From NCBI GenBank assembly GCA_030831165.1, contig JAURLP010000033.1, forward strand, positions 62,001 through 126,000: a stretch of 64,000 nucleotides of DNA, read 5' to 3'. Shown here piece by piece: positions 1 to 64,000 of the stretch. Source of the DNA: Gammaproteobacteria bacterium (GTDB lineage Bacteria > Pseudomonadota > Gammaproteobacteria > Pseudomonadales > Pseudohongiellaceae). Positions within the stretch are counted from its first letter, which is position 1. Each line of letters starts with the position of its first letter. The notes under the pieces are model-generated. The model worked only from the letters and a program-made list of their open reading frames with translations. It was not told where the DNA came from and made no database searches. Position numbers and translations under genes: made by a program.

Positions 1-331
1 CACCTTCATAAATTAATATGGCTCGGGGTTTATAGGTCAAGGTAATTCGATCCAGGTAGTACAAGACATCATTCATAACACTGCCGCCAAATCCTCTGGA
101 GATAACTGTCAGCGGGGCCAGGGCAGCCTGTGCCTGATCATTCCAGCGTGCAATGCTGGAGCTCCCTGTTAAAACAATTGCACCTTCAGGCGGTGGATGT
201 AGGCGGTCCTGGTGTTCGAAATTGAGGATAGTCTCCTCATAGCGCTTGGGGTCCGGTAGTTGCTGCGCGTGGGCAAGTTGTGCGAGACAAGTGGCTAACA
301 ATAAGAAAATATAAGAACGGGTAGTATTCAT
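1..331 (-). CDS. SGNH/GDSL-type hydrolase, secreted, C-terminus cut off by window edge
   Basis: Reverse-strand translation from the ATG at 331 runs open to base 1, giving about 110 N-terminal residues. It opens with a signal peptide (MNTTRSYIFLLLATCLAQ, cleavage near AHA-QQ). It continues with the SGNH hydrolase block I variant TGSSSIARW near residue 50 and the block II-like stretch ISRGFGGSVMND, where the Gly would contribute to the oxyanion hole. The first Ser of GSSS is the expected nucleophile. Families with this signature are esterases or acyl hydrolases acting in the periplasm or outside the cell. The Asn block and the catalytic Asp-His pair lie beyond the edge, so the substrate and completeness cannot be judged. 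Confidence 0.8.
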   Translation of the reverse strand, partial: MNTTRSYIFLLLATCLAQLAHAQQLPDPKRYEETILNFEHQDRLHPPPEGAIVLTGSSSIARWNDQAQAALAPLTVISRGFGGSVMNDVLYYLDRITLTYKPRAILIYEG

Positions 332-521
332 TAGAGGCTTACCTGTGTAGTGAGTGATAGTTGCTCAGGGCATCTTATGGACATTATGGAAGTGCTGGTC
401 ACCCTATTCAAGCGACTTGCTCTTGTTTGATCCAAGATTGCTCTTTAATGTCATCTCTGCTTCATAAAACATCATGTGTTTTTTTATATGTTGTGACAAC
501 TGTCTTTAAGATCAAAATTAA

Positions 522-1421
522 TTACAGGTTTAACCAGCGTTGCGAAAGGGCAGTGCTCAACCCCAACTGTTTTGACAAATTTGAAAAGGCATTATGGTCG
601 ACACCCTGCCAGCTTAAATTTTCAAGCAAGGCCTCCAGATGATCCTGTAAATGCATGTCACAAACCACGGTTGTTAATAATTTATTCAAGGGCAGCATGG
701 CTTTATGGGCATGCAGAAGTGCTTGAACTCTTGAAGCTCCTCGAAATTTCATGTCAGAAATAGATTCAATATTTTCCAGTATTGTGTCGATCGTGGGATA
801 TTTTTTGAGAATCCTGGAGGCCGTTGTATATCCAACGCCTGGAATACCTGGAATATTGTCAACTTTGTCTCCTGATAGAGCCAGCAGATCAGGTATTTGT
901 TCAGGTCCTACCCCAAACTGTTTTTCTATGCCGCGGCGGTTCAATACGGTGCCTCTGGCAAAGTCCCACCAGGCATCTTCTTCGCCGACTATAAGCTGGG
1001 TTAGATCTTTATCCGCACTAACGACGGTAATGGCAAAGCCCTGGTCTCTGAAATAACTGGATAGAGAGCCGATAATGTCATCGGCCTCATAGCGGTTGCT
1101 GCCAAATTCAGGAATGCCTACTGCCTGGCAAAATTGCCGGCACTGGGCAAATTGATGCTTCAATTCTGCTGGGGCCGGAGGCCTGTTGGCCTTGTATTCT
1201 GGATAAAGTTCTCGCCGATATGATTCTGTTTGGCTGGCATCAAAAGCACAGGCGATATACTTTGGCTGTTTTTGCTTCAATAATTGAAACAGAAAATCAC
1301 CAAAGCCAAATATTGCGTTGCTGGGATTACCCTGGCTATCGGTTATTGAATCGTCATAAACGTGCCAGGCACGGAAAATATAAATACTGGAGTCAATTAA
1401 ATAAGCGCGAGGCAATGGCAT
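522..1421 (-). CDS. 5'-3' exonuclease / flap endonuclease family (ExoIX/Xni-like or Pol I N-domain-like)
   Basis: This 299-residue protein matches the stand-alone 5'-3' exonuclease family. It has the N-terminal PIN-like domain (LIDSSIYIFRAWH near residue 8; AFDASQTESYRREL near 60), the metal-binding clusters YEADDIIG (about 111) and VSADKDLTQL (about 134), and the helix-hairpin-helix segment GDKVDNIPGIPGVG (about 184). The acidic residues that bind two metals appear present. Such enzymes cut 5' flaps or degrade DNA 5' to 3' in the cytoplasm during repair or RNA-primer removal. It lacks polymerase domains. It starts at the ATG at 1421, divergent from the TlpA-like gene with an 80-bp gap. Whether it is orthologous to E. 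coli Xni cannot be settled by eye. Confidence 0.9.
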   Translation of the reverse strand: MPLPRAYLIDSSIYIFRAWHVYDDSITDSQGNPSNAIFGFGDFLFQLLKQKQPKYIACAFDASQTESYRRELYPEYKANRPPAPAELKHQFAQCRQFCQAVGIPEFGSNRYEADDIIGSLSSYFRDQGFAITVVSADKDLTQLIVGEEDAWWDFARGTVLNRRGIEKQFGVGPEQIPDLLALSGDKVDNIPGIPGVGYTTASRILKKYPTIDTILENIESISDMKFRGASRVQALLHAHKAMLPLNKLLTTVVCDMHLQDHLEALLENLSWQGVDHNAFSNLSKQLGLSTALSQRWLNL

Positions 1422-1501
1422 GATCGAATTCTAACTGTTTATGCAAACCGGGAACAAACTTTTTGCTATGATTAGACTTCATAAACCAACGAATCACTAA
1501 T

Positions 1502-2026
1502 ATGTATCAAGCACTAAGAAACATAATTATTGTTATAGCACCGCTTCTCTTGATCTGGTCTTGCTCAGATGTTGAAAACCGTCCTTTACAAAGCGGGAGT
1601 ATTACGATTTCCGACATACAATTCGAGGCAACAGGAGATGCTGCTACTTTTCAGGATTTAAGCGGAACGCCCATTGAGCTGTCGAACTTTAGCGGTCGCA
1701 AGGTGGTAGTGAATTACTGGGCAACCTGGTGCGCGCCCTGCATCAGGGAAATACCCGCATTAAGTAGAGCTGCAGAAATACTGGGGCCTGAAGGTTACGT
1801 ATTTTTGCTGGCCTCTGATGAACCTTTGGAAACCATTACTTCTTTTATTGCTGAAAATGAATTTAATGGCAATTTCATCAAATTGAATACTTTTTTTGCC
1901 ACACATGGTATTCAGGCTTTACCCAGCACTGTGTTTTATGATGAGTCGGGGCAGGAAATAAAAAGCTGGTTGGGGGCCTATGAATGGGACAGTCCCGAGC
2001 TTTTATCAGAATTAAGAGCATTGTAG
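1502..2026 (+). CDS. TlpA/ResA-like thioredoxin-fold lipoprotein
   Basis: The N-terminus has a hydrophobic segment ending in a lipobox-like IWSC with Cys21, suggesting a membrane-anchored periplasmic lipoprotein. A thioredoxin-like domain follows, with the redox motif WCAPC (Cys77 and Cys80) after VVNYWATW, and a cis-Pro candidate in ALPSTVF near residue 140. TlpA/ResA proteins reduce disulfides in the periplasm, often for cytochrome c or copper-protein maturation. At 174 residues it has the usual length. The FAD reductase gene begins 12 bases downstream, so the two may be co-transcribed, though a functional link is only inferred. The partner is unknown. Confidence 0.88.
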   Translation: MYQALRNIIIVIAPLLLIWSCSDVENRPLQSGSITISDIQFEATGDAATFQDLSGTPIELSNFSGRKVVVNYWATWCAPCIREIPALSRAAEILGPEGYVFLLASDEPLETITSFIAENEFNGNFIKLNTFFATHGIQALPSTVFYDESGQEIKSWLGAYEWDSPELLSELRAL

Positions 2027-2038
2027 AAGGGGAAGTGT

Positions 2039-3277
2039 TTGCATAATCAACGTTGCATTATTGTTGGGGCCAGTCACGCTGCTGGTGAACTTTGCATCAG
2101 TCTGCGAAAAGAAGGCTGGACAGGTAGCATCACAGTGATAGGAGATGAGAATTATCTTCCATATAACCGGCCACCACTATCTAAGACTTTTTTGGCCGGA
2201 GAAAAAAGTATCGATGATCTGCTAATACGTCATGCGGAAGCGTATACAAAAGCCGATATAGAAATGAAGTTGGGCTGTCGAGTAGAGAAAATTGATCGAA
2301 GACGTAAAGAGATTTTATTAAATACTGGTGAAACCCTCGGTTATGACAAGCTAGTTTTAACAACAGGTGCCCGACCAAGAACTATGGATATGCCTGGGGC
2401 TGAGCCTGAAAATGTTTTTTATCTGCGCAGTATTGAGGATGCTGATCACATACGGCCTTTTATTCAAGATGGGCGGCGTGCCGTTATAATCGGCGGCGGT
2501 TACATTGGCTTGGAGACTGCAGCCATGCTGGTTTCCACGGGCATGCATGTGACTTTGCTAGAACGAGATCCGCGTATTCTTAATCGTGTGGCAGCACCTG
2601 AAATTTCCCAGTTTTTTTCAAGAATCCATACAGAAGAGGGGGTCGAATTATTTACCGGCGTCGAAATCAGTGAATTAAAAGCTGATGAAAAAGCTGAAAA
2701 GGTTAAAGCGGTTGTCTGTAGTGATGGTAGACGTTTTGATGCTGACCTGCTGATTATAGGAATTGGTGTAATCACTAATTCTGAACTGGCCCAGGAGGCT
2801 GGACTGGAAATTAATAATGGCATTGTGGTTAATGCTTTCGCTGAAACGAGTGATCCTGATATTCTGGCTGCAGGAGATTGCAGCTATCACTTTAATAAAC
2901 ATTATCAGCGCTGGTTGCGTCTGGAATCCATTCAAAATGCTGTTGAACAAGCCAAGGTTGCAGCGAGGACAATCTGCGGAAAACCCCAAGAATATGACCA
3001 AATACCCTGGTTCTGGTCAGACCAATATGACTTGAAATTACAGATAGCGGGCTTATCAGAGGGTTATGATAATTTAATTATTCGTGGCGACTTGTCTGCA
3101 GGAAGAAAAATGGCAGTGTTTTATTTCAAGGCAAATAATTTAATTGCGGTGGATGCGGTTAATAGTCCACAAGAGTTCATGTTTGGAAAGAGGGCTTTGG
3201 CACAATTTTCAAAACTGGATATAAATAAACTGGCGGATGTTGCAGTACCGATGAAAGAACTGATATTGCAGGATTAA
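2039..3277 (+). CDS. FAD-dependent ferredoxin/rubredoxin reductase (putidaredoxin reductase type)
   Basis: The 412-residue protein has the two-dinucleotide-fold layout of this family: an FAD site at the N-terminus (IIVGASHAAGE), the substrate-side motif LPYNRPPLSK near residue 44, an NAD(P)H fold with IIGGGYIGLETAA near 149, the FAD motif ILAAGDCS near 280, and a C-terminal reductase domain. These enzymes pass electrons from NADH to a small [2Fe-2S] ferredoxin or rubredoxin that feeds P450s or Rieske oxygenases. The start is a TTG at 2039, chosen because AAGGGGAAG lies just upstream and the FAD motif begins a few residues in. A matching ferredoxin gene sits 0.8 kb downstream; no terminal oxygenase is visible. 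Confidence 0.92.
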   Translation: MHNQRCIIVGASHAAGELCISLRKEGWTGSITVIGDENYLPYNRPPLSKTFLAGEKSIDDLLIRHAEAYTKADIEMKLGCRVEKIDRRRKEILLNTGETLGYDKLVLTTGARPRTMDMPGAEPENVFYLRSIEDADHIRPFIQDGRRAVIIGGGYIGLETAAMLVSTGMHVTLLERDPRILNRVAAPEISQFFSRIHTEEGVELFTGVEISELKADEKAEKVKAVVCSDGRRFDADLLIIGIGVITNSELAQEAGLEINNGIVVNAFAETSDPDILAAGDCSYHFNKHYQRWLRLESIQNAVEQAKVAARTICGKPQEYDQIPWFWSDQYDLKLQIAGLSEGYDNLIIRGDLSAGRKMAVFYFKANNLIAVDAVNSPQEFMFGKRALAQFSKLDINKLADVAVPMKELILQD

Positions 3278-3379
3278 ACTGCTTGCAGGGTTTGTACCTG
3301 AGCTATTTTTTCTGCAATAAATCTCTCTTCAGTATGTTTTCTCTCCAGATAATAAGTTAAGGCTGGATAGCAAATTAAT

Positions 3380-3916
3380 TCAAAAAGAAAAAGCAGCCCC
3401 GAAAGGAACTACTTCACTGGTTCCTTTCCAAGCAGCTATATCACTATCCAAATCAAAAGATAGCTGTAAGCTGACATAAATGAAGATGCCCAAAGACCAA
3501 CACAACAAGGTTAAAAAGGCTCTGGTTTGGAGAGCAAAGACATCGAAGACAAATAAAGTCCCTCCACCAAAAGTGAAGAAAACCAATAAGCTATAAAAAA
3601 GCATTCCGGCCATGCCATCTATGTCATAAGACAACCAGGCAAAAACCACAGCGACAATAGCGAATAATAAAAAGCGAAAAATTCGCATGAATCTATTATT
3701 AGCTTTAATCAGAAGCGGCAACACAATAAGTACGCCGCTGGCAACGGCAAGAAACTCTGCCTGGATAATGTACCCAAGAACTTCTTGGCTTGTCCAAAAG
3801 ATATAGCGGCCATTAAATACCAATGAGAAGTTAAAGATAATAGCCATTATCAAGAGAGGAGTGGCTGCAGCCAAGCAATAGGCCATTACTTGATTTCGCT
3901 GGATCTTAGGTTTCAT
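3380..3916 (-). CDS. Small integral membrane protein, unknown function
   Basis: I do not recognise this family. From the ATG at 3916 it encodes 178 residues with about five hydrophobic segments (roughly residues 12-33, 46-69, 77-95, 101-126 and 134-152), typical of an inner-membrane protein. An upstream in-frame ATG at 4015 would add 33 polar, Cys-containing residues that do not look like a transmembrane start, so I prefer 3916 (MKPKIQRNQ, positively charged before the first helix). It is convergent with the reductase gene and divergent from the ferredoxin gene, so it sits between two likely redox partners without being in their operon. Confidence 0.6.
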   Translation of the reverse strand: MKPKIQRNQVMAYCLAAATPLLIMAIIFNFSLVFNGRYIFWTSQEVLGYIIQAEFLAVASGVLIVLPLLIKANNRFMRIFRFLLFAIVAVVFAWLSYDIDGMAGMLFYSLLVFFTFGGGTLFVFDVFALQTRAFLTLLCWSLGIFIYVSLQLSFDLDSDIAAWKGTSEVVPFGAAFSF

Positions 3917-4047
3917 AGAGTTGAACCTGATATTTTTTATTAATTTAAGAGTGCAGCTGAAACATTGGGTGGATTTATTAGTGTCAACGATAAGAAATAT
4001 TAGAGGAAGATGCAATTTTTAATCTTTTTAACGCTCAGCTTTGGTAC

Positions 4048-4075
4048 TTTAACTGACAATCTAAAGCGGTATAAT
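4048..4075 (+). promoter_or_regulatory. Candidate sigma-70 promoter for the ferredoxin gene
   Basis: A perfect TATAAT at 4070-4075 is preceded by TTTAAC at 4048-4053 with a 16-base spacer. It lies 46 bases upstream of the ferredoxin ATG. The ferredoxin can therefore be expressed independently of the reductase. Confidence 0.5.
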
Positions 4076-4121
4076 GCCCTCCTATTATTTTTTCCATTAA
4101 CAGTTCAATACGGAGTGTACG

Positions 4122-4442
4122 ATGCCTTTAGTTACTTATATCAGTCATGATGGGACCACCACTGAAATAGAAGTCCCGGTTGGAAATTCTGTCATGCAAG
4201 GTGCCGTTGATAATATGCTTGATGGCATCATTGCTGAATGTGGAGGCTCATGCAGTTGCGCGACTTGTCATTGTTACATTGATGAAGCCTGGTTGGGGAA
4301 AGTTCCTCCTGCCAGTGAAATGGAAAAAGACATGCTGCAATGTGTACTCGAACCCCAGGATAACAGCCGCCTGAGTTGCCAGATTAACGTGACTGATGAG
4401 TTGGATGGCTTGGTTATAAGGCTCCCGGAATCACAATTTTGA
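4122..4442 (+). CDS. [2Fe-2S] ferredoxin, adrenodoxin/putidaredoxin type
   Basis: A 106-residue ferredoxin of the vertebrate/putidaredoxin class. The cluster ligands are Cys40, Cys46 and Cys49 (ECGGSCSCATCH, C-x5-C-x2-C) plus Cys86 in RLSCQI. Two further Cys, 44 and 51, lie inside the loop. The family carries single electrons from an FAD reductase to a cytochrome P450 or similar oxygenase in the cytoplasm; the reductase at 2039-3277 is the obvious partner. The ATG at 4122 is preceded by CGGAG. The gene has its own promoter and is followed by a strong terminator at 4541-4577, so it appears to be a monocistronic unit. The electron acceptor is not encoded nearby. Confidence 0.93.
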   Translation: MPLVTYISHDGTTTEIEVPVGNSVMQGAVDNMLDGIIAECGGSCSCATCHCYIDEAWLGKVPPASEMEKDMLQCVLEPQDNSRLSCQINVTDELDGLVIRLPESQF

Positions 4443-4540
4443 TTATTTTTAAATGTGGGGGAACTTTTATTGTCTGATAGGTTCCAATTAAATGTGCCCA
4501 GAAATTAATGGTACACCCCCTTAATCTTTTAGAAACTCTT

Positions 4541-4577
4541 AAAAAAACCCGCTAACTACCCACTAGCGGGTTTTTTT
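4541..4577. terminator. Rho-independent terminator, bidirectional in form
   Basis: Stem CCCGCTA (4548-4554) pairs with TAGCGGG (4564-4570) around a 9-base loop, flanked by seven A on the left and seven T on the right. It lies about 100 bases after the ferredoxin stop codon and ends that unit. Confidence 0.9.
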
Positions 4578-4661
4578 GTGAGCTTCTTAACGGTTTCAAA
4601 GCATTTATACCACTAGAATTCGCCTACATAGAAAAAAAATCAGTAGCAGGTATAAAGCGCC

Positions 4662-4889
4662 ATGATCAATTACTCTCAGAATACTAACAAGCAAACGTTA
4701 TCAGCTTCACCGGTTTCTTCTGCTGGCCTGGCTAAACAGCAGGGCACATCAGAGGCATTACAGGATTTGATTGATATTCTTAAGCAGAACTATGCCAGCG
4801 ATTGCCTGAATTGCTCGGGTACTGGCATTAACCTGAAAAATCATGCCTGTGAATTTTGTCAGGGCTTGGGAAAGACATCCCATAAGTAA
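4662..4889 (+). CDS. 75-aa protein with a double CxxCxGxG zinc-binding motif
   Basis: The short protein has a polar N-terminal half, a helix-like segment (ALQDLIDILKQNYASD) and a C-terminal pair of motifs, CLNCSGTG at residues 48-55 and CEFCQGLG at 63-70. This spacing is that of half a DnaJ-type cysteine-rich zinc finger, able to bind one Zn. No J-domain is present. It stands alone between the ferredoxin terminator and the convergent MocA-like gene, with AGGT-type ribosome-binding bases ahead of the ATG. Similar mini zinc-ribbon proteins act as chaperone accessories or regulators, but no function can be assigned here. Confidence 0.7.
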   Translation: MINYSQNTNKQTLSASPVSSAGLAKQQGTSEALQDLIDILKQNYASDCLNCSGTGINLKNHACEFCQGLGKTSHK

Positions 4890-4907
4890 AAAATCCACAT
4901 TTGCCGT

Positions 4908-5489
4908 TCATTGTTTTTTAAGGGCTTCACTAGTATCAATGTCCTGAATAATTCCCCAGTCAGAACATTCCATTACATACAATTTCTCTTTATGGCGTGT
5001 CAGTAGATTTCTTGCCCCCTGATCCCCGCTTAAGGCAGATAATTCTTGAAAAAATGACGATCGGAAGCCAACCGGGTTTCCCATTCTCCCCTGACAAACA
5101 GGTCTTACCATGGCGTGTTCCAGTAGAGCTTTTTGTATGCTTTGATAAGTACTGCTTTGCACATAAGGCATATCAGCCAAGCCAATTACAGCTGCATCCC
5201 AGTTTTGGGCATATAGCATTGCGGCAGCCAGGGAATGCCCCATACCTTTACTGGCTTGTTCCGCAAAGCATAAAGTCCACTGACTTTGGTAGTGCCGACC
5301 AAATTCTTCATCACCAGGATGCAAGACCAGTATTCGCTGGTGAAAGCTATCAGGTATTTTATTTAAGGTGGTATCCAATAAGGTCTCACCACTTTGTAAT
5401 AACGCTTTACGTTTATCTGCATTAAAACGAGTGCTGTAACCGGCAGCTAAAATAATGATGCCAATATTGTCAGTCTCGGATTCAGACAC
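4908..5489 (-). CDS. MobA/MocA-like nucleotidyltransferase for molybdenum cofactor
   Basis: This 193-residue protein carries the NTP-transferase signature IIILAAGYSTRFNADKRK near residue 10, GLADMPYV near 102 (metal-binding Asp), and the GNPVGF and GDQGARNLL motifs of the MocA/MobA group. MocA transfers CMP to molybdopterin, and MobA transfers GMP. The pairing with xdhC favours the cytidylyl or hydroxylase-type cofactor, but the nucleotide is an inference. The gene overlaps the end of xdhC by 8 bases, which implies translational coupling. It converges on the small zinc-motif gene. No xanthine or CO dehydrogenase structural gene is present in the window. Confidence 0.85.
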   Translation of the reverse strand: MSESETDNIGIIILAAGYSTRFNADKRKALLQSGETLLDTTLNKIPDSFHQRILVLHPGDEEFGRHYQSQWTLCFAEQASKGMGHSLAAAMLYAQNWDAAVIGLADMPYVQSSTYQSIQKALLEHAMVRPVCQGRMGNPVGFRSSFFQELSALSGDQGARNLLTRHKEKLYVMECSDWGIIQDIDTSEALKKQ

Positions 5490-6447
5490 GGCTGTCGTTG
5501 CGTAATTTCGCGCGTAGCATGGTTAGTTCTGCAAGTATGGATATGGCGATCTCAGGGGGTGTTTTGCTTCCAATATTCAGACCGACTGGCGCATGTAGTT
5601 TATTAATATTTTCCAATGGGATATCAAGTTCCTGCAGGCGCTCTTTGCGATTTTCTGTGGTTCGTGCAGAACCCATTGCGCCGATATAGAAAGCATCCAT
5701 CTGCAAGGCTTCCATCAGAGCCATGTCATCAATTCTGGGATCGTGGCACAGTGCAACAATTGCCGTTTGTTGATCAATATTTTTACTGCGCAGCCAGTCA
5801 TCGGGCATCATGCTGGATAACTCCAGGTCTTGTAAGGGAAAGCTCTCGAGTAGTTCCTGGCGAGGATCACAAATAGCGACTTCGTAATCCAGACCCTGAG
5901 CCATTTCACTCAAATAATAAGCGACTTGAACAGCACCAATAAGTAAAAGCTGAAACGAGGGGCCGTAACTATGCTGCATCATATCCCCGCTGATGCTCAG
6001 AGCTTCACTTTGGTCTGTATGGAGTAGCCTGGTTTCACCAGTTTTAAGGTTGACAACACGCTTGATTAATTTTCTGCTGGCAACAGACTCAGCAAGTTCC
6101 TCATAGATAGCCGCATGTGAACTATTCAGAGGTTCGATAACGACTTCCAGTTGGCCTCCACAAGGTAAGCCAAGTTTAAGTACATCCTCAACTGCAACAC
6201 CATAGCTAATGCGTTCGGGTTTATTTTTGGCCAATTCACCCTTAAAGATGCTTTCCCGCAAGTCATCTTCTACGCATCCTCCGGAAAGGGATCCGCAATA
6301 TTGACCATCTTCATTACATGCCAGTAGCGAGCCAACTGGGCGAGGTGAGGAGCCAAAGGTTGAGATAATTGTACATAGCCAGCAATGTTTGCCGGCCTTA
6401 AGCCAGAGGCTAAGTTGCACAATGACTTGTTGATCCATGCTGTTCAT
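5482..6447 (-). CDS. xdhC: XdhC/CoxI family molybdenum-hydroxylase maturation factor
   Basis: The 321-residue protein has the XdhC N-terminal domain (CTIISTFGSSPRPVGS near residue 25; GGCVEDDL near 56; GLPCGGQLEVVIEP near 93) and a C-terminal Rossmann-like domain (LLIGAVQVAYYLSEMA near 168; FYIGAMGSARTTENR near 251). XdhC binds molybdenum cofactor, promotes its sulfuration and inserts it into xanthine-dehydrogenase-type enzymes in the cytoplasm. It is the first gene of a two-gene unit with the MocA-like enzyme. The target dehydrogenase must lie elsewhere. An ATG four codons later is an alternative start. Confidence 0.92.
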   Translation of the reverse strand: MNSMDQQVIVQLSLWLKAGKHCWLCTIISTFGSSPRPVGSLLACNEDGQYCGSLSGGCVEDDLRESIFKGELAKNKPERISYGVAVEDVLKLGLPCGGQLEVVIEPLNSSHAAIYEELAESVASRKLIKRVVNLKTGETRLLHTDQSEALSISGDMMQHSYGPSFQLLLIGAVQVAYYLSEMAQGLDYEVAICDPRQELLESFPLQDLELSSMMPDDWLRSKNIDQQTAIVALCHDPRIDDMALMEALQMDAFYIGAMGSARTTENRKERLQELDIPLENINKLHAPVGLNIGSKTPPEIAISILAELTMLRAKLRNDSRV

Positions 6448-6704
6448 AATTTTTAGTTTATATCCCGATGATTTATTGCGTTATTTATGTCCAGTTTTAC
6501 AAATTAGGTCATTTTCTTTTCTAATCGCCATTGGCATAAAGTGTATGTCTGTATTGCTTTTCACGGATGGGGAGTATATCAGAGTAATTTGTTATGCTTG
6601 CCCCTTAAGAGTTTAGAGGCGCCTCAGCTGATATTTTACTTGTATCTGCTAGATGAGTCCTTATTTTGATTTCCGTGTTTTTTATAGTTATTTGGTGATG
6701 GCAT

Positions 6705-7466
6705 ATGAAATTTAGACCATGCATTGATTTACACCAGGGTAAGGTTGTTCAAATCGTGGGAGCTTCTTTGCAAGATACTAACCAATCTTCTCTTGAAATC
6801 AATTTCATCAGCACAAGTTCTTCTGTGGAATATGCAAAGTTATATCAGAAAGACGGCTTGATGGGCGGGCATCTGGTTTCTTTAGGGACAGGTAATCAGC
6901 AAGCGGCTCTAGATGCCCTTGCGGCTTTTCCAGGAGGTTTACAATATGGCGGTGGCGTCAATCCGGAAAATGCAGCCATCTTTCTGGAAGCAGGTGCCAG
7001 TCATGTCATTGTGACTTCTTACGTGTTTGATTCAGGAAAAATAGATTTTGATAGGATGCGTCAGTTGCTGGACGTGACAGGTAAGGATAAATTGGTTCTG
7101 GATTTAAGCTGCCGCCAGCGCGATGGAAGCTATTATGTCGTGACAGACCGTTGGCAGAACTTCACTGAAGAAAAAGTTGATAAGGAATTGTTGGAAACCT
7201 TGTCTGACTATTGCTCCGAATTTCTGGTACACGGTGTTGATGTGGAAGGGAAACAACAAGGGATAGAAGAGGATTTGATTCGTTTATTGGGGAGATATTC
7301 TCCATTGCCAGTAACATATGCGGGCGGCGTGAAAAGACTTAGTGATCTGGACCTCGTCAAGTCGCTTGGACAGGATAGAGTCGATCTTACCATTGGCAGT
7401 GCGCTGGATATTTTTGGGGGACAGGTGCCTTATGCTGATGTGCTCATGTGGTTAAAAAATAATTAA
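6705..7466 (+). CDS. hisA: Eukaryotic-type HisA: phosphoribosyl-formimino-AICAR ribotide isomerase
   Basis: The 253-residue TIM-barrel protein starts MKFRPCIDLHQGKVVQIVG and contains QYGGGVN near residue 84, LDLSCRQRDG near 144, VTDRWQ, FLVHGVDVEGK near 172 and YAGGV near 206. These are hallmarks of the eukaryotic HIS6 form of the isomerase, which differs from ordinary bacterial HisA. It catalyses the ProFAR-to-PRFAR step of histidine biosynthesis in the cytoplasm. It stands alone, with no other his gene in the window, about 250 bases downstream of divergent xdhC. It may replace the usual HisA or act as a second copy. The catalytic Asp8 in CIDLHQG is present. Confidence 0.88.
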   Translation: MKFRPCIDLHQGKVVQIVGASLQDTNQSSLEINFISTSSSVEYAKLYQKDGLMGGHLVSLGTGNQQAALDALAAFPGGLQYGGGVNPENAAIFLEAGASHVIVTSYVFDSGKIDFDRMRQLLDVTGKDKLVLDLSCRQRDGSYYVVTDRWQNFTEEKVDKELLETLSDYCSEFLVHGVDVEGKQQGIEEDLIRLLGRYSPLPVTYAGGVKRLSDLDLVKSLGQDRVDLTIGSALDIFGGQVPYADVLMWLKNN

Positions 7467-7736
7467 AAAAGTGCATTCAGAGTCAAGTCATTCAGTGAGA
7501 TGTCAGCTAGTAAGAGTTGCTAAAATTGATGTCTGGCCAAATTTTACTGATCGAGTCTTGATCAAAGTAGATTAGCGCCAGCTTACTATCAAATTTTATG
7601 GATAATTATGCATTCAGCCGATATTAAGAGTCATAATGCTCTAATTCATTGATCTTAATACTGTTAGGTGGCACATGGACTTTAGGCCATAATATCCACT
7701 TATTGGGACACAATCAGGAAATACCGGGTTTAATTA

Positions 7737-8336
7737 ATGTTGGAATTGGTATTGGCCTCGGCATCACCTCGAAGGCTGAATTTACTTGAAGCCTTAGGTC
7801 TAAAATGTGCTGTTTTACCACAGGATATTGATGAAAGCCCTTTGCCTGCGGAAAAACCAGAAAATCTGGTAAAGCGCTTGGCGCTTGCTAAAGCGAAATC
7901 AGCAATTTCGACATTATCTGAAACTGATCACAGACTGGTTTTAGGTTCAGATACTATAGTTGTCTGTGATGGCCAAATATTGGGTAAACCACAGAACAAG
8001 TCGGATGGGCTTGCCATGCTAAAATTACTATCAGGCCGGACCCATAAGGTCTTAACTGCGGTTGCCTTAATGAATCATGTCAAGCAAGCAGAAACGATGT
8101 CGCTTACTGAAGTGAGTTTTACGACATTAAGCGATGATGAAATTGATACATACTGGGAAAGTGGAGAGCCCTTGGGCAAGGCTGGCGCATATGCTGTGCA
8201 GGGCCTGGGCGCAATGCTTGTGAATAAAATTCATGGCAGCTATAGCGGAGTAGTTGGATTGCCGATCTTTGAAACCGTCGACTTACTTAAAAATTTTGGT
8301 GTCGATATAAAGACAATTTTACTAAATCAGCGATGA
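7737..8336 (+). CDS. maf: Maf family nucleoside triphosphate pyrophosphatase
   Basis: A 199-residue Maf protein: LVLASASPRR at the N-terminus, VLGSDTIVVCDGQILGKP near residue 66, SGRTHKVLTAV near 99 and the C-terminal GSYSGVVGLP. Maf enzymes hydrolyse non-canonical or excess dTTP/UTP to monophosphates and are linked to division arrest. The YhdE-type branch is favoured by the usual pairing with yhdP-like genes. Its stop overlaps the yhdP start by four bases (ATGA), a sign of translational coupling. The RNase G gene that often lies between maf and yhdP is absent. The 270 bases upstream hold no gene I can support. Confidence 0.95.
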   Translation: MLELVLASASPRRLNLLEALGLKCAVLPQDIDESPLPAEKPENLVKRLALAKAKSAISTLSETDHRLVLGSDTIVVCDGQILGKPQNKSDGLAMLKLLSGRTHKVLTAVALMNHVKQAETMSLTEVSFTTLSDDEIDTYWESGEPLGKAGAYAVQGLGAMLVNKIHGSYSGVVGLPIFETVDLLKNFGVDIKTILLNQR

Positions 8337-11300
8337 CGAATTCGGACCATAAACTGGATCAAAATAAGCTGGCTACCAGTCTTGAAACGGAGGCAGAACA
8401 CTCCATCAAATCACCAGTAAAAACTGGCAAAAGCCTGTTGGCCTATATTCGTTCACACTGCAAAATATTGCTGTTGGCAATGCTCATAGTGACCGCGGCA
8501 TTTCTTTCAGCAGGTCGTGTATTGTTATCACTTGCAAGCACCCAAAAAGAATGGCTTGCAGCCAATTTGTCCGAAGCGCTCGGGTTAGAACTCAGCGTGG
8601 GTGACGTGCAGGGTTCCTGGACAGGTTTTAATCCCTTATTAAGATTATATGATTTGGAAATTAATCAGGATGGTGCGCCAGAGGTTATACATAGTTTACA
8701 AGAGCTCGATGTCATTCTGGATATTCCACGAAGTCTTTATCAGCGCCAATTTATTATTGATCGAATTTTGATTAATGAGATGTCTTTATTATTGGTAGAG
8801 AATGAAACTGGCAATTGGCAGTTGTCAGGATTTGAAGCAGATGAAAACAGTGATATTGAACCCTTGCTGGATGTTCTATTTAATATTTCCCGTCTGCAAA
8901 TATCAGAAACACAGCTTCTGCTGGAAGCGGTAAACGGTACAAGAACAGAGCTGAACAATATTTATTTAGATATTCAAAACCGCAGTTTAGATCACCAGGC
9001 CCAGTTGCAATTTCGTTTAAATAACCAGGACAGTCTGGTGCAGATGTCAGTCAGGCTTGAGGGTGAACCACTTGGGCGGTATTCAGCAAATGCTTATATG
9101 GATTTTGATAATCTTGAATTAACACCTTTGTTAGGGTCAGATGATTCTGGCCAATTGGAGTTTTCGGAATTTAATAGTTCAGGTCAGCTCTGGGCAGAAT
9201 TTAATAATCAGAGCCTGAAACAAGTCCAGGGTTCCCTGAGTGAACTGAATCTTTTCGCGACTTTTCCTGATTCAGCTCAGCAAATACAGATCACCAGCGG
9301 GAGTGTCGACATCACGGCCATCCAACCCATAAATAATCTTTGGTCATTGTGGGCGCAAAATCTGGAGTTTGATTTTTTTAACAGTCCCTGGGAATCAGGG
9401 GATTTTTTCATTGATGTGAAGCGGCAAGACCAGAATACGGAGCTCGATATTTATGGTGAATCAGTAGAGCTTTCAATTTTTACTGATATGCTCGAGGCCA
9501 CCAATGTTTCAGATAGTTTAAGAGAAATATTGGCTGATCTAAATCCGCAAGGAAGTCTACGAAATCTTCATGTGAAGACAGATGCTTCAGGCACTTATCC
9601 GGGCTTATTTGATCTTTATGCCAATCTTGATGATGTGACCGTAGGCGCCTGGGGTCAGGCCCCATCAGCTGCGGGTATTTTTGGGTATGTAGAAGCCAAT
9701 CAAAATACAGGTTTTGTAGAGCTGAATTCTGATGATTTTACTATCCACCTGCCTGAAATATTCAACAATGAATGGCACTATGATTCAATAAATAGCCGTG
9801 TGCATTGGTCAGTAGATGATGCCCTTAAAGTTTATAGCGAAGTCATTGATATTAATAATGATCAATTACATGGTCGTGTACAGTTTGAGCTGAATAATAA
9901 GCAAAATGATCAAGGCATATGGGATACAGATCTAACTCTATTGATAGGCATTCTGGATTTTGATGCCAGTTACAAGTCACTCTATTTACCTACCTTAAGT
10001 GCAATAGAAGTAACAATGGACTGGCTTGATACGGCTATTCTTGAAGGTAAGGTCAATAACGGTGGTTTTATATTTCGGGGTAAGACAACAAATTTGCAAA
10101 GCCCCCTTGAGCGCAATATACAGACCTATTATCAGGTTGAAAATGGCAGTATTCAATTTCTCGATGACTGGCCAATTCTGGAAAATATAACGGCAAGGGT
10201 CAAAGGAGATAATCTTGATGTTAACGTCACTTCAGAGAGTGCTGAAATAGCGAATATTGCTCTAGGTTCTACCCGTGCAGAGGTAAGGCCGATAAGTGGC
10301 GCTACTGGCTACTGGTTGACGGTAGATACCCAAGCGGTGACCGCTGGGAATGCTGGTCTGGACTTCCTCAGACAGTCTCCAATTCGAGCAACAGTCGGTT
10401 CCTACCTTGATAGCTGGCAACTGGAAGGCGAGGTGGATCTTGATGTGCAATTAGGTATTCCACTTAATAACACTGAGCTTGAAAATGATATACAAGTGAC
10501 AGCCTTAACCCTGGGCAATACTCTTTATATCCCCGAATATGATCTTAACTTCAATGGATTAAGAGGGCCTATTAACTTTTCGAGTGAACAAGGTCTTCAA
10601 GCCAATGGCTTGAGCGCGAGCCTGTTTGATTTTCCGATCGCCAGTCAAATACATACTAATGATGAAGCTATTGTCGTGACGAGTAATGGACGGGTCACTA
10701 AATCATCTTTACAACAGTGGTCATTGCAATCTGACTTTATCAAAACGCTTCTGGACTATAGTGAGGGTTCGATCAGCTACACAGCAAACCTTAAAGTTTT
10801 CAATGAGGAACAGGCAGGCGGTATTCGTAGTCAACTTGCCATTGAATCAGATTTGCTGGGTCTTGATTTTGAATTGCCCCAGCCTTTTGATAAAGGCGCA
10901 GATGAGCCAGCTGCCTTGCATCTGGATTTGAGTTTTGCTGAGGGCCTGGAAAATGTTTCCTTGAATTTTCGTGATCAGCTAAGAGGAGAACTAAGCTTTG
11001 TTGATAATGAGTTTTATGGGGGAGAGCTCAATTTTGGAGGACGTAATCAGGAATTCACAATACGTCAATTCAATACTGAACCGGGGCTTTTGATAAGCGG
11101 TGAAATCAGCGATTTTAATTATCAGGACTGGCAGGAAGTCTCATTAAGTTTCAGTTCTGACGAAGGACCAGCAAGCTCAAAATTGGTTCGCCTGGTTGAT
11201 GTTCGAATTGGCAATCTAAATGCCTTTGGTGTTGATTTGCCTGCTGTTAATACTATTTTGAATCGTCAGGGACCTGCCTGGGATCTCTATCTGGAAAATG

Positions 11301-12334
11301 AGCTTTTGCAGGGAAACTTCCTGTTTCCCGATGCAGAAGATGATCCCTATGAGATTCAGCTGTCATATTTGAGGTTGCCAAAAGACGAAGAAGAGTCAGA
11401 AGAAGATCTTGATCCTTTTGCTGGTATTAATCCGACTGAGTTACCGGCGATGAATTTTCGTACCGAAGAACTGAGTTTGGGTGAAGGTAATTTGGGGGGC
11501 TGGCAATTCGTACTCAGACCGAATAGCCGAGGCGCTACAATTTCAAATTTAAGTATGCAATCTGCAGATGCTGTGATTACTGATTTATCAGGCGAATCAG
11601 GCGCAACCCTGGATTGGAATTATAGTGACGGTATCCACCATAGTAATTTTAATGGTGTATTTAGTACTGGAGATCTTGCCAGAGTATTACCAAGTTTTGG
11701 CTATGCAGCGCTCGTTCAAAGTGAATCATCGGGTTTCATCAGTAATATTGATTGGCCAGGTTCTCCAGCCGCTTTCAGCTTGAAGAAAATCAGTGGTCAG
11801 GTTGACCTGGAAATGTTAAATGGACGTTTTGTTGAGATACAGCCTGGTTCAGCACGATTATTTGGTGCGTTTAATTTTGATACGCTGGTGAGGCGCTTGC
11901 GCTTGGATTTTTCTGATCTGTACCAGCAAGGTCTTGCCTATGACACGATCGAAGGTGTTCTGAACTTTAATGATGGCACTGTTGTTACGCAGGAAAATTT
12001 ATTAATCAGGGGGCCTTCCAGTACGATACATGTTGATGGGCAGATAAATCTTGTTAATGAAACGATTGCCGCCGATGTATTGGTGAACTTACCCTTAGGA
12101 CAGAATGTTTCAGTAGTAGCGGGCATCTTGGGGGCCTGGCCAATAGCCATTACCACTTATGTCGCCAGCAGGATTTTCCGAGATCAATTGGAAAATTTCA
12201 CCACTGTACTGTACAGATTGGAAGGCCCCTGGGATGATCCGCAGGCCGGATTTGCAGAAGATAATCAAGAAATTGAAGAGGCTTTGGAAGAAGCATTGGG
12301 CGTAGTAGGAGAACTCAACACTGATGATGGATAA
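8333..12334 (+). CDS. yhdP: YhdP-like AsmA-family envelope protein (phospholipid/lipid transport bridge)
   Basis: A 1333-residue protein with one N-terminal membrane helix (residues about 36-60), then a very long periplasmic region of beta-strand-rich repeats and an acidic C-terminal tail. A glycine-rich hydrophobic patch near residues 1260-1285 (VVAGILGAWPIAI) is typical of the family. YhdP, TamB and YdbH form inner-to-outer-membrane bridges that move phospholipids; that role is known from E. coli and inferred here. Length is close to the usual 1250-1350. It overlaps maf by four bases and the following DUF445 gene by eleven, so three genes are translated as one tight operon. Confidence 0.9.
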   Translation: MTNSDHKLDQNKLATSLETEAEHSIKSPVKTGKSLLAYIRSHCKILLLAMLIVTAAFLSAGRVLLSLASTQKEWLAANLSEALGLELSVGDVQGSWTGFNPLLRLYDLEINQDGAPEVIHSLQELDVILDIPRSLYQRQFIIDRILINEMSLLLVENETGNWQLSGFEADENSDIEPLLDVLFNISRLQISETQLLLEAVNGTRTELNNIYLDIQNRSLDHQAQLQFRLNNQDSLVQMSVRLEGEPLGRYSANAYMDFDNLELTPLLGSDDSGQLEFSEFNSSGQLWAEFNNQSLKQVQGSLSELNLFATFPDSAQQIQITSGSVDITAIQPINNLWSLWAQNLEFDFFNSPWESGDFFIDVKRQDQNTELDIYGESVELSIFTDMLEATNVSDSLREILADLNPQGSLRNLHVKTDASGTYPGLFDLYANLDDVTVGAWGQAPSAAGIFGYVEANQNTGFVELNSDDFTIHLPEIFNNEWHYDSINSRVHWSVDDALKVYSEVIDINNDQLHGRVQFELNNKQNDQGIWDTDLTLLIGILDFDASYKSLYLPTLSAIEVTMDWLDTAILEGKVNNGGFIFRGKTTNLQSPLERNIQTYYQVENGSIQFLDDWPILENITARVKGDNLDVNVTSESAEIANIALGSTRAEVRPISGATGYWLTVDTQAVTAGNAGLDFLRQSPIRATVGSYLDSWQLEGEVDLDVQLGIPLNNTELENDIQVTALTLGNTLYIPEYDLNFNGLRGPINFSSEQGLQANGLSASLFDFPIASQIHTNDEAIVVTSNGRVTKSSLQQWSLQSDFIKTLLDYSEGSISYTANLKVFNEEQAGGIRSQLAIESDLLGLDFELPQPFDKGADEPAALHLDLSFAEGLENVSLNFRDQLRGELSFVDNEFYGGELNFGGRNQEFTIRQFNTEPGLLISGEISDFNYQDWQEVSLSFSSDEGPASSKLVRLVDVRIGNLNAFGVDLPAVNTILNRQGPAWDLYLENELLQGNFLFPDAEDDPYEIQLSYLRLPKDEEESEEDLDPFAGINPTELPAMNFRTEELSLGEGNLGGWQFVLRPNSRGATISNLSMQSADAVITDLSGESGATLDWNYSDGIHHSNFNGVFSTGDLARVLPSFGYAALVQSESSGFISNIDWPGSPAAFSLKKISGQVDLEMLNGRFVEIQPGSARLFGAFNFDTLVRRLRLDFSDLYQQGLAYDTIEGVLNFNDGTVVTQENLLIRGPSSTIHVDGQINLVNETIAADVLVNLPLGQNVSVVAGILGAWPIAITTYVASRIFRDQLENFTTVLYRLEGPWDDPQAGFAEDNQEIEEALEEALGVVGELNTDDG

Positions 12335-13037
12335 AGCATTATTAACTAATCTGATCGCTTTAGTGATCGTAATTATTGGTTTATTTATAACTGGCGATTT
12401 TCAACCTTTTATTTTGAATACCGGATTGTTTGCCTTGTCGGGCGCATTCACCAACTGGTTGGCAGTGCATATGTTGTTCGAAAGAGTGCCTGGCTTTTAT
12501 GGCTCTGGTGTTATTCCTGCGCGCTTTGAAGAATTTAAACACGGTATAAAAACCTTGATTATGGAGCAGTTCTTTACCCCAGCCAATATTGAGCAGTTCT
12601 TATCAAATTCCCTGAGAGGAAGTGGTGAAGAACATAGTGAATCTTTTGTGAAAAAAATGACTGACAGGGTGGATTTTAATGCCGCTTATGATTCTTTAGT
12701 GGATGTCATCATGGGGTCTTCATTTGCTGGGATGTTATCCATGCTGGGTGGTGCTGAAGCGCTCAATCCATTACGTGACCCTTTTATCAATAAAATGCGG
12801 GATTTCCTCGGCCGTCTGGCTGATGACAAAGACTTTTTGAAGGAATTTCAGCAGAGTACAACCGATAATCTGCTTGCTAAAGTGGAGCTTGTGGTTGAAA
12901 AACGCTTGGATGAATTAACGCCTGAACTGGTAAAAGAGATTATTCAACTCATGATCAGAAAGCATTTAGGCTGGCTGGTGGTTTGGGGCGGTGTTATTGG
13001 CGGCTTGATAGGTCTAGTAAGCAGTTTTATTCTGTAG
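12324..13037 (+). CDS. DUF445 family membrane protein
   Basis: The 237-residue protein has two N-terminal hydrophobic stretches (about 7-25 and 30-50), with the family motif GALTNWLAVHMLF-like sequence (GAFTNWLAVHMLFE) near residue 40. A soluble helical middle and a C-terminal membrane helix (WLVVWGGVIGGLIGLVSSF) follow. DUF445 members are inner-membrane proteins of unknown function. It starts inside the end of yhdP and its tail overlaps the convergent CocE-like gene by eleven bases. Position in the yhdP operon suggests an envelope role, but that is inference. Two tandem ATG codons make the start uncertain by one residue. Confidence 0.85.
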   Translation: MMDKALLTNLIALVIVIIGLFITGDFQPFILNTGLFALSGAFTNWLAVHMLFERVPGFYGSGVIPARFEEFKHGIKTLIMEQFFTPANIEQFLSNSLRGSGEEHSESFVKKMTDRVDFNAAYDSLVDVIMGSSFAGMLSMLGGAEALNPLRDPFINKMRDFLGRLADDKDFLKEFQQSTTDNLLAKVELVVEKRLDELTPELVKEIIQLMIRKHLGWLVVWGGVIGGLIGLVSSFIL

Positions 13038-15030
13038 GCTGCGTGACAGGTGCTGGTGCAGTCTCAGATATCGGGTCAGTTTCAGGTGCAGGACGAATAA
13101 ACAGTATTGGGTTCTCCATAACCTGGCGCAGTGCATCGGTCATTTCCCCATTATCAAGCTCACCTGTAAAGTCAGTATTGAAACGAACTCCCGTGGCAGG
13201 GTCACTTACCAATTCACTTTGCAGGTCAATTGAAATCTCGGATAAGTCATCAGCTGGCTCTGGTTCCAGAGTTTCGAGATTACCTGCCAGCACCGGTAGC
13301 CAAATTCTGGAAGGATCACGTTGGCTATGATAAATGCTGTCCTGGCGTGCAGTCTCCAGCAGTGAATCATCTTCAGCCTGGTCTATACGAAGCACTATTC
13401 GACTGCCTGCTCTAAAGCGGTGAGCAATTGCCTGCATCGCGATATTCATGCGAGTCGTGCGTGAAGGGACAAGCGGAGTGTTAGAAGTAAACATGTAACG
13501 GGGCTGATAATTATCATCGCTATCTTCTGTCAATTCGCGCATTGAGGCTTTTAACGTCCCGCTGGAAACTAGTACTTGAGTGCTTGACTCAGCTAAGCTT
13601 GTAGCCGTTTCAATAACATTCATTAAAAATCTGGGCAGATCAAGGTTAGAAGTAATTTGCTCCAGATTTATTTCCTCCAGTAAGCTTACCTTGAATGCCG
13701 TGTCAGTTTCAGTACTGCTTGCATAGAGCTCAAGCATGATCGGGCCGGCTATTAGCAGATCATTTGCAAGTGGGTTGCTTATAAAAGTGATGCCTTCAAG
13801 TTCGGAATTTTCATCAATAGAACCATAGCGTGAAAGAGCTATGTTATTAGCCTGAGTTTCTAAATCGAGCCTTGCCGGTGCATTAGGGTCGAGCTCCTGA
13901 CGGTTTAAAAACAATGCAGTGTAGGTGGATTCTTGTGGCGGCCAGGCATCTTCGGCCTGCAATAAAGTCTCTCCGTTGTTCTGGTATCGTAATTCAGGGA
14001 GTACGGCAAAATCAGCAACTGAGCTGTCTTGCAAACACCAACGGTAATAAGGCAGTAGGTGATTTTCCAGAAAATCCATATTTTGCATAAGTGCAGTGTC
14101 GCTGCTTAATATAAGCATTTTATGTTGGCTATTGAGCCTGTCCAATGCCATTAAGTTACTTGAGAGTCCCATATTTTCCTGCCAACTATCGACGATGAAA
14201 ACAGGTACGTTTATAGCTTCTGTATTGGGTAAGCTGCTTCGAAGTTGCCAGTAATCATCGTATAAAGGGTGGGCGAGTAGCTCTAGGCGTAAATCATAAT
14301 TTACCAGGCTTGGCGTATCTAAATCAGCAAACGCATTGGCTCGCCTAACACTGTTTTCATACCAGCCCTGCAAAAAGTCATCATCAGCAAGACCTCCGGG
14401 AAAGGCCCAGTCTTGATAAGGTTGAACAATACCATTAACCGGAGCAATACAATTTAAGGCCGGCGGGTTTTGTATCGCCATTTGCCATTGTGCCGTCGCG
14501 TAATAATTTGAGCCAGCGCCAATAACATTGCCATTTGACCAGGCTTGCCCGGCTATCCATTCTATTATTTCATAATGATCCTGTTGCTCGTCACGAGCTA
14601 AAAATTCATAGTTCCCTTCAGATAATCCAGTGCCGCGAGTACTGGCGATAACATAATTAAATCCTTGGCTAACAAACCAGGCAATAGGGCCAAGTGCCGA
14701 ATTATCGGGGGGTGTATTGTCATCTGTATGTGGGTAGGGCGCAGAACTGTATAGTGTTGGATAGCGGCCGTTTTGGGCCGGGCGATAAATATCCAGTGCA
14801 ATGCTTACACCATCCCGCATAGGGACCATAAGATTACTTTCAGTTGTGATTAGTGGGCCATTTGCCTGGATTGGGGTTTGACCTGAGCTTCCTGGCGCAA
14901 TAAATAAGCTCCCAATACTGATTAATAGTATTAGCAAATATTTGAGGCTATGCGGAACTGGATTTATCAATGCGCTAGAAAACGTTAAATAGTTGGTTGC
15001 TTTCAAATTATACTCAATATGAGGGAGCAA
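13027..15030 (-). CDS. CocE/NonD-family alpha/beta hydrolase, apparently lacking its catalytic triad
   Basis: The 667-residue reading frame matches the CocE/NonD layout: signal or anchor segment near residues 31-46, the N-terminal strand block MVPMRDGVSIALDIYRP (about 68), STRGTGLSEG (about 130) and a C-terminal jelly-roll domain. At the nucleophile elbow, where the family has GxSYxG, this protein has G173-S174-N175-Y176-Y177-A178, so the nucleophile position is Asn. The acid site WYD is WQE (Glu285), and GPWxH is SSDTA (Ala313). It therefore looks like a non-catalytic paralogue exported to the periplasm. No in-frame ATG precedes residue 68; the start is taken as TTG at 15030 because the signal segment follows, and it is uncertain. 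Confidence 0.82.
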   Translation of the reverse strand: MLPHIEYNLKATNYLTFSSALINPVPHSLKYLLILLISIGSLFIAPGSSGQTPIQANGPLITTESNLMVPMRDGVSIALDIYRPAQNGRYPTLYSSAPYPHTDDNTPPDNSALGPIAWFVSQGFNYVIASTRGTGLSEGNYEFLARDEQQDHYEIIEWIAGQAWSNGNVIGAGSNYYATAQWQMAIQNPPALNCIAPVNGIVQPYQDWAFPGGLADDDFLQGWYENSVRRANAFADLDTPSLVNYDLRLELLAHPLYDDYWQLRSSLPNTEAINVPVFIVDSWQENMGLSSNLMALDRLNSQHKMLILSSDTALMQNMDFLENHLLPYYRWCLQDSSVADFAVLPELRYQNNGETLLQAEDAWPPQESTYTALFLNRQELDPNAPARLDLETQANNIALSRYGSIDENSELEGITFISNPLANDLLIAGPIMLELYASSTETDTAFKVSLLEEINLEQITSNLDLPRFLMNVIETATSLAESSTQVLVSSGTLKASMRELTEDSDDNYQPRYMFTSNTPLVPSRTTRMNIAMQAIAHRFRAGSRIVLRIDQAEDDSLLETARQDSIYHSQRDPSRIWLPVLAGNLETLEPEPADDLSEISIDLQSELVSDPATGVRFNTDFTGELDNGEMTDALRQVMENPILFIRPAPETDPISETAPAPVTQPTE

Positions 15031-15141
15031 ACCATGTTTGTGCCCGAAAGATTAAATAAACATGGTTTAATCCAATTGAGAATTAACATTTACTTTGTAG
15101 GAAATGTGACTTTAACCAGTATTTCTCGAAGAATTAATGCC

Positions 15142-15159
15142 ATGAACTAGTTAGTTCAT
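15142..15159. promoter_or_regulatory. Perfect 18-base palindrome, candidate TetR-family operator
   Basis: ATGAACTA (15142-15149) and TAGTTCAT (15152-15159) form a perfect inverted repeat around GT. It sits in the 317-base gap between the CocE-like gene (leftward) and the TetR gene (rightward), where such regulators normally bind. A TATACT hexamer follows at 15166-15171 and could be a -10 box facing the TetR gene. The rest of the gap shows no gene. Confidence 0.55.
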
Positions 15160-15347
15160 TGCTTTTATACTAGAATTGACAAGGTCCGGCTTTGAATAAG
15201 CCCGTTCGGAATATCGCTTTTTTTGATGAATTAATTTTAGTTTTTATAGAATAACCCGGCTCTCAAAAGTCATGAGAGTTAAGGTCGATTTATATTCAAG
15301 CCCAACACATATTGAACAAGTAAATTAATCGAGGAAGTTAATAAACC

Positions 15348-15935
15348 ATGGCCAGACCAATTGAGTTTGATTACGACAATGTATTAGAAAATGCAATGCA
15401 GCAATTCTGGCGCGAGGGCTATGAAACCAGCTCTGTTCAGAAATTGCTGGACGCTACAGGGATTAACCGCGGCACCCTGTATAATTCATTTGGGGACAAA
15501 GATATCTTTTTTACCCTGTGTGTTGATCGTTATAACGAAAAATTAAAAACTGCTATTGATGCTACTCTGGGTAACTCAAAACTCTCAGCAAGTGATGCAA
15601 TTGAAGCTTATATGTCAAATCTTACATCTCTTGCTCCGGCCAAACAGAGAGTGATGGGGTGTTTGCTGGTCAATTCAGTTTGTGAAAGTATTAATCTGGA
15701 TAAAAACATGCAAAAACTGATTCGCAAGTCCCTGAATACTGTGCAAAGGGCTTTGCAAAGCCGGACCCGTGAACTGGAGAAGGCCAAACAATTAAAGCGC
15801 GGGATGAAGGCCGATCAAGCAGCGGAATCATTAATGAATCTGCTTCAAGGCTTATATGTTAGCGCGAGAAATGGGCGTTCTCCCAAACAGCTCAATGAAA
15901 CCCTTAAAACAGGGCTTAATGCTATAAAAAAATAG
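15348..15935 (+). CDS. TetR/AcrR family transcriptional regulator
   Basis: A 195-residue regulator with the classic N-terminal helix-turn-helix: ALENAMQQFWREGYETSS-like sequence (residues about 13-27) followed by LLDATGINRGTLYNSFGDKD (about 32-52). A helical ligand/dimer domain follows, and a Lys/Arg-rich tail. The subgroup resembles regulators of the AcuR/ComR kind, which repress neighbouring genes until an effector binds. GAGGAA precedes the ATG. The divergent CocE-like gene and the palindrome at 15142-15159 are the obvious candidate targets, including autoregulation. The ligand is unknown. Confidence 0.92.
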   Translation: MARPIEFDYDNVLENAMQQFWREGYETSSVQKLLDATGINRGTLYNSFGDKDIFFTLCVDRYNEKLKTAIDATLGNSKLSASDAIEAYMSNLTSLAPAKQRVMGCLLVNSVCESINLDKNMQKLIRKSLNTVQRALQSRTRELEKAKQLKRGMKADQAAESLMNLLQGLYVSARNGRSPKQLNETLKTGLNAIKK

Positions 15936-15982
15936 AGGTGCAGATATTCAGCTTTGGTCGGGTTTGTTTGGCCTTTCATGGC

Positions 15983-16010
15983 TTGCAGGGCACATTAAAG
16001 CTGGTATACT
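15983..16010 (+). promoter_or_regulatory. Sigma-70 promoter for the ExbD-like gene
   Basis: TTGCAG at 15983-15988 is followed by a 16-base spacer and TATACT at 16005-16010, with an extended TGG just before the -10. The ATG of the ExbD-like gene is 35 bases downstream, so that gene has its own promoter. Confidence 0.65.
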
Positions 16011-16045
16011 GAGCCCCCTCGATAAATTAGATTACTGAGTTAGAT

Positions 16046-16468
16046 ATGAAAACAGTAGCAAGTTCCCTAAAAAGGAATAAGGATGAGTCAAACATCGATC
16101 TGACACCAATGTTGGACGTAGTATTTATCCTGTTAATATTTTTTGTTGTAACGGCTTCTTTCGTTAAGGAATCCACCCTGAATGTAAATGGGCAGGATCC
16201 CAATAATAATCCACCTCCGCCAAGTATGGATGACCCACAGAATGTATTGATTCAGATTGATGCAAGGGACCAGATCTTCTTCAATCAGGAGAGAATTGAT
16301 ATATCTGCTGTGAGACCCAGGGTTGCATCCGCCCGTGCCGAAAATCCAGTGGCCTCAGTTGTGATCCAGCCTAATGATGACTCAACAGCGAATACTCTGG
16401 TGACGATTATGAATGCATCTCGTGAAGCTGGCGCTACTGATATTTCGGTGATAGAAGCTAACAGATAA
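16046..16468 (+). CDS. ExbD/TolR family protein, without an adjacent ExbB/TolQ
   Basis: The 140-residue protein has the ExbD architecture: a short cytoplasmic N-terminus, one membrane helix beginning NIDLTPMLDVVFILLIFF (the Asp of MLDVV is the proton-pathway residue), a Pro-rich linker (residues about 56-62) and a periplasmic domain ending in a strand-helix fold. ExbD/TolR proteins work with ExbB/TolQ to convert proton-motive force into movement of a TonB- or TolA-like partner. No partner gene is nearby; a promoter precedes it and a terminator follows, so it is a single-gene unit. It may serve a complex encoded elsewhere. Confidence 0.9.
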   Translation: MKTVASSLKRNKDESNIDLTPMLDVVFILLIFFVVTASFVKESTLNVNGQDPNNNPPPPSMDDPQNVLIQIDARDQIFFNQERIDISAVRPRVASARAENPVASVVIQPNDDSTANTLVTIMNASREAGATDISVIEANR

Positions 16469-16496
16469 AGATTTTTCAACACTTGAAAGTTAAAAG

Positions 16497-16520
16497 AACC
16501 CGGGTTAACCCGGGTTTTTT
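16497..16520 (+). terminator. Rho-independent terminator after the ExbD-like gene
   Basis: AACCCGGG (16497-16504) pairs with CCCGGGTT (16509-16516) around a TTAA loop, and the T run continues to 16520. It begins 29 bases after the stop codon. Confidence 0.9.
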
Positions 16521-16588
16521 ATATCTTGGAATTATAGGAATATGGTAGTCTTCTGGCTTATTAATAACTAAAAAAGGCGGTATAAATT

Positions 16589-17002
16589 ATGGGGTTTATG
16601 ACACTAGTATTGATATTAATTTTGGTCCAGTACATTTCATTCGCTATGAAAGTTGGTGGTGCTAGACAAAAGCACAGTATTGAAGCTCCTGCTATCAACG
16701 GGCATCCGGAATTTGAACGTTACTACCGAGTTCACCAGAATACACTCGAGCAGCTAATTGTATTTATCCCGCTTTATCTGGTTTTTCCTCAAATGGCAGA
16801 AGCAAGGGGCTGGATGGGATATGAAATGGTGAGTGTTGCAGGAGTATTATGGATTATTGGCCGTTATATCTATGCCAGTAACTATGTTAAGGATCCGGCA
16901 TCCAGAGGCAAAGGTTTTATGATTGGCTTCCTGCCGATGGTGCTATTGTTGCTCGGGACCTTGGTGCTTTCCGTGATGTCTATAATGGGAATAGGCCAGT
17001 AG
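16589..17002 (+). CDS. MAPEG family membrane protein
   Basis: A 137-residue four-helix membrane protein with the MAPEG signature FERYYRVHQNTLEQL near residue 47 and a preceding Arg-rich loop (VGGARQKH). MAPEG proteins are eicosanoid/glutathione-type membrane enzymes; bacterial members are mostly glutathione transferases or peroxidases of unclear substrate. AAGGCGG precedes the ATG. The glutaminyl cyclase gene starts two bases after its stop, making this the first gene of a three-gene operon. A second MAPEG gene lies at 24375-24779. Confidence 0.9.
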   Translation: MGFMTLVLILILVQYISFAMKVGGARQKHSIEAPAINGHPEFERYYRVHQNTLEQLIVFIPLYLVFPQMAEARGWMGYEMVSVAGVLWIIGRYIYASNYVKDPASRGKGFMIGFLPMVLLLLGTLVLSVMSIMGIGQ

Positions 17003-17003
17003 T

Positions 17004-17798
17004 ATGCAGGGCAAGGCACTCAAATCAAGGTATTTTCAGGTATCACTGGCGTTGGTAATAGTGGCGCTGGCCTTGTTCTTGGGATTGGCTGAACGTTTTA
17101 GTTCGGGCGAGATTCAGGTTTATCAGGCTGAGGTGGTAAACCAGTATCCCCATGATGCTAATGCTTTTACGCAGGGTCTGGTCTTTGTAGACGGTAAGCT
17201 GTATGAAGGCACCGGACAACGAGGGCAGTCGGCCTTGCGCTTACTTGATTTGGAAACGGGCGAATTATTGCAGCGCAAAAATCTGGAAAGACGTTATTTT
17301 GGCGAAGGCATCACCATACTGGGTGATAAAATTTACCAACTGACCTGGACCTCGAATGTTGGTTTTGTGTACGACAAGGAAAGTTTTACACAAGTATCCA
17401 GCTTTTATGTGCCAGGAGAAGGCTGGGGGCTGACCCATGATGGAGAATATCTAATCGTTAGCGATGGAACATCCTATTTGAGATTTTTAGATACAGAAAC
17501 AATGTCAGAAGTAAAAAGAATTCAGGTCACTGATGACCTGGGGCCTGTCAATAATATCAATGAGCTGGAATATATTAATGGCGAAATATGGGGCAACATC
17601 TGGTATCAGGATTACCTGGTAAGAATTGATCCAGAAAGTGGCGCAGTGAATAGTCGCGTGGATCTTACTGGTCTCTACACAGCTCTCCGGAACAATGATG
17701 CCGTATTAAATGGCATAGCCTGGGATGCTGAAAATGAGCGACTCTTCGTGACTGGTAAGCTCTGGCCCAGCTTGTATGAAATTGAAGTGCTCGAGTAA
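17004..17798 (+). CDS. Glutaminyl-peptide cyclotransferase (bacterial/plant type)
   Basis: The 264-residue protein starts with a membrane anchor or signal (residues about 12-28) and then forms the five-bladed propeller of plant-type glutaminyl cyclases: YPHDANAFTQGL near residue 48, LYEGTGQRGQS near 68, YFGEGIT, GWGLTHDG near 146 and a C-terminal VLNGIAWD near 235. These enzymes convert N-terminal Gln of peptides to pyroglutamate, usually outside the cytoplasm. The next gene overlaps by 23 bases and encodes a lipoprotein peptidase, so peptide processing in the periplasm is a reasonable shared theme, though inferred. Confidence 0.92.
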   Translation: MQGKALKSRYFQVSLALVIVALALFLGLAERFSSGEIQVYQAEVVNQYPHDANAFTQGLVFVDGKLYEGTGQRGQSALRLLDLETGELLQRKNLERRYFGEGITILGDKIYQLTWTSNVGFVYDKESFTQVSSFYVPGEGWGLTHDGEYLIVSDGTSYLRFLDTETMSEVKRIQVTDDLGPVNNINELEYINGEIWGNIWYQDYLVRIDPESGAVNSRVDLTGLYTALRNNDAVLNGIAWDAENERLFVTGKLWPSLYEIEVLE

Positions 17799-18843
17799 AT
17801 TATTCCTTCTCACTTTTAGCCTCTTAATTGCTGGCTGCGAAAGTGTTTCTTATTACAGTCAGGCCATTCTTGGTCAGCTTTCCATACTCAGCAAACGCGA
17901 AGCCATTGAAGATCTGATTGCGGATGCTGATAGCTCCCCCGAACTCAAAAGCAAATTATCAACTATTCTGGATATCCGGGATTTTGCTGAAACCGAGCTT
18001 ATGCTTCCGGTGGAAGATAATTATGACTCTTATGTTGATCTACAGAGGCCTTTTGTGGTCTGGAATGTATTTGCTACACCGGAATTTTCCATGAGTCCTC
18101 TGAACTGGTGTTACCCGATTGCCGGGTGTGTGTCTTACAAGGGTTATTTTTCAGAAGATAAGGCCCAGGTCTATGTTGACAAACTAGGTGATGATGGCTT
18201 TGATGTCTATGTCGGTGGCGTCAGCGCTTATTCAACCCTGGGCTGGTTTTCTGATCCCGTACTGAGCACGATAATTAATCGTGATGATTATCAGTTAGCT
18301 GCCTTATTGTTCCACGAGTTGGCTCATCAACTTATTTACATTCCCGGTGATACAGAATTCAATGAAAGTTTTGCCACCACAATCGAAAGAGAGGGCTTAC
18401 GGCGATGGTTGGCCGCCAATCATGTCAGCCAGAGTGAGCGTAATAATATAGTGCAGCTTGCTGAAATAAACACCCAGCGTCGAGAAGAGTTTGTTGCGCT
18501 TGTGAATAAAGCCATTATCGAGCTGGAAGAAATTTATGCGAGTGATAATTCCGAGGTGGAAAAACGTCAGGCTAAAGCAGAGGTCTTTTCAAGCATGCGC
18601 AGTGACTATAATATTCTTAGAAAGGCTTGGAACGGTTATGATGCCTATGATGCCTGGATGAGCAGGGAACTCAATAATGCGCAGTTAAGTACAGTAGCAA
18701 CCTACTTCAATTGGGTGCCTGCTTTTGAACAAATGCTGCTGGATAACGGCAATGATCTAAACCGTTTTTATGCAGAAGTTACTGCAATGACGGAACTGGA
18801 TATTGATGAAAGGGCTTACATTTTATCGAGCAAAATCAATTAG
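17776..18843 (+). CDS. Predicted zinc aminopeptidase lipoprotein (COG4324-type)
   Basis: The 355-residue protein begins with a lipoprotein signal (KLFLLTFSLLIAGC, lipid Cys near residue 21). It carries the zinc motif HELAHQ at residues 180-185, with a downstream NESFA (about 196) that supplies the third ligand, as in the uncharacterised aminopeptidase family. A conserved CYPIAGCVSYKGYF segment precedes the active site. It is expected to be anchored to a membrane facing the periplasm. Its start lies within the end of the glutaminyl cyclase gene, indicating coupled translation. The substrate is unknown. Confidence 0.87.
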   Translation: MKLKCSSKLFLLTFSLLIAGCESVSYYSQAILGQLSILSKREAIEDLIADADSSPELKSKLSTILDIRDFAETELMLPVEDNYDSYVDLQRPFVVWNVFATPEFSMSPLNWCYPIAGCVSYKGYFSEDKAQVYVDKLGDDGFDVYVGGVSAYSTLGWFSDPVLSTIINRDDYQLAALLFHELAHQLIYIPGDTEFNESFATTIEREGLRRWLAANHVSQSERNNIVQLAEINTQRREEFVALVNKAIIELEEIYASDNSEVEKRQAKAEVFSSMRSDYNILRKAWNGYDAYDAWMSRELNNAQLSTVATYFNWVPAFEQMLLDNGNDLNRFYAEVTAMTELDIDERAYILSSKIN

Positions 18844-18955
18844 CTAGTTACTGTGCTAAAATGTGCCTCTGGTTGACCCAAAAACTATGAAAACTTCATC
18901 ATATAAATATCTTAGAATAAATCTAATAAAGAACCCGCTTTAAAAGGAAACCCTC

Positions 18956-20158
18956 ATGATTATTAAACCCCGCGTCCGTGGCTTTATGTGTATAACCGCA
19001 CACCCTCTTGGCTGTGCGGCTAATGTTCAACGTCAGGTTGACTATGTCAAGGCCAAAGGGGCTATTAATGGTGCTTTTGGAGAGGGGCCTAAAAAAGTCC
19101 TGGTGATTGGGGCGTCGACAGGCTATGGCCTGGCTTCCCGGATTACAGCGGCATTCGGTGGAGGTGCTTCAACCCTTGGTGTTTTCTTTGAGAAAGAAGG
19201 TACTGATAGAAAGCCTGCTTCTGCCGGCTGGTATAACTCAGCAGCTTTTCACCAGGTGGCAAAAGAAAATGGATTGTATGCAAAAAGCATTAATGGTGAT
19301 GCGTTTTCTGATGAAATCAAGGCTAAGACAATTGAGACAATTAAAAATGATTTAGGTCAGGTTGATCTGGTAGTTTACTCCCTGGCATCTCCGCGTAGAA
19401 CTGATCCTAAAACCGGGGAAGTCTACTCTTCAACCCTCAAGCCTATTGGCAAAGATATTACGATTCGTGGCATTAATACTGATAAGAAGGTAGTGGAAGA
19501 AGTCAGTGTTCCTGCAGCGACAGAAGAAGAAATTGCTGGAACCGTGAAGGTTATGGGTGGTGAAGACTGGCAACTCTGGATAGATGCGCTTAGCGAAGCC
19601 GGTGTGCTTGCCGAAGGAGCCAAGACCACTGGTTATACTTATTTAGGCGCGGAGCCTACCTGGGACATCTATTGGAATGGCACTATTGGTGCTGCAAAAA
19701 AAGATTTGGATGAAAAAGCCAAAACATTAAGAGGAAGTCTTGCACCTACAGGTGGTGATGCAAGGGTGGCTGTGCTAAAAGCAGTTGTGACGCAGGCCAG
19801 TTCTGCTATCCCCGTTATGCCACTGTACCTTTCCATGCTTTTTAAAATCATGAAAGCAGAAGGTACTCACGAAGGTTGTATTGAACAAGTCGATTTACTC
19901 TTTCGTGAAAGCCTTTATGGGGATAATCCAAGAATTGATGAAGATGGTCGCCTGCGCGCTGATTATAAAGAATTAGCACCACATGTGCAGCAGGAAGTCA
20001 GTGATCTCTGGAAGCAAGTACAAAGTGATAATATTGACGAGTTAACCGATTTCAAAGCCTATCAGACTGAGTTCCTGCAATTGTTTGGTTTTGAGATGCC
20101 TGGAGTTGATTACGATGCCGAGGTTGATCCTGAAGTATCAATAAGCAATATGGTTTAG
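18956..20158 (+). CDS. fabV: FabV enoyl-[acyl-carrier-protein] reductase (NADH)
   Basis: A 400-residue FabV. It begins [20 protein letters not shown], has the NADH-binding segment [15 protein letters not shown] near residue 47, the family block [12 protein letters not shown] near 139, and the active-site pair Tyr-x8-Lys in [10 protein letters not shown] near 238. FabV reduces enoyl-ACP in the last step of fatty-acid elongation and is insensitive to triclosan. GGA lies before the ATG. It is a single gene between the peptidase operon and the convergent ars operon. No other fab gene is nearby. Confidence 0.96.
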
Positions 20159-20168
20159 GTTTTTGATT

Positions 20169-21194
20169 TTAGACTCTTATTTCATAGCTAGCTCTGCTTC
20201 TCTTGATCAGGTAAACCAGAGAAAGCATCACGGGAACTTCCACTAAGACCCCTACAACGGTGGCAAGTGCAGCGCCTGAGTTCAAACCAAATAACGAGAT
20301 AGCCACTGCTACGGCTAATTCAAAAAAATTCGAGGTGCCAATTAAGCAGGCCGGTCCAGCTATGTTGTAAGGCTATTTTATGGCTTTGGTGGCAGTAAAA
20401 GTAATCAGGAAAATGCCATAAGTCTGAATGATCAGCGGTATGGCAATCAACACAATGGTGGCAGGGTTGTTTAATATCGTCTGTGCCTGAAAACCAAACA
20501 GTAAGACAACAGTTGCCAGCAACCCTGTGATAGAACAAGGCTTTAATACTTACAGGAAATGGTTAAGGCGTGAATGGTCTGTTGCACGATCCAGTTGATT
20601 TCGGGTCAGCACACCGGCGGTGAGAGGAAATACCACATACAACATAACCGAGAGCAGCAGGGTGGTCCATGGCACCTGTATATCAGACACCCCCAGAAGA
20701 AATGCCGCAAGCGGTGCAAAAGCAAAAATCATGATGATGTCATTTACTGACACCTGTACCAGTGTGTAGTTCGGGTCACCTTTGGCCAGTTGGCTCCAGA
20801 CGAAAACCATCGCTGTGCAAGGCGCCACTCCCAGTAAAATCATGCCGGCTATATACTCAGTCGCAAGCGCGGGATCAATAAAATCAGCAAACAATACTTT
20901 AAAAAATAGCCATCCAAGAAAGGCCATCGAGAAAGGCTTGATCAACCAGTTAACGACACAAGTCAAAATCAATCCCTTGGGCTTCTTGCCAACCTCATTG
21001 ATAGAGGAAAAATCGATTTTGACCATCATCGGGTAAATCATTACCCATATCAGGACTGCTACCGGCAAATTAACATGTGCAATTTCAAGGCTGGCTATCA
21101 GAGAGAATAATGTCGGACTGAGACTGCCCAATGCGACGCCAGCAATAATAGCCAGGCTTACCCAGGCACTTAAATAACGTTCAAACAGTCCCAT
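20169..21194 (-). pseudogene. acr3: ACR3-type arsenite efflux gene with two in-frame stop codons
   Basis: Read in one frame, bases 21194 to 20169 give 341 codons, the usual ACR3 length, but codon 215 is TAA (20552-20550) and codon 274 is TAG (20375-20373). Family-like sequence continues without a frame change after both stops: [18 protein letters not shown], then [20 protein letters not shown] and a C-terminal [16 protein letters not shown]. The first 214 residues hold six to seven membrane helices and the Cys motif VAPCTAMVF that binds arsenite. ACR3 pumps arsenite out across the inner membrane. The gene is downstream of arsC in the same direction, with 61 bases between. Two point mutations, or sequencing errors, are the simplest explanation. 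Confidence 0.88.
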
Positions 21195-21255
21195 TTCAAA
21201 TACTCATTATCATTCACACTAGTTTGGGGTTCTTGTTGGCAGGATCCAACTCGCT

Positions 21256-21729
21256 TTAAGGCTCTTCAGCCAGAGCTTTAATACGATTAAATAACTCGTC
21301 TTCTTCAATACCTTGGCCTATCCAACTTTTTATTTGCTTGATTCTTTTTTCCAGGATGCCAATAGTTTGGGAAAAGGCTGCATTGATGGATTCTTGATCG
21401 CCATCAATGGAACTGGGATCTGACAGACCCCAATGCACCTGTCGTGCCCTGCCAAACCATACAGGGCAGTTTTCTTTGGCCGCCTTGTCACAGACGGTTA
21501 TGATATAATCGATATCAGCATCCTCATAGGCATCCCATGATTCACTGCTAAGATTCTCGGTTGGAATATCCAGGGTTTTTAAGGCTTTCAATGTTAATGG
21601 ATGTATCTGTCCAGCTGGACTGCTGCCAGCGCTCACGGCTTCAATGTCACCATCACCATAATAATTACATATGGCTTCTGCTAGAATGCTACGACAACGG
21701 TTATGGGTACAGATAAATAAGAATTTCAT
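21256..21729 (-). CDS. arsC: Arsenate reductase, low-molecular-weight phosphatase (thioredoxin-coupled) type
   Basis: The 157-residue protein has the P-loop C-T-H-N-R-C-R (Cys7, C-x5-R) at its N-terminus and two resolving cysteines, Cys80 and Cys88, in VCDKAAKENCPV. This is the arrangement of thioredoxin-linked ArsC enzymes, which reduce arsenate to arsenite by a three-cysteine relay in the cytoplasm. Its ATG overlaps the arsR stop by four bases. All key residues are present, so the enzyme is probably active even though the neighbouring pump gene is broken. Confidence 0.93.
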   Translation of the reverse strand: MKFLFICTHNRCRSILAEAICNYYGDGDIEAVSAGSSPAGQIHPLTLKALKTLDIPTENLSSESWDAYEDADIDYIITVCDKAAKENCPVWFGRARQVHWGLSDPSSIDGDQESINAAFSQTIGILEKRIKQIKSWIGQGIEEDELFNRIKALAEEP

Positions 21730-22043
21730 GCGCGCAAATCATCAAAAGTCGTCTTACCCTGACTTAGGAAATCCTGATTATTTAACAGAGCCAGTTCCAG
21801 ACTTTCCTTGCACCAATCAGGCAAAAGTTGATGCAGGCGGTAGTAAACCCATTGCCCTTCACGACGATGCTGGATCAGATCGCAACATTTCAGTTGCGCC
21901 AAATGTCGTGATACTTTTGGCTGGCTCTCTCCCAACATATCGACTAATTCACAAACAAAGAGTTCTTCGTCGCGGCATAAGAGTAGAAGTATCTTCAAAC
22001 GGTTATGATCAGATAAACATTTATAAAAATTTAATGGCTGCAT
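21726..22043 (-). CDS. arsR: ArsR/SmtB family metalloregulator
   Basis: A 105-residue winged-helix repressor: LSDHNRLKILLLLCRDEELFVCELV (residues about 10-34, not one run of motif but the sensor region), then the recognition helix SQPKVSRHLAQLK and the wing RREGQWVYYRL. In classic ArsR the sensor helix reads ELCVCDL; here it is ELFVCEL, so one of the two arsenite-binding cysteines is Phe. Other cysteines occur at CRDE and in LKCCDLIQ and could complete a different site. It probably represses the arsR-arsC-acr3 operon from the repeats at 22074-22112. Confidence 0.9.
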   Translation of the reverse strand: MQPLNFYKCLSDHNRLKILLLLCRDEELFVCELVDMLGESQPKVSRHLAQLKCCDLIQHRREGQWVYYRLHQLLPDWCKESLELALLNNQDFLSQGKTTFDDLRA

Positions 22044-22073
22044 GTGGGCACCTACATAAATGAGGTGCTGATT

Positions 22074-22112
22074 ATATATGAAAAATCATATATATGAAAA
22101 AACATATATATT
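22074..22112. promoter_or_regulatory. Overlapping inverted repeats, candidate ArsR operator
   Basis: Two overlapping perfect inverted repeats occur here: TATATATGA (22074-22082) with TCATATATA (22087-22095), spacer AAAA; and ATATATATG (22089-22097) with CATATATAT (22104-22112), spacer of six A. They lie 31 bases upstream of arsR and 55 bases upstream of the divergent EamA gene, so one repressor could govern both. Confidence 0.65.
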
Positions 22113-22166
22113 TGGCAATAATATGGTGTCGCTTAGAAGGGCTAACCTTACGGGAGAAATAACAGC

Positions 22167-23087
22167 ATGAGCAGTCAAACTCATTGGCGCGCCTACGGTT
22201 TGCTCGTCTTTACAACCTGGTGCTGGGGTCTTAATACCATTTTTAGCAGAATGGCTGTTGGCGAAATCTCTCCAATGCAACTGGTGATGTTTCGCTGGCT
22301 AGGTGTTATTGCCTTGGTATTACTTTTTGCCCGCCAGTATCTGATTCAGGACTGGCCGGTTTTACGTAAGCATCTGTTGTTTATGTCGGTCATGGGGACT
22401 ATAGGTTTCACTCTATTCAATTACTTATTTTACCTCGCTGGCTACTACACCAGCGCTTTAAACATTGGAATTTTGCAGGGCTCGCTACCTATTTTTGTCC
22501 TGCTGGTTAGCTTTCTGATTTTTCGCCAGAGAATTACAGCTGTGCAGGGTGTCGGTGTTGTGATTACCTTGCTTGGAGTCTTGATAATTGCCGCCGGTGG
22601 GAATTTGCTTGAACTACAAAAATTATCTCTTAATCGTGGAGACCTTTACATCCTACTTGCCTGTTTCCTCTATGCGATGTATTCGATAGGTTTGAGTCGT
22701 CGACCCAAGGTCAGGGCATTAAGTTTGTTTACAGTTATGTCCATAGCGGCATGGATTGTCTCTTTGCCTTTGCTTGCAATTGAGATAGCGCAGCAGGGCT
22801 GGCAGAACCCGACCCCTAAAGGTTGGATAATTGCCCTAGTTGTGACTATTCTTCCTTCTTTGGTTGCACAAATCTTTTTTATACAAAGCGTTGCTTTGAT
22901 TGGACCAGGTCGAGCTGGGGTATTTATGAACCTGATACCGGTGTTTGCAGCAATAATGGCAGTCATGTTTTTACAGGAAACATTTGAACAGCATCATGCT
23001 TTTTCGCTGGTTCTGGTACTAGGTGGCATAGCTTTATCGGAACTGGGGCGACCCCGTGAGGGGCAATTAGCGCAATCAGGGAACTGA
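22167..23087 (+). CDS. EamA/DMT superfamily permease
   Basis: A 306-residue protein with ten predicted membrane helices in two EamA repeats. The first repeat starts YGLLVFTTWCWGLNTIFSRMA, and the second starts about residue 160 with DLYILLACFLYAMYSIGLS; the typical end-of-repeat Gly/Pro helices are present. DMT transporters export metabolites such as amino acids or nucleosides, but substrate cannot be read from sequence. It is divergent from arsR across the AT-rich operator region, which raises the possibility of arsenic-linked control; that is inference. GGGAG precedes the ATG. Confidence 0.9.
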   Translation: MSSQTHWRAYGLLVFTTWCWGLNTIFSRMAVGEISPMQLVMFRWLGVIALVLLFARQYLIQDWPVLRKHLLFMSVMGTIGFTLFNYLFYLAGYYTSALNIGILQGSLPIFVLLVSFLIFRQRITAVQGVGVVITLLGVLIIAAGGNLLELQKLSLNRGDLYILLACFLYAMYSIGLSRRPKVRALSLFTVMSIAAWIVSLPLLAIEIAQQGWQNPTPKGWIIALVVTILPSLVAQIFFIQSVALIGPGRAGVFMNLIPVFAAIMAVMFLQETFEQHHAFSLVLVLGGIALSELGRPREGQLAQSGN

Positions 23088-23133
23088 TGTTTGTTACATG
23101 CTGAAACCAACATATCATCAGGCTGAATCTACT

Positions 23134-23157
23134 TGTAGAAAATATAATGTGTCTACA
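23134..23157 (+). promoter_or_regulatory. Inverted repeat around a TATAAT box upstream of the sulfotransferase gene
   Basis: TGTAGA (23134-23139) and TCTACA (23152-23157) flank a TATAAT at 23143-23148. The layout is that of a -10 region overlapped by a repressor site. No clear -35 is visible and no regulator gene is adjacent. Confidence 0.35.
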
Positions 23158-23191
23158 TGCTTAAAAAATAAACGTTAAGGGGGAGTAAAAA

Positions 23192-23929
23192 TTGGCTCTG
23201 AAAATTATAGGTGCTGGCTATGGCCGCACAGGTACTAAGTCCTTGTATACCGCCTTAAACCAGTTGGGCTTCCCCTGCTATCACATGGAAGAAGTGATAA
23301 ATACCAAAAAGAACAAATCGCATCTGGATTTTTGGTTTGAGGTAGCAAATGGAGAGCCATGGCAGCAGTATGAATGGGAACAAGTATTTGCAAACTATAC
23401 TGCTAGCGTCGATTTTCCTGGTAGTTGCGTTTGGCAGGAATTAATGAAGCAGTACCCCGATGCAAAAGTCATCTTAACGGGTCATCCTAAAGGTGCTGAG
23501 GCTTGGTATAAAAGTGCCATGGCAACTATCTACTCAACAGAATCCATGTGGCAATTCAAGGTGCTTAAGTTTTTTACACCTTTTGGCAGAAAGTTTGGCG
23601 CTTTAAGCAGCAAGCTTGTTTGGCAGCGTTCATTAAAAGGGACGATGGTCGCAAAGGATAAAGCCATAGCACAATATGAGGCTCACCTTAAAGAGGTTAA
23701 AGCAAAGGTGCCGAGTGACAAATTACTGGATTATTCAGTTTCTCAGGGCTGGGATCCCTTGTGTGAGTTTCTAGAAGTCCCTGTGCCTGATACTGAGTTT
23801 CCAAATGTTAATGACACAATAGAATTTAAGCAGAGCTTAAGAAAGCTAACCTATGGGGCTTATCTAATTCTTGGATTTGGAGCAATAGTCTTCATTGCTT
23901 TGATATATGGACTGCTCTTTATATTTTGA
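23192..23929 (+). CDS. Sulfotransferase-family protein with C-terminal membrane anchor
   Basis: The 245-residue protein starts at a TTG with GGGGGA upstream. The N-terminal phosphosulfate loop is GAGYGRTGTKSLYTAL, as in the Sulfotransfer_4 group, followed by CYHMEEV. The usual second PAPS-binding motif (V-R-D-P) is replaced by LTGHPKGAEAWYKS near residue 92. A hydrophobic helix closes the protein (residues about 222-243), so it may be tail-anchored to the inner membrane. Members transfer sulfate from PAPS to unknown acceptors, and several are uncharacterised. The changed motif leaves activity uncertain. No PAPS synthesis genes are nearby. Confidence 0.85.
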   Translation: MALKIIGAGYGRTGTKSLYTALNQLGFPCYHMEEVINTKKNKSHLDFWFEVANGEPWQQYEWEQVFANYTASVDFPGSCVWQELMKQYPDAKVILTGHPKGAEAWYKSAMATIYSTESMWQFKVLKFFTPFGRKFGALSSKLVWQRSLKGTMVAKDKAIAQYEAHLKEVKAKVPSDKLLDYSVSQGWDPLCEFLEVPVPDTEFPNVNDTIEFKQSLRKLTYGAYLILGFGAIVFIALIYGLLFIF

Positions 23930-23999
23930 AAAGTAAATGTTGATATAAAATACTGGCTCAGTTAAAAAAGAAAGTCTCTTACCTATTTATATAAATGCT

Positions 24000-24356
24000 A
24001 TGAGTGAACCTGATAAACCCAGTGAATATTATTTTCGAGAAGGCTGTTTTATTACCGAGCTTTCCAATACACCTGAAGACCCTGAACTATCTGTCGCTCA
24101 TGTCAGAGTGGAGCCTGGGGAAACGACCCGGTGGCATAAACTACTAGCCACTACTGAGCGCTATTTAATTCTTTCTGGCAAAGGCAGTGTTGAGGTTGGT
24201 AATAATAATGCCAGAGAAGTCAGCGAAAGAGATGTTGTTTTGATTCCCCCGGAAGTCAGGCAGCGTATTACCAATACTGGTGAAGAGGATCTGATTTTTC
24301 TTGCGCTTTGCACACCGCGCTTTCAGGAAAAGTATTATGTTGAACTTGATGACTAG
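24000..24356 (+). CDS. Small cupin-domain protein
   Basis: The 118-residue protein is one cupin barrel: VRVEPGETTRWHKLLATTERYLILSG spans the first metal motif region (residues about 36-61; the visible ligands are His43 and Glu49-like positions), and DVVLIPPEVRQRITNTGEEDLIF forms the second, near 80-102. The usual second-motif His is replaced by Gln-Arg. Such proteins are metal-dependent enzymes or sensors of diverse function. It lies 70 bases after the sulfotransferase gene and 18 before the MAPEG gene, in a loose co-directional row. Confidence 0.85.
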   Translation: MSEPDKPSEYYFREGCFITELSNTPEDPELSVAHVRVEPGETTRWHKLLATTERYLILSGKGSVEVGNNNAREVSERDVVLIPPEVRQRITNTGEEDLIFLALCTPRFQEKYYVELDD

Positions 24357-24374
24357 AAGCTTTGGGAGTTTAAA

Positions 24375-24779
24375 GTGATTATAGCCATGTCAGCGATGGT
24401 CTTTCTTACTGCAATAATTGGCTTGATGACCTTGATGGCTCGAATAAGACATACGCGTGATGGCAAAATAAATCCAGACTATTTTAAACTGATGAATGAT
24501 CATGAAGTTCCTGAAGATATTGTTGTCACAACCCGCGCTTTTAATAATCAGTTTGAGCTCCCTGTATTGTTTTATGTGGTTACAACGCTTTATTTGTTTT
24601 TAATGCCCTTTGACACTCTTGGCTTTGTGCTTGCGTGGCTATTTGTTTTCTCTCGATATGTACATGCTTATATTCATTTAAGCTATAACCATATTATTCA
24701 CCGACTCATCGCTTTTTTATTGGGCTTTATATGCGTCATCATTATGTGGATAAATTTGCTCATTAATAACTTCTTTTAA
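24375..24779 (+). CDS. MAPEG family membrane protein (second copy)
   Basis: A 134-residue protein starting at GTG with GGGAG upstream. Four hydrophobic segments are visible, with the polar loop ARIRHTRDGKINPDYFK (residues about 22-38) and FNNQFELPVLFYVV (about 57-70) matching the bacterial MAPEG branch that carries the FxxxFE-like motif. Its glutathione-related activity is inferred from family only. It is distinct in sequence from the MAPEG protein at 16589-17002. The DUF924 gene starts eleven bases after its stop. Confidence 0.85.
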   Translation: MIIAMSAMVFLTAIIGLMTLMARIRHTRDGKINPDYFKLMNDHEVPEDIVVTTRAFNNQFELPVLFYVVTTLYLFLMPFDTLGFVLAWLFVFSRYVHAYIHLSYNHIIHRLIAFLLGFICVIIMWINLLINNFF

Positions 24780-24790
24780 AGGTCGGGCAT

Positions 24791-25333
24791 ATGATTATTT
24801 ATGATGAGGTCATTAATTTTTGGTTTCATGAAATCGAACCGGCTCAACACTGGAAAAAAGACCTGGGCTTTGATCAACTCATTACTGATCGTTTTGGGAA
24901 ACTTCACCATCAGGCAACACTGTGTGAGTTGTTTGATTGGCGCACATCAGCAAAAGGACGGCTTTCTGAAATTATCGTATTGGATCAATTCTCCAGAAAC
25001 ATGTATCGAGACAAACCCCTGTCTTTTGCTTATGACCCGCAAGCGCTTACGCTGGCTCAGGAAGCTGTTGCACTGAAAGTTGATGCTGAATTAAGTACTC
25101 TGGAAAGAACCTTTCTATATATGCCTTATATGCATAGTGAATCTTTAAAAGTACATGAAGTGGCTGTTGATTTGTTTACCCAAAATGGTGTGGAAAATAA
25201 TCTGGAATTTGAAATTAAGCACAAGCAGATAATTGAGCAATTTGGACGCTATCCCCACCGCAATGCCATACTTGGCCGCAATTCAACTCCAGAAGAAATT
25301 GAATTTTTAAAGCAGCCAGGTTCCAGTTTTTAA
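24791..25333 (+). CDS. DUF924 family protein
   Basis: The 180-residue protein has the DUF924 hallmarks: VINFWFHEIEPAQHWKKD at the start, IIVLDQFSRNMYRDKP near residue 60, FLYMPYMHSE near 110 and FGRYPHRNAILGR near 150. The family is a TPR-like all-helical soluble protein of unknown function, often found near glutathione-related genes. Its position directly after a MAPEG gene fits that association. A strong terminator follows four bases after the stop. Confidence 0.92.
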   Translation: MIIYDEVINFWFHEIEPAQHWKKDLGFDQLITDRFGKLHHQATLCELFDWRTSAKGRLSEIIVLDQFSRNMYRDKPLSFAYDPQALTLAQEAVALKVDAELSTLERTFLYMPYMHSESLKVHEVAVDLFTQNGVENNLEFEIKHKQIIEQFGRYPHRNAILGRNSTPEEIEFLKQPGSSF

Positions 25334-25337
25334 AGGC

Positions 25338-25367
25338 AAAAAAAGCCTGCATAAGCAGGCTTTTTTT
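25338..25367. terminator. Bidirectional Rho-independent terminator between convergent genes
   Basis: AGCCTGC (25344-25350) pairs with GCAGGCT (25355-25361) around ATAA, flanked by A and T runs. It serves the DUF924 gene on the plus strand and, in reverse, follows the end of the OmpA gene with the same geometry. Confidence 0.92.
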
Positions 25368-25377
25368 ATCACTAGAC

Positions 25378-26454
25378 TTATCGTCTTCTTTCGATTTGAA
25401 CTCTAACACTTACATCTGCATCAATACGTCTGTTTTGCGCTCTGCCAGCAGCTGTGTTGTTGCTTGCAACAGGTTGGCTTTCACCAAAACCAATGGCTGT
25501 TAATCTTGAAGCAGCAATGCCATAACGCATGATCAGTTCATTTCTAACAGCATTGGCGCGTCTTTCAGAAAGCGCCTGGTTATATTCATCAGTGCCGACG
25601 CTGTCAGTATGACCTTCAATAGTTGCACGAGTGTTATTGTACTCATGCATGAAGTCTGCAAACTCTTCAATTTCATCCTGGTATTCATCTTTCACGATTG
25701 CCTGGTCAAAATCGAAATTGATTTCCAGTGTTTGGTTGCGTTGCTCATCGTCCAGAATGACGCAACCATTGGCATCAACTGCCAGATTGCGATTAGTATT
25801 TGGACAACGGTCATTAGCATCCACTACACCGTCACCATCGCTATCCTCAGGTTGAACAGGTTGTGGAGCAGGAGTAGGTCTGGCTGCAGGAGCTGGGGCC
25901 GGTCTTTCATTACGTGAGCCAAAAACATAAGCAATGCTGGCTCCAAGAAGGAAGTCTTCGTCCAAGCTGCCACCAGGATTAACCATCATGGCTTCAAATT
26001 TTCCCATCCAGTTGTCAGTGAAAAAGTATTTCATGCCAAGATTGATATCCAGACTTTCGCGATCAAAGCCTGCTAATCCAGTACCTTCAAAACGATGTTT
26101 GCCAATACCTACGCCAACATAGGGCTGCCATCCACTAATTTGATCGAAATTATAGTTGATGCCAGCATGTAATAAACTAACGTCAGTTTCTAAAGGGCTA
26201 TTGAGTACATCAGACTCAACTTCAAAATGCTGTATTGTCCCAGAAAAACGTTCAGTCAGTGGGAATTCGAAACCTAATTGATAGCCGATGTCATCATCCT
26301 GATTTTTATCGCTGTTAAAAAGGTAGTTAACAATCCCAGCATTAATATTGAAGCGGTTGTCAACCTCTTGCGAAAATCCGGCAGCAGGAAAATAAAGTAA
26401 GCAAACAGCAGCAGCCGTTGCAGTAATTTTGTGTGACAGTAATCTTTGTGCCAT
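25378..26454 (-). CDS. OmpA family outer-membrane protein
   Basis: The 358-residue protein has a signal peptide (cleaved near GFSQ-E), an eight-stranded barrel region (residues about 30-185, ending in Ser-Ile-Ala-Tyr-Val-Phe), a Pro/Ala-rich linker, a calcium-binding thrombospondin-3-like repeat DSDGDGVVDANDRCPN near 208 and the OmpA peptidoglycan-binding domain (INFDFDQ near 246; EGHTDSVGTDEYN near 282; SERRANAVRNEL near 297). It anchors the outer membrane to the cell wall and may act as a porin. AAGGAG precedes the ATG. It is the monocistronic, OprF/OmpA-like abundant type. Two Cys flank the TSP3 unit. Confidence 0.95.
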   Translation of the reverse strand: MAQRLLSHKITATAAAVCLLYFPAAGFSQEVDNRFNINAGIVNYLFNSDKNQDDDIGYQLGFEFPLTERFSGTIQHFEVESDVLNSPLETDVSLLHAGINYNFDQISGWQPYVGVGIGKHRFEGTGLAGFDRESLDINLGMKYFFTDNWMGKFEAMMVNPGGSLDEDFLLGASIAYVFGSRNERPAPAPAARPTPAPQPVQPEDSDGDGVVDANDRCPNTNRNLAVDANGCVILDDEQRNQTLEINFDFDQAIVKDEYQDEIEEFADFMHEYNNTRATIEGHTDSVGTDEYNQALSERRANAVRNELIMRYGIAASRLTAIGFGESQPVASNNTAAGRAQNRRIDADVSVRVQIERRR

Positions 26455-26615
26455 GGTTTTCTCCTTTTAATTAAGAAACTCTTAATTAAGTTATCTTTAG
26501 CATAATTGCCAAAGGCTTGCGCGCGCGCATTAGATACTTTTTGCAGTGGAATGCAAGTGGTATTTAAATATTTTTATACAAAATTAATCTATATAAAATA
26601 TTTGACCTCTGCTTT

Positions 26616-27440
26616 TTACTGCTTTTGTTCAGTTGCTATTGTGTGCATATAAACATCCCGTTGAGGATAAGGAATTGTAATGCCAGCCTGATCCAGGGAA
26701 AGTTTAATGGTTTCCAGTAAGTCTGAACGAACAGCCCAATAATCTTCGGCCTTAACCCATGGGCGTACGTTGAAATTGACACTGCTGTCAGCCAACTCTG
26801 CTACCGCAACTCCAGGGGCAGGGTCTTTAAGAATTCGAGGATCAGCATCAATTATGCCAAGAATGATATCTCTGGCCTGACCTACATTGTCGTCATAGCT
26901 GATACCAATAACCAGATCAACCCGGCGAGTGCCCAGAGCATTAACATTGACGATTGTTCCTCCAATAACCGCAGAGTTAGGCACGATAATTCTCTGGTTA
27001 TCCGGGGTACGCATTAAGGTGCAAAATAAGCCAATCTCATCGACTGTGCCGGCGTTACCACCAGCATTAATAAAATCGCCGATTTTGAAAGGGCGAAAAA
27101 TGATTATCATGATACCAGCAGCAAAATTGCTCAGTGAATCTTTTAGTGCCAGGCCAACCGCTAAACCGGCGGCGCCGACAATAGCCAGCAGGGAAGTAAT
27201 ATTGATGCCAATCTGATCAACCGCTGCAAGGACCACGGCTATTAGCAAAACAGTATAAATAAGAGTGCCTAGAAATTTCACCAGCATTTTATCCATGCCG
27301 GACTTGTCCATGGGCTTTTTAGCAAAATCTGCTACCGCTCGTGCAATAGCCTTACCAATAAAGAATATAGCGAGCGCAAGAACTATCCGAATGCCCCAGG
27401 GAATTACATAATCGTTAAATATGCTCATACCTTCTTCCAT
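26616..27440 (-). CDS. Small-conductance mechanosensitive channel (MscS family)
   Basis: The 274-residue protein has three N-terminal membrane helices, the pore-lining TM3 with Gly/Ala packing (LLAIVGAAGLAVGLALKDSLSNFAAG near residues 84-108) and the beta domain motif FRPFKIGDFI (about 114). A C-terminal alpha/beta cage follows. MscS channels open under membrane tension during hypo-osmotic shock. The ATG at 27440 is chosen because CTGGAG lies seven bases upstream. It is just upstream of OmpA in the same direction, 161 bases away. Confidence 0.95.
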   Translation of the reverse strand: MEEGMSIFNDYVIPWGIRIVLALAIFFIGKAIARAVADFAKKPMDKSGMDKMLVKFLGTLIYTVLLIAVVLAAVDQIGINITSLLAIVGAAGLAVGLALKDSLSNFAAGIMIIIFRPFKIGDFINAGGNAGTVDEIGLFCTLMRTPDNQRIIVPNSAVIGGTIVNVNALGTRRVDLVIGISYDDNVGQARDIILGIIDADPRILKDPAPGVAVAELADSSVNFNVRPWVKAEDYWAVRSDLLETIKLSLDQAGITIPYPQRDVYMHTIATEQKQ

Positions 27441-27540
27441 CTATTAACTCCAGAAATGATAAAAATTTTTAATAACTGATTATTCTATAACTTCACTAAA
27501 TTGATTGCTATGAGTGAACTTGCCTATTAGCCGAAAATAG

Positions 27541-28455
27541 TTATATGGCTTTATCTATCCCGGCCAAATAAGCCTGCATACTACTGGTTAATGCTTCCAG
27601 GTTATAGCCTCCTTCAAGGACTGACAGCATTCTGGATTGGCAAAACGCTTTTGCAATTGTGTTCAATTGCTCACCTAACCATTCATAGGTCAGATCGGAA
27701 AAATCAAAAGATGCCAGAGGGTCCTTATGGTGCGCATCAAAGCCCGCTGAGACCAGAAGGAGTTGAGGTTTAAAATCGTTTATTGCAGGAATAACCTGTT
27801 CTATGAATACTTTTTGGTAAGCGCTGTGCCCAGTTCCTGCGCTTAATGGAATATTGAGTATATTGTCTGGCATGTTTTCAGTCTCGCTGCCAGTGCCTGG
27901 ATAGAAAGGACTTTGGTGAGTCGAAAGATAAAAAAGTCCTTTTTTAGCTTTTACAATATCCTGAGTACCATTGCCGTGGTGCACATCAAAATCCACAATG
28001 GCGATGCGGTCAATATCATATGTTTGCTGGGCATAAAGTGCCGCAATGGCAATATGGTTAAACAAACAAAAGCCCATAGCCTGATTACTTGTCGCATGAT
28101 GTCCAGGTGGGCGTGTTGCACAAAATATATGTTGGCGTTGACCAGCGATTAATTGATCGATGGCTTTGCAGGCCGCACCAACTCCTCTGTATGCCGCTTG
28201 TAAAGATCCTGCAGACATAAAGGTGTCGGCATCAATTTGTGCCAGATTTTCAATGGGAGCGATAGCCTTGATTTGTTCAAGCATCTCAGCAGTGTGGGCT
28301 AACAGGACTAGTTGGTCATTACCGAGAGGTGCTGGCTCAAAATCACTTATGCTGTCGAGAATTGCCTGCAAGCGCAAGGGGTTTTCAGGATGACCATAGC
28401 CGGGGTCATGCTGAAGGCAATCCAGATGACTGTATATGAGAGTTTTATCTGTCAC
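27541..28455 (-). CDS. Histone-deacetylase superfamily amidohydrolase
   Basis: A 304-residue class II-type HDAC fold: HPENPLRLQAIL near residue 21, the catalytic pair in RPPGHHAT near 115, the zinc ligands in DFDVHHGNGTQ near 153 and SAGFDAH near 238, and LEGGYN near 282 with the transition-state Tyr/Gly region. Bacterial members deacetylate polyamines or small acetylated substrates, and some lack known targets. It is the second gene of a two-gene unit, four bases after the PurN-like gene. Substrate is unknown. Confidence 0.94.
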   Translation of the reverse strand: MTDKTLIYSHLDCLQHDPGYGHPENPLRLQAILDSISDFEPAPLGNDQLVLLAHTAEMLEQIKAIAPIENLAQIDADTFMSAGSLQAAYRGVGAACKAIDQLIAGQRQHIFCATRPPGHHATSNQAMGFCLFNHIAIAALYAQQTYDIDRIAIVDFDVHHGNGTQDIVKAKKGLFYLSTHQSPFYPGTGSETENMPDNILNIPLSAGTGHSAYQKVFIEQVIPAINDFKPQLLLVSAGFDAHHKDPLASFDFSDLTYEWLGEQLNTIAKAFCQSRMLSVLEGGYNLEALTSSMQAYLAGIDKAI

Positions 28456-28459
28456 TTAT

Positions 28460-29041
28460 TTATCTGTCTAACAAGATCTCTTGCAGGGCACTCAGATAAA
28501 GTGCCGGTTCACATTTTTGCACCTTGCCACGTAGACTTTCAATTGTCTCATTGTCTTCGACGGCAATAACCTGTTGCTTGATGATAGGGCCTTCATCAAT
28601 ACCATCAGTCACATAATGGACTGTGGCGCCAGACTCTGTTTCTCTAGCATCAAGGACAGCTTGATGCACGTGGTCACCATACATACCTTTGCCGCCAAAT
28701 TTAGGCAAAAGCGCTGGATGTATATTTAAAATTTTATAGGGATAGGCTCTTAAGGTTGCAGGGCCGATTTTTTTCATATAACCGGAACAGACGACCAGAT
28801 CGGTTTTGGCATCCCGCAAGACAGTTTGTATAGCTTCATCAGCATTTTCCTCACCACGATGGGTTTTAGCGCTGATATGGCGCACCTCAATGTCATTATC
28901 CAGGCACCATTGCAGGATTAATGAATCACGGTTGTTAGTGATAAGAACCCCAATCTCGGCATCAAGTTTGCCTGAACGTATTGCTGCAATGATGGCTCTG
29001 GCTGAAGAACCGCCGTGAGAAGCCAAGAAACTAATTTTCAT
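28460..29041 (-). CDS. PurN-like formyltransferase
   Basis: The 193-residue protein carries the formyltransferase core: FLASHGGSSARAII near the start, VLITNNRDS near 33, VVCSGYMKKIGP near 82, NIHPALLPKFGGKGMYG near 106 (catalytic Asn and His) and the metal-side Asp in SGATVHYVTDGIDEGPII near 138. PurN transfers a formyl group from 10-formyl-THF to GAR in purine biosynthesis. The start is MKISFLASHGGSSAR instead of the usual IVVLISGNGSN pattern. It lies four bases upstream of the HDAC-like gene and far from purM, so a specialised role is possible. Confidence 0.85.
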   Translation of the reverse strand: MKISFLASHGGSSARAIIAAIRSGKLDAEIGVLITNNRDSLILQWCLDNDIEVRHISAKTHRGEENADEAIQTVLRDAKTDLVVCSGYMKKIGPATLRAYPYKILNIHPALLPKFGGKGMYGDHVHQAVLDARETESGATVHYVTDGIDEGPIIKQQVIAVEDNETIESLRGKVQKCEPALYLSALQEILLDR

Positions 29042-29155
29042 TGAACTGTCTTCGAAAATAAAAATGAAATTCTAGCGTAAATTTTTGTTTATTGCCCCGA
29101 AATCTCAAAACGGACGTGATAGAATGCACGGCTTTTTAATTTGACAGGAAACCAC

Positions 29156-29773
29156 ATGGCAAATCCAAAAACCTCAATAGACGATAGAGCAAGTTACGCA
29201 ATCGGGCGACAAATGGGTGAACAACTTATCAAGAGCCCTTTTGATGGTATGCAACCAGAAGCTGTGTTGTCTGGTATGGCGGATGCACTGGCAGGTAGAG
29301 AAAGTCCTATTAGCCTTGATGACATGAATGAAGCCATTGATGATCTGAATAAACGCATGATTCAAAAACAACAGGAAGAAGCCGGGTCAATAGAAGCTGA
29401 GGGTGAAGCTTTTCTCGCGCAAAATGCAGAGCGTGACGAGATCAACATTACTGAATCCGGATTACAATATGAAGTGCTTGAGGAAGGTGCAGGCGAATCG
29501 CCCGAACTCTCTTCCAGAGTTAAAGTTCACTATCATGGGACTCTTGTTGATGGCACAGTGTTCGACTCATCAGTAGAAAGGGGCCAACCTATCGATTTCC
29601 CTGTCAGTGGGGTCATTCCTGGCTGGACGGAAGCCTTGCAAATGATGAGCCCGGGCGCTAAATACAAGTTATATATTCCACACCAGCTTGCTTATGGTGA
29701 GTCTGGCGCGGGTGGTGTGATAAAACCTTTCAGTACCTTGATTTTTGATGTAGAACTCTTGGAAATTTTATAA
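29156..29773 (+). CDS. FKBP-type peptidyl-prolyl isomerase (FklB/Mip-like)
   Basis: From the ATG at 29156 (AGGAA upstream; an earlier TTG at 29141 is disfavoured) it encodes 205 residues. The N-terminal helical dimerisation domain (residues 1-90) begins with DDRASYAIGRQMGEQL, and the FKBP domain includes VHYHGTLVDGTVFDSS near 122, PVSGVIPGWTEAL near 143 and IPHQLAYGE near 168. No signal peptide is visible, so a cytoplasmic FklB-like location is likely. It speeds proline isomerisation during protein folding. The DUF1015 gene follows 26 bases later. Confidence 0.93.
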   Translation: MANPKTSIDDRASYAIGRQMGEQLIKSPFDGMQPEAVLSGMADALAGRESPISLDDMNEAIDDLNKRMIQKQQEEAGSIEAEGEAFLAQNAERDEINITESGLQYEVLEEGAGESPELSSRVKVHYHGTLVDGTVFDSSVERGQPIDFPVSGVIPGWTEALQMMSPGAKYKLYIPHQLAYGESGAGGVIKPFSTLIFDVELLEIL

Positions 29774-29799
29774 ATCATCTTATAAAGATATAGACAATT

Positions 29800-31041
29800 A
29801 TGGCTAAACTTTTACCTTTCAGGGGTATTCGCCCCACTCAGGCGCTGGCAGAAAAAGTTGCGGCACCGCCTTATGATGTTCTAAACAGTGCTGAAGCTCG
29901 CGAGATGGCAGCGGGTAATCCCTATACATTTTTGCACGTCAATAAACCTGAGATTGATCTTGATCCTGCGATAGATGTGCATGACGATCGGGTTTATCAA
30001 AAAGGTGCCGATAACTTGCAAGCTTTTATTGCTGATGGCGTAATTAAGCAGGATGAGGCCCCGCAATATTATGTTTATCACCAGATTATGGGTAAGCATG
30101 AGCAAACAGGTCTGGTTGCAGTGGCCACAGTGGAGGCATACGAACAAAACCTGATCAAGAAGCATGAATTTACCCGTCCTGAAAAAGAAGATGATCGTGT
30201 AAAGCATATGGATGCCTTGAATGCTCAGGTTGGACCGGTATTTTTGACCTATCAGGCAGAAAGCCATATCGATGAGCTAATAAAGACAGTTACGGATACT
30301 GTCCCGGAATATGATTTCACCTTGTCAGATGGTATCCGCCACATTTTCTGGATAGTAAGTGATAAGGCCACACAAAATAAAATTGAGCAGGCATTTATTG
30401 GCGTTCCAAGTCTTTATGTGGCGGATGGACATCATCGCTCAGCGGCAGCAACTCGTATTAAAAACATGCGCCAACAGGCTAATCCCAACCACGATGGTTC
30501 AGAAGCGTATAACAACTTTCTGGTTGTTGTGTTTCCTCATAATCAAATGAAGATTCTGGATTACAATCGTGTTGTCACAGATTTACATGGCTTGAGCGAA
30601 GAAGCTTTCCTTGAGATGGTTGAACAAAAATTTCAGATCAGTCACCAAGATCAGTCTTTCAAACCATCCGCACTGCATGAATTTGGAATGTATATGGATG
30701 GGCAGTGGTATTCCTTAAAAGCCAAGGAAGGGGTAGTGGATGAAAATGATCCGGTAGCTCGACTTGATGTTGCAGTGTTGCAGGACAATATTTTGGCTCC
30801 TCTTTTGGGGATAGATGATCCGCGTGTCAATAAGCGTATTGATTTTGTTGGTGGTATTCGTGGTATGGAAGGCCTGGAAAAACGCGTCGATAGTGGTGAG
30901 TGTAAAGTGGCATTTTCCTGTTACCCAACTTCCATAGAGCACTTGATGGCTATCGCTGATGCAGGAGAAGTGATGCCACCTAAATCAACCTGGTTTGAGC
31001 CCAAGCTGCGCAGTGGTCTGGTCATTCACTCGCTGGATTAG
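29800..31041 (+). CDS. DUF1015 family protein
   Basis: The 413-residue soluble protein matches DUF1015: PFRGIRPTQALAEKVAAPPYDVLN at the N-terminus, KKHEFTRPEKEDDRVKHMDAL near residue 120, LYVADGHHRSAAATR near 207 and CYPTSIEHLMAIADAGEVMPPKSTWFEPKLRSGL in its tail (given here only as the family's closing block). The motif DGHHR resembles a ParB/Srx-like nucleotide-binding box, and the family is linked to serine/phosphate metabolism in some organisms, but its reaction is not established for this branch. It shares a direction with the FKBP gene. Confidence 0.9.
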   Translation: MAKLLPFRGIRPTQALAEKVAAPPYDVLNSAEAREMAAGNPYTFLHVNKPEIDLDPAIDVHDDRVYQKGADNLQAFIADGVIKQDEAPQYYVYHQIMGKHEQTGLVAVATVEAYEQNLIKKHEFTRPEKEDDRVKHMDALNAQVGPVFLTYQAESHIDELIKTVTDTVPEYDFTLSDGIRHIFWIVSDKATQNKIEQAFIGVPSLYVADGHHRSAAATRIKNMRQQANPNHDGSEAYNNFLVVVFPHNQMKILDYNRVVTDLHGLSEEAFLEMVEQKFQISHQDQSFKPSALHEFGMYMDGQWYSLKAKEGVVDENDPVARLDVAVLQDNILAPLLGIDDPRVNKRIDFVGGIRGMEGLEKRVDSGECKVAFSCYPTSIEHLMAIADAGEVMPPKSTWFEPKLRSGLVIHSLD

Positions 31042-31073
31042 ATGATACATTCATTTAATTAAGCTGAAGCGCC

Positions 31074-31994
31074 TTAGCTACAGGGTCTAATGCCTGACAG
31101 ACTAATTGGCGCTAAAGTTCTGACTAACTCCAGAAAATTTTCCAACCAGGGCTCGGCATCTTGCATGGTTGCTGCATACAAGCGACACCAAAGGCCCTGT
31201 TTGCCTAATGGTAAAGTCTTGATATAACCCTGATCAGCCTGAGGCTGCACCGACCAGGTGGGCAACATGCTTAAGCCTCGGCCGCTTGCCGTTAATTGGA
31301 TTATCGCTAAAGTCAGTTCTGCCGTTCTTCTGGCCTTTGGCGTGATACCCGCGGGTCTTAAGAAATGCTTGATACCGTCTAGCATATTGTCATCAACCGG
31401 ATATTGGATCAGTGTCTCGTTAATGAAATCTTCCGGTTTTATATAAGGGCGGCTGGCAACAGGGTGGTTAGGCGAACAGCAGGCAACCATTTCGAAATCA
31501 AATAAGGCATGGTAGACCACGCCCTCCCGTTGATCGGGTTCGGTATGCACAGCAAGGTCAGCTTCATCGGTTAGAAGCAGGGCAACGGGGTCTGGCGTTA
31601 AGCCCGAAACTAGGTCTTGTTCAACTTCAGGCCATTGACCACGAAACTTGTCCATTGTTGGCATCAGCCAGTCAAAGCAGCTGTGACACTCAATGGCAAT
31701 ACGCAACCGGCCCACGGAGCCAGAGGCAATGCGGGCGATATCGCGTTCAGCTGAATCAATTTGAGGCAGGCATAAGCGAGCAAGATTTAATAGGCGTTCT
31801 CCCCCCGGGGTGAATCGGATCGGATTACTTTTGCGCTCGAACAGCGAAGTGCCATAATAGTCCTCCAGCTGCTTGATCTGCTGGGACAATGCTGATTGGG
31901 TTACATGGATATGCTCGGCAGTGCGCGACAAGGTGCCGGTATCGGCAAGGGTTTGTAACAAGCGCAAATGGCGTATTTCCAGCGGGGATTTCAT
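31074..31994 (-). CDS. metR: MetR, LysR-type regulator of methionine genes
   Basis: A 306-residue LysR-type protein with the N-terminal helix-turn-helix (EIRHLRLLQTLADTGTLS; SALSQQIKQLE) and a MetR-like effector domain: LRIAIECHSCFDWLMP near residue 95 is the homocysteine-binding block, and ARRTAELTLAIIQLTASGRGLSMLP near 222 is typical. MetR activates metE, metH and metF with homocysteine as co-effector. It is divergent from metF, the classical arrangement. The 103 bases between contain inverted repeats but no perfect TGAA-N5-TTCA box. Confidence 0.94.
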   Translation of the reverse strand: MKSPLEIRHLRLLQTLADTGTLSRTAEHIHVTQSALSQQIKQLEDYYGTSLFERKSNPIRFTPGGERLLNLARLCLPQIDSAERDIARIASGSVGRLRIAIECHSCFDWLMPTMDKFRGQWPEVEQDLVSGLTPDPVALLLTDEADLAVHTEPDQREGVVYHALFDFEMVACCSPNHPVASRPYIKPEDFINETLIQYPVDDNMLDGIKHFLRPAGITPKARRTAELTLAIIQLTASGRGLSMLPTWSVQPQADQGYIKTLPLGKQGLWCRLYAATMQDAEPWLENFLELVRTLAPISLSGIRPCS

Positions 31995-32045
31995 ATTAGC
32001 TATTCTAATAGTAAGTATAAATATTTATAAATTGACCTTATAAAT
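31995..32045. promoter_or_regulatory. metR-metF intergenic repeats, candidate MetR site
   Basis: ATTAG (31995-31999) and CTAAT (32005-32009) form a T-N11-A-type repeat at the metR start, and ATTTATAA (32023-32030) with TTATAAAT (32038-32045) form a second 8-base inverted repeat. LysR regulators commonly bind such sites in the shared divergent region. Exact use is inferred. Confidence 0.45.
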
Positions 32046-32097
32046 AACTTCAGGGATGATAGCAAGGTTTTTTTAAGCCCGAATATGGTTAATTGAT

Positions 32098-32976
32098 ATG
32101 AGTTTTGCCGATCCTAAAGAGGAAGTCTCTGTTTCCTTTGAGTTTTTTCCACCTGCTGACCTTGGGAATGCTGATCGTTTCTGGGAGTCTATTGATAATT
32201 TAGCCTTGCTGAACCCTGATTTTATTTCCATTACCTATGGGGCAGGGGGAACTACGCGCGATCGCAGCCTGAAAATTTTGCAACGTATCCTTGCAGAAAC
32301 CTCGCTGAATCCTGTTGCTCACTTAACCTGTGTTGGTTCCAGTCGGGCAGACGCGGATGATATGGCGAGGCAATTTCATGAGGCGGGCATTAATCGCTTG
32401 GTCGCATTACGGGGTGATCCACCTGGCGGGCAAGAAAATTTTACTGCTCATCCGCAAGGCTATGCCAATGCCACTGAATTTATTCATGGTTTAAATAAGG
32501 TTGCTGATTTTGATATTACTGTTGCGGCTTACCCTGAAAGTCATCCGGAGTCGCCGGGTTTGGATCATGAAATTGAGGTCTTAAAACAGAAGATTGATGC
32601 CGGCGCCAAACGTTGCATTACACAGTTCTTTTTTGAAAACGATGTCTATCTGCGTTTTGTTGATAAAGCACGCTCAGCCGGGATAGAGATTCCAATTATT
32701 CCCGGGATTTTGCCAATTCTGAATTTCACTCGGGTTCAAGATCTTGCAGCCAGGTGTGGAACTCATATTCCCGAGCGCTTGATAAGTTTGTTTGATGGCA
32801 TAGAAGCATCTTCCTCTGTGAACAACATGTTGGCGGCCGCGGTGACAATTGAGCAATGTGAAGATCTTTATAACAACGGGGTTAGAAATTTTCATTTTTA
32901 TACCCTGAATAAATCTGATTTGACTTGTGCCGTATCTCACTCTTTAGGTGTGCGTGCTAAAACCGAAAGTAAATAG
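32098..32976 (+). CDS. metF: 5,10-methylenetetrahydrofolate reductase
   Basis: The 292-residue protein is a MetF TIM barrel with the start VSVSFEFFPPAD, FISITYGAGGTTRDRS near residue 42, THLTCVG-like AHLTCVGSSR near 74, LVALRGDPPGG near 99, and the FAD-site segment GAKRCITQFFFEN near 175. It makes 5-methyl-THF from methylene-THF using NADH, feeding MetH, whose gene follows 46 bases later. FAD-contacting Asp and Glu28-like residues are visible. Expression is presumably MetR-controlled. Confidence 0.96.
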   Translation: MSFADPKEEVSVSFEFFPPADLGNADRFWESIDNLALLNPDFISITYGAGGTTRDRSLKILQRILAETSLNPVAHLTCVGSSRADADDMARQFHEAGINRLVALRGDPPGGQENFTAHPQGYANATEFIHGLNKVADFDITVAAYPESHPESPGLDHEIEVLKQKIDAGAKRCITQFFFENDVYLRFVDKARSAGIEIPIIPGILPILNFTRVQDLAARCGTHIPERLISLFDGIEASSSVNNMLAAAVTIEQCEDLYNNGVRNFHFYTLNKSDLTCAVSHSLGVRAKTESK

Positions 32977-33022
32977 AAAATAAATAAATTAATTAATAAG
33001 TAGATTAAATAGAGAGTATTTG

Positions 33023-36000
33023 ATGTCACATCAGGAATTATTTACGGAAACCCTAAAGCAGAGAATCTTGTTTCTCGATGGTGCTATGGGCACCATGATT
33101 CAAGGCCATGGCTTGCAGGAAAAAGATTTTCGTGGAGAGCGCTTCAAGGATTATGCCAGCGAATTACGCGGTAATAATGACCTCTTAAGTATCACCCGGC
33201 CTGAATTAATCAAACAGATACATACTGAATACCTCGAAGCCGGTGCCGACATTCTCAAGACCAATACTTTCAATTCAACAGGTATTGCCCAAGCCGATTA
33301 TAATTTGAGTGAACTGGCTTATGAACTCAATGTTGCTGGTGCGACTTTAGCCCGTGAAGCAACCAATGCCTATAAAAAGACTAATGATCGTCCAATCTGG
33401 ATTGCAGGCGTCTTAGGGCCCACCAATCGTACGGCATCTATTTCACCGAATGTCGAGGATGCGGGTTTTCGTGCGGTTACTTTTGATGATTTATTCGAAG
33501 ACTACTCCCAGGCTATTAAAGGTCTTTATGATGGTGGGGCAGATCTGATTCTTATTGAAACAATTTTCGATACGCTCAATGCCAAGGCGGCGATTGCAGC
33601 GGTCAAGAATTTTGAAAATCAACACAGCATCAAACTACCCATAATGATATCCGGCACTATCACCGATCAAAGTGGGCGGACCTTGAGTGGGCAGGTAGTC
33701 GAGGCATTTTATAACTCTGTGCAACATGCGGAGCCGGTGAGCATTGGTCTAAATTGCGCACTAGGCGCTGAACAACTGCGTGAATATGTTGATGACCTGT
33801 CGCGTGTATCTGAAGTGAATGTAAGTTGTCACCCTAATGCGGGCTTGCCTAATGAATTTGGTGCCTATGATGAAAGCCCTGAACATATGGCAAAAATTAT
33901 CAGCGAATTTGCTGAATCGAGGCTAGTCAATATTGTTGGTGGTTGTTGTGGTACAACACCAGAACATATAAAAGCCATCCGTGAAAGCGTTGAAAATAAA
34001 GCGCCAAGAACGCCGCTGGAACCAAGGCCTTTATGTCGCTTATCGGGTCTGGAAGCAGTCATCTTAAGTAAAGACAGTAATTTTGTGAATGTCGGTGAGC
34101 GCACTAACGTGACCGGCTCCAAACGTTTTGAAACCCTGATTTTGAACGAAGATTACGATACGGCTATTAGTGTGGCTCTGGAACAGGTAGAGGGTGGAGC
34201 GCAAATTATTGATGTGAATATGGATGAAGGCATGCTGGATTCTGCCGCTGCCATGACACGCTTTTTAAACTTGATTGCTGCCGAGCCCGATATCGCAAGA
34301 GTGCCAATCATGGTCGATTCTTCCAAGTGGTCGGTGATTGAAACAGGCCTGAAATGCATACAGGGCAAGGGTATTGTGAACTCCATCAGCTTAAAAGAGG
34401 GTGAACAACAATTTCTTGAACAGGCCCGTTTGGTCAAACGTTATGGGGCGGCTGTCGTTGTGATGGCATTTGATGAACAGGGTCAGGCAGATACTTATGA
34501 GCGCAAAATTCAAATTTGTGAACGAGCCTATAAGTTATTAACTGAAGTTGCCGGGATACCTCCTCAGGACATTATTTTTGACCCGAACGTGTTTGCTGTT
34601 GCTACAGGCATAGCCGAGCATGCTGAATATGGTAAAGCCTTTATTGATGCGACAGCCTGGATCAAGAAAAACCTACCGCACGCAAAGGTGTCTGGTGGGG
34701 TCTCGAATTTATCATTTTCCTTCCGTGGCAATAATGCATTACGGGAAGCCATGCATTCAGTTTTTCTATATCACGCCATCAAAGTAGGCATGGATATGGC
34801 TATTGTTAATGCGGGTAAATTACCTGTTTACGAAGATATTGATGAAATATTACGCACGGCGATAGAAGACGTTATTTTCAATCGGCGTGAAGATGCCGGA
34901 GAAAGATTGCTTGAGATAGCCACAACGATTGTCTCTGAAGTGAAAGATGAAAAAGCAGTATTGGCATGGCGCGAAGCAGCAGTAGAACAACGCCTTGCCT
35001 ATTCACTGGTGCATGGCATAGATCAATTTATTATTGAAGATACGCAGGAAGCTTACGAACTTTTAGGCTCAGCAATAAAGGTTATCGAAGGGCCCCTCAT
35101 GGATGGCATGAATACTGTCGGTGATTTATTTGGTTCGGGCAAGATGTTTTTACCCCAGGTCGTCAAGAGTGCGAGAGTCATGAAACGATCTGTGGCTCAC
35201 CTTGAACCATACATCCTTGATGCCGGAGGTGAACAACAAAAAAATGCAGGCGTTATTGTTTTGGCGACGGCTAAAGGTGACGTGCACGATATTGGTAAAA
35301 ATATCGTGGGTGTGGTGTTGAGCTGTAATGGCTACAAGGTGATTGATCTTGGGGTGATGGTGCCTAGCAGCAAAATATTACAGGCTGTTAGGGATGAAAA
35401 TGCCGATATCGTTGGTATTTCCGGTTTAATTACGCCAAGTCTGGACGAAATGGTGCATGTTGCCAGTGAGCTGGAGCGTGAAGGCTTCACCTTGCCCTTA
35501 TTGATTGGTGGAGCGACGACTTCGCGAGTGCATACTGCTGTAAAAATTGAAGAGAAGTATAGTGGCGCCACGATATATGTGCCCGATGCCTCTCGTTCAG
35601 TTGGTGTTGCCAGTAAATTATTAGGCGATGATCCCGATAAATACAAAGCAGAAATTCGAGCCGAATACGATCAGGTTCGTGAACAGCGTCTAAAGAAGAA
35701 TACTGTACGAAATATTTTAAGTCTGGAGCAGGCCAGGGCCAACAAGCCTAAAATTAACTGGTCTGATTTTGAAGGAACCGAGCCTGCATTCACAGGCATT
35801 AAAGTCTTTGAAGAGTTTGACCTTCAGACCTTGATAGATCGTTTTGACTGGTCACCATTTTTCAGGAGCTGGGACCTGGTAGGTAAATTTCCAAAAATTC
35901 TGGATGATGAAATTGTGGGAGAGAGTGCCCGTGAACTATATGCCGATGCCCAGGAAATGTTGCAGGCAATTGTCAGTGATAAATTGATTACGCCAAAAGC

Positions 36001-36691
36001 AGTGATCGGTTTTTGGCCAGCCAACAGTATTGGTGAAGATATTGAATTGTATGAAGATGATAAACGGCAGGATGTGCTGGCGACTTTGCATACTCTTCGT
36101 CAGCAAATCGAACAAAGGCGAGAAGGTAAAGCCAATTATGCGCTGGCGGATTTTATTGCACCGAAAGATAGTGATAAAGCAGACTGGATTGGAGGTTTCG
36201 CGGTCACTGCCGGTCATGAGGTAGAGAAGATAGTAGAGCAATATAAACAGAATAACGATGACTACAGAGCCATAATGCTGTTGGCTCTGGCTGATCGTTT
36301 TGCTGAAGCTTATGCTGAATGCATACATGAAAAAGTACGTAAAGAATACTGGGGTTATGCCAGTGATGAAGCCTTGTCCAATGCTGATTTAATCAGTGAG
36401 AAATACCGCGGCATTCGACCAGCGCCGGGATATCCCGCTTGTCCGGATCACACTGAGAAAGACACTCTGTTCTCCTTGTTAGATGCCACCTCGAAGACGG
36501 GCATTAGTCTTACCGAGAGTTTCGCTATGCTACCAGCAGCTTCAGTAAGCGGAATCTATTATTCCCATCCTGAGAGTCGGTATTTTGCCGTGGGTAAAAT
36601 TGCAGAAGACCAACTGATTGACTATGCTGAGCGTAAAGGCTGGTCTATTGATGAGGCCAGACGCTGGTTGAGTCCGGTACTGGCTTCCTAA
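33023..36691 (+). CDS. metH: Cobalamin-dependent methionine synthase
   Basis: The 1222-residue protein has all four MetH modules in order: homocysteine domain (residues about 1-330; [10 protein letters not shown], zinc Cys in GLNCALG and [11 protein letters not shown]), pterin domain (about 355-615; [12 protein letters not shown]), cobalamin domain with the axial His755 in DVHDIGKN, and C-terminal activation domain (about 900-1222) with [12 protein letters not shown]. It transfers methyl from methyl-THF to homocysteine via B12. The ATG at 33023 follows GAGAG; an upstream TTG one codon earlier is disfavoured. It sits after metF in one direction. Confidence 0.97.
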
Positions 36692-36728
36692 ACAAATCTG
36701 AAACAGCTTTATATGCCAGAAGGTCAAT

Positions 36729-37625
36729 ATGATGTGTAAGTCAGAAAAGACATTTTCCTTGCCTTCCTTTTCCTCCTGCTTAACAATTTTAATTTTTTTC
36801 TTCAGCTGCAGCCAAAGTCTTGCGCAAAGCTCAGTCTGGCTTGTGACAAAAGGCGACAATAAAGTCTATCTGGGAGGCACCATACACATGTTGCGCCCAG
36901 CTGATTACCCGCTTCCTGGCGAATACCAAACAGCCTATGCAGATGCCGACAGTCTGTTTTTTGAGACCGATATTGATGCCATGAACAAACCTGAAACCCA
37001 GAGGGCTGCTCTGCAGAAACTGATGTATACCGATGGTCGAACTTTAGAAGCAGTATTAAATGATGAAGCCTATAACGCATTAAGCCAATATATTGAAAAA
37101 GTCGGCTTGCCAATGATGCTGTTACAGAACATGAAACCAGGGATGTTGATGAGCACCCTGGAATTACTCGAATTTCAGATACTTGGATTTACCCCGCAAG
37201 GCGTGGATGCCCACTTTCATCAGCGTGCGAGTGTTGATGGTAAGGCTATTGGCTTTTTTGAAACTGTAGAAGTACAGGTCGCAATACTTGCTGAGATGGG
37301 TAAGGGCGAAGAGAGCGACTTCGTGCTGTTGTCCTTACGGGACCTGGAAAGGATAGAGAATGACATTGAAAGCATTATAGATGATTGGCGCAGTGGTAAT
37401 GCTGAGCTTTTGATGCAACATTTTGTTGCCGACATGAAAGAGGCGACTCCAGATGTTTATCAAAGTCTTTTGGAAGACAGAAATGATAACTGGATGCCAG
37501 AAATCGAGGCCATGCTTGACGATGCCGACACTGAGTTTGTTCTGGTTGGCGTTGCGCACCTAATTGGACAGGACGGTATAGTGCAACAATTACGTGGCAG
37601 AGGGTATCAGATAGAGCAGCTGTAA
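36729..37625 (+). CDS. TraB/GumN family secreted protein
   Basis: A 298-residue protein with a signal or anchor near residues 15-32, then the GumN/TraB core: VYLGGTIHMLRPADYPLP near residue 46, FFETDIDAM near 77, and the closing motif FVLVGVAHLIGQDG near 270, where paired Gly-His residues of the family metal site occur. The family is proposed to be a metal-dependent protease-like fold (Tiki/PrgY relatives). The substrate is unknown. It starts with AGAAGGT 37 bases after metH and could be read from it. Confidence 0.85.
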   Translation: MMCKSEKTFSLPSFSSCLTILIFFFSCSQSLAQSSVWLVTKGDNKVYLGGTIHMLRPADYPLPGEYQTAYADADSLFFETDIDAMNKPETQRAALQKLMYTDGRTLEAVLNDEAYNALSQYIEKVGLPMMLLQNMKPGMLMSTLELLEFQILGFTPQGVDAHFHQRASVDGKAIGFFETVEVQVAILAEMGKGEESDFVLLSLRDLERIENDIESIIDDWRSGNAELLMQHFVADMKEATPDVYQSLLEDRNDNWMPEIEAMLDDADTEFVLVGVAHLIGQDGIVQQLRGRGYQIEQL

Positions 37626-37696
37626 TTATTCTCCAGACATAGAGTTGTCAGGGGTAAGTAGTCAGCAGCGGAAAATATTTTACTCAGGGTTTATAC

Positions 37697-38818
37697 ATGT
37701 CATTAATTCAAAGCAAGGCGGTAAAAATTCGTCAGGTAGAAAAATCTGATGAAGCTGCATTACTCGCCCTAGAAAAAGCCAGTTTTGAAACTGACCGCTT
37801 AAGTAAACGTCGTATGCGCCACTGGATCAATGCTGCTAATTGTCTATTTCTGGTGGCGACTCGTAATGACAATCTGGTGGGTTATTGCCTGATACTTATG
37901 CATACGGGAACACGTCTGGCTCGATTGTATTCTATAGCCGTGGACAAATCTTCACGCAGACTTGGCTTGGGTCAAGATTTATTGCATGAAGCTGAAGAAA
38001 GAGCCTCCCAGCAGGGGCGCTTATATATGCGTCTTGAAGTTGCCCAGAATAATATAGCAGCAATTCGACTTTATAAAAAAATGGCATATGTTGCCTTTGA
38101 CACAATCGAAAATTATTACGAAGATCACCAAAATGCCCTGCGCATGCAGAAACGTATTCGTTATATACCCGAAAACCACTTAAGTCGTAAAACGCCGTGG
38201 TTCCAGCAGACGACTGATTTTACCTGCGGACCGGCTTCATTAATGATGGCCATGAGTAGTCTGGATAAAAACATTAAACCCAATCAAAGTGATGAATTGA
38301 AAATATGGAGGGAATCCACGACCATATTCATGACCAGCGGACATGGAGGCTGCCACCCGGTTGGGCTGGCGCTGGCTGCCATAAACAAAGGCTTCAAGGC
38401 TGAAGTATTTATAAATCAGACAGGCCCTGCTTTTATAGAAAGTGTTCGAAACCTTGAAAATAAACGTATTCTTGAAGTGGTGGATGCGGATTATTTTAAA
38501 CAAGCCAAAAAGGTAGGAGCCATCATTCACCAAACCGATATTCGGCAATCACACATTGCTGATGCATTGAATAATGGTTCTGCAATAATCATCCTGATTA
38601 GCACTTATCGTATGAATGGTAAAAAATCTCCACACTGGGTTACGATCACTGGCAAAGATGATCAATGCTTTTACATGCATGATCCAGACCCTTCCGATGC
38701 CGTTCAGGTAGAAATTGATTGTCAGCACATTCCCATTGCTCGGGCAGATTTTGAGCTTATGTCCAGTTTCGGCAGACAACGTCTGCGGACTGCGGTCATC
38801 ATTAGCCGTAAAAATTAG
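37697..38818 (+). CDS. GNAT acetyltransferase fused to a C39-like peptidase domain
   Basis: Residues 1-155 form a GNAT domain: the acetyl-CoA loop SSRRLGLGQDLL (about 85-96) and the RimI-like NNIAAIRLYKKMAY near 118. Residues 165-373 form a C39-like papain fold with the nucleophile Cys177 in TTDFTCGPASL, the His in KSPHWVTITG near 317 and the Asp in FYMHDPDP near 331. C39 peptidases cleave leader peptides after Gly-Gly; here there is no ABC transporter partner. This fusion recurs in Proteobacteria with no defined substrate. It stands alone in the window; the next gene encodes an unknown 145-residue protein. Confidence 0.88.
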   Translation: MSLIQSKAVKIRQVEKSDEAALLALEKASFETDRLSKRRMRHWINAANCLFLVATRNDNLVGYCLILMHTGTRLARLYSIAVDKSSRRLGLGQDLLHEAEERASQQGRLYMRLEVAQNNIAAIRLYKKMAYVAFDTIENYYEDHQNALRMQKRIRYIPENHLSRKTPWFQQTTDFTCGPASLMMAMSSLDKNIKPNQSDELKIWRESTTIFMTSGHGGCHPVGLALAAINKGFKAEVFINQTGPAFIESVRNLENKRILEVVDADYFKQAKKVGAIIHQTDIRQSHIADALNNGSAIIILISTYRMNGKKSPHWVTITGKDDQCFYMHDPDPSDAVQVEIDCQHIPIARADFELMSSFGRQRLRTAVIISRKN

Positions 38819-38913
38819 TAAGTGTCAAAAGGCTGTGGCAATATGGATTATTCAATTATTTTTTTAAGATATCAAAACCAATATTTTAACCATGAAGTAA
38901 CGAGGAAGATTAA

Positions 38914-39351
38914 ATGACTGTCCTGGTCGAAGGTGTATCAGTAATCATAAAGTTAGAGGCAATAAATCGAATAATTCCTGAAGGCTGGGAAGGTTTTCGG
39001 CAGTATGTCCCGAATTTTGCGTGGTGCAAAGATGACAAGCTTGTCCGACTGGGGTTTTTGGACGGAGATGAGGCAAAGGAATTCGCGACTAAGCTGGAAT
39101 CGTTGAACCTTGTCTATCAAGGCAGTGAAGGCGCACAAGATTTTGCACTTGTTGATCAAATTTACGGAGTCACAAGCAGGTGTAATTGGCTTGAATATGG
39201 TCATTTGGATATTAATAACGATCCAAACATGAAAGTTGCGGCCTGCCGAATTGCAGGAACCCAAGACGATACTATTGTGCTGCCTGAAGGCTGGAAGTAT
39301 GAAAATTCGCTAACGGCTGTGCATGGCCTGACCCCTTCATCACAAAGCTAG
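38914..39351 (+). CDS. 145-aa conserved-looking protein of unknown function
   Basis: I do not recognise this protein. It is soluble, acidic, and has no signal peptide or membrane segment. It contains two similar-looking halves (about residues 9-58 and 65-140), with Cys at 38, 90 and 112. GAGGAAG precedes the ATG, and the reading frame is cleanly bounded, both supporting a real gene. It follows the GNAT-C39 gene by 95 bases, on the same strand, and precedes a sterol-desaturase-type gene. No function is assigned. Confidence 0.65.
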   Translation: MTVLVEGVSVIIKLEAINRIIPEGWEGFRQYVPNFAWCKDDKLVRLGFLDGDEAKEFATKLESLNLVYQGSEGAQDFALVDQIYGVTSRCNWLEYGHLDINNDPNMKVAACRIAGTQDDTIVLPEGWKYENSLTAVHGLTPSSQS

Positions 39352-39502
39352 ATAAGGGTTTAACTATTTTTTGTTGAATACATTTCATCACTCAAGCGCT
39401 TTAACTCCGCTCGATTGAGGTGTTGAGTAAATAAATAACAATGGTTTTGCGACCGTAAGCAGCCACCTCGACAATCAGTGGAGAGTGGATGGATAGTTGA
39501 CT

Positions 39503-40360
39503 ATGGAAAAATTTATTATTCAGAACGAAGCCTTAATCCGTTTGAGCTTTTTTTTCGGTATGTTATTTATTATGGCGCTATGGGAAATCGCCAACCCGAG
39601 ACGTCAACTGACAGTTTCCAAGTATCTGCGTTGGTCCAATAATCTGGCGCTGGTATTTTTAAATAGCATCGTCTTGCGTTTGCTTTTCCCCGCTGCGGCC
39701 GTGGGCGTGGCTATCTTCGCTGCAGACAATGGCTGGGGTTTGTTAAATTATTACAGTGTTGCCTTTTTTTTGGCTGTTCTGTTATCAGTGGTGGTATTAG
39801 ACCTCATCATTTATCTTCAGCATGTGATGGTTCATGCGGTACCAGCTTTATGGCGTGTGCATCGAGTTCATCATGCAGACCTCGATTATGATGTAACAAC
39901 CGGATCACGTTTTCATCCTGTCGAGATAATTCTCTCCATGCTGATCAAGTTTGCCACTATAGTGGTATTAGGCCCCCCCGTGGTGGCTGTTGTGATTTTT
40001 GAAGTGATATTAAATGCCATGGCCATGTTTAATCATGGCAATGTGCGCTTGCCTCTAGCAATGGATCGTCTGCTGAGACTACTAGTAGTGACGCCTGACA
40101 TGCACCGTGTGCACCATTCGGTTGAAGACAACGAAGCGAATAGTAATTTTGGTTTTAATCTTTCGCTATGGGATCGGTTGTTCGGGACCTATATCGACCA
40201 GCCGCGAGAAGGACATGAAAAGATGACTATGGGCATACATGGATACCGTGACCCAAACCAGGTAGATAAGTTGCCTGGCATGCTTGCTTTACCGTTTATT
40301 GGCAAGGTTACTGGTTATGCTATAAATCGTCGGGAATGGAGTAAGGACAACAAGAATTAA
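39503..40360 (+). CDS. Sterol desaturase / fatty-acid hydroxylase family membrane protein
   Basis: The 285-residue integral membrane protein (ATG at 39503; the earlier TTG adds only two residues) has about four to five membrane helices and the di-iron histidine boxes HVMVH near residue 109, HRVHHAD near 122, and HRVHHSVED near 204. Enzymes with these boxes oxidise C-H bonds of sterols, lipids or carotenoids using O2. The iron ligands all appear present. The substrate is not predictable from sequence. It is a lone gene, about 155 bases before the GGT-family gene. Confidence 0.92.
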   Translation: MEKFIIQNEALIRLSFFFGMLFIMALWEIANPRRQLTVSKYLRWSNNLALVFLNSIVLRLLFPAAAVGVAIFAADNGWGLLNYYSVAFFLAVLLSVVVLDLIIYLQHVMVHAVPALWRVHRVHHADLDYDVTTGSRFHPVEIILSMLIKFATIVVLGPPVVAVVIFEVILNAMAMFNHGNVRLPLAMDRLLRLLVVTPDMHRVHHSVEDNEANSNFGFNLSLWDRLFGTYIDQPREGHEKMTMGIHGYRDPNQVDKLPGMLALPFIGKVTGYAINRREWSKDNKN

Positions 40361-40514
40361 AGCGCTCGTGATCTGGATAATAAAATTTCAGAGAAATACG
40401 TTTAATCATTTCTTTGGATTGTAAATTCCCTTAAGTACATTTATTTGATAAATGTTAAGGTCTGCTTTTATTGTCGTGATGGCGAGAGACCACAATAAGA
40501 TAGTGAGAAGAACG

Positions 40515-42110
40515 ATGTCAGAAAAATATTGGAACCAAGCTTATCCCTCCGTAAGACGTCCGGTGATGGCCAGGAATGTGGTTGCTACATCACAGCCTCT
40601 TGCTGCCCAGGCCGGTCTCGAAATGCTGAGAAAGGGGGGTAATGCGATGGATGCCGTTCTGGCAACAGCTATTGCCTTGACCGTGGTAGAGCCTACCTCC
40701 AATGGGATTGGTAGTGATGCCTTTGCTTTATTTAATCAGGGCGATCAAATCCTTGGCCTGAATGCTTCCGGGCGAAGCCCTAAAGCCTGGAGTCTGGAGT
40801 ATTTTTCCAAATATGAAGAAATGCCCTTTCGTGGATGGGATACAGTAACTGTCCCGGGATGTGTCTCGGCATGGGTGGAGTGTTCCAAATTTGGAAATCT
40901 GCCATTTAAAGATCTTTTTGAACCGGCAATACATTATGCTGAAGCAGGATTTCATGTCTCTCCAGTGACCGCCAATGCCTGGAAGATGGCAGTAGATATT
41001 TTTCATGAGCGAGAAGATTTTATGTCTACGTTTTCAGTCAATGGTCGTGCGCCTGAAGCGGGGGAGCTGTTTAAAAGCCCCGGACATGCAACCACGCTGG
41101 AATTAATTGCAGACACAAAGGGAGAAGCTTTTTATCGTGGTGAGCTCGCAAAAAAAATAGTTGCTCATGCGAAAGATCAGGGAGGCTTGTTAAGCCTGGA
41201 AGATTTATCAGCACATCAGATCGACTGGGTTGATCCGATTTCTATTGATCTGGATAACCTCGACCTCTATGAAATACCGCCTAACGGTCAGGGCTTGGCA
41301 GCCTTGATAGCACTGGGCATCTGTCGTGAATTCAAGCTGGGGGATATGGAACCTGAATCTGCAGATGCGGTCCACATCCAACTGGAATCAATGAAGCTGG
41401 CTTTTGCTGATGTTCACTCCCATGTGAGCGATCCAGACTTTTTGAAAGTGCCAGCCGAACATTTTCTTGAGCGATCTTATTTGAAAAAAAGAGCGGATGA
41501 AATAGACATGCAAAAAGCGGGTGCTCCTGAAACCGGTATTCCGCTAAAAGGTGGTACGGTTTATTTGTGTAGTGGTGATGCCGAAGGCATGATGGTTTCA
41601 TTTATTCAATCTAACTATGCGGGATTTGGCTCTGGTGTTGTCGTGCCTGGCACCGGTATCAGTTTGCAAAATCGCGGAGCCAATTTTGTCTTGACAGAAG
41701 GTCATCCAAATCAGGTTGCGGGCAATAAAAGACCTTTCCATACAATCATTCCTGGAATGATTTATCAGAATGGCAAACCTAAATCTGCCTTTGGTGTGAT
41801 GGGTGGGCACATGCAGGCGCAGGGCCATCTGCAAATGCTTTTGCGTCTGCATTTCTGGGGACAAAATCCACAGACTGCTCTTGATGCCCCTCGCTGGATG
41901 GTTGGCGGGGAAAGCAGTTTCAAACCTCAGGTGAATCTCGAAGAAGGATTTGCACCATCTGTGATTGAAGAATTGGGCAAACGCGGGCACAAGATTTTCG
42001 TGCACCCTGTTAGTGCCAGCTTTGGTGGCGGTCAATTTGTCTGGAAGATGGAAGATGGGTATTTAGCCGCCAGTGATCCCAGAAAAGATGGACAGGCAGT
42101 AGGATTCTGA
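40515..42110 (+). CDS. Gamma-glutamyltransferase family protein, cytoplasmic-looking
   Basis: The 531-residue protein (ATG at 40515 with GAGAAG upstream; an ATG 63 bases earlier lacks family sequence) matches the GGT fold: PVMARNVVATSQPLAAQAG, KGGNAMDAVLATAIALTVVEP near residue 46, and the N-terminal-nucleophile site GGTVYLCSG with Thr348 at the expected self-cleavage point. No signal peptide is visible, unlike E. coli Ggt. These enzymes transfer or hydrolyse gamma-glutamyl groups; many homologues are specialised, e.g. acylases. A strong terminator follows. Confidence 0.9.
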   Translation: MSEKYWNQAYPSVRRPVMARNVVATSQPLAAQAGLEMLRKGGNAMDAVLATAIALTVVEPTSNGIGSDAFALFNQGDQILGLNASGRSPKAWSLEYFSKYEEMPFRGWDTVTVPGCVSAWVECSKFGNLPFKDLFEPAIHYAEAGFHVSPVTANAWKMAVDIFHEREDFMSTFSVNGRAPEAGELFKSPGHATTLELIADTKGEAFYRGELAKKIVAHAKDQGGLLSLEDLSAHQIDWVDPISIDLDNLDLYEIPPNGQGLAALIALGICREFKLGDMEPESADAVHIQLESMKLAFADVHSHVSDPDFLKVPAEHFLERSYLKKRADEIDMQKAGAPETGIPLKGGTVYLCSGDAEGMMVSFIQSNYAGFGSGVVVPGTGISLQNRGANFVLTEGHPNQVAGNKRPFHTIIPGMIYQNGKPKSAFGVMGGHMQAQGHLQMLLRLHFWGQNPQTALDAPRWMVGGESSFKPQVNLEEGFAPSVIEELGKRGHKIFVHPVSASFGGGQFVWKMEDGYLAASDPRKDGQAVGF

Positions 42111-42135
42111 AAACGGTACATTTCAAACATGAAAA

Positions 42136-42163
42136 AAAGCCCACTGATAAGGTGGGCTTTTTG
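42136..42163. terminator. Rho-independent terminator between convergent genes
   Basis: AAAGCCCAC (42136-42144) pairs with GTGGGCTTT (42152-42160) around a 7-base loop, followed by T-rich sequence and preceded by A-rich sequence. It serves the GGT-family gene and, in reverse, the PQQ-dehydrogenase gene. Confidence 0.9.
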
Positions 42164-42193
42164 TTTAGTGCAGTTTGTTAAAAATTGCCTATA

Positions 42194-43357
42194 TTAGTTG
42201 GCTGGTTCCAGTCGATAGATAGCCGTTGGTGTGCCATTTTCTCTATCTTCTACCGCTAGATAAATATAACCATCTGGACCCTGGCGAACATCACGAATAC
42301 GGCCGAGCCCATAAGCCAGGGTTTCTTCGCTAATGACAGTTTTATAGTCATCATCCAGAATTACATGAGCAAGTTGCTGACCACCCAGGCCACCAGCGAA
42401 AATATCGCCATGCCAGGCAGGGAATTTATCACCGGTATAAATCATTAAGCCTGAGGTAGCAATTGATGGAACCCAGAAATGTTGAGGTTGCTCCATTCCT
42501 ACTCTAACAATCGCTTCATGAATTGGTGCGCCAGGACCATAATTTACGCCGCGACCAATAACAGGCCAACCATAATTTTTACCAGCTTCTATTATATTTA
42601 GCTCATCACCACCTTGAGGACCATGCTCAGTTTCCCATAAATCACCCGTTTCTGGATGGAAGGCAAGCCCTTGTGGGCTACGGTGACCAAAGCTGTAGAT
42701 TTCTGGTAATACATCGGCCTGACCTACAAAGGGATTGTCTGCAGGGACTGAACCATCGTCATTCAGTCGAATCATGACACCATGATGATTACTGTTATCC
42801 TGGGCAGGATGATTTTCAAGATCTCCACTTGGAGGAGCTTGACGATCGCCGAGGCTAAGATACAAATAGCCATCATTATCAAATGCTAAACGTCCGCCAT
42901 AGTGGCTGGCGCCGTTGGCATCGGCAGCAAATATTTCTTCTACATTGGTGAGGCGGTCATTAACGAAGCGACCACGCATAATTGCAGTTGTCGAGTTGTC
43001 TCCTTCAGCTCTGGAATAACTGAGGTAGAGCATCTGGTTATTGGCAAAATCCTGATGCGGTACAACATCGAATAGACCACCCTGGCCTTCATAAAAAACC
43101 TCAGGAGTACCTGGCACAGCATTTGGTAACAGGTTTCCATTTCTGATAATACGCAGACGACCAGGCTTTTCAGTCACCAGCATATCACCGTTGGGTAACC
43201 AGGCCATTGACCAGGGTTGAACCAGACCATCTGCATAGGTGTTAATGCGATAACCATAGTTTGACGCGAAATAAATATCGGATTGGGCGATTGCAGTAAA
43301 TGATGCTGAAAGCATCAGGCCCACTCCTGCTAATAGATAAGATAACTTACGTAACAT
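42194..43357 (-). CDS. PQQ-dependent aldose sugar dehydrogenase (YliI/GSDH type)
   Basis: The 387-residue protein begins at the ATG at 43357, chosen because GGAGGT lies just before it. It has a signal peptide (cleaved near AIA-QS) and the beta-propeller motifs of soluble aldose dehydrogenases: WSMAWLPNGDMLVTEKPG near 46, FGHRSPQGLAFHP near 223 and ETEHGPQGGDELN near 240. It oxidises sugars in the periplasm with PQQ and calcium. The PQQ synthesis genes are not in the window, so cofactor must come from elsewhere. Confidence 0.93.
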   Translation of the reverse strand: MLRKLSYLLAGVGLMLSASFTAIAQSDIYFASNYGYRINTYADGLVQPWSMAWLPNGDMLVTEKPGRLRIIRNGNLLPNAVPGTPEVFYEGQGGLFDVVPHQDFANNQMLYLSYSRAEGDNSTTAIMRGRFVNDRLTNVEEIFAADANGASHYGGRLAFDNDGYLYLSLGDRQAPPSGDLENHPAQDNSNHHGVMIRLNDDGSVPADNPFVGQADVLPEIYSFGHRSPQGLAFHPETGDLWETEHGPQGGDELNIIEAGKNYGWPVIGRGVNYGPGAPIHEAIVRVGMEQPQHFWVPSIATSGLMIYTGDKFPAWHGDIFAGGLGGQQLAHVILDDDYKTVISEETLAYGLGRIRDVRQGPDGYIYLAVEDRENGTPTAIYRLEPAN

Positions 43358-43628
43358 AACTACCTCCATGCTTAATTAACTACTTGGTATTTAGGGAAAA
43401 TGTTCAGCTGATAATGAAAGAACATTTCAACTGATTACTATTAAGAGAAATTATAAGTGCTTATATACAGGCTTACCACCTTTTTTGAACTTATCAAAGC
43501 CTTATAGTTTATAAGGGATTATCAATTTTCCACTAAGCCAATTTAAGCCATCATTTTCATTTCACCAGAGAAAATATTCGCTACAATAGCCCCCCCCTTT
43601 TTAAGTAGTTAAAGGCAGTATTAGTGTC

Positions 43629-45095
43629 ATGATTCAATATGGAAAAACCCCGGTTTCAGAGAGGCGTTCGGGAAAAATAGGTATTGGTGTTGACTATGGT
43701 ACCAGTAATACTGCGGCTGCAATTTTTGATGGGCAGTGGGTTTATCTGGTAAAACTTGGCGAGCACAACGATATTATACCTACGGCGGTCTATATAGATC
43801 GAGAATTCAGTGCAAGTGTGGGGCAACAAGCCATCGCGAATTACATTGCTGGCAATCAGGGCCGAAAAGTTGAGCTCAGTGCCGAGGTACTGGGTGAGGC
43901 CAGAACATCAACTGGTCAGATAGATCACAGCACGAATTTACCAACAGAAGCCAATACAAACCTGGTATATGGCCAGTCTTTTCAGGACTCGTCGATGCCC
44001 GGACGATTATTCCGAGGGGTTAAGCGCCTATTGGGAAGTAAAAGCAATGAAAGGATTATGGTTTTTGACAGGCCATTTCGTCTGGTTGCGCTTATTACCC
44101 CCATACTATTGCAGGTACACAAATGCCTGGTGGTTAAATTAAGCCAGATAGGTCTAGCTTTGAGTGATAAGGATAAAATAGATCATGCCTGTATAGGGCA
44201 TCCTGTGAATTTCGAAGGACAGGGAGAAGAACATAATCAGCTTGCCTTAGCGCGTTTGCAGGAAGCATGTGGGCATGCAGGAATACATTCTCGGAATTTA
44301 TTTGCTGAACCCAATGCCGCCGTTATGAGTTACCTCATGAATCGGGATGAAGTGAATGCTGAGGTAATTCTGACGATAGATTTTGGTGGAGGCACTTTGG
44401 ATTTGTGTGTGCTGGCTAAAAAAGATGGCGATTATGAAGTGCTGGGCACGCATGGCGTAGGACTTGGTGGTGACCATATTGATCAGACCTTATTTCGCTC
44501 TTTGTTATTCCCATTAATGGGGAAAGGAGAGCGCTGGCAGCGTGAAGTGGATGGGCGACACGTGGATACAAAATTTCCGTTTGATTCATATGAAGAGCTC
44601 ATTATTAACTGGACAGTTAGTTATATGCTTAACCAGAATGAATATCTGACGCCGGTAAGGGACATGATGACCAAAGGCGGCGAGCTTACAACCAAGTTTG
44701 AGCGACTCTATGATCTCATTACGCAAAATTATAGCTATCAGGTTTTTCAACGCCTAAAAGAAGCGAAGGAAACTTTGTCGTTGCAGGAAGAAGCTTTGTT
44801 GGACATCCCTGAAATTAATGTGTCATTGACTTTAAGTCGCCAGCATTTTAATGAATTAATTGAACAGCCACTCAAAAGATTTTCGCAGGCTGTGTCTGAT
44901 GTATTAGAAAAAGTTGGCTTGAGAGATGAAGATGTTAGTTTGGTAATCCGTACTGGAGGTTCGTGCCTGATTCATGCTGTCACGGAAATTATAGAACAAC
45001 GCTTTCCAGACAGAGTGGTTGAACATGATCCCTTTACCAGCGTCGCTGCGGGTTTAGCAATTGCTGATTATCAGATGGAAGAAACGCAAAGGTAA
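43629..45095 (+). CDS. yegD: YegD-like Hsp70-type ATPase
   Basis: A 488-residue actin-fold ATPase: phosphate-1 motif GIGVDYGTSNTAAAIFDG near residue 16, a proline-loop region FAEPNAAVMSYLM near 220, phosphate-2 motif TIDFGGGTLDLCVL near 248 and adenosine motif VIRTGGSCLIHAV near 437. There is no substrate-binding lid like DnaK. YegD-type proteins are predicted chaperones of unknown client. AAGG precedes the ATG. A run of eight C is found about 35 bases upstream of the gene. The gene is monocistronic. Confidence 0.9.
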   Translation: MIQYGKTPVSERRSGKIGIGVDYGTSNTAAAIFDGQWVYLVKLGEHNDIIPTAVYIDREFSASVGQQAIANYIAGNQGRKVELSAEVLGEARTSTGQIDHSTNLPTEANTNLVYGQSFQDSSMPGRLFRGVKRLLGSKSNERIMVFDRPFRLVALITPILLQVHKCLVVKLSQIGLALSDKDKIDHACIGHPVNFEGQGEEHNQLALARLQEACGHAGIHSRNLFAEPNAAVMSYLMNRDEVNAEVILTIDFGGGTLDLCVLAKKDGDYEVLGTHGVGLGGDHIDQTLFRSLLFPLMGKGERWQREVDGRHVDTKFPFDSYEELIINWTVSYMLNQNEYLTPVRDMMTKGGELTTKFERLYDLITQNYSYQVFQRLKEAKETLSLQEEALLDIPEINVSLTLSRQHFNELIEQPLKRFSQAVSDVLEKVGLRDEDVSLVIRTGGSCLIHAVTEIIEQRFPDRVVEHDPFTSVAAGLAIADYQMEETQR

Positions 45096-45112
45096 TCAAA
45101 GGATAATTAAAA

Positions 45113-45139
45113 AGGGGCCTTATGAAGCCCCTGAGTTTT
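45113..45139 (+). terminator. Probable terminator after the YegD-like gene
   Basis: AGGGGC (45113-45118) pairs with GCCCCT (45127-45132) around an 8-base loop and is followed by GAGTTTT. The T run is short, so confidence is moderate. Confidence 0.6.
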
Positions 45140-45186
45140 AACATAAAGCCTGTATTCAAACGACAAGCGGAAACTATCGCTTTAAA

Positions 45187-45756
45187 CTATAGTTGAGCTG
45201 CTGCTTCCAACACGTAACTCAAGTCTGGTCTGTCTCGAAAACTTTCTTCGGCAAACTTTTTCAGGATTGTGCCATCAGGACTGACCAGCATGATGCCTGG
45301 CTGTGGGATGCCATAGGCAAAACTATCTGGTTCCGGGTCCGGATTTCTGATGCCATAGGCGTTGACATGTTTTATGCCTTCATCATGCAACATGGTAAAA
45401 CCAACGCCAAAGTCTTCTTCAGCAATTTTGAGTGTCTCAATTGAGTCATAAGTCATGGAAGCGATATTAAAACCCAGAGCTTCCATTTCAGATTGAATAG
45501 CTGCGATATCAGCGAGTTGTGCTTTGCAGAAAGGGCACCAATCAAAAGAACGGCTGAAAAAAAGCATTAAACCTTTTTCACCACTTAAGCTGTCAAGATT
45601 TTGCAGCTGACCATTTTGGTCCGGCGCATCCAAAATCGGAATCATTGAACCTTCCGGAAAATCAGGGGCCCAGACAAATTCCTGAGCAATAGTAGGGTAA
45701 GCACAAAACATGAATAAACTGATAAAGAATGGCATAGCACGTTTAATAAGAGACAT
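45187..45756 (-). CDS. Secreted redoxin (AhpC/TSA-like)
   Basis: The 189-residue protein has a signal peptide (cleaved near TIA-QE), a thioredoxin fold with LMLFFSRSFDWCPFCKAQL near residue 65 (Cys74 and Cys77, CPFC), and the Thr-like TSA motif TMLHDEG near 122. Peroxiredoxins keep a Cys in this position to reduce hydroperoxides; CxxC members may instead act as disulfide reductases. It is expected in the periplasm. AAGGAA precedes the ATG. It is divergent from the esterase gene across a 407-base gap. Confidence 0.85.
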   Translation of the reverse strand: MSLIKRAMPFFISLFMFCAYPTIAQEFVWAPDFPEGSMIPILDAPDQNGQLQNLDSLSGEKGLMLFFSRSFDWCPFCKAQLADIAAIQSEMEALGFNIASMTYDSIETLKIAEEDFGVGFTMLHDEGIKHVNAYGIRNPDPEPDSFAYGIPQPGIMLVSPDGTILKKFAEESFRDRPDLSYVLEAAAQL

Positions 45757-46163
45757 AGATATTCCTTATTTAAATTCCTGTGTATTTAATTATTTCATGA
45801 GTGTTTAAGAGTTGTCTGAGCTGCATTTGTTACAAAACCCAACATTTCTAAGGGTTTAGATAATGACAGAATAAACATGGCTTTACTACTTTTCCCGGGA
45901 GCTGCCTGGCATTCTATGTAGCTGCACAATATCAATAGCTAACTTAAATTAGCTGCGACAAAAGGTCGCACTTACGCTTTGGGTTGATCTGACAATTATT
46001 ATGTAAGGTTAAATATTTTTCAGGTTGCAAAATTATAAATTTAAATCATTTATCTACAAATTGAAAAAGCTAATAAATAGGTTTCACTTGATAATATTGC
46101 TGGGAAGACGTTTACTTAAAACGACTTTTTCTAGATCAAAAAAAATAAGCGGAGATTGCAGCC
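45757..46163. other. 407-base gap between redoxin and esterase genes, no gene seen
   Basis: The gap is AT-rich. The only structure I can support is a small hairpin, TGCGAC (45954-45959) with GTCGCA (45965-45970), loop AAAAG, with no T run. Neither strand has a reading frame with a credible start. It may hold the divergent promoters of both flanking genes. Confidence 0.5.
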
Positions 46164-47123
46164 ATTAAAGCCACCGACCCACAAACAAAAGCCCTTCTGG
46201 ATATAGTGAATGCCGAAGGTAACCCACATTTATTTGAATTATCGGTTGAAGATGCCCGTGCCGGCCTGAAGCAGATGACGCTGCAAGTGGATATTGCAGC
46301 ATGTGAGGTTCGTGAACGGCGTGAACTGATGATTGAAGGACCTGCTGGTGAAATTCCAGTGCGGATATATTGGCCTGAAATTACAGGAGTGGATATAAGC
46401 TTTCCTATTTTACTGCTCTACCATGGTGGAGTATTTGCTCTTGGTGATCTAGATACACATGAAAATATGGCAAGGTATTATTGTAAGCATGCACAGCTGA
46501 TCGTAATCAATGTCGCTTACATGCTATCACCAGAAAATAAATTTCCACTTGGCGTTGAAGATTGTTACGCCGCACTTTGCTGGGCTGAAAAACATGCAGA
46601 AGAGATAGGCGGAGATCCATTGCGTATAGCGGTGACGGGTGATAGTGCCGGTGCTAATCTTAGCGCTGTCGTGGCCCAGCTTACTTTGTCTCGGCAGGGG
46701 CCGCCTATTGCATATCAGCTACTGGCTTATCCGGTGGTGAGTATGAAAATGGACGCTGACTATGCGTCACGTAAAACATTTGGACAAGGCGAGTTCTTTC
46801 TGTCGATGATGGATATGAACTGGCTTAGCGATATGTACTTTGCCGATCCGGCCCGGGAAAGTGAAAGTCTTCTAGCCTCTCCAATATTGAAAGAAGATCT
46901 TGGTGGTTTACCGCCAGCGTTGATTATTACTGCTGGGCATGACCCTCTGCGGGATGAAGGCAAACACTATGCTGACAGATTGAAAGCAGCAGGTGTTGAT
47001 GTTGAATACGTATGCTTTGAATCAACCATTCATGGTTTTATGACTTTTGCTGGGGCACTGGATGCTGGCAAAGAGGCCCTGGAGCTTGCAGCAAGAAAGT
47101 TAAGGGAAAAGCTGAGTGACTAA
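46164..47123 (+). CDS. HSL-type alpha/beta hydrolase (esterase), possible AUU start
   Basis: The fold is the HSL family: oxyanion motif LLYHGGVFALGD near residue 88, nucleophile Ser161 in GDSAGANL, acid Asp in ITAGHDPLRDEG near 258 and His in STIHGFM near 289. Family sequence DPQTKALLD, normal at the N-terminus of these esterases, is encoded upstream of the first standard start (GTG at 46206). The only well-placed initiation codon upstream is ATT at 46164, nine bases after GCGGAG, giving 319 residues. The standard-codon alternative, 305 residues from 46206, would lose that conserved N-terminus. It hydrolyses esters or lactones; the substrate is unknown. Confidence 0.88.
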   Translation: MKATDPQTKALLDIVNAEGNPHLFELSVEDARAGLKQMTLQVDIAACEVRERRELMIEGPAGEIPVRIYWPEITGVDISFPILLLYHGGVFALGDLDTHENMARYYCKHAQLIVINVAYMLSPENKFPLGVEDCYAALCWAEKHAEEIGGDPLRIAVTGDSAGANLSAVVAQLTLSRQGPPIAYQLLAYPVVSMKMDADYASRKTFGQGEFFLSMMDMNWLSDMYFADPARESESLLASPILKEDLGGLPPALIITAGHDPLRDEGKHYADRLKAAGVDVEYVCFESTIHGFMTFAGALDAGKEALELAARKLREKLSD

Positions 47124-47168
47124 GTTTAGAAAATAGAATAAAAAAATTATCTTAGTTTCTAAAAAATA

Positions 47169-48224
47169 TCAGCCTCGTCGATTAGTCACAGCCTCAGCAA
47201 GAGTATCCATCAGAATATCCGTGTCTTCCCAAGACATGCAAGCATCAGTAATACTTTGGCCATAAGTTAAAGTTTCACCCGCAACAACTTTTTGATTACC
47301 TGCGACTAGATGACTTTCAAGCATGACACCTTTGATGCTGTCTTCGCCATTAGCTACCTGTCCGGCAACATCCTGACATACGATTACCTGACGATCGGGG
47401 TCTTTGCCTGAATTAGCATGGCTGCAATCAATAATAATAGCTGGATTCAGGCCTGCCTTTTGCAGTTTTTCTGTCGCTGTTTTAATGCTGTCAGGGTCAT
47501 AATTTGTATGTTTGCCACCGCGAAGAATCAGATGACAATCCGGGTTGCCACCAGTCTGGAAAATTGCCGAACGGCCACCTTTTGTGACAGATAAAAAGTG
47601 GTGAGGGTGTTGGGCTGACCCAATTGCATCAATCGCAATTTGGATATTACCGCTGGTGCCGTTTTTAAATCCAACCGGGCAAGACAGGCCGGAGGCCAGT
47701 TCTCGATGACATTGTGATTCAGTAGTTCGAGCCCCAATTGCCCCCCAGCTAATTAAGTCGGCAACGTACTGTGGGCTGATTAGATCCAGATACTCTGTCG
47801 CAGCTGGAATGCCCATATTGGCAAGTTCAAGCAAAAGTTTTCTGGCCTTACGCAATCCCTTATTAATCTGAAAACTATTATCAAGATGCGGGTCATTGAT
47901 GAGTCCTTTCCAGCCAACGGTAGTACGTGGTTTTTCAAAATAAACCCGCATAACAACCAGAAGCTTGTGCTTATATTTTTGTAAGGGCTTTAATAAACGT
48001 TGTGCATAATCTATTGCAGCTTCCGGGTCATGAATCGAACAGGGACCACTAATAACAATCAGGCGATCATCTTTACCATGTAAAATATCCTGAATTGCGC
48101 TACGCGCTTCAGCAACAGTTTTTGAGGCTTTTTCTGATAGCGGATATTCATTGATGAGCTGCTCCGGAGAAAGCAGTTCTTTCATGGCAACAATGCGTAA
48201 ATCGTCAGTCGTTTGCATATTCAT
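47169..48224 (-). CDS. DAHP synthase (class I, AroG/F/H type)
   Basis: The 351-residue enzyme has the class I signature: LIVISGPCSIHDPEAA near residue 56 (phosphate and PEP site), VVMRVYFEKPRTTVGWKG near 91, GARTTESQCHRELASGLS near 162, DCSHANSGKD near 270 and a C-terminal metal-site Cys/His/Glu set. It joins PEP and erythrose-4-phosphate as the first step of the shikimate pathway. An N-terminal extension of about 30 residues could carry the feedback site; which amino acid inhibits it cannot be read. It is convergent with the esterase and 44 bases downstream of ileS. Confidence 0.93.
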   Translation of the reverse strand: MNMQTTDDLRIVAMKELLSPEQLINEYPLSEKASKTVAEARSAIQDILHGKDDRLIVISGPCSIHDPEAAIDYAQRLLKPLQKYKHKLLVVMRVYFEKPRTTVGWKGLINDPHLDNSFQINKGLRKARKLLLELANMGIPAATEYLDLISPQYVADLISWGAIGARTTESQCHRELASGLSCPVGFKNGTSGNIQIAIDAIGSAQHPHHFLSVTKGGRSAIFQTGGNPDCHLILRGGKHTNYDPDSIKTATEKLQKAGLNPAIIIDCSHANSGKDPDRQVIVCQDVAGQVANGEDSIKGVMLESHLVAGNQKVVAGETLTYGQSITDACMSWEDTDILMDTLAEAVTNRRG

Positions 48225-48268
48225 GTTAAGTCTCTTTTTTACTTTTATTCTTGCGTTAATTTTTCAGG

Positions 48269-51200
48269 CTATTCAGCTTTTTGGATATTGATTGAGAGTA
48301 CATTTTGCTCATCAAGTTCAAACTGATGTTGGTGAGCTTTTTCATCAATTGTAAATTCAATACATAAGGTTTCTTTGCCAATATAATCCTGATGGTCTTG
48401 TACTATTGTTAATAATTCATCAGATCCAAAATAAGCTATTTTAATCCGGTCAGCGACGTTGAAATCCAGATCCTTACGCGTTTTTTGAATCCGGTTTACG
48501 ATTTCTCTGGCTTGTCCTTCAGCCAGCAATTCAGTATTTAGGGCTATATCCAATTCGATTGTTATAAAGCGATCAGAGATAGCTTCAGTGCCTTCCTTAG
48601 CTTCACGGAAAACCAGAATATCGTCTGTTGAAAAAACCTCATTTTCCAGACTAATAGAGCCTTCATCTTGCAGCTGTTTAAGTTGTTGAATAGTTAAATT
48701 TTCAATCAAATTTTTAACAGTTTTGAAATCTTTACCAAAGCGTTTGCCCAGGACCGGCGAGTTCGGTTTGGCATAAAGGTTGATGTATTCATCTTCAGCT
48801 GTTGAGTAGTCAACAGCTTTCACATTGAGCTCGGATTTTATATAAGTTTCCAGTTTCGCTATTTCATCCAGCATCGCCTGATCTTCATGAATAATGGTAA
48901 GGCGAGCCAGAGGTATTTTAGTTTTTATTTTTACCTGTTCGCGTTTTTGTCGACCCAGCAAAATAATACTTTGCATACGGGCGACTGCTGCTTCTAGAGC
49001 CGGCTGGATATAAGCATCCTCAGCTTCCGGATAAGTGCATAAATGTACAGAGTGTTTACGTTCATCGCCGGCAGGAGAGAAGGTTTTTAATGCCTGGTAA
49101 ACATGCTCTGACAAAAATGGCGCAAAAGGTGCCAGACTGATATTGAGTTCGTTCAAGACAAGATAAAGTGTATTGAAAGCAGCATCTTTATCGGTTGTCA
49201 TATCTTCAGTCCAGAATCTTGAACGATTCAGACGGATATACCAATTGGTCAGGTCTTCAATAAATTCAAATAAGGCAGGGACGACATTATAAAGCTTGTA
49301 TTCCGCCATTTCTTTCGCAACATTGGTTTTAAGTGTCTGCAGTTTTGAAATAATCCACTGGTCGACAATGTTGTCAAAAGCCAGGTCTTTAAGATCTTTT
49401 GCTTGCCAATTATCAATTGCGGCATAAGTCTGTAGAAATTTGAAAGAGTTATACCAGGGCAGTAATACCCGGCGTACCATCTCTTTCACACCGCTATCAG
49501 TAAAGCGTTGTTCTTCAGCTTTAACCAGGCCGGAATTAATTAAATACAGACGCAGGGCATCAGCACCATACTCTTCCATCAGGGCATCCGGGGCAGTGTA
49601 ATTTTGCAGGCGTTTTGACATTTTCTTGCCGTCTTCTGCCATGACAATGCCGTTGACGATGACATTTTTGAATGAAGGTTTGTCAAATAGCGCCGTACTT
49701 AGCACCAATAAGGTATAGAACCACCCGCGTGTTTGATCGAGTCCCTCAGCAATATATTCCGCAGGAAATCCTGCTTCGAAAAGTTCCTGGTTTTCAAAAG
49801 GGTAATGCAATTGTGCGTATGGCATAGAGCCGGATTCAAACCAGCAATCCAATACTTCTTCGACCCGACGATAAGTGCCTTCTTCACCATCAACGCTAAA
49901 CGTTAGCTCGTCAACGAATTCCCTATGCAGGTCATCTACCGTTACGGCGGTGTACTCAGCTAATTCAGCAATTGAGCCTATACAGATACGCTTGTCGCTG
50001 ACATCGTTGATCCATACCGGTAATGGTGTGCCCCAATAGCGGTTGCGCGAAATACTCCAGTCAATGGCATTGGCTAACCAATTACCCATACGTCCATTTT
50101 TGATATGTTCAGGTACCCAGTTAACCTGCTGGTTGGCAGCGCTGATACGATCGCGAATGGATTCGACTTTCACATACCAGGAAGGAATAGTGCGGTAGAT
50201 AATCGGGGTGTCTGAACGAGGACAGAAAGGGTAGCTATGATCGATGACTTCCTGAATATACAGTTTGCCTTCGTCTTTAAGGCGTTTAATGATCTCCTTG
50301 TCTGCATCTTTGACATATTGCCCTTCGTAGTCACTGACTTCTGCTGTGAATCTGCCTTCAAAATCAATAGGGCAGACCAAAGCTGTAGCGCCATTACTTT
50401 TCATAACCCTGTAGTCATCTTCACCAAAGGCGGGGGCCTGATGCACTACGCCGGTGCCACTATCGGTAGTGACATAATCATCGGCATAAATTTGAAAAGC
50501 GCCCTCGCTGACTAATTCCTTAAAATAGGGAAACAGTGGCTCATAAAGCCTACCGATTAAATCACTGGCATTATGCTGGCTAATGACTTCCAGGTTTTTA
50601 TGTTTGCTCAAAGCTTCCAATCGAGCTTCAGCTAAATAGATTAGCTTCCCGCTATCTTGGTCCTTCACTTTGACATACGGAATATTGGCGTTGATACAAA
50701 GTGCCAGGTTTGAGGGCAAGGTCCATGGAGTAGTGGTCCAGGCTGCAACAGAAGCGTCCTCACCCTTAAGTTTGAATAAAACAGTGACGGCAGGATCTTG
50801 AACATCCTGGTAGTTGGAGCCTGCTTCAAAATTTGAGAGAACCGTTCCCAAAGCTGTAGAAAAAGGCACGACTTTGACGCCCTGATAAATTAAATCTTTT
50901 TCCCAGAGCTGTTTGATTACCCACCAGACGGACTCCATAAACCATGGGTCCATGGTTTTATAGTCATTTTCAAAATCGACCCAGCGTCCGATACGGGTAA
51001 TGGTTTTTTCCCATTCAGCAGAATAGCGTTGCACAATGCCGCGACATTCGTCGTTGTAGCCTTTAATTCCCAGTTTCTTGACAGCCTGTTGTGAGGATAT
51101 ACCCAAACTTTTATCTATCTCATGCTCAATTGGCAGGCCATGGCAATCCCAGCCAAAGCGCCGCTGCACGTAATAACCCTTCATAGTGTAGTAGCGAGGA

Positions 51201-51418
51201 ATGATGTCTTTTAAGGTGGAAGCAACCAGATGGCCATGATGCGGCAGCCCAGTCGCGAAAGGGGGGCCGTCATAGAAAATATAAGGCTTGCAGTGTTCAG
51301 TTTGTGTCAGAGACTCCTGGAAAATATTGTTAGTTTTCCAGAAATCCAATACTTGATGTTCCGCTGCAACAAATGAAAAAGATTCATTTGGTAACTTATT
51401 TTCGGTTGCCACTGTCAC
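48269..51418 (-). CDS. ileS: Isoleucyl-tRNA synthetase, type 2 (eukaryote-like)
   Basis: The 1049-residue enzyme has the class I signature in GLPHHGHL (His60-x-Gly-His63), RFGWDCHGLPIEHEI near 89, CP1 editing motif TTPWTLPSNL near 230, and KMSKR near 600 in place of the bacterial KMSKS. These features and the long C-terminal extension without the zinc finger mark the type 2, eukaryote-like IleRS that some bacteria hold, in place of type 1 near lspA. It charges tRNA-Ile in the cytoplasm. Type 2 enzymes are typically resistant to mupirocin (known of the family; inferred here). A terminator sits 43 bases upstream of its ATG. Confidence 0.95.
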   Translation of the reverse strand: MTVATENKLPNESFSFVAAEHQVLDFWKTNNIFQESLTQTEHCKPYIFYDGPPFATGLPHHGHLVASTLKDIIPRYYTMKGYYVQRRFGWDCHGLPIEHEIDKSLGISSQQAVKKLGIKGYNDECRGIVQRYSAEWEKTITRIGRWVDFENDYKTMDPWFMESVWWVIKQLWEKDLIYQGVKVVPFSTALGTVLSNFEAGSNYQDVQDPAVTVLFKLKGEDASVAAWTTTPWTLPSNLALCINANIPYVKVKDQDSGKLIYLAEARLEALSKHKNLEVISQHNASDLIGRLYEPLFPYFKELVSEGAFQIYADDYVTTDSGTGVVHQAPAFGEDDYRVMKSNGATALVCPIDFEGRFTAEVSDYEGQYVKDADKEIIKRLKDEGKLYIQEVIDHSYPFCPRSDTPIIYRTIPSWYVKVESIRDRISAANQQVNWVPEHIKNGRMGNWLANAIDWSISRNRYWGTPLPVWINDVSDKRICIGSIAELAEYTAVTVDDLHREFVDELTFSVDGEEGTYRRVEEVLDCWFESGSMPYAQLHYPFENQELFEAGFPAEYIAEGLDQTRGWFYTLLVLSTALFDKPSFKNVIVNGIVMAEDGKKMSKRLQNYTAPDALMEEYGADALRLYLINSGLVKAEEQRFTDSGVKEMVRRVLLPWYNSFKFLQTYAAIDNWQAKDLKDLAFDNIVDQWIISKLQTLKTNVAKEMAEYKLYNVVPALFEFIEDLTNWYIRLNRSRFWTEDMTTDKDAAFNTLYLVLNELNISLAPFAPFLSEHVYQALKTFSPAGDERKHSVHLCTYPEAEDAYIQPALEAAVARMQSIILLGRQKREQVKIKTKIPLARLTIIHEDQAMLDEIAKLETYIKSELNVKAVDYSTAEDEYINLYAKPNSPVLGKRFGKDFKTVKNLIENLTIQQLKQLQDEGSISLENEVFSTDDILVFREAKEGTEAISDRFITIELDIALNTELLAEGQAREIVNRIQKTRKDLDFNVADRIKIAYFGSDELLTIVQDHQDYIGKETLCIEFTIDEKAHQHQFELDEQNVLSINIQKAE

Positions 51419-51453
51419 AATTCTCAGTTGATATTTTCATAATACGCGAAAAC

Positions 51454-51476
51454 AAAAAAACCCGCTTGGAAGCGGG
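51454..51476 (-). terminator. Rho-independent terminator immediately upstream of ileS
   Basis: On the minus strand CCCGCTT (51476-51470) pairs with AAGCGGG (51467-51461), with a short loop, and is followed by seven T (51460-51454). The ileS ATG is 36 bases further on. It either ends a leftward transcript from about 51.7 kb or attenuates ileS. Confidence 0.85.
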
Positions 51477-51702
51477 CTTTTTTAATCTCATTTTTCAAAT
51501 AATACGGACTAATTCAACCCACTTTTCAGTGCTGAATAAAAAATATAATTCGTGGATATATAGTCGTCAAAGTCATGGGTGCGAAGCATAGCTGCTTATG
51601 TCTCCAAGAGCAAGTAAGCAGGCAGCCTTGCTAATCATTAGTATGTGCATTTTGCCGGAAAAAATTGCTCAAGCTTTATGCCTAGATTCACCTATAGACT
51701 TT

Positions 51703-52125
51703 TTATTGAATAGTTAACGGGATCAGCACTGAATCAACTGTTGAACCGCTGGTAATGACTATATTGAGTTGCCATTCGCCTGGTTGATGAAAATACATAT
51801 TATCGACCTCATAGGCTCCCCTGCCCAAATGAGAGCTGATGAATGTCATTCTCGATAAGGTTTCACGCGATTCAGGATGATAGCCATGAATTTCAATCAC
51901 TGCATTTTCTATAGGACGACGGCTACTATTCAGTATGAAGAGCATCCATTGGTGCGGCGTTTCGACGGGAACAGGAAAATATTGCGTCGAATAACTTAAT
52001 CGATAAGTGCCACCATTGGATAACCAAACTCCCGGAGCAGCCTCTTCTTGAGCAGCGACAGGGGAGCTAAAAAGGGCTGAGACCATAAAAGTTATCTGTA
52101 ATATTTTGTAAAGAGCTCGTTTCAT
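51703..52125 (-). CDS. Secreted YtkA/FixH-like protein
   Basis: The 140-residue protein has a signal peptide (cleaved near VAA-QE) and one Ig-like beta-sandwich. The closing pattern LGRGAYEVDNMYFHQPGEWQL near residues 100-120 is the YtkA/FixH-type block (Gly-x-Tyr-x-V ... Phe-x-x-PG-x-Trp). Such proteins are periplasmic, sometimes copper- or redox-linked, with no defined activity. A transcript from it runs toward ileS and would meet the terminator at 51476. It is divergent from the secreted unknown at 52565 across a 439-base gap. Confidence 0.72.
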   Translation of the reverse strand: MKRALYKILQITFMVSALFSSPVAAQEEAAPGVWLSNGGTYRLSYSTQYFPVPVETPHQWMLFILNSSRRPIENAVIEIHGYHPESRETLSRMTFISSHLGRGAYEVDNMYFHQPGEWQLNIVITSGSTVDSVLIPLTIQ

Positions 52126-52564
52126 TTCTAATCCTCGGTGAATCTAGAGGTGGAGAATAATAGTTTGTGAGGTAATGTCAAATTTGTTTTCTTCCTTAAC
52201 TGTACCCCACCTTAATACAAATACTTTAACAATCATGATTAAGGTCAAGCTTGAGGGTGGTTAGTGTGGTAAAAGCCTTTTATACTGGGGAAGTTAGTGA
52301 CGACTTCATATGGAACTTTGTATCGACGTCTTTTCTGAGTAGTATTCAAAAGCAGGAATATTGATTTAAATCATGCAAGTAAAGTGAAATTTCAGTCTAA
52401 TTCGCATCTTAGTGAACTATAAGCTGTTTGAATTTTTAAAAGTATAGTAACTTTGGCCCAGGGCCTATTTGAAGGGGATTCAAGTTAGTCTTTAATGTTA
52501 AAAGCAGGCGCCTTTGACTTACCATAAAAAAAGAATCATAAAACAGAATCAGGAAGGGGGATTC
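52126..52564. other. 439-base gap with a long-spaced inverted repeat
   Basis: ACCTTAA (52209-52215) and TTAAGGT (52239-52245) form an inverted repeat spaced by 23 bases, and a TATACT at 52281-52286 could be a -10 box facing right. No gene is supported on either strand. AGGAAGGGGG just before 52565 is the ribosome-binding site of the next gene. Confidence 0.4.
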
Positions 52565-53590
52565 ATGAGTTTGACGAAACACCTGAAAATTATCGCAGCA
52601 GGCCTAAGCCTTACTGCGTCTGGTGCAATGTTTGCGCAATTTAATGCACCTACACCGGATGCTTTGCCATTCCCAATGGAGTTTGAAACATCCAGAGAAC
52701 ATTATGATTACTTACTTGACTACTATAAAGGTGGCGTTAAGCATGATTATTTAAGCGTGCCTAAATGGGAAGGTCTCTGGTCAACTGGTGGGAATACTGG
52801 CGGCAACAGACCTTTTGTGGAAGATGGTGAAATTATTGAGGGTGTTCTGACTCCTGAATATGAAGCTGCTTTTCGGTATCGCCGAGATCTAGGAGATCAG
52901 GCTTTTAATGCTGGAGTGGACTATGACCGATTGACTACCTGTGAGCCAGCCGGTATGCCACGTTGGTTGTTGGAACCTTATGTCCGAGAATTTTTAAATA
53001 CGCCCACTTATTCACTGTGGCACAATGATTTAGCCAATGATACTCGCCGGATATATATCAATCAGGAACATGTCAACATTGATGGAACTCATTTTGCTGC
53101 TGGTGACAGTATCGGATTTTGGGCAATTGACGATGAATTAGGTAATGTATTAGTTGTGCATACAGAAGATATTTACCCTGCTGATTTTTTCCGTGGAACT
53201 CCTCCAACCAGTAATCAGGCTGAATCAGTTGAAATATATTATGAGTATTGGGACGAGGAAAATGACCAAAAACGAATTGGGGTTAATGTTTACTGGTATG
53301 ACGACTTAGCTTTGCTGGAACCATTGAGTCTCGTCTACACTTTCAGACCACGCCCTGATATGGAAGCTGCTGGTTTACGGATCCGTTATTGGGAATGTGC
53401 ACAAAATCAAAATACCTATCTGACCTTTGACGAAGAAGGCCGGCCCAATACACAGTATCGATTGCCGGGTGATCCAGGATATCTTGATCCACGAGGCACA
53501 CCTGCAACGAGAAACCCGGATTTACCAGCTGATCTGATTGGTCAGGAAAAGAGCCCTATATTTGATGATCAGTTTGATTTCGCATTTTGA
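52565..53590 (+). CDS. Secreted protein of unknown function, DUF6152-partner type
   Basis: From ATG 52565 (AGGAAGGGGG upstream; earlier in-frame TTG is disfavoured) it gives 341 residues with a signal peptide cleaved near MFA-QF. It has a pattern I have seen in marine bacteria: GLWSTGG near 68, LTPEYEAAFRYR near 94, CEPAGMPRWLLEPYVREFLNTP-type block near 125 (Cys-x-Pro-x-GMPR), TRRIYINQEHV near 158 and SIGFWAIDDELGNVLVVHTEDI near 178. The family is secreted and uncharacterised. It precedes the DUF6152 gene by 41 bases, so the two look like an operon. No catalytic motif is recognised. Confidence 0.72.
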   Translation: MSLTKHLKIIAAGLSLTASGAMFAQFNAPTPDALPFPMEFETSREHYDYLLDYYKGGVKHDYLSVPKWEGLWSTGGNTGGNRPFVEDGEIIEGVLTPEYEAAFRYRRDLGDQAFNAGVDYDRLTTCEPAGMPRWLLEPYVREFLNTPTYSLWHNDLANDTRRIYINQEHVNIDGTHFAAGDSIGFWAIDDELGNVLVVHTEDIYPADFFRGTPPTSNQAESVEIYYEYWDEENDQKRIGVNVYWYDDLALLEPLSLVYTFRPRPDMEAAGLRIRYWECAQNQNTYLTFDEEGRPNTQYRLPGDPGYLDPRGTPATRNPDLPADLIGQEKSPIFDDQFDFAF

Positions 53591-53631
53591 TTAAGCTACA
53601 AGAAACTAACAATTAAGTAAGGAGTATTACT

Positions 53632-54108
53632 ATGAAAATATCAATAAAAAAATTATCACTAGCGATCATGGCTGTACTGACTTTCGGTGTGGTTGATTTT
53701 GCAGCTGGGCATCACAGCTTTGCCATGTTTGACAGAGCTCGGGAAGAAGTTACAGGTGGGGAAGTGGTACGCTGGGCCTTTAATAGCCCGCATGTTGCCC
53801 TTTACATCAGGGATGCTGCCGGTGATATCTATGCTTATGAAGGTGCTGCTCCAGCTTCCTTAGTAACACGTTCTGAACCTATGAATGGCTTTACTTTCCA
53901 GCCAGGTGATTCAGTAGAACTAGTTGTATGCCCGCTTCATGATGGACGTAATGGTGGTGCTCTGGGAATTATCATCAAGGATGACGTATGGTATATGCCT
54001 AATGACGGTGGTTGTGGCCCTAATCTGGAGTCCTGGCAGGACTGGATGCCTAAAGGCTATAAATCTAAACAGGCAGCTATCGATGCCGGAGAAGAAGTCG
54101 AAATGTAA
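53632..54108 (+). CDS. DUF6152 family secreted protein
   Basis: The 158-residue protein has a signal peptide (cleaved near AAG-HH) directly followed by the family mark HHSFAMFDRAREEV. An OB-like beta-barrel follows, with WAFNSPHVALYIRD near residue 50 and a Cys-containing PLHDGRNGGALG near 104. DUF6152 proteins are exported and have no assigned role. GTAAGGAG precedes the ATG. A strong terminator lies about 70 bases downstream, closing the two-gene unit. Confidence 0.88.
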   Translation: MKISIKKLSLAIMAVLTFGVVDFAAGHHSFAMFDRAREEVTGGEVVRWAFNSPHVALYIRDAAGDIYAYEGAAPASLVTRSEPMNGFTFQPGDSVELVVCPLHDGRNGGALGIIIKDDVWYMPNDGGCGPNLESWQDWMPKGYKSKQAAIDAGEEVEM

Positions 54109-54176
54109 TTAGATTTAGCCCGTTTATTAGCTAGGCCTAAATCTTAACTAATCAGCGGCTAATTCATTTGAGCTTA

Positions 54177-54202
54177 AAAGGGCTTCTTTTGAAGCCCTTT
54201 TT
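54177..54202 (+). terminator. Rho-independent terminator after the DUF6152 gene
   Basis: AAAGGGCTTC (54177-54186) pairs with GAAGCCCTTT (54191-54200) around TTTT, followed by a T run. Confidence 0.92.
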
Positions 54203-54347
54203 ATTGATTGAATCAAAGTAACAAGAACTCTTCAGTTAACGTCACTTCACACATAAATTATTCTTTTTTTGAGTAGTATTTCCGCTATACTCATTTTTCA
54301 ATTTTATTCAGCTACAAAGCTCAATTCTAGTTAATAAAGGTCGCTTT

Positions 54348-55094
54348 ATGACGTATTGTGTCGCTATTTCGGTGAATTCCGGAATCGTGTTTTGTTCAGA
54401 TTCAAGGACTAATGCTGGAGTAGATAAGGCATATGTCTATAGCAAAATGTTTCGTTTCGAGCTGGGCAATGAAAGGCAGTTTGTGGTGCTTTCGGCCGGA
54501 AACCTGGCAACTAGCCAAGCCACAATGCACCAAATGAAAAAGGACATTCGGTTGAATGCACCGATTAGTCTAAACACGGTTGCCACCTTAAGCGATGCGG
54601 CTGACTACCTTGGCGAAGTCAGTCGAGCTCAAATGGAGAAGCATGACAATACAGGTCCGACCTTTGAAGCCAGTTTTTTAATTGGCGGTCAGATCTATGG
54701 GAGTGAACATAGTGTTGCCTTGGTTTATCCAGCCGGAAACCATATCACCACCTCCCCTGATACCCCTTATTTGCAAATAGGGGAAAGCAAATATGGTAAA
54801 CCGATTCTGGATAGAATAATTGATGTGGACACATCCCTCGAAACAGCTGCACTTTGTGCGCTGGTTTCAATGGATTCCACTATGCGCAGTAATATTACTG
54901 TAGGTCCTCCCATTGAAGTTATGTTTTATCATGCCGATTCGTTTTTATTGCAGCCTCATCACCGTTTTGAAGAAGACAATGAGTTTCTGCGTGGGCTGAA
55001 AAAAGCCTGGGATAGTCGACTCAAAGAAGCCTTCAATCAATTGCCGGGATTATCTTGGACTAACTCCAATAATAATCTCATGCTTAATAAATAA
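54348..55094 (+). CDS. Anbu, proteasome-related peptidase
   Basis: The 248-residue protein is Anbu, the bacterial relative of the 20S proteasome beta subunit: N-terminal M-T-Y-C, so removing Met exposes Thr2 as the nucleophile, then VFCSDSRTNAGVDKAYVYSKMF near residue 14 and LSAGNLATSQ near 48, with GPPIEVMFYHADS near 190. Anbu forms ring- or helix-shaped assemblies; its peptidase substrate is unsettled. In most genomes it sits with an alpha-E, an ATP-grasp and a transglutaminase gene; here only the transglutaminase-DUF2126 gene follows, 24 bases away. AAGG precedes the ATG. Confidence 0.93.
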   Translation: MTYCVAISVNSGIVFCSDSRTNAGVDKAYVYSKMFRFELGNERQFVVLSAGNLATSQATMHQMKKDIRLNAPISLNTVATLSDAADYLGEVSRAQMEKHDNTGPTFEASFLIGGQIYGSEHSVALVYPAGNHITTSPDTPYLQIGESKYGKPILDRIIDVDTSLETAALCALVSMDSTMRSNITVGPPIEVMFYHADSFLLQPHHRFEEDNEFLRGLKKAWDSRLKEAFNQLPGLSWTNSNNNLMLNK

Positions 55095-55118
55095 CTGATC
55101 CAACAAGATCATAATTAA

Positions 55119-58100
55119 ATGACTATAAAAGTAGCGATACAGCACCATACTGTTTATCGTTTTGACAAAAGAGTGGCTTTGCAGCCTCATCTTTTACGTC
55201 TGCGTCCAGCACCACATTGCAGGATGCCGATCCAGTCATACTCTTTAAAAGTCTCTCCTGAAAATCATTTTATAAACTGGCAACAGGATCCATTTTCTAA
55301 CTACATGGCACGCCTGGTTTTCCCTGAAAAAAGCCGTGAATTGATTATTGATGTTGAAGTCATTGTTGACATGACAGTCGTCAATCCCTTTGATTTTTTT
55401 CTGGAAGAATCAGTTGATCATTTCCCTTTTAAATATGACAAGCAGTTAAAGAAAGACCTTGCTCCATATTTGCAAATTACCGAGAAAGGGCCCTTGCTGA
55501 CTGAATTATTGGGTCAGATAGATCGTAGTAAACAACCAACAATTAATTTTCTTGTGGCCATGAACCAAATTGTTCAACAGCGAGTAGCCTATTTGATTCG
55601 GATGCTCCCCGGCGTACAAACTTGTGAAGAGACCTTGCAGCTCAAATCAGGCTCCTGCCGTGACAGCGCCTGGCTCCTGGTACAAATTTTTCGACATTTA
55701 GGCTTGGCTGCGCGTTTTGTTTCAGGCTACCTGGTGCAACTCAAAGCTGATCAGAAAGCCCTGGATGGTCCTTCCGGCCCTGAAGAAGATTTTACTGATT
55801 TGCATGCATGGGCTGAAGTTTATATTCCTGGGGCAGGCTGGTTGGGTATGGATGCAACATCAGGACTATTCGCCGGGGAAGGTCACATCCCTTTGGCCTG
55901 CACACCAGACCCGCAAAGCGCCTCTCCTATAACGGGTTCAACTGAGCCCTGCAATGTGGAGTTTGAATTCAGTAATACCGTAAAACGAATTCATGAAGAC
56001 CCAAGGGTTACCAAACCTTATGAGGAAGACCAGTGGCAGCTGATTAATAAGCTTGGTGAAAAAGTAGACACTAAATTAAATAAGCAAAACCTCAAATTAA
56101 CGATGGGAGGGGAGCCCACCTTCGTTTCTATCGATGATATGGAAGGCGAAGAATGGAATAGCAAGGCACTGGGCCAAGACAAACTCAGACTTTCCTCTGA
56201 ATTACTTTTGTCGCTTAAAGATCACTTTGCAGAAAATGGCTTATTACACCACGGGCAAGGTAAATGGTATCCCGGAGAAGAATTGCCTCGCTGGGCGCTT
56301 GGTTTATTTTGGCGGACTGACAATAAGCCGCTTTGGCATGATAAAAGTTTACTAGACGATACTCGAAGTAAACATAAAGTTGGCAAGACGACTGCACAAA
56401 AAATGATTAATAAGCTGGCTGACAAGCTTGGGCTGGATAAACGTTTTGCACTGCCGGCCTATGAGGATGCTGAGGTCTATCTAAAAAAAGAAGGGCAACT
56501 TCCCAAAAATTTGAGCGTATCGAATAGTAAATTAAGCAATGAACAGGATCGTAAACGACTACGCAAAGTGTTTGATCAGGGTTTAACGCATAAAGTTGGC
56601 TATGTCTTACCCTTGGCATGGTCAGGTGATGAAGAAAAAGGTGGTTGGGCCAGCAGCAAATGGCAATTTTCCAGAAGGAAAATTTTTCTTATTCCGGGAG
56701 ATTCCGCAATGGGGTACAGGCTGCCTCTTGAAAGTCTGCCCTGGGAAATCGAGCGGGATTATGATTTTGAAAAGGATCCTTTCGCCGAGCGTAAAGCCTT
56801 GGATTACCCCCTGAATAAAGCCAAAGTGTCGAAAGAAAAGAAGGTCTTTGTGGAAAAGATAATCCATACGGCGCTTTGTATTGAAGTGAGAGAGGATAAA
56901 TTGTATGTCTTTATGCCGCCACTTAAAGTACTTGAACATTATGTGGGGCTGCTAGATTTAATTGAACAATGTGCTGCCGAATTCAAAACTCCATTGTTTC
57001 TCGAAGGCTATGAACCTCCTCGTGATCCGCGGCTGAAAAAACTAATGATTACCCCTGATCCAGGTGTGATTGAGGTGAATATACATCCAGCGGCTACCTG
57101 GCAGGAATCGGTCAATAATATTTCTATACTTTATGAAGCAGCCAGAAACTGTCGTCTTGGTACAGAAAAATTTATGCTGGATGGCAAACATACCGGAACC
57201 GGTGGTGGTAACCACGTAACGCTGGGTGCGGCTAATGTTGAGGATAGCCCTTTTTTGAGTCGTCCACATTTGCTTGAAAGCATGTTGCGTTACTGGCAGA
57301 ACCATCCAAGTCTGTCGTATTTGTTTTCTGGCCAGTTTATTGGGCCTACATCACAGGCCCCTCGTGTCGATGAAGCCAGGGATGATAATCTCTATGAGCT
57401 GGAAATTGCTTTGCAGCAGTTGCCAAAGGGTGAAACAGATAGCCCATGGTTGATTGATAGGATACTAAGAAATTTTCTGGTCGATCTGACGGGCAATACA
57501 CATCGATCAGAATTTTGTATTGATAAGCTTTATTCTCCTTCCAGTGCTACCGGAAGGCTGGGTCTGGTAGAGTTTCGTAATTTTGAAATGCCTCCTCACT
57601 GGCAAATGAGCGCAGTCCAGATGTTATTGTTGCGCAGTTTGCTGGCCTGGTTTTCGGCTAAGCCTTATCGGAAGAGTATGATTCATTGGGACCATCAATT
57701 ACATGATCGTTTTATGCTGCCACATTATATTTGGGAAGATATGCGATGGGTAGTTAATGATCTAAAAGATGCAGGTTTTGAGTTTGATCTGGATTGGTTA
57801 AGCCCTTTTCAGGAATTTCGTTTCCCTCATTATGGCAGCTTTCATGTGGCAGGTTTGCAGCTGGACATTCATGGTGCTATCGAGCCCTGGCATGTACTTG
57901 GTGAAGAAAGTTCAGCGACAGGGACGTCACGTTATGTCGATTCTTCTGTTGAAAGGTTGCAGGTTAAAATTCAGGGTCTCTATGGAGAAAGATTGATGCT
58001 TTGTTGCAATAAACGTCAGGTGCCACTGCAGGCAACAGGAAAAGATGGAGAATATGTTGCAGGAGTTCGCTTCAAGGCATGGGATCCATATTCAGCCTTG

Positions 58101-58361
58101 CATCCGACTATAGGGGTCCATAGTCCTCTGGTTTTCGATATTGTGGATACCATGAATTCACATTCATTAGGAGGCTGTACGTATCATGTTTCCCACCCTG
58201 GTGGTCGTAATTACGACACTTTCCCAATTAATGCTAATGAAGCAGAAGCGCGACGAGTAGCTCGCATTTCCAGTAAGGGGCACTCTCAAGGCAAAATAAG
58301 AATTGCTAAAATTGAGCCACACCCCAAAAGACCTTATACACTGGACTTACGCTATCAATAA
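55119..58361 (+). CDS. Transglutaminase-DUF2126 fusion protein
   Basis: A 1080-residue protein. The N-terminal transglutaminase-like domain (residues about 1-260) has the triad Cys180 (SGSCRDSAWL), His229 (TDLHAWAEVYI) and Asp245 (WLGMDATSG). The remainder is DUF2126, which contains MGGEPTFVSIDDMEG near 327 and TGTGGGNHVTLG near 690. The full form is about 1080-1120 residues and this matches. It lies just after Anbu. Family work links these genes to peptide or amide chemistry, but the reaction is unknown. The companion alpha-E and ATP-grasp genes are missing from this locus. Confidence 0.92.
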   Translation: MTIKVAIQHHTVYRFDKRVALQPHLLRLRPAPHCRMPIQSYSLKVSPENHFINWQQDPFSNYMARLVFPEKSRELIIDVEVIVDMTVVNPFDFFLEESVDHFPFKYDKQLKKDLAPYLQITEKGPLLTELLGQIDRSKQPTINFLVAMNQIVQQRVAYLIRMLPGVQTCEETLQLKSGSCRDSAWLLVQIFRHLGLAARFVSGYLVQLKADQKALDGPSGPEEDFTDLHAWAEVYIPGAGWLGMDATSGLFAGEGHIPLACTPDPQSASPITGSTEPCNVEFEFSNTVKRIHEDPRVTKPYEEDQWQLINKLGEKVDTKLNKQNLKLTMGGEPTFVSIDDMEGEEWNSKALGQDKLRLSSELLLSLKDHFAENGLLHHGQGKWYPGEELPRWALGLFWRTDNKPLWHDKSLLDDTRSKHKVGKTTAQKMINKLADKLGLDKRFALPAYEDAEVYLKKEGQLPKNLSVSNSKLSNEQDRKRLRKVFDQGLTHKVGYVLPLAWSGDEEKGGWASSKWQFSRRKIFLIPGDSAMGYRLPLESLPWEIERDYDFEKDPFAERKALDYPLNKAKVSKEKKVFVEKIIHTALCIEVREDKLYVFMPPLKVLEHYVGLLDLIEQCAAEFKTPLFLEGYEPPRDPRLKKLMITPDPGVIEVNIHPAATWQESVNNISILYEAARNCRLGTEKFMLDGKHTGTGGGNHVTLGAANVEDSPFLSRPHLLESMLRYWQNHPSLSYLFSGQFIGPTSQAPRVDEARDDNLYELEIALQQLPKGETDSPWLIDRILRNFLVDLTGNTHRSEFCIDKLYSPSSATGRLGLVEFRNFEMPPHWQMSAVQMLLLRSLLAWFSAKPYRKSMIHWDHQLHDRFMLPHYIWEDMRWVVNDLKDAGFEFDLDWLSPFQEFRFPHYGSFHVAGLQLDIHGAIEPWHVLGEESSATGTSRYVDSSVERLQVKIQGLYGERLMLCCNKRQVPLQATGKDGEYVAGVRFKAWDPYSALHPTIGVHSPLVFDIVDTMNSHSLGGCTYHVSHPGGRNYDTFPINANEAEARRVARISSKGHSQGKIRIAKIEPHPKRPYTLDLRYQ

Positions 58362-58690
58362 GTATTCGCTTTAGTTGAGAGGCTCTACTCATTTGAGCCT
58401 CTAATGACTGAATGACCCAAGAGTACTTAAAATTACAATAATGAAAGAAAAATGGAACATGTCATTTAAAGTCTCGCTGCAATAGAACAAATCCTGGTGA
58501 TTGCTTTATACTACGGCTCGCATCCAGCTGAAAAAATTTATAATATCTTTTTTAATCAATAAGATAGCTAATAAATCAACTAGCAGGTTAAAGAAATCCG
58601 GATCGAGATCCTTAGCGTAATAAGGTTTAGAAGTTTGTTTATAAGTTTAAAAGAAGTTTAAAAACTTAATAAAAATTGAGGAAGTGGGGA
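58362..58690. other. 329-base gap with a hairpin, no gene
   Basis: AGAGGCTC (58378-58385) pairs with GAGCCTCT (58395-58402), starting 17 bases after the DUF2126 stop; there is no T run, so it may be a weak or Rho-assisted end. A TATACT at 58507-58512 could belong to a promoter for the cytochrome gene. GAGGAAG before 58691 is the ribosome-binding site. Confidence 0.45.
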
Positions 58691-61099
58691 ATGCATTTTA
58701 ATAAGTACATTTATTCTAGTTTACTGTTGTTGTTGTTGCCTTTAGCTGCTTTAGCAGCAGAAAACGATGCAGCAGTTCATCAGGACACGGTTTCTAATTT
58801 TTGTTTTGATTGTCATAACGCTATTGATTGGGAAGGTCAGTTAGCACTTGATCTGCTTGATGTTAGTGACGTTGGTCCGGATGCTGAAACCTGGGAAAGG
58901 GTTGTGAATAAATTAAGAGGTTCAATGATGCCTCCTCCTGGACAGCCTCGTCCCAATCAAGAAACCTATTTTGAACTGGTCAGCTTTCTGGAAGATGAGC
59001 TTGATGAAGCCGCGATGCAACATCCAAACCCTGGTCGCCCAGGACTCTACAGGCTAAACCGTAATCAATATGCAGCCGTTATTCGTGATTTACTGGGCAT
59101 GGATATTGATATGGCAGCGATCCTTCCGCCGGATACTACAAGTTATGGTTTCGATAATATTGCTGATGTGATGAATGTCTCACCGACGCTGCTAGAAGGT
59201 TATCTGGCTGCCGCTGACAGAGTGAGTGCGATTGCTGTCGGCGACCCTGAATTTCCACCAGAGGAGGCAAACTATACTGTTAGCAGTATGCTGTCTCAGG
59301 ATAAACATATTGATGGTTTCCCCCTGGGAACACGTGGCGGTATTTCTGCAGATCATAACTTCCCGCTCGATGGCATTTATGAAATTAATACACATTTTCT
59401 GGTTAATTCTCTTGAAGTTGTCAAAGGGCTTCAGTTTCCCCATCAGTTTGAGGTCAGTATTGATGGGAAGCGAGTTCATACAGCCACTATTGGGGGTATC
59501 GCGGATTACACCTTAATGCTTGAAAATGGTGCTGCTTCTACTGAATCTGTTGAAAATCGTGCAAAAGTGCGTATTGCGGTCCCGGCTGGTGTTCATAATG
59601 TGACTGTAACCTTCTTGGAAAAAACACAGGCATATGAAGTGGATCAGCTTCAGCCTTTTGATAAAAACAATTTCGACCCTGTTTACGTTGGAGGCATTCC
59701 ATCTCCAGCCAGAGTCAATATTCGGGGGCCTTTCAATTCAAGGGCTCCTTCCCAGCTAACCAAAAGCCGGGAAGCAATTTTCAGTTGTTATCCCGATCAG
59801 GTTTCCCAAGAACAGGCTTGTGCTGAAGAAATCATTTCAAGCCTGGCCAGAAAAGCCTATCGAAGACCTGTTGATGATACTGAAGTGGGTGTCTTGATGG
59901 ATTTCTACCTAGAAGGACGTGAATCCAAAGGTACATTTGATGGTGGTATCCAAATGGCCCTGCGCCGTATGTTGATGAGTCCAAATTTCTTGTTCCGAAT
60001 TGAACGGGACCACCCTGATGTTGCTCCAGGCGAAAGTTTTGCAATCAACGACCTTGAACTGGCTTCCAGACTTTCATTTTTCCTTTGGAGCAGTATTCCT
60101 GATGAAGAGCTGATCACTTTGGCCGCCAATGGTCAGTTAAGTGACCCTCAGGTATTGGAGAGACAGGTTAACCGTATGTTGGCCGATGACAGAGCAAACT
60201 CCATCGTCGAGAATTTTGCCGGCCAGTGGCTGCAACTTAGAAATCTGGATGGTGCCACACCGGATGAAATTGCATTCCCGAACTTTGATGATAATCTGCG
60301 CCGAGCGTTCGTGACTGAAACGTCGATGTTTTTTGAAACCATTATGCGTGAGGATAAAAGTGTCATGGAATTGATGACTGCTGATTACACCTATGTCAAT
60401 GAGCGCCTTGCAAGACATTATGATATTCCGGGAGTTTATGGAGATCATTTCCGCTATGTGGAACTGAACGATCCTGCCCGCGGAGGCCTACTGGGACAGG
60501 GGAGTATCCTCACAGTGACATCATTTGCTCACAGGACCTCGCCGGTTCTAAGAGGAAAATTTGTATTGGATAATATTCTTGGTACAAGAGCATCTGACCC
60601 ACCGGATAATGTCCCTGCCTTGGAAGAAAATGATGCTGCAAGTCTAGATCAGGAAGCATTAAGACAGCGCTTGGCCAGGCATCGTGCTGACCCTGCATGT
60701 TCTTCATGCCACAACATCATGGATCCCATAGGCTTGGCGATGGAGAAGTTCGATGCTGTTGGTCGCTGGCGCGATCTTGATGAAGGAGGTCTGCCAATTG
60801 ACTCATCTGGAGAGTTGGCAAATGGCACGCCCATTGATGGTCCGACAGATTTGAAAAATGCCTTAACTGCGCAACCTGAATTATTCGTCAATACTTTTGC
60901 CAACAGAATGCTTACCTATGCTATTGGTAGAGGTCTGGAATATTATGATATGCCCACCGTCAGAGCGATTGTTGATAACACTGCTGATGATGGTTACCGG
61001 TTTTCTGCAATTGTTCAGGAAATTGTGAAATCTGCACCGTTCCTTATGAAACAGGCAGCAGGAGGAGAAGGTCAAATTGCGGCTAACATCAGTCAATAA
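58691..61099 (+). CDS. DUF1592-family secreted cytochrome-like protein (planctomycete-type domains)
   Basis: The 802-residue protein has a signal peptide (cleaved near LAA-EN) and two haem c motifs, CFDCH (Cys38, Cys41, His42) near the start and CSSCH (Cys670, Cys673, His674) near the end. Domains in order fit DUF1587 (LYRLNRNQYAAVIRDLLG near 118), DUF1595/DUF1592 (RKAYRRPVDDTEVG near 385; ELASRLSFFLWSSIPD near 455), DUF1588 (SILTVTSFAHRTSPVLRGKF near 600) and DUF1585. It should be a periplasmic diheme protein. No enzyme activity is established. The DUF1552 gene lies 133 bases downstream. Confidence 0.9.
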   Translation: MHFNKYIYSSLLLLLLPLAALAAENDAAVHQDTVSNFCFDCHNAIDWEGQLALDLLDVSDVGPDAETWERVVNKLRGSMMPPPGQPRPNQETYFELVSFLEDELDEAAMQHPNPGRPGLYRLNRNQYAAVIRDLLGMDIDMAAILPPDTTSYGFDNIADVMNVSPTLLEGYLAAADRVSAIAVGDPEFPPEEANYTVSSMLSQDKHIDGFPLGTRGGISADHNFPLDGIYEINTHFLVNSLEVVKGLQFPHQFEVSIDGKRVHTATIGGIADYTLMLENGAASTESVENRAKVRIAVPAGVHNVTVTFLEKTQAYEVDQLQPFDKNNFDPVYVGGIPSPARVNIRGPFNSRAPSQLTKSREAIFSCYPDQVSQEQACAEEIISSLARKAYRRPVDDTEVGVLMDFYLEGRESKGTFDGGIQMALRRMLMSPNFLFRIERDHPDVAPGESFAINDLELASRLSFFLWSSIPDEELITLAANGQLSDPQVLERQVNRMLADDRANSIVENFAGQWLQLRNLDGATPDEIAFPNFDDNLRRAFVTETSMFFETIMREDKSVMELMTADYTYVNERLARHYDIPGVYGDHFRYVELNDPARGGLLGQGSILTVTSFAHRTSPVLRGKFVLDNILGTRASDPPDNVPALEENDAASLDQEALRQRLARHRADPACSSCHNIMDPIGLAMEKFDAVGRWRDLDEGGLPIDSSGELANGTPIDGPTDLKNALTAQPELFVNTFANRMLTYAIGRGLEYYDMPTVRAIVDNTADDGYRFSAIVQEIVKSAPFLMKQAAGGEGQIAANISQ

Positions 61100-61232
61100 G
61101 ATTGACCTAACTGATTGATTCTGGTACAACTATTTACATAAATTTGATTTATATCAAATAAACATTTTTTAAGAAACAGACTTAAAAGTAACGAGTTAAA
61201 TAAAGTAAAAATATACTTAAGAGGGCAAAAAA

Positions 61233-62567
61233 ATGATGATATTCAAAAAAGCACTAGATCGTCGTACGGTTCTTCGGGGAGCAGGTGCTTCAGTGGCATT
61301 GCCATTCATGGGCGCGATGGTGCCGGCCCTGACTGCTACCGCACAAACAGCGGCCATGCGTCCAAGTCGCGCGGGTTTTGTCTATATTCCTCACGGTTTT
61401 ATTATGACCGACGCGGTGGATTATTGGACACCTGCAACAACAGGCCATAATTTTGAAATGTCTAAAACTTTGGAGCCCTTATCCGCCTTTAGAAACCAGA
61501 TGACTGTTGTCAGTAATTTGATGGGTGCTGATGGTTCTGGCCAGCATACTGGTGCAACGACAGCATGGTTGACAGATATGTATCCTGAGAAAACTCAGGG
61601 AGCCGATATTGGTGCTGGAATTTCAATTGACCAAGTTATCGCTAATCAGATTGGGCAAGACACTATCTTCCCCTCTATGCAGTTGGCCATCGAAGATATT
61701 ACTAGCCTGCTGGGTGCTTGCGACTCTGGTTTCAGCTGTGCATACCTGGATCAGGTTTCCTGGGCATCTGAAGATACCCCTCTACCTACTCAGGTAAACC
61801 CTCGAACTGTATTTGAGCGTATGTTTGGTGGTAGCGGTACTGCTGAACAACGCCTGGCCAGAATGCAACAGAACAGAAGTATCCTTGACTCCGTTTTGGA
61901 AGAAGCGCATCGAACTGAATCCACTCTGGATTCTGAAGACCGTATTCGTCTAGGCGATTTCCTGGAAAATATTAGGGAAGTAGAAAGACGCATCCAGAAT
62001 GCCGAAAGACGCTCTGGTGATCTTGCCGGGATTGCCCCTGAATCTCCAATGGGGGTTCCAGAACTTTACGAAGATCATGTCGATGTGATGTATGATTTGC
62101 TCCACATTGCATTCCAGGCTGACATCACAAGGGTTTTCTCATTAATGATGGCTCGTGATCTCAGTCACTTAAGTTACCCTCAGATAGGTGTGCCTGATCC
62201 TCATCACTCAATTTCTCATCACGCAGATCGTCCTGATGTAATTGAGAAACACTTTAAAGTGAATCACTATCACGTGCAGTTGATCTCACGTTTTATCGAA
62301 AAATTAGCGACTACACCTGATGGCGATGGTTCATTACTGGATCACTCTATGCTACTGATCGGTAGTGGTATGAGTAACGGTAATATGCATATTAAAACAC
62401 GTCTACCAAATGTTATTGTTAGTGGCATGATTGAAGGTAACCGTCACATCGCCGTTGATGATATTTCACGAACGATTGGTCAGTTACATCTGGATATTGC
62501 TCACCAGATGGGTGTTGAGATCAATGACTTCGGTAGAAGTAGTGGTCGAACTGTCGGGCTGGCATAA
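61233..62567 (+). CDS. DUF1552 family protein with Tat-type signal
   Basis: The 444-residue protein starts MMIFKKALDRRTVLRGAG; the Arg-Arg pair before a hydrophobic stretch and AQT cleavage is a Tat signal, so a folded, possibly cofactor-bearing protein is exported. The body has the DUF1552 pattern GFVYIPHGFIM near residue 49, SNLMGADGSGQHTGATTAWLT near 93 and HHSISHHADRPDVIEKH near 328 in the C-terminal half, where His-rich sequence suggests metal binding. It always accompanies DUF1592 proteins in genomes I know. A terminator follows at 62627. Its chemistry is unknown. Confidence 0.9.
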   Translation: MMIFKKALDRRTVLRGAGASVALPFMGAMVPALTATAQTAAMRPSRAGFVYIPHGFIMTDAVDYWTPATTGHNFEMSKTLEPLSAFRNQMTVVSNLMGADGSGQHTGATTAWLTDMYPEKTQGADIGAGISIDQVIANQIGQDTIFPSMQLAIEDITSLLGACDSGFSCAYLDQVSWASEDTPLPTQVNPRTVFERMFGGSGTAEQRLARMQQNRSILDSVLEEAHRTESTLDSEDRIRLGDFLENIREVERRIQNAERRSGDLAGIAPESPMGVPELYEDHVDVMYDLLHIAFQADITRVFSLMMARDLSHLSYPQIGVPDPHHSISHHADRPDVIEKHFKVNHYHVQLISRFIEKLATTPDGDGSLLDHSMLLIGSGMSNGNMHIKTRLPNVIVSGMIEGNRHIAVDDISRTIGQLHLDIAHQMGVEINDFGRSSGRTVGLA

Positions 62568-62626
62568 GCTGGCATAAAACGTTAGCAAATTCAGTTGGGA
62601 TTCCTGACTGATATTTAAATCGAAAT

Positions 62627-62663
62627 TGCCAGGTTATTGAGAAAAAATAGCCTGGCATTTTTT
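62627..62663 (+). terminator. Rho-independent terminator after the DUF1552 gene
   Basis: TGCCAGG (62627-62633) pairs with CCTGGCA (62651-62657) around a 17-base loop, then a T run to 62663. The long loop lowers confidence slightly. Confidence 0.75.
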
Positions 62664-62719
62664 CAGAGATTTATTAAATTGTTTTGATGGTTTAAAAGAA
62701 AAACTTTAGAGGTCAGCTC

Positions 62720-64000
62720 ATGCAAATAATCAAACGCACAATAACATTGATATTCGTATTGTTCATTACAGCGTTAACTGTACCGGCAAGCGCCCAGAAT
62801 GAACAAAGTCTTGATGATTTGAGAGTTGCTTTAGCATCGGGCATGGATGTGGATTCTGCAAAAGCCGATGGCACGACTCTTTTAATGGAAGCTATTTATT
62901 ACCGTGAAGCCGACAAAGCTCGCTTGCTGATTGAATCCGGTGCAGATGTTAATGCTGAAAACCGTTATGGCATGACGCCTATATTTCTTGCTGCACGAGC
63001 CGGTATGAGTGATATCGGTATTTTGCTTCTAAGTGCTGGAGTCAACCCCAATAGCACAAATGCAGAAGGTGAGACCCTGCTCATGACGGCATCTAAAGCT
63101 GGGGCCACCGACCTCGTAAGAGCCCTTTTAACCAACGATCTAGATAGAATGATCGTTGGTGTTGATCCTAATCTGACTGAAAGTTGGAGAGGTCAAACTG
63201 CACTAATGTGGGCGGCAGCAGAAGATCACACAGATGTAATCCAGGTCTTGATAGATGGTGGTGCTCATATTAATAAGTTGTCAGCTTATCAAAAATTTAT
63301 AGAGCCAGATCCAGATAAACGTCAAGGTGGTTTCGTATACCCACGAATTCCCAAAGGGCGCTTTTCAGCATTACATTTTGCAGCAAGGGAAGGTAAATTG
63401 GCTGCTGCTCAAACACTTATATATAACGGTGCGAATTTAGATATCCAAGATGAAGAAGGTAGTACTCCGGCCTTGCTAGCAACACTGAATGGTCATTATG
63501 AGATTGCCGCTGCTTTGTTAAATGCTGGCGCAGATGTCAATATCCAGGATAAGCGTGGTCGAACATTATTATTTATGGCAACTGATATGCATACATTGGA
63601 TGCCAATCCTCGCCCTGGACCTAAACCCTATGGTGAGTTAGATAGCCTGGATATCATAAAACTGGCGTTGGAAAAAGGGGCTGACCCCAACCTGACGCTT
63701 ACAGATGGTTTGCCTTCATGGTTGGCTCAGGGTTCAGCGCATAATGGCTTGCTTAATAAAGGTGCTACGCCACTTTTAAGGGCATCGATGTCAGGTGATT
63801 TGGAGGTAATTAATCTACTTCTAGAAGCCGGTGCAGACCCTTACCTGGTAACTGAAGAAAGAGAAGGGGGGCGTGGCAACCCTAATGGCCTCACTAATGT
63901 TGTCATGGCGGCAGCAGGTATTAGCTGGAGACCATCCATAAGTCGAGGTCGTGATGCCGATGCAGTTGCAGCTCTGGATTTATTCTTGAATGAGTATGAT
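62720..64000 (+). CDS. Periplasmic ankyrin-repeat protein, C-terminus cut off by window edge
   Basis: The frame from the ATG at 62720 stays open to the end (427 codons). It starts with a signal peptide (MQIIKRTITLIFVLFITA, cleaved near ASA-QN). At least eight ankyrin repeats follow, e.g. DGTTLLMEAIYYREADKARL near residue 51, YGMTPIFLAARAGMSD near 82, GQTALMWAAAEDHTDV near 159, SALHFAAREGKLA near 215 and GSTPALLATLNGHYE near 247. Ankyrin repeats bind proteins; in the periplasm the partners are unknown. AGAGGTC precedes the ATG. It follows the DUF1592-DUF1552 genes, from which it is separated by a terminator. Confidence 0.92.
   Translation, partial: MQIIKRTITLIFVLFITALTVPASAQNEQSLDDLRVALASGMDVDSAKADGTTLLMEAIYYREADKARLLIESGADVNAENRYGMTPIFLAARAGMSDIGILLLSAGVNPNSTNAEGETLLMTASKAGATDLVRALLTNDLDRMIVGVDPNLTESWRGQTALMWAAAEDHTDVIQVLIDGGAHINKLSAYQKFIEPDPDKRQGGFVYPRIPKGRFSALHFAAREGKLAAAQTLIYNGANLDIQDEEGSTPALLATLNGHYEIAAALLNAGADVNIQDKRGRTLLFMATDMHTLDANPRPGPKPYGELDSLDIIKLALEKGADPNLTLTDGLPSWLAQGSAHNGLLNKGATPLLRASMSGDLEVINLLLEAGADPYLVTEEREGGRGNPNGLTNVVMAAAGISWRPSISRGRDADAVAALDLFLNEYD

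Follow-up and report, generated by a model that had tools for sequence, protein, structure and literature searches.

A linked PSD-DUF1552-ankyrin gene trio in a family of Pseudomonadales as a candidate secreted oxidoreductase module

Described relatives and the locus

PSCyt and PSD genes are numerous in some aquatic bacteria, where their function is not known, and the main text of a 2017 study of Verrucomicrobia describes PSCyt3 genes beside a family of unknown genes, with sulfatase genes also found near PSCyt genes (PMC5615132). The locus described here resembles these PSCyt3/PSD loci of Verrucomicrobia and Planctomycetes in its PSCyt/PSD domains, in its neighboring gene of unknown function and in the many copies per genome. 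It differs in its host, a family of Pseudomonadales, and in carrying an ankyrin gene. The sequence-only reading had proposed an undescribed system; for PSCyt3 and its adjacent gene family the 2017 description takes precedence, but an ankyrin gene does not appear in its main text.

A second set of relatives comprises Cbp2D of Cellvibrio japonicus and the proteins TERTU_2913 and TERTU_3803 with their X183 and X132 domains: relatives of the PSD module form the end of large CBM2/cytochrome or CBM26/sugar dehydrogenase/cytochrome proteins, and X132 is probably the PSD module itself. In two studies, cbp2D or cbp2E mutants use cellulose poorly (PMC12542752, PMC10916295), and results with the TERTU proteins are, according to their authors, inconsistent with electron donation to LPMO (PMC10916295). 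Ankyrin proteins are presented as activity or haem-supply factors in the AnkB-KatB system of Pseudomonas aeruginosa and the Cj1386-KatA system of Campylobacter jejuni, with AnkB called periplasmic and an ank-katE operon shown in Leptospira (as cited in PMC7567364). The likeness to our locus is an ankyrin gene beside a haem-protein gene, export and haem being predicted here, whereas the known partner is a catalase and here it is the PSD/DUF1552 pair. Finally, DUF1501-DUF1800 pairs occur, for example, beside bacterial chitin synthases (PMC5122149). DUF1501 also carries twin arginines, aligns with DUF1552 and is paired with a family lacking an assigned function, although that partner family differs from PSD.

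Within the window (the whole 64,000-nucleotide stretch analyzed), a diheme PSD/DUF1592 gene, a Tat-type DUF1552 gene and an ankyrin gene with a signal-peptide-like N-terminus are consecutive on the plus strand (Table 1). Pfam matches and ORF positions confirm this arrangement, which had been read from the letters alone; export and periplasmic location are predictions. Judged from ORF ends, the intergenic gaps are 133 bases (PSD to DUF1552) and 152 bases (DUF1552 to ankyrin). ORFs were taken as simple longest ORFs and their starts are therefore rough: the PSD ORF as listed begins at a TTG at position 58676, but we prefer the alternative ATG in Table 1 because a GAGGAA stretch precedes it. The ankyrin protein, complete in its contig, has 542 residues and 9 ankyrin repeat matches. 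With a confidence that falls a little short of even, we propose that the three genes form one secreted (periplasmic) oxidoreductase module with its own ankyrin assembly factor.

Table 1. Features of the trio and two nearby genes; coordinates are window positions.
Feature	Position	Strand	Basis or remark
PSD protein, DUF1587-DUF1595-DUF1592-DUF1588-DUF1585	58691..61099	+	Pfam; predicted exported, two CxxCH motifs
First CxxCH (CFDCH) of PSD protein	58802..58816	+	Motif reading and alignment
Beta-sandwich insert, between PSD3 and PSD5	59246..59743	+	Structure comparison; resembles CBM35/CBM36
Second CxxCH (CSSCH), within PSCyt3/DUF1588	60698..60712	+	Motif reading and alignment
DUF1552 (HXXSHH) protein, alkaline-phosphatase-superfamily fold	61233..62567	+	Pfam, AF2, Foldseek, VIA-align
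Twin arginines R10 R11, Tat-type signal	61260..61265	+	Conservation
His105 of DUF1552, sulfatase-nucleophile spacing	61545..61547	+	Conservation; aligned to His149 of DUF1501
HxxSHH motif (H325, S328, H329, H330) of DUF1552	62205..62222	+	Conservation
His386 of DUF1552	62388..62390	+	Conservation; aligned to His355 of DUF1501
Ankyrin-repeat protein, signal-like N-terminus	62720..64000, runs on to 64348	+	Pfam; full ORF in L019
Exported protein, cluster c3; not core part	52514..53590	+	84% identical to c3 member over 341 residues
DUF6152 protein; not core part	53632..54108	+	Pfam

Linkage of the ankyrin gene to the PSD/DUF1552 pair

In one bacterial family of Pseudomonadales, a single genome can hold up to ~15 complete trios. 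Both partners (PSD4 and ankyrin) lie near 100 of the 127 DUF1552 genes of the family set, 36 of these trios being near a contig or fetch edge; a MAG with the label Rhodospirillales (L027) and a member of another family of the same order (L139) are counted in this set, whereas L025 and L026 are left out, their contigs being equal in length to contigs of G004 and G003. The PSD gene adjoins DUF1552 in 112/127 family-set loci and in all 11 loci from outside the family. In eight genomes, 66 of 73 ankyrin ORFs among the matches listed are no more than 7 kb from a module, where 4.9 would be expected. Spacing is tight: the trio genes mostly overlap or are closely set on one strand, with a PSD4-DUF1552 gap of at most 200 bases in 87/89 trios and the ankyrin gene on the same strand in 84/89. 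Paralogous trios also diverge jointly, with within-genome Spearman coefficients of 0.73, 0.63 and 0.58 that none of 1000 shuffles reaches. Such a pattern tells us that the genes are inherited together; it does not tell us that their proteins touch. Because of the linkage counts, the ankyrin enrichment and this joint divergence, the trio is more than chance, and we reject a chance neighborhood. The earlier proposal that the ankyrin gene belongs to the module is thus well supported by conserved linkage, same-strand spacing and joint paralogue divergence.

The ankyrin gene might still be a passenger, functionally unconnected to the pair, if the three genes came together a single time in an ancestor and were duplicated jointly from then on. 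Block duplication alone predicts the joint divergence, but we consider this history very improbable, given that the trio recurs in L128 and L133, which represent two further families of the class, and on an alphaproteobacterial Novosphingobium plasmid, and that just 7 of the 73 ankyrin ORFs among the matches listed lie away from modules. In addition, the ankyrin gene is downstream of the pair in 73/89 trios and upstream in 16/89, a variable position that argues for its retention. The association has exceptions: five solo DUF1552 orthologues are without both partners, seven short-type PSD-DUF1552 pairs are without ankyrin, and no ankyrin gene was found in 9/11 outside loci within the stretch examined. 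The single short-type trio, L041, has its PSD4 split into two ORFs. Some loci are harder to read by these methods, since opposite-strand ORFs masked genes in two high-GC records (L238, L239); a scan of genome contigs with a single protein returned three loci only, and an alignment query would suit better. As to what the ankyrin protein may do, the scaffold proposed earlier is one of two readings, the other being a protein that supports enzyme activity or supplies haem.

Fold and conserved residues of DUF1552

The Pfam match to DUF1552 (HXXSHH, PF07586) is strong (E 2.8e-87, 293.6 bits against a cut-off of 30), and the HxxSHH motif is present. R10 and R11 are invariant in 103/103 aligned sequences, and RRx[FLIVT][LIM] occurs in 86/89 DUF1552 proteins of trios, from which we predict Tat export. 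The protein had been described as His-rich. At 19 histidines in 444 residues its content is only modest, although four histidines are among its best conserved residues: H105, H325 and H329 are kept in 139/139 sequences and H386 in 138/139. D133 is kept almost everywhere, while H330 is variable in short-type and non-family proteins. It had also been argued that Tat export implies cytoplasmic folding around a cofactor, and the conserved histidines would fit such an inference.

Searches by sequence for a solved relative of DUF1552 gave no convincing match. Its AF2 model (mean pLDDT 85.8) falls into the alkaline-phosphatase superfamily in Foldseek (E 5.7e-5), with a VIA-align Z of 16.9 against 7stt (rmsd 3.7, 266 aligned), a fold common to sulfatases, phosphodiesterases and phosphoethanolamine transferases. 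A sulfatase profile matches the C-terminal part only (E 1.8e-6, probability 90%). His105 is spaced like the C in CTPSRGGLLTG in 139/139 sequences, although the N-terminal profile alignment with sulfatases is not significant. The sulfatase nucleophile is apparently replaced by a histidine in DUF1552. The likeness to the superfamily, which includes the NPP enzymes, lies in the fold; the metal ligands are not kept in the host family, and the residue at the nucleophile position appears not to be. Position 379, which aligns with the metal-ligand region of sulfatases, is N or G in 110/121 long-type family proteins, in which the acidic metal ligands of the superfamily are absent, and position 54 is H in 108/121.

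DUF1552 and DUF1501 match each other by profile (327 columns, probability 77%, E 2e-5 in a single comparison). Their alignment spans most of the length and places H105/H149 and H386/H355 in register. For DUF1501, neither a sequence search for a solved relative nor the sulfatase profile (probability 7.5%, E 0.005) gave a convincing match. Because the sulfatase profile covers only the C-terminal part of DUF1552, the N-terminal comparison is not significant and DUF1501 gives no convincing match to that profile, H105 is assigned to the nucleophile position from motif spacing and from the alignment of DUF1552 with DUF1501. The two families also differ: the first strand of DUF1501 holds an invariant aspartate where DUF1552 of the host family mostly has His, His298 of DUF1501 stands on the variable position 330, one place beside H329, and H325 and D133 have no conserved partner in DUF1501.

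DUF1552 could instead use a histidine as nucleophile on the alkaline-phosphatase fold and act as a hydrolase or transferase, the cytochrome serving sensing or a separate second step. The clear superfamily fold speaks for this, as do the acidic residue (D/E) at position 379 in 7/7 short-type and 8/11 outside proteins and the sulfatase genes near PSCyt genes in the Verrucomicrobia text cited above. We nevertheless regard it as unlikely, in view of the N or G found at position 379 in most of the long family type and of the PSD gene that so regularly adjoins DUF1552, inside the family and outside it.

The PSD protein, redox context and proposed mechanism

In the PSD protein all five DUF domains are present, Pfam giving the order PSCyt1/PSD3/PSD5/PSD4/PSCyt3/PSD2 (DUF1587, 1595, 1592, 1588, 1585), with E 8.6e-49 for DUF1592. 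The 807-residue ORF has CxxCH motifs at residues 43 and 675, and the second (CSSCH) falls within the DUF1588 match (602-700) as a predicted c-type haem motif. Among 85 aligned PSD sequences, C, C and H of the second motif are all invariant; in the first motif the second C and the H are invariant and the first C is kept in at least 90%. The AF2 model (mean pLDDT 89.3) includes a beta-sandwich insert that matches 2w47 at VIA-align Z 8.8 (rmsd 3.4, 111 aligned), with an equal Z of 8.8 to Pgp3, a jelly roll that is not a sugar-binding module. The Foldseek list held no convincing solved match for the helical part, from which novelty of the fold does not follow, and sequence searches found no convincing solved relative.

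The redox role suggested earlier is supported indirectly. Two CxxCH motifs occur in 88/89 PSD proteins of trios, four loci have a gene for a small two-CxxCH protein between those for DUF1552 and ankyrin, and cytochrome c' and cytochrome b561 genes directly follow the pair in Sphingobium herbicidovorans; DUF1552 itself, however, has CxxCH in 0/89. In loci from outside the family, fusion of the PSD region to CBM2 or sugar-dehydrogenase modules is frequent, or the region lies beside cytochromes; all seven large outside fusion proteins have their last CxxCH in the PSD region. A link of the module to sugars is suggested by these partners: CBM2 is found in the PSD-containing proteins of L129 and L130, another fusion joins the PSD module to CBM26 and a glucose/sorbosone dehydrogenase domain, and in Planctomyces, covered here by one plasmid, a 3-keto-disaccharide hydrolase gene adjoins the pair.

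These fusions also bear on a further reading, in which the pair supplies electrons for polysaccharide oxidation, like the LPMO role proposed for Cbp2D, and DUF1552 relays electrons and binds no substrate. The PSD module ends a CBM2-fn3-cytochrome-PSD protein in L130, whose cytochrome part just before PSD matches the solved X183 domain of Cbp2D (7b21, E 1.3e-4), and the cellulose phenotype of the cbp2D and cbp2E mutants points the same way. By contrast, the window protein has neither CBM2 nor fn3 by Pfam, and the published TERTU results conflict, by their authors' account, with LPMO donation; we hold this role to be quite unlikely. The window protein also differs from the Cbp2D-type proteins in lacking the dehydrogenase and in having an N-terminal haem motif and beta-sandwich insert of its own.

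Tannase, lignostilbene-type (RPE65), Rieske-type and aromatic-acid-transporter-type genes lie near some modules, the latter two labels being a reading of N-termini. We dropped aromatic or lignin catabolism as a common context because PQQ dehydrogenases are not enriched near modules (7/260 vs 4/130 controls, in Pfam tallies covering 260 of 416 neighbor clusters and 130 of 227 control ORFs) and tannase-type genes, at 8 in 1163 kb of flanks vs 1 in 280 kb of random regions, are too scarce for a verdict. Members of cluster c3 are often near modules, with 75 in the same flanks vs 4 in the same random regions; Pfam gave no match for the one member tested.

Under the oxidoreductase module that we tentatively favor, DUF1552 would bind a metal through its conserved histidines while folding in the cytoplasm, leave by Tat and act in the periplasm as the catalytic subunit, oxidizing a small organic molecule such as a sugar, glycoside or phenolic that the PSD protein may help to bind. 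Electrons would travel through the two PSD haems, then via small soluble cytochromes into the respiratory chain. Each ankyrin protein would assist assembly or supply the cofactor specifically for the PSD/DUF1552 pair encoded beside it, much as AnkB serves KatB, and the numerous diverged copies within a genome would cover many substrates.

In phage contigs DUF1552 stands by itself, which weighs against the module. Among 27 viral stretches fitting two PSD4 patterns there were 0 relatives. One phage query matched no DUF1552 in deposited phage records. On a wider and doubtful, though not negligible, view, DUF1552 and DUF1501 would form one Tat-exported branch of the alkaline-phosphatase superfamily, its hydrolytic center rebuilt to a histidine-held metal site, giving a redox enzyme with a large helical haem partner and, in the host family, an ankyrin assembly factor for each pair; phages would have taken DUF1552 several times, altering host metabolism.

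We know of no redox chemistry on the alkaline-phosphatase fold, which would gain a new chemistry if DUF1552 is redox-active. The ankyrin gene provides a third handle on the PSD/DUF1552 pair, the fold and the four conserved histidines define a concrete site on DUF1552, and the Cbp2D-type link ties the pair to a published cellulose growth phenotype. The phage copies of DUF1552 hint that this step is of importance for viruses as well.

A conserved three-gene module with DUF1552

The window closes with three adjacent genes on one strand, encoding a PSD protein, a DUF1552 protein and an ankyrin-repeat protein, as the sequence-only reading had described, and we conclude that this trio is a real, conserved three-gene module.

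Features of the trio at the end of the window
Feature	Position	Strand	Basis
PSD protein	58691-61099	+	Pfam PSCyt1, PSD3, PSD5, PSD4, PSCyt3, PSD2 (DUF1587, 1595, 1592, 1588, 1585); two CxxCH motifs
DUF1552 (HXXSHH in the Pfam copy used)	61233-62567	+	Pfam
Ankyrin-repeat protein	from 62720, past window end	+	Pfam; complete at 542 residues

We examined the neighbourhoods of 138 DUF1552 genes, 127 of them mostly from the host's bacterial family (the family set) and 11 from other families. Both PSD4 and ankyrin genes are near DUF1552 at 100 of the 127 family-set loci; the rest have ankyrin alone (8), PSD4 alone (12, including 7 of a short PSD4 type) or neither (7), and some of these absences may be edge effects, as 48 of the 127 loci lie close to a contig or fetch edge. 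The sequence-only reading had proposed a neighbourhood survey for ankyrin genes linked to DUF1552, and their co-occurrence exceeds chance. Counted from the ankyrin side, 66 of the 73 ankyrin ORFs listed from eight genomes have a PSD4 or DUF1552 match no more than 7 kb away, where uniform spread predicts 4.9. Random control regions carry an ankyrin gene in 1 of 20 cases. Of the 89 trios that are complete, 73 have the ankyrin gene downstream (overlapping DUF1552 in 23) and 16 have it upstream; it shares the strand of the pair in 84, and the PSD protein has two CxxCH motifs in 88. Paralogue distances are correlated within genomes (462 pairs; DUF1552-PSD4 0.73, DUF1552-ankyrin 0.63, PSD4-ankyrin 0.58), and none of 1000 within-genome shuffles equals these values; at the level of sequence, the correlation shows joint inheritance of the trio genes and is silent on contact between their proteins. 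Thirteen loci are listed with one or more genes between DUF1552 and ankyrin: a protein of 304-351 residues that carries an RR signal (6 loci), a small two-CxxCH protein (4), or a small exported-type protein (3, two with an additional gene that, judged from its N-terminus, resembles DUF6152).

The window (G000:C25:62001-126000) is part of a 2.3 Mb draft genome with four DUF1552 genes, four DUF1592 genes and ankyrin matches at five sites, namely three trios, a contig end where an ankyrin gene lies 5' of a DUF1592 gene, and a contig edge whose upstream side lies beyond the contig. DUF1552 is matched in 18 of 37 genomes (this one and its relatives), with a maximum of 19 copies, and is rare more widely, being present in 6 genomes out of 369 drawn from the class and in 8 out of 398 drawn from the phylum (our genome being counted in both). 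In G013 and G022, family genomes that lack DUF1552, ankyrin matches are also absent at E 1e-5. In the trio closest to the window's (L041, genome G004) the PSD4 gene is split into a 133-residue and a 669-residue ORF. Of the seven DUF1552 genes with neither partner, five are at inner loci (L023, L049, L053, L062, L076); these solo orthologues come one from each of the host genus's five genomes, with a glutathione-transferase-type gene immediately 5' in 5/5 and a tannase/feruloyl-esterase-type gene nearby in 4/5.

Similar proteasome-type peptidase genes lie one on each side of the window's trio (window 54348-55094 and L019:11481-12260), the assignment being a Pfam match for the 54348-55094 gene only, below cut-off. 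Between them are a DUF2126 amidoligase gene (Pfam), the trio, and what we take to be lookalikes of the Memo/radical-SAM and ATP-grasp/alpha-E pairs; the trio looks like an insertion into a proteasome-type peptidase/amidoligase neighbourhood.

Two protein clusters were compared between module flanks (1163 kb, 125 loci, the flanks of related loci not being independent) and 280 kb of random regions: c4, a metallo-beta-lactamase-fold family, counts 53 against 0, and c3, an exported-type family, 75 against 4. Pfam tallies over 260 neighbours and 130 controls give Lactamase_B 11 and 2, DUF6152 10 and 2, and PQQ 7 and 4. The c3 family, to which the exported-type protein at window 52514-53590 belongs, is found at 40 loci, and one member searched against Pfam and NCBIfam gave no match. 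The c4 family, present at 37 loci (for example L048:5556-6503), is weakly like 'quinoprotein relay system' hydrolases, and in 33 of 38 cases its gene lies at most 1.5 kb 5' of a module gene that has the same orientation.

Predicted folds and the DUF1552 histidines

The PSD protein model (mean pLDDT 89.3) contains a beta-sandwich at residues 185-350 that is CBM35/CBM36-like (Z 8.8, 111 aligned) and equally like Pgp3, with C1q-like jelly rolls slightly lower. The AlphaFold2 model of DUF1552, built on 103 sequences from our loci (mean pLDDT 85.8), retrieves sulfatases, LtaP and YejM in Foldseek (best E 5.7e-5), and VIA-align superposes it on a Pedobacter sulfatase (Z 16.9, rmsd 3.7, 266 aligned); nucleotide pyrophosphatases and MCR-1 follow closely. 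In single profile-profile comparisons, a DUF1552 profile of 139 sequences aligns by its C-terminal part with sulfatases (E 1.8e-6, probability 90%) and over 327 columns with DUF1501, another Tat-type family (E 2e-5, probability 77%). With the 103-sequence alignment the DUF1501 match is confined to the N-terminal 120 columns; direct comparison of the DUF1552 N-terminal part with sulfatases gave no significant match, and DUF1501 itself matches sulfatases weakly (probability 7.5%). In excerpts of PMC5122149, DUF1501 is paired with DUF1800 and is described as having a Tat motif.

Four residues, H105, H325, H329 and G55, do not vary across 139 DUF1552 sequences; H386 and D133 each occur in 138. H105 is spaced like the nucleophile of sulfatases (compare HEGGMRKVLTG in L129 with CTPSRGGLLTG in a sulfatase). 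Invariant His149 and His355 of DUF1501 align with H105 and H386, and its His298 with DUF1552 position 330, adjacent to H329. We interpret this pattern as a rebuilt active site, which would most probably be a metal site. When phage and plasmid copies were added, H329 lost its invariance through a Planctomyces protein; we rejected a loss of the motif there, for the sequence reads HLLSH and the alignment is shifted by one.

Copies in phages and other families, and a probable link to Cbp2D-like proteins

Seven IMG/VR contigs (L232, L233, L234, L235, L236, L237, L245) hold seven whole and two cut DUF1552 genes, with tandem pairs in L232 and L233. The L235 gene is flanked by a tail sheath stabiliser and a terminase, phage nucleotide-metabolism genes are close by in L234 and L237, and a virion protein in L232; L245 looks T4-like from its ORFs. 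The phage-contig genes have Tat-type N-termini. No PSD4 or ankyrin neighbour was seen within the stretches read of the seven contigs. One phage DUF1552 found no match in PHROGs, and another none among 50,697 phage records. In a tree of 75 sequences, including 45 sampled family members, phage copies fall in four places, one of them weakly supported (0.67).

At the loci from other families PSD4 adjoins DUF1552 in 11/11, with ankyrin too in two (L128, L133), and a Novosphingobium plasmid has the order PSD4, DUF1552, ankyrin. The pair is followed by cytochrome c' and cytochrome b561 genes in Sphingobium herbicidovorans and by a 3-keto-disaccharide hydrolase gene in Planctomyces sp. SH-PL62. At seven of the loci from other families the PSD module forms the C-terminal end of a larger protein (1254-2369 residues). 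Two of these proteins have cytochrome domains along with three CBM2 matches, three combine CBM26 with a glucose/sorbosone dehydrogenase domain, and the other two have PKD-type and Ig-type domains, respectively. In the two loci with CBM2 (L129, L130), DUF1552 is followed by a flavocytochrome c sulfide dehydrogenase-type FAD gene (Pfam basis for L129), and flavocytochrome c haem subunits are the match for the foremost cytochrome part in the L130 PSD protein (3vrd, E 1.3e-31).

Directly before the PSD module of L130 stands a cytochrome with matches to the solved X183 domain (7b21, E 1.3e-4) of Cbp2D, a Cellvibrio japonicus protein with X183 and X132 domains, and to solved chain 8q1v, a 'putative lipoprotein' (E 3.7e-9). 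According to excerpts of PMC10916295, X132 is the C-terminal domain of Cbp2D and of the TERTU proteins (TERTU_2913, TERTU_3803) and contains CxxCH, and its start in the latter is annotated 'DUF1687'. Because we suspect 'DUF1687' to be a misprint of DUF1587, the first PSD domain, X132 is probably the PSD module. In the portions seen of PMC12542752 and PMC10916295, cbp2D or cbp2E mutants use cellulose poorly, and the findings on the TERTU proteins are described as seemingly at odds with electron donation to LPMOs.

Significance

Excerpts of PMC5615132 note that PSCyt3 genes adjoin a family of unknown genes, the functions of both being described as not known. In our literature search, with most subscription papers outside its scope, 'ankyrin' appeared nowhere alongside DUF1552, DUF1592, HXXSHH, PF07586 or PSCyt3. 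The mechanism of the module is a reasoned proposal, no more. The PSD/DUF1552 pair was already known; our analysis adds a partner with ankyrin repeats, a fold for DUF1552 together with its set of histidines, a connection to Cbp2D-like proteins, and the copies carried by phages.
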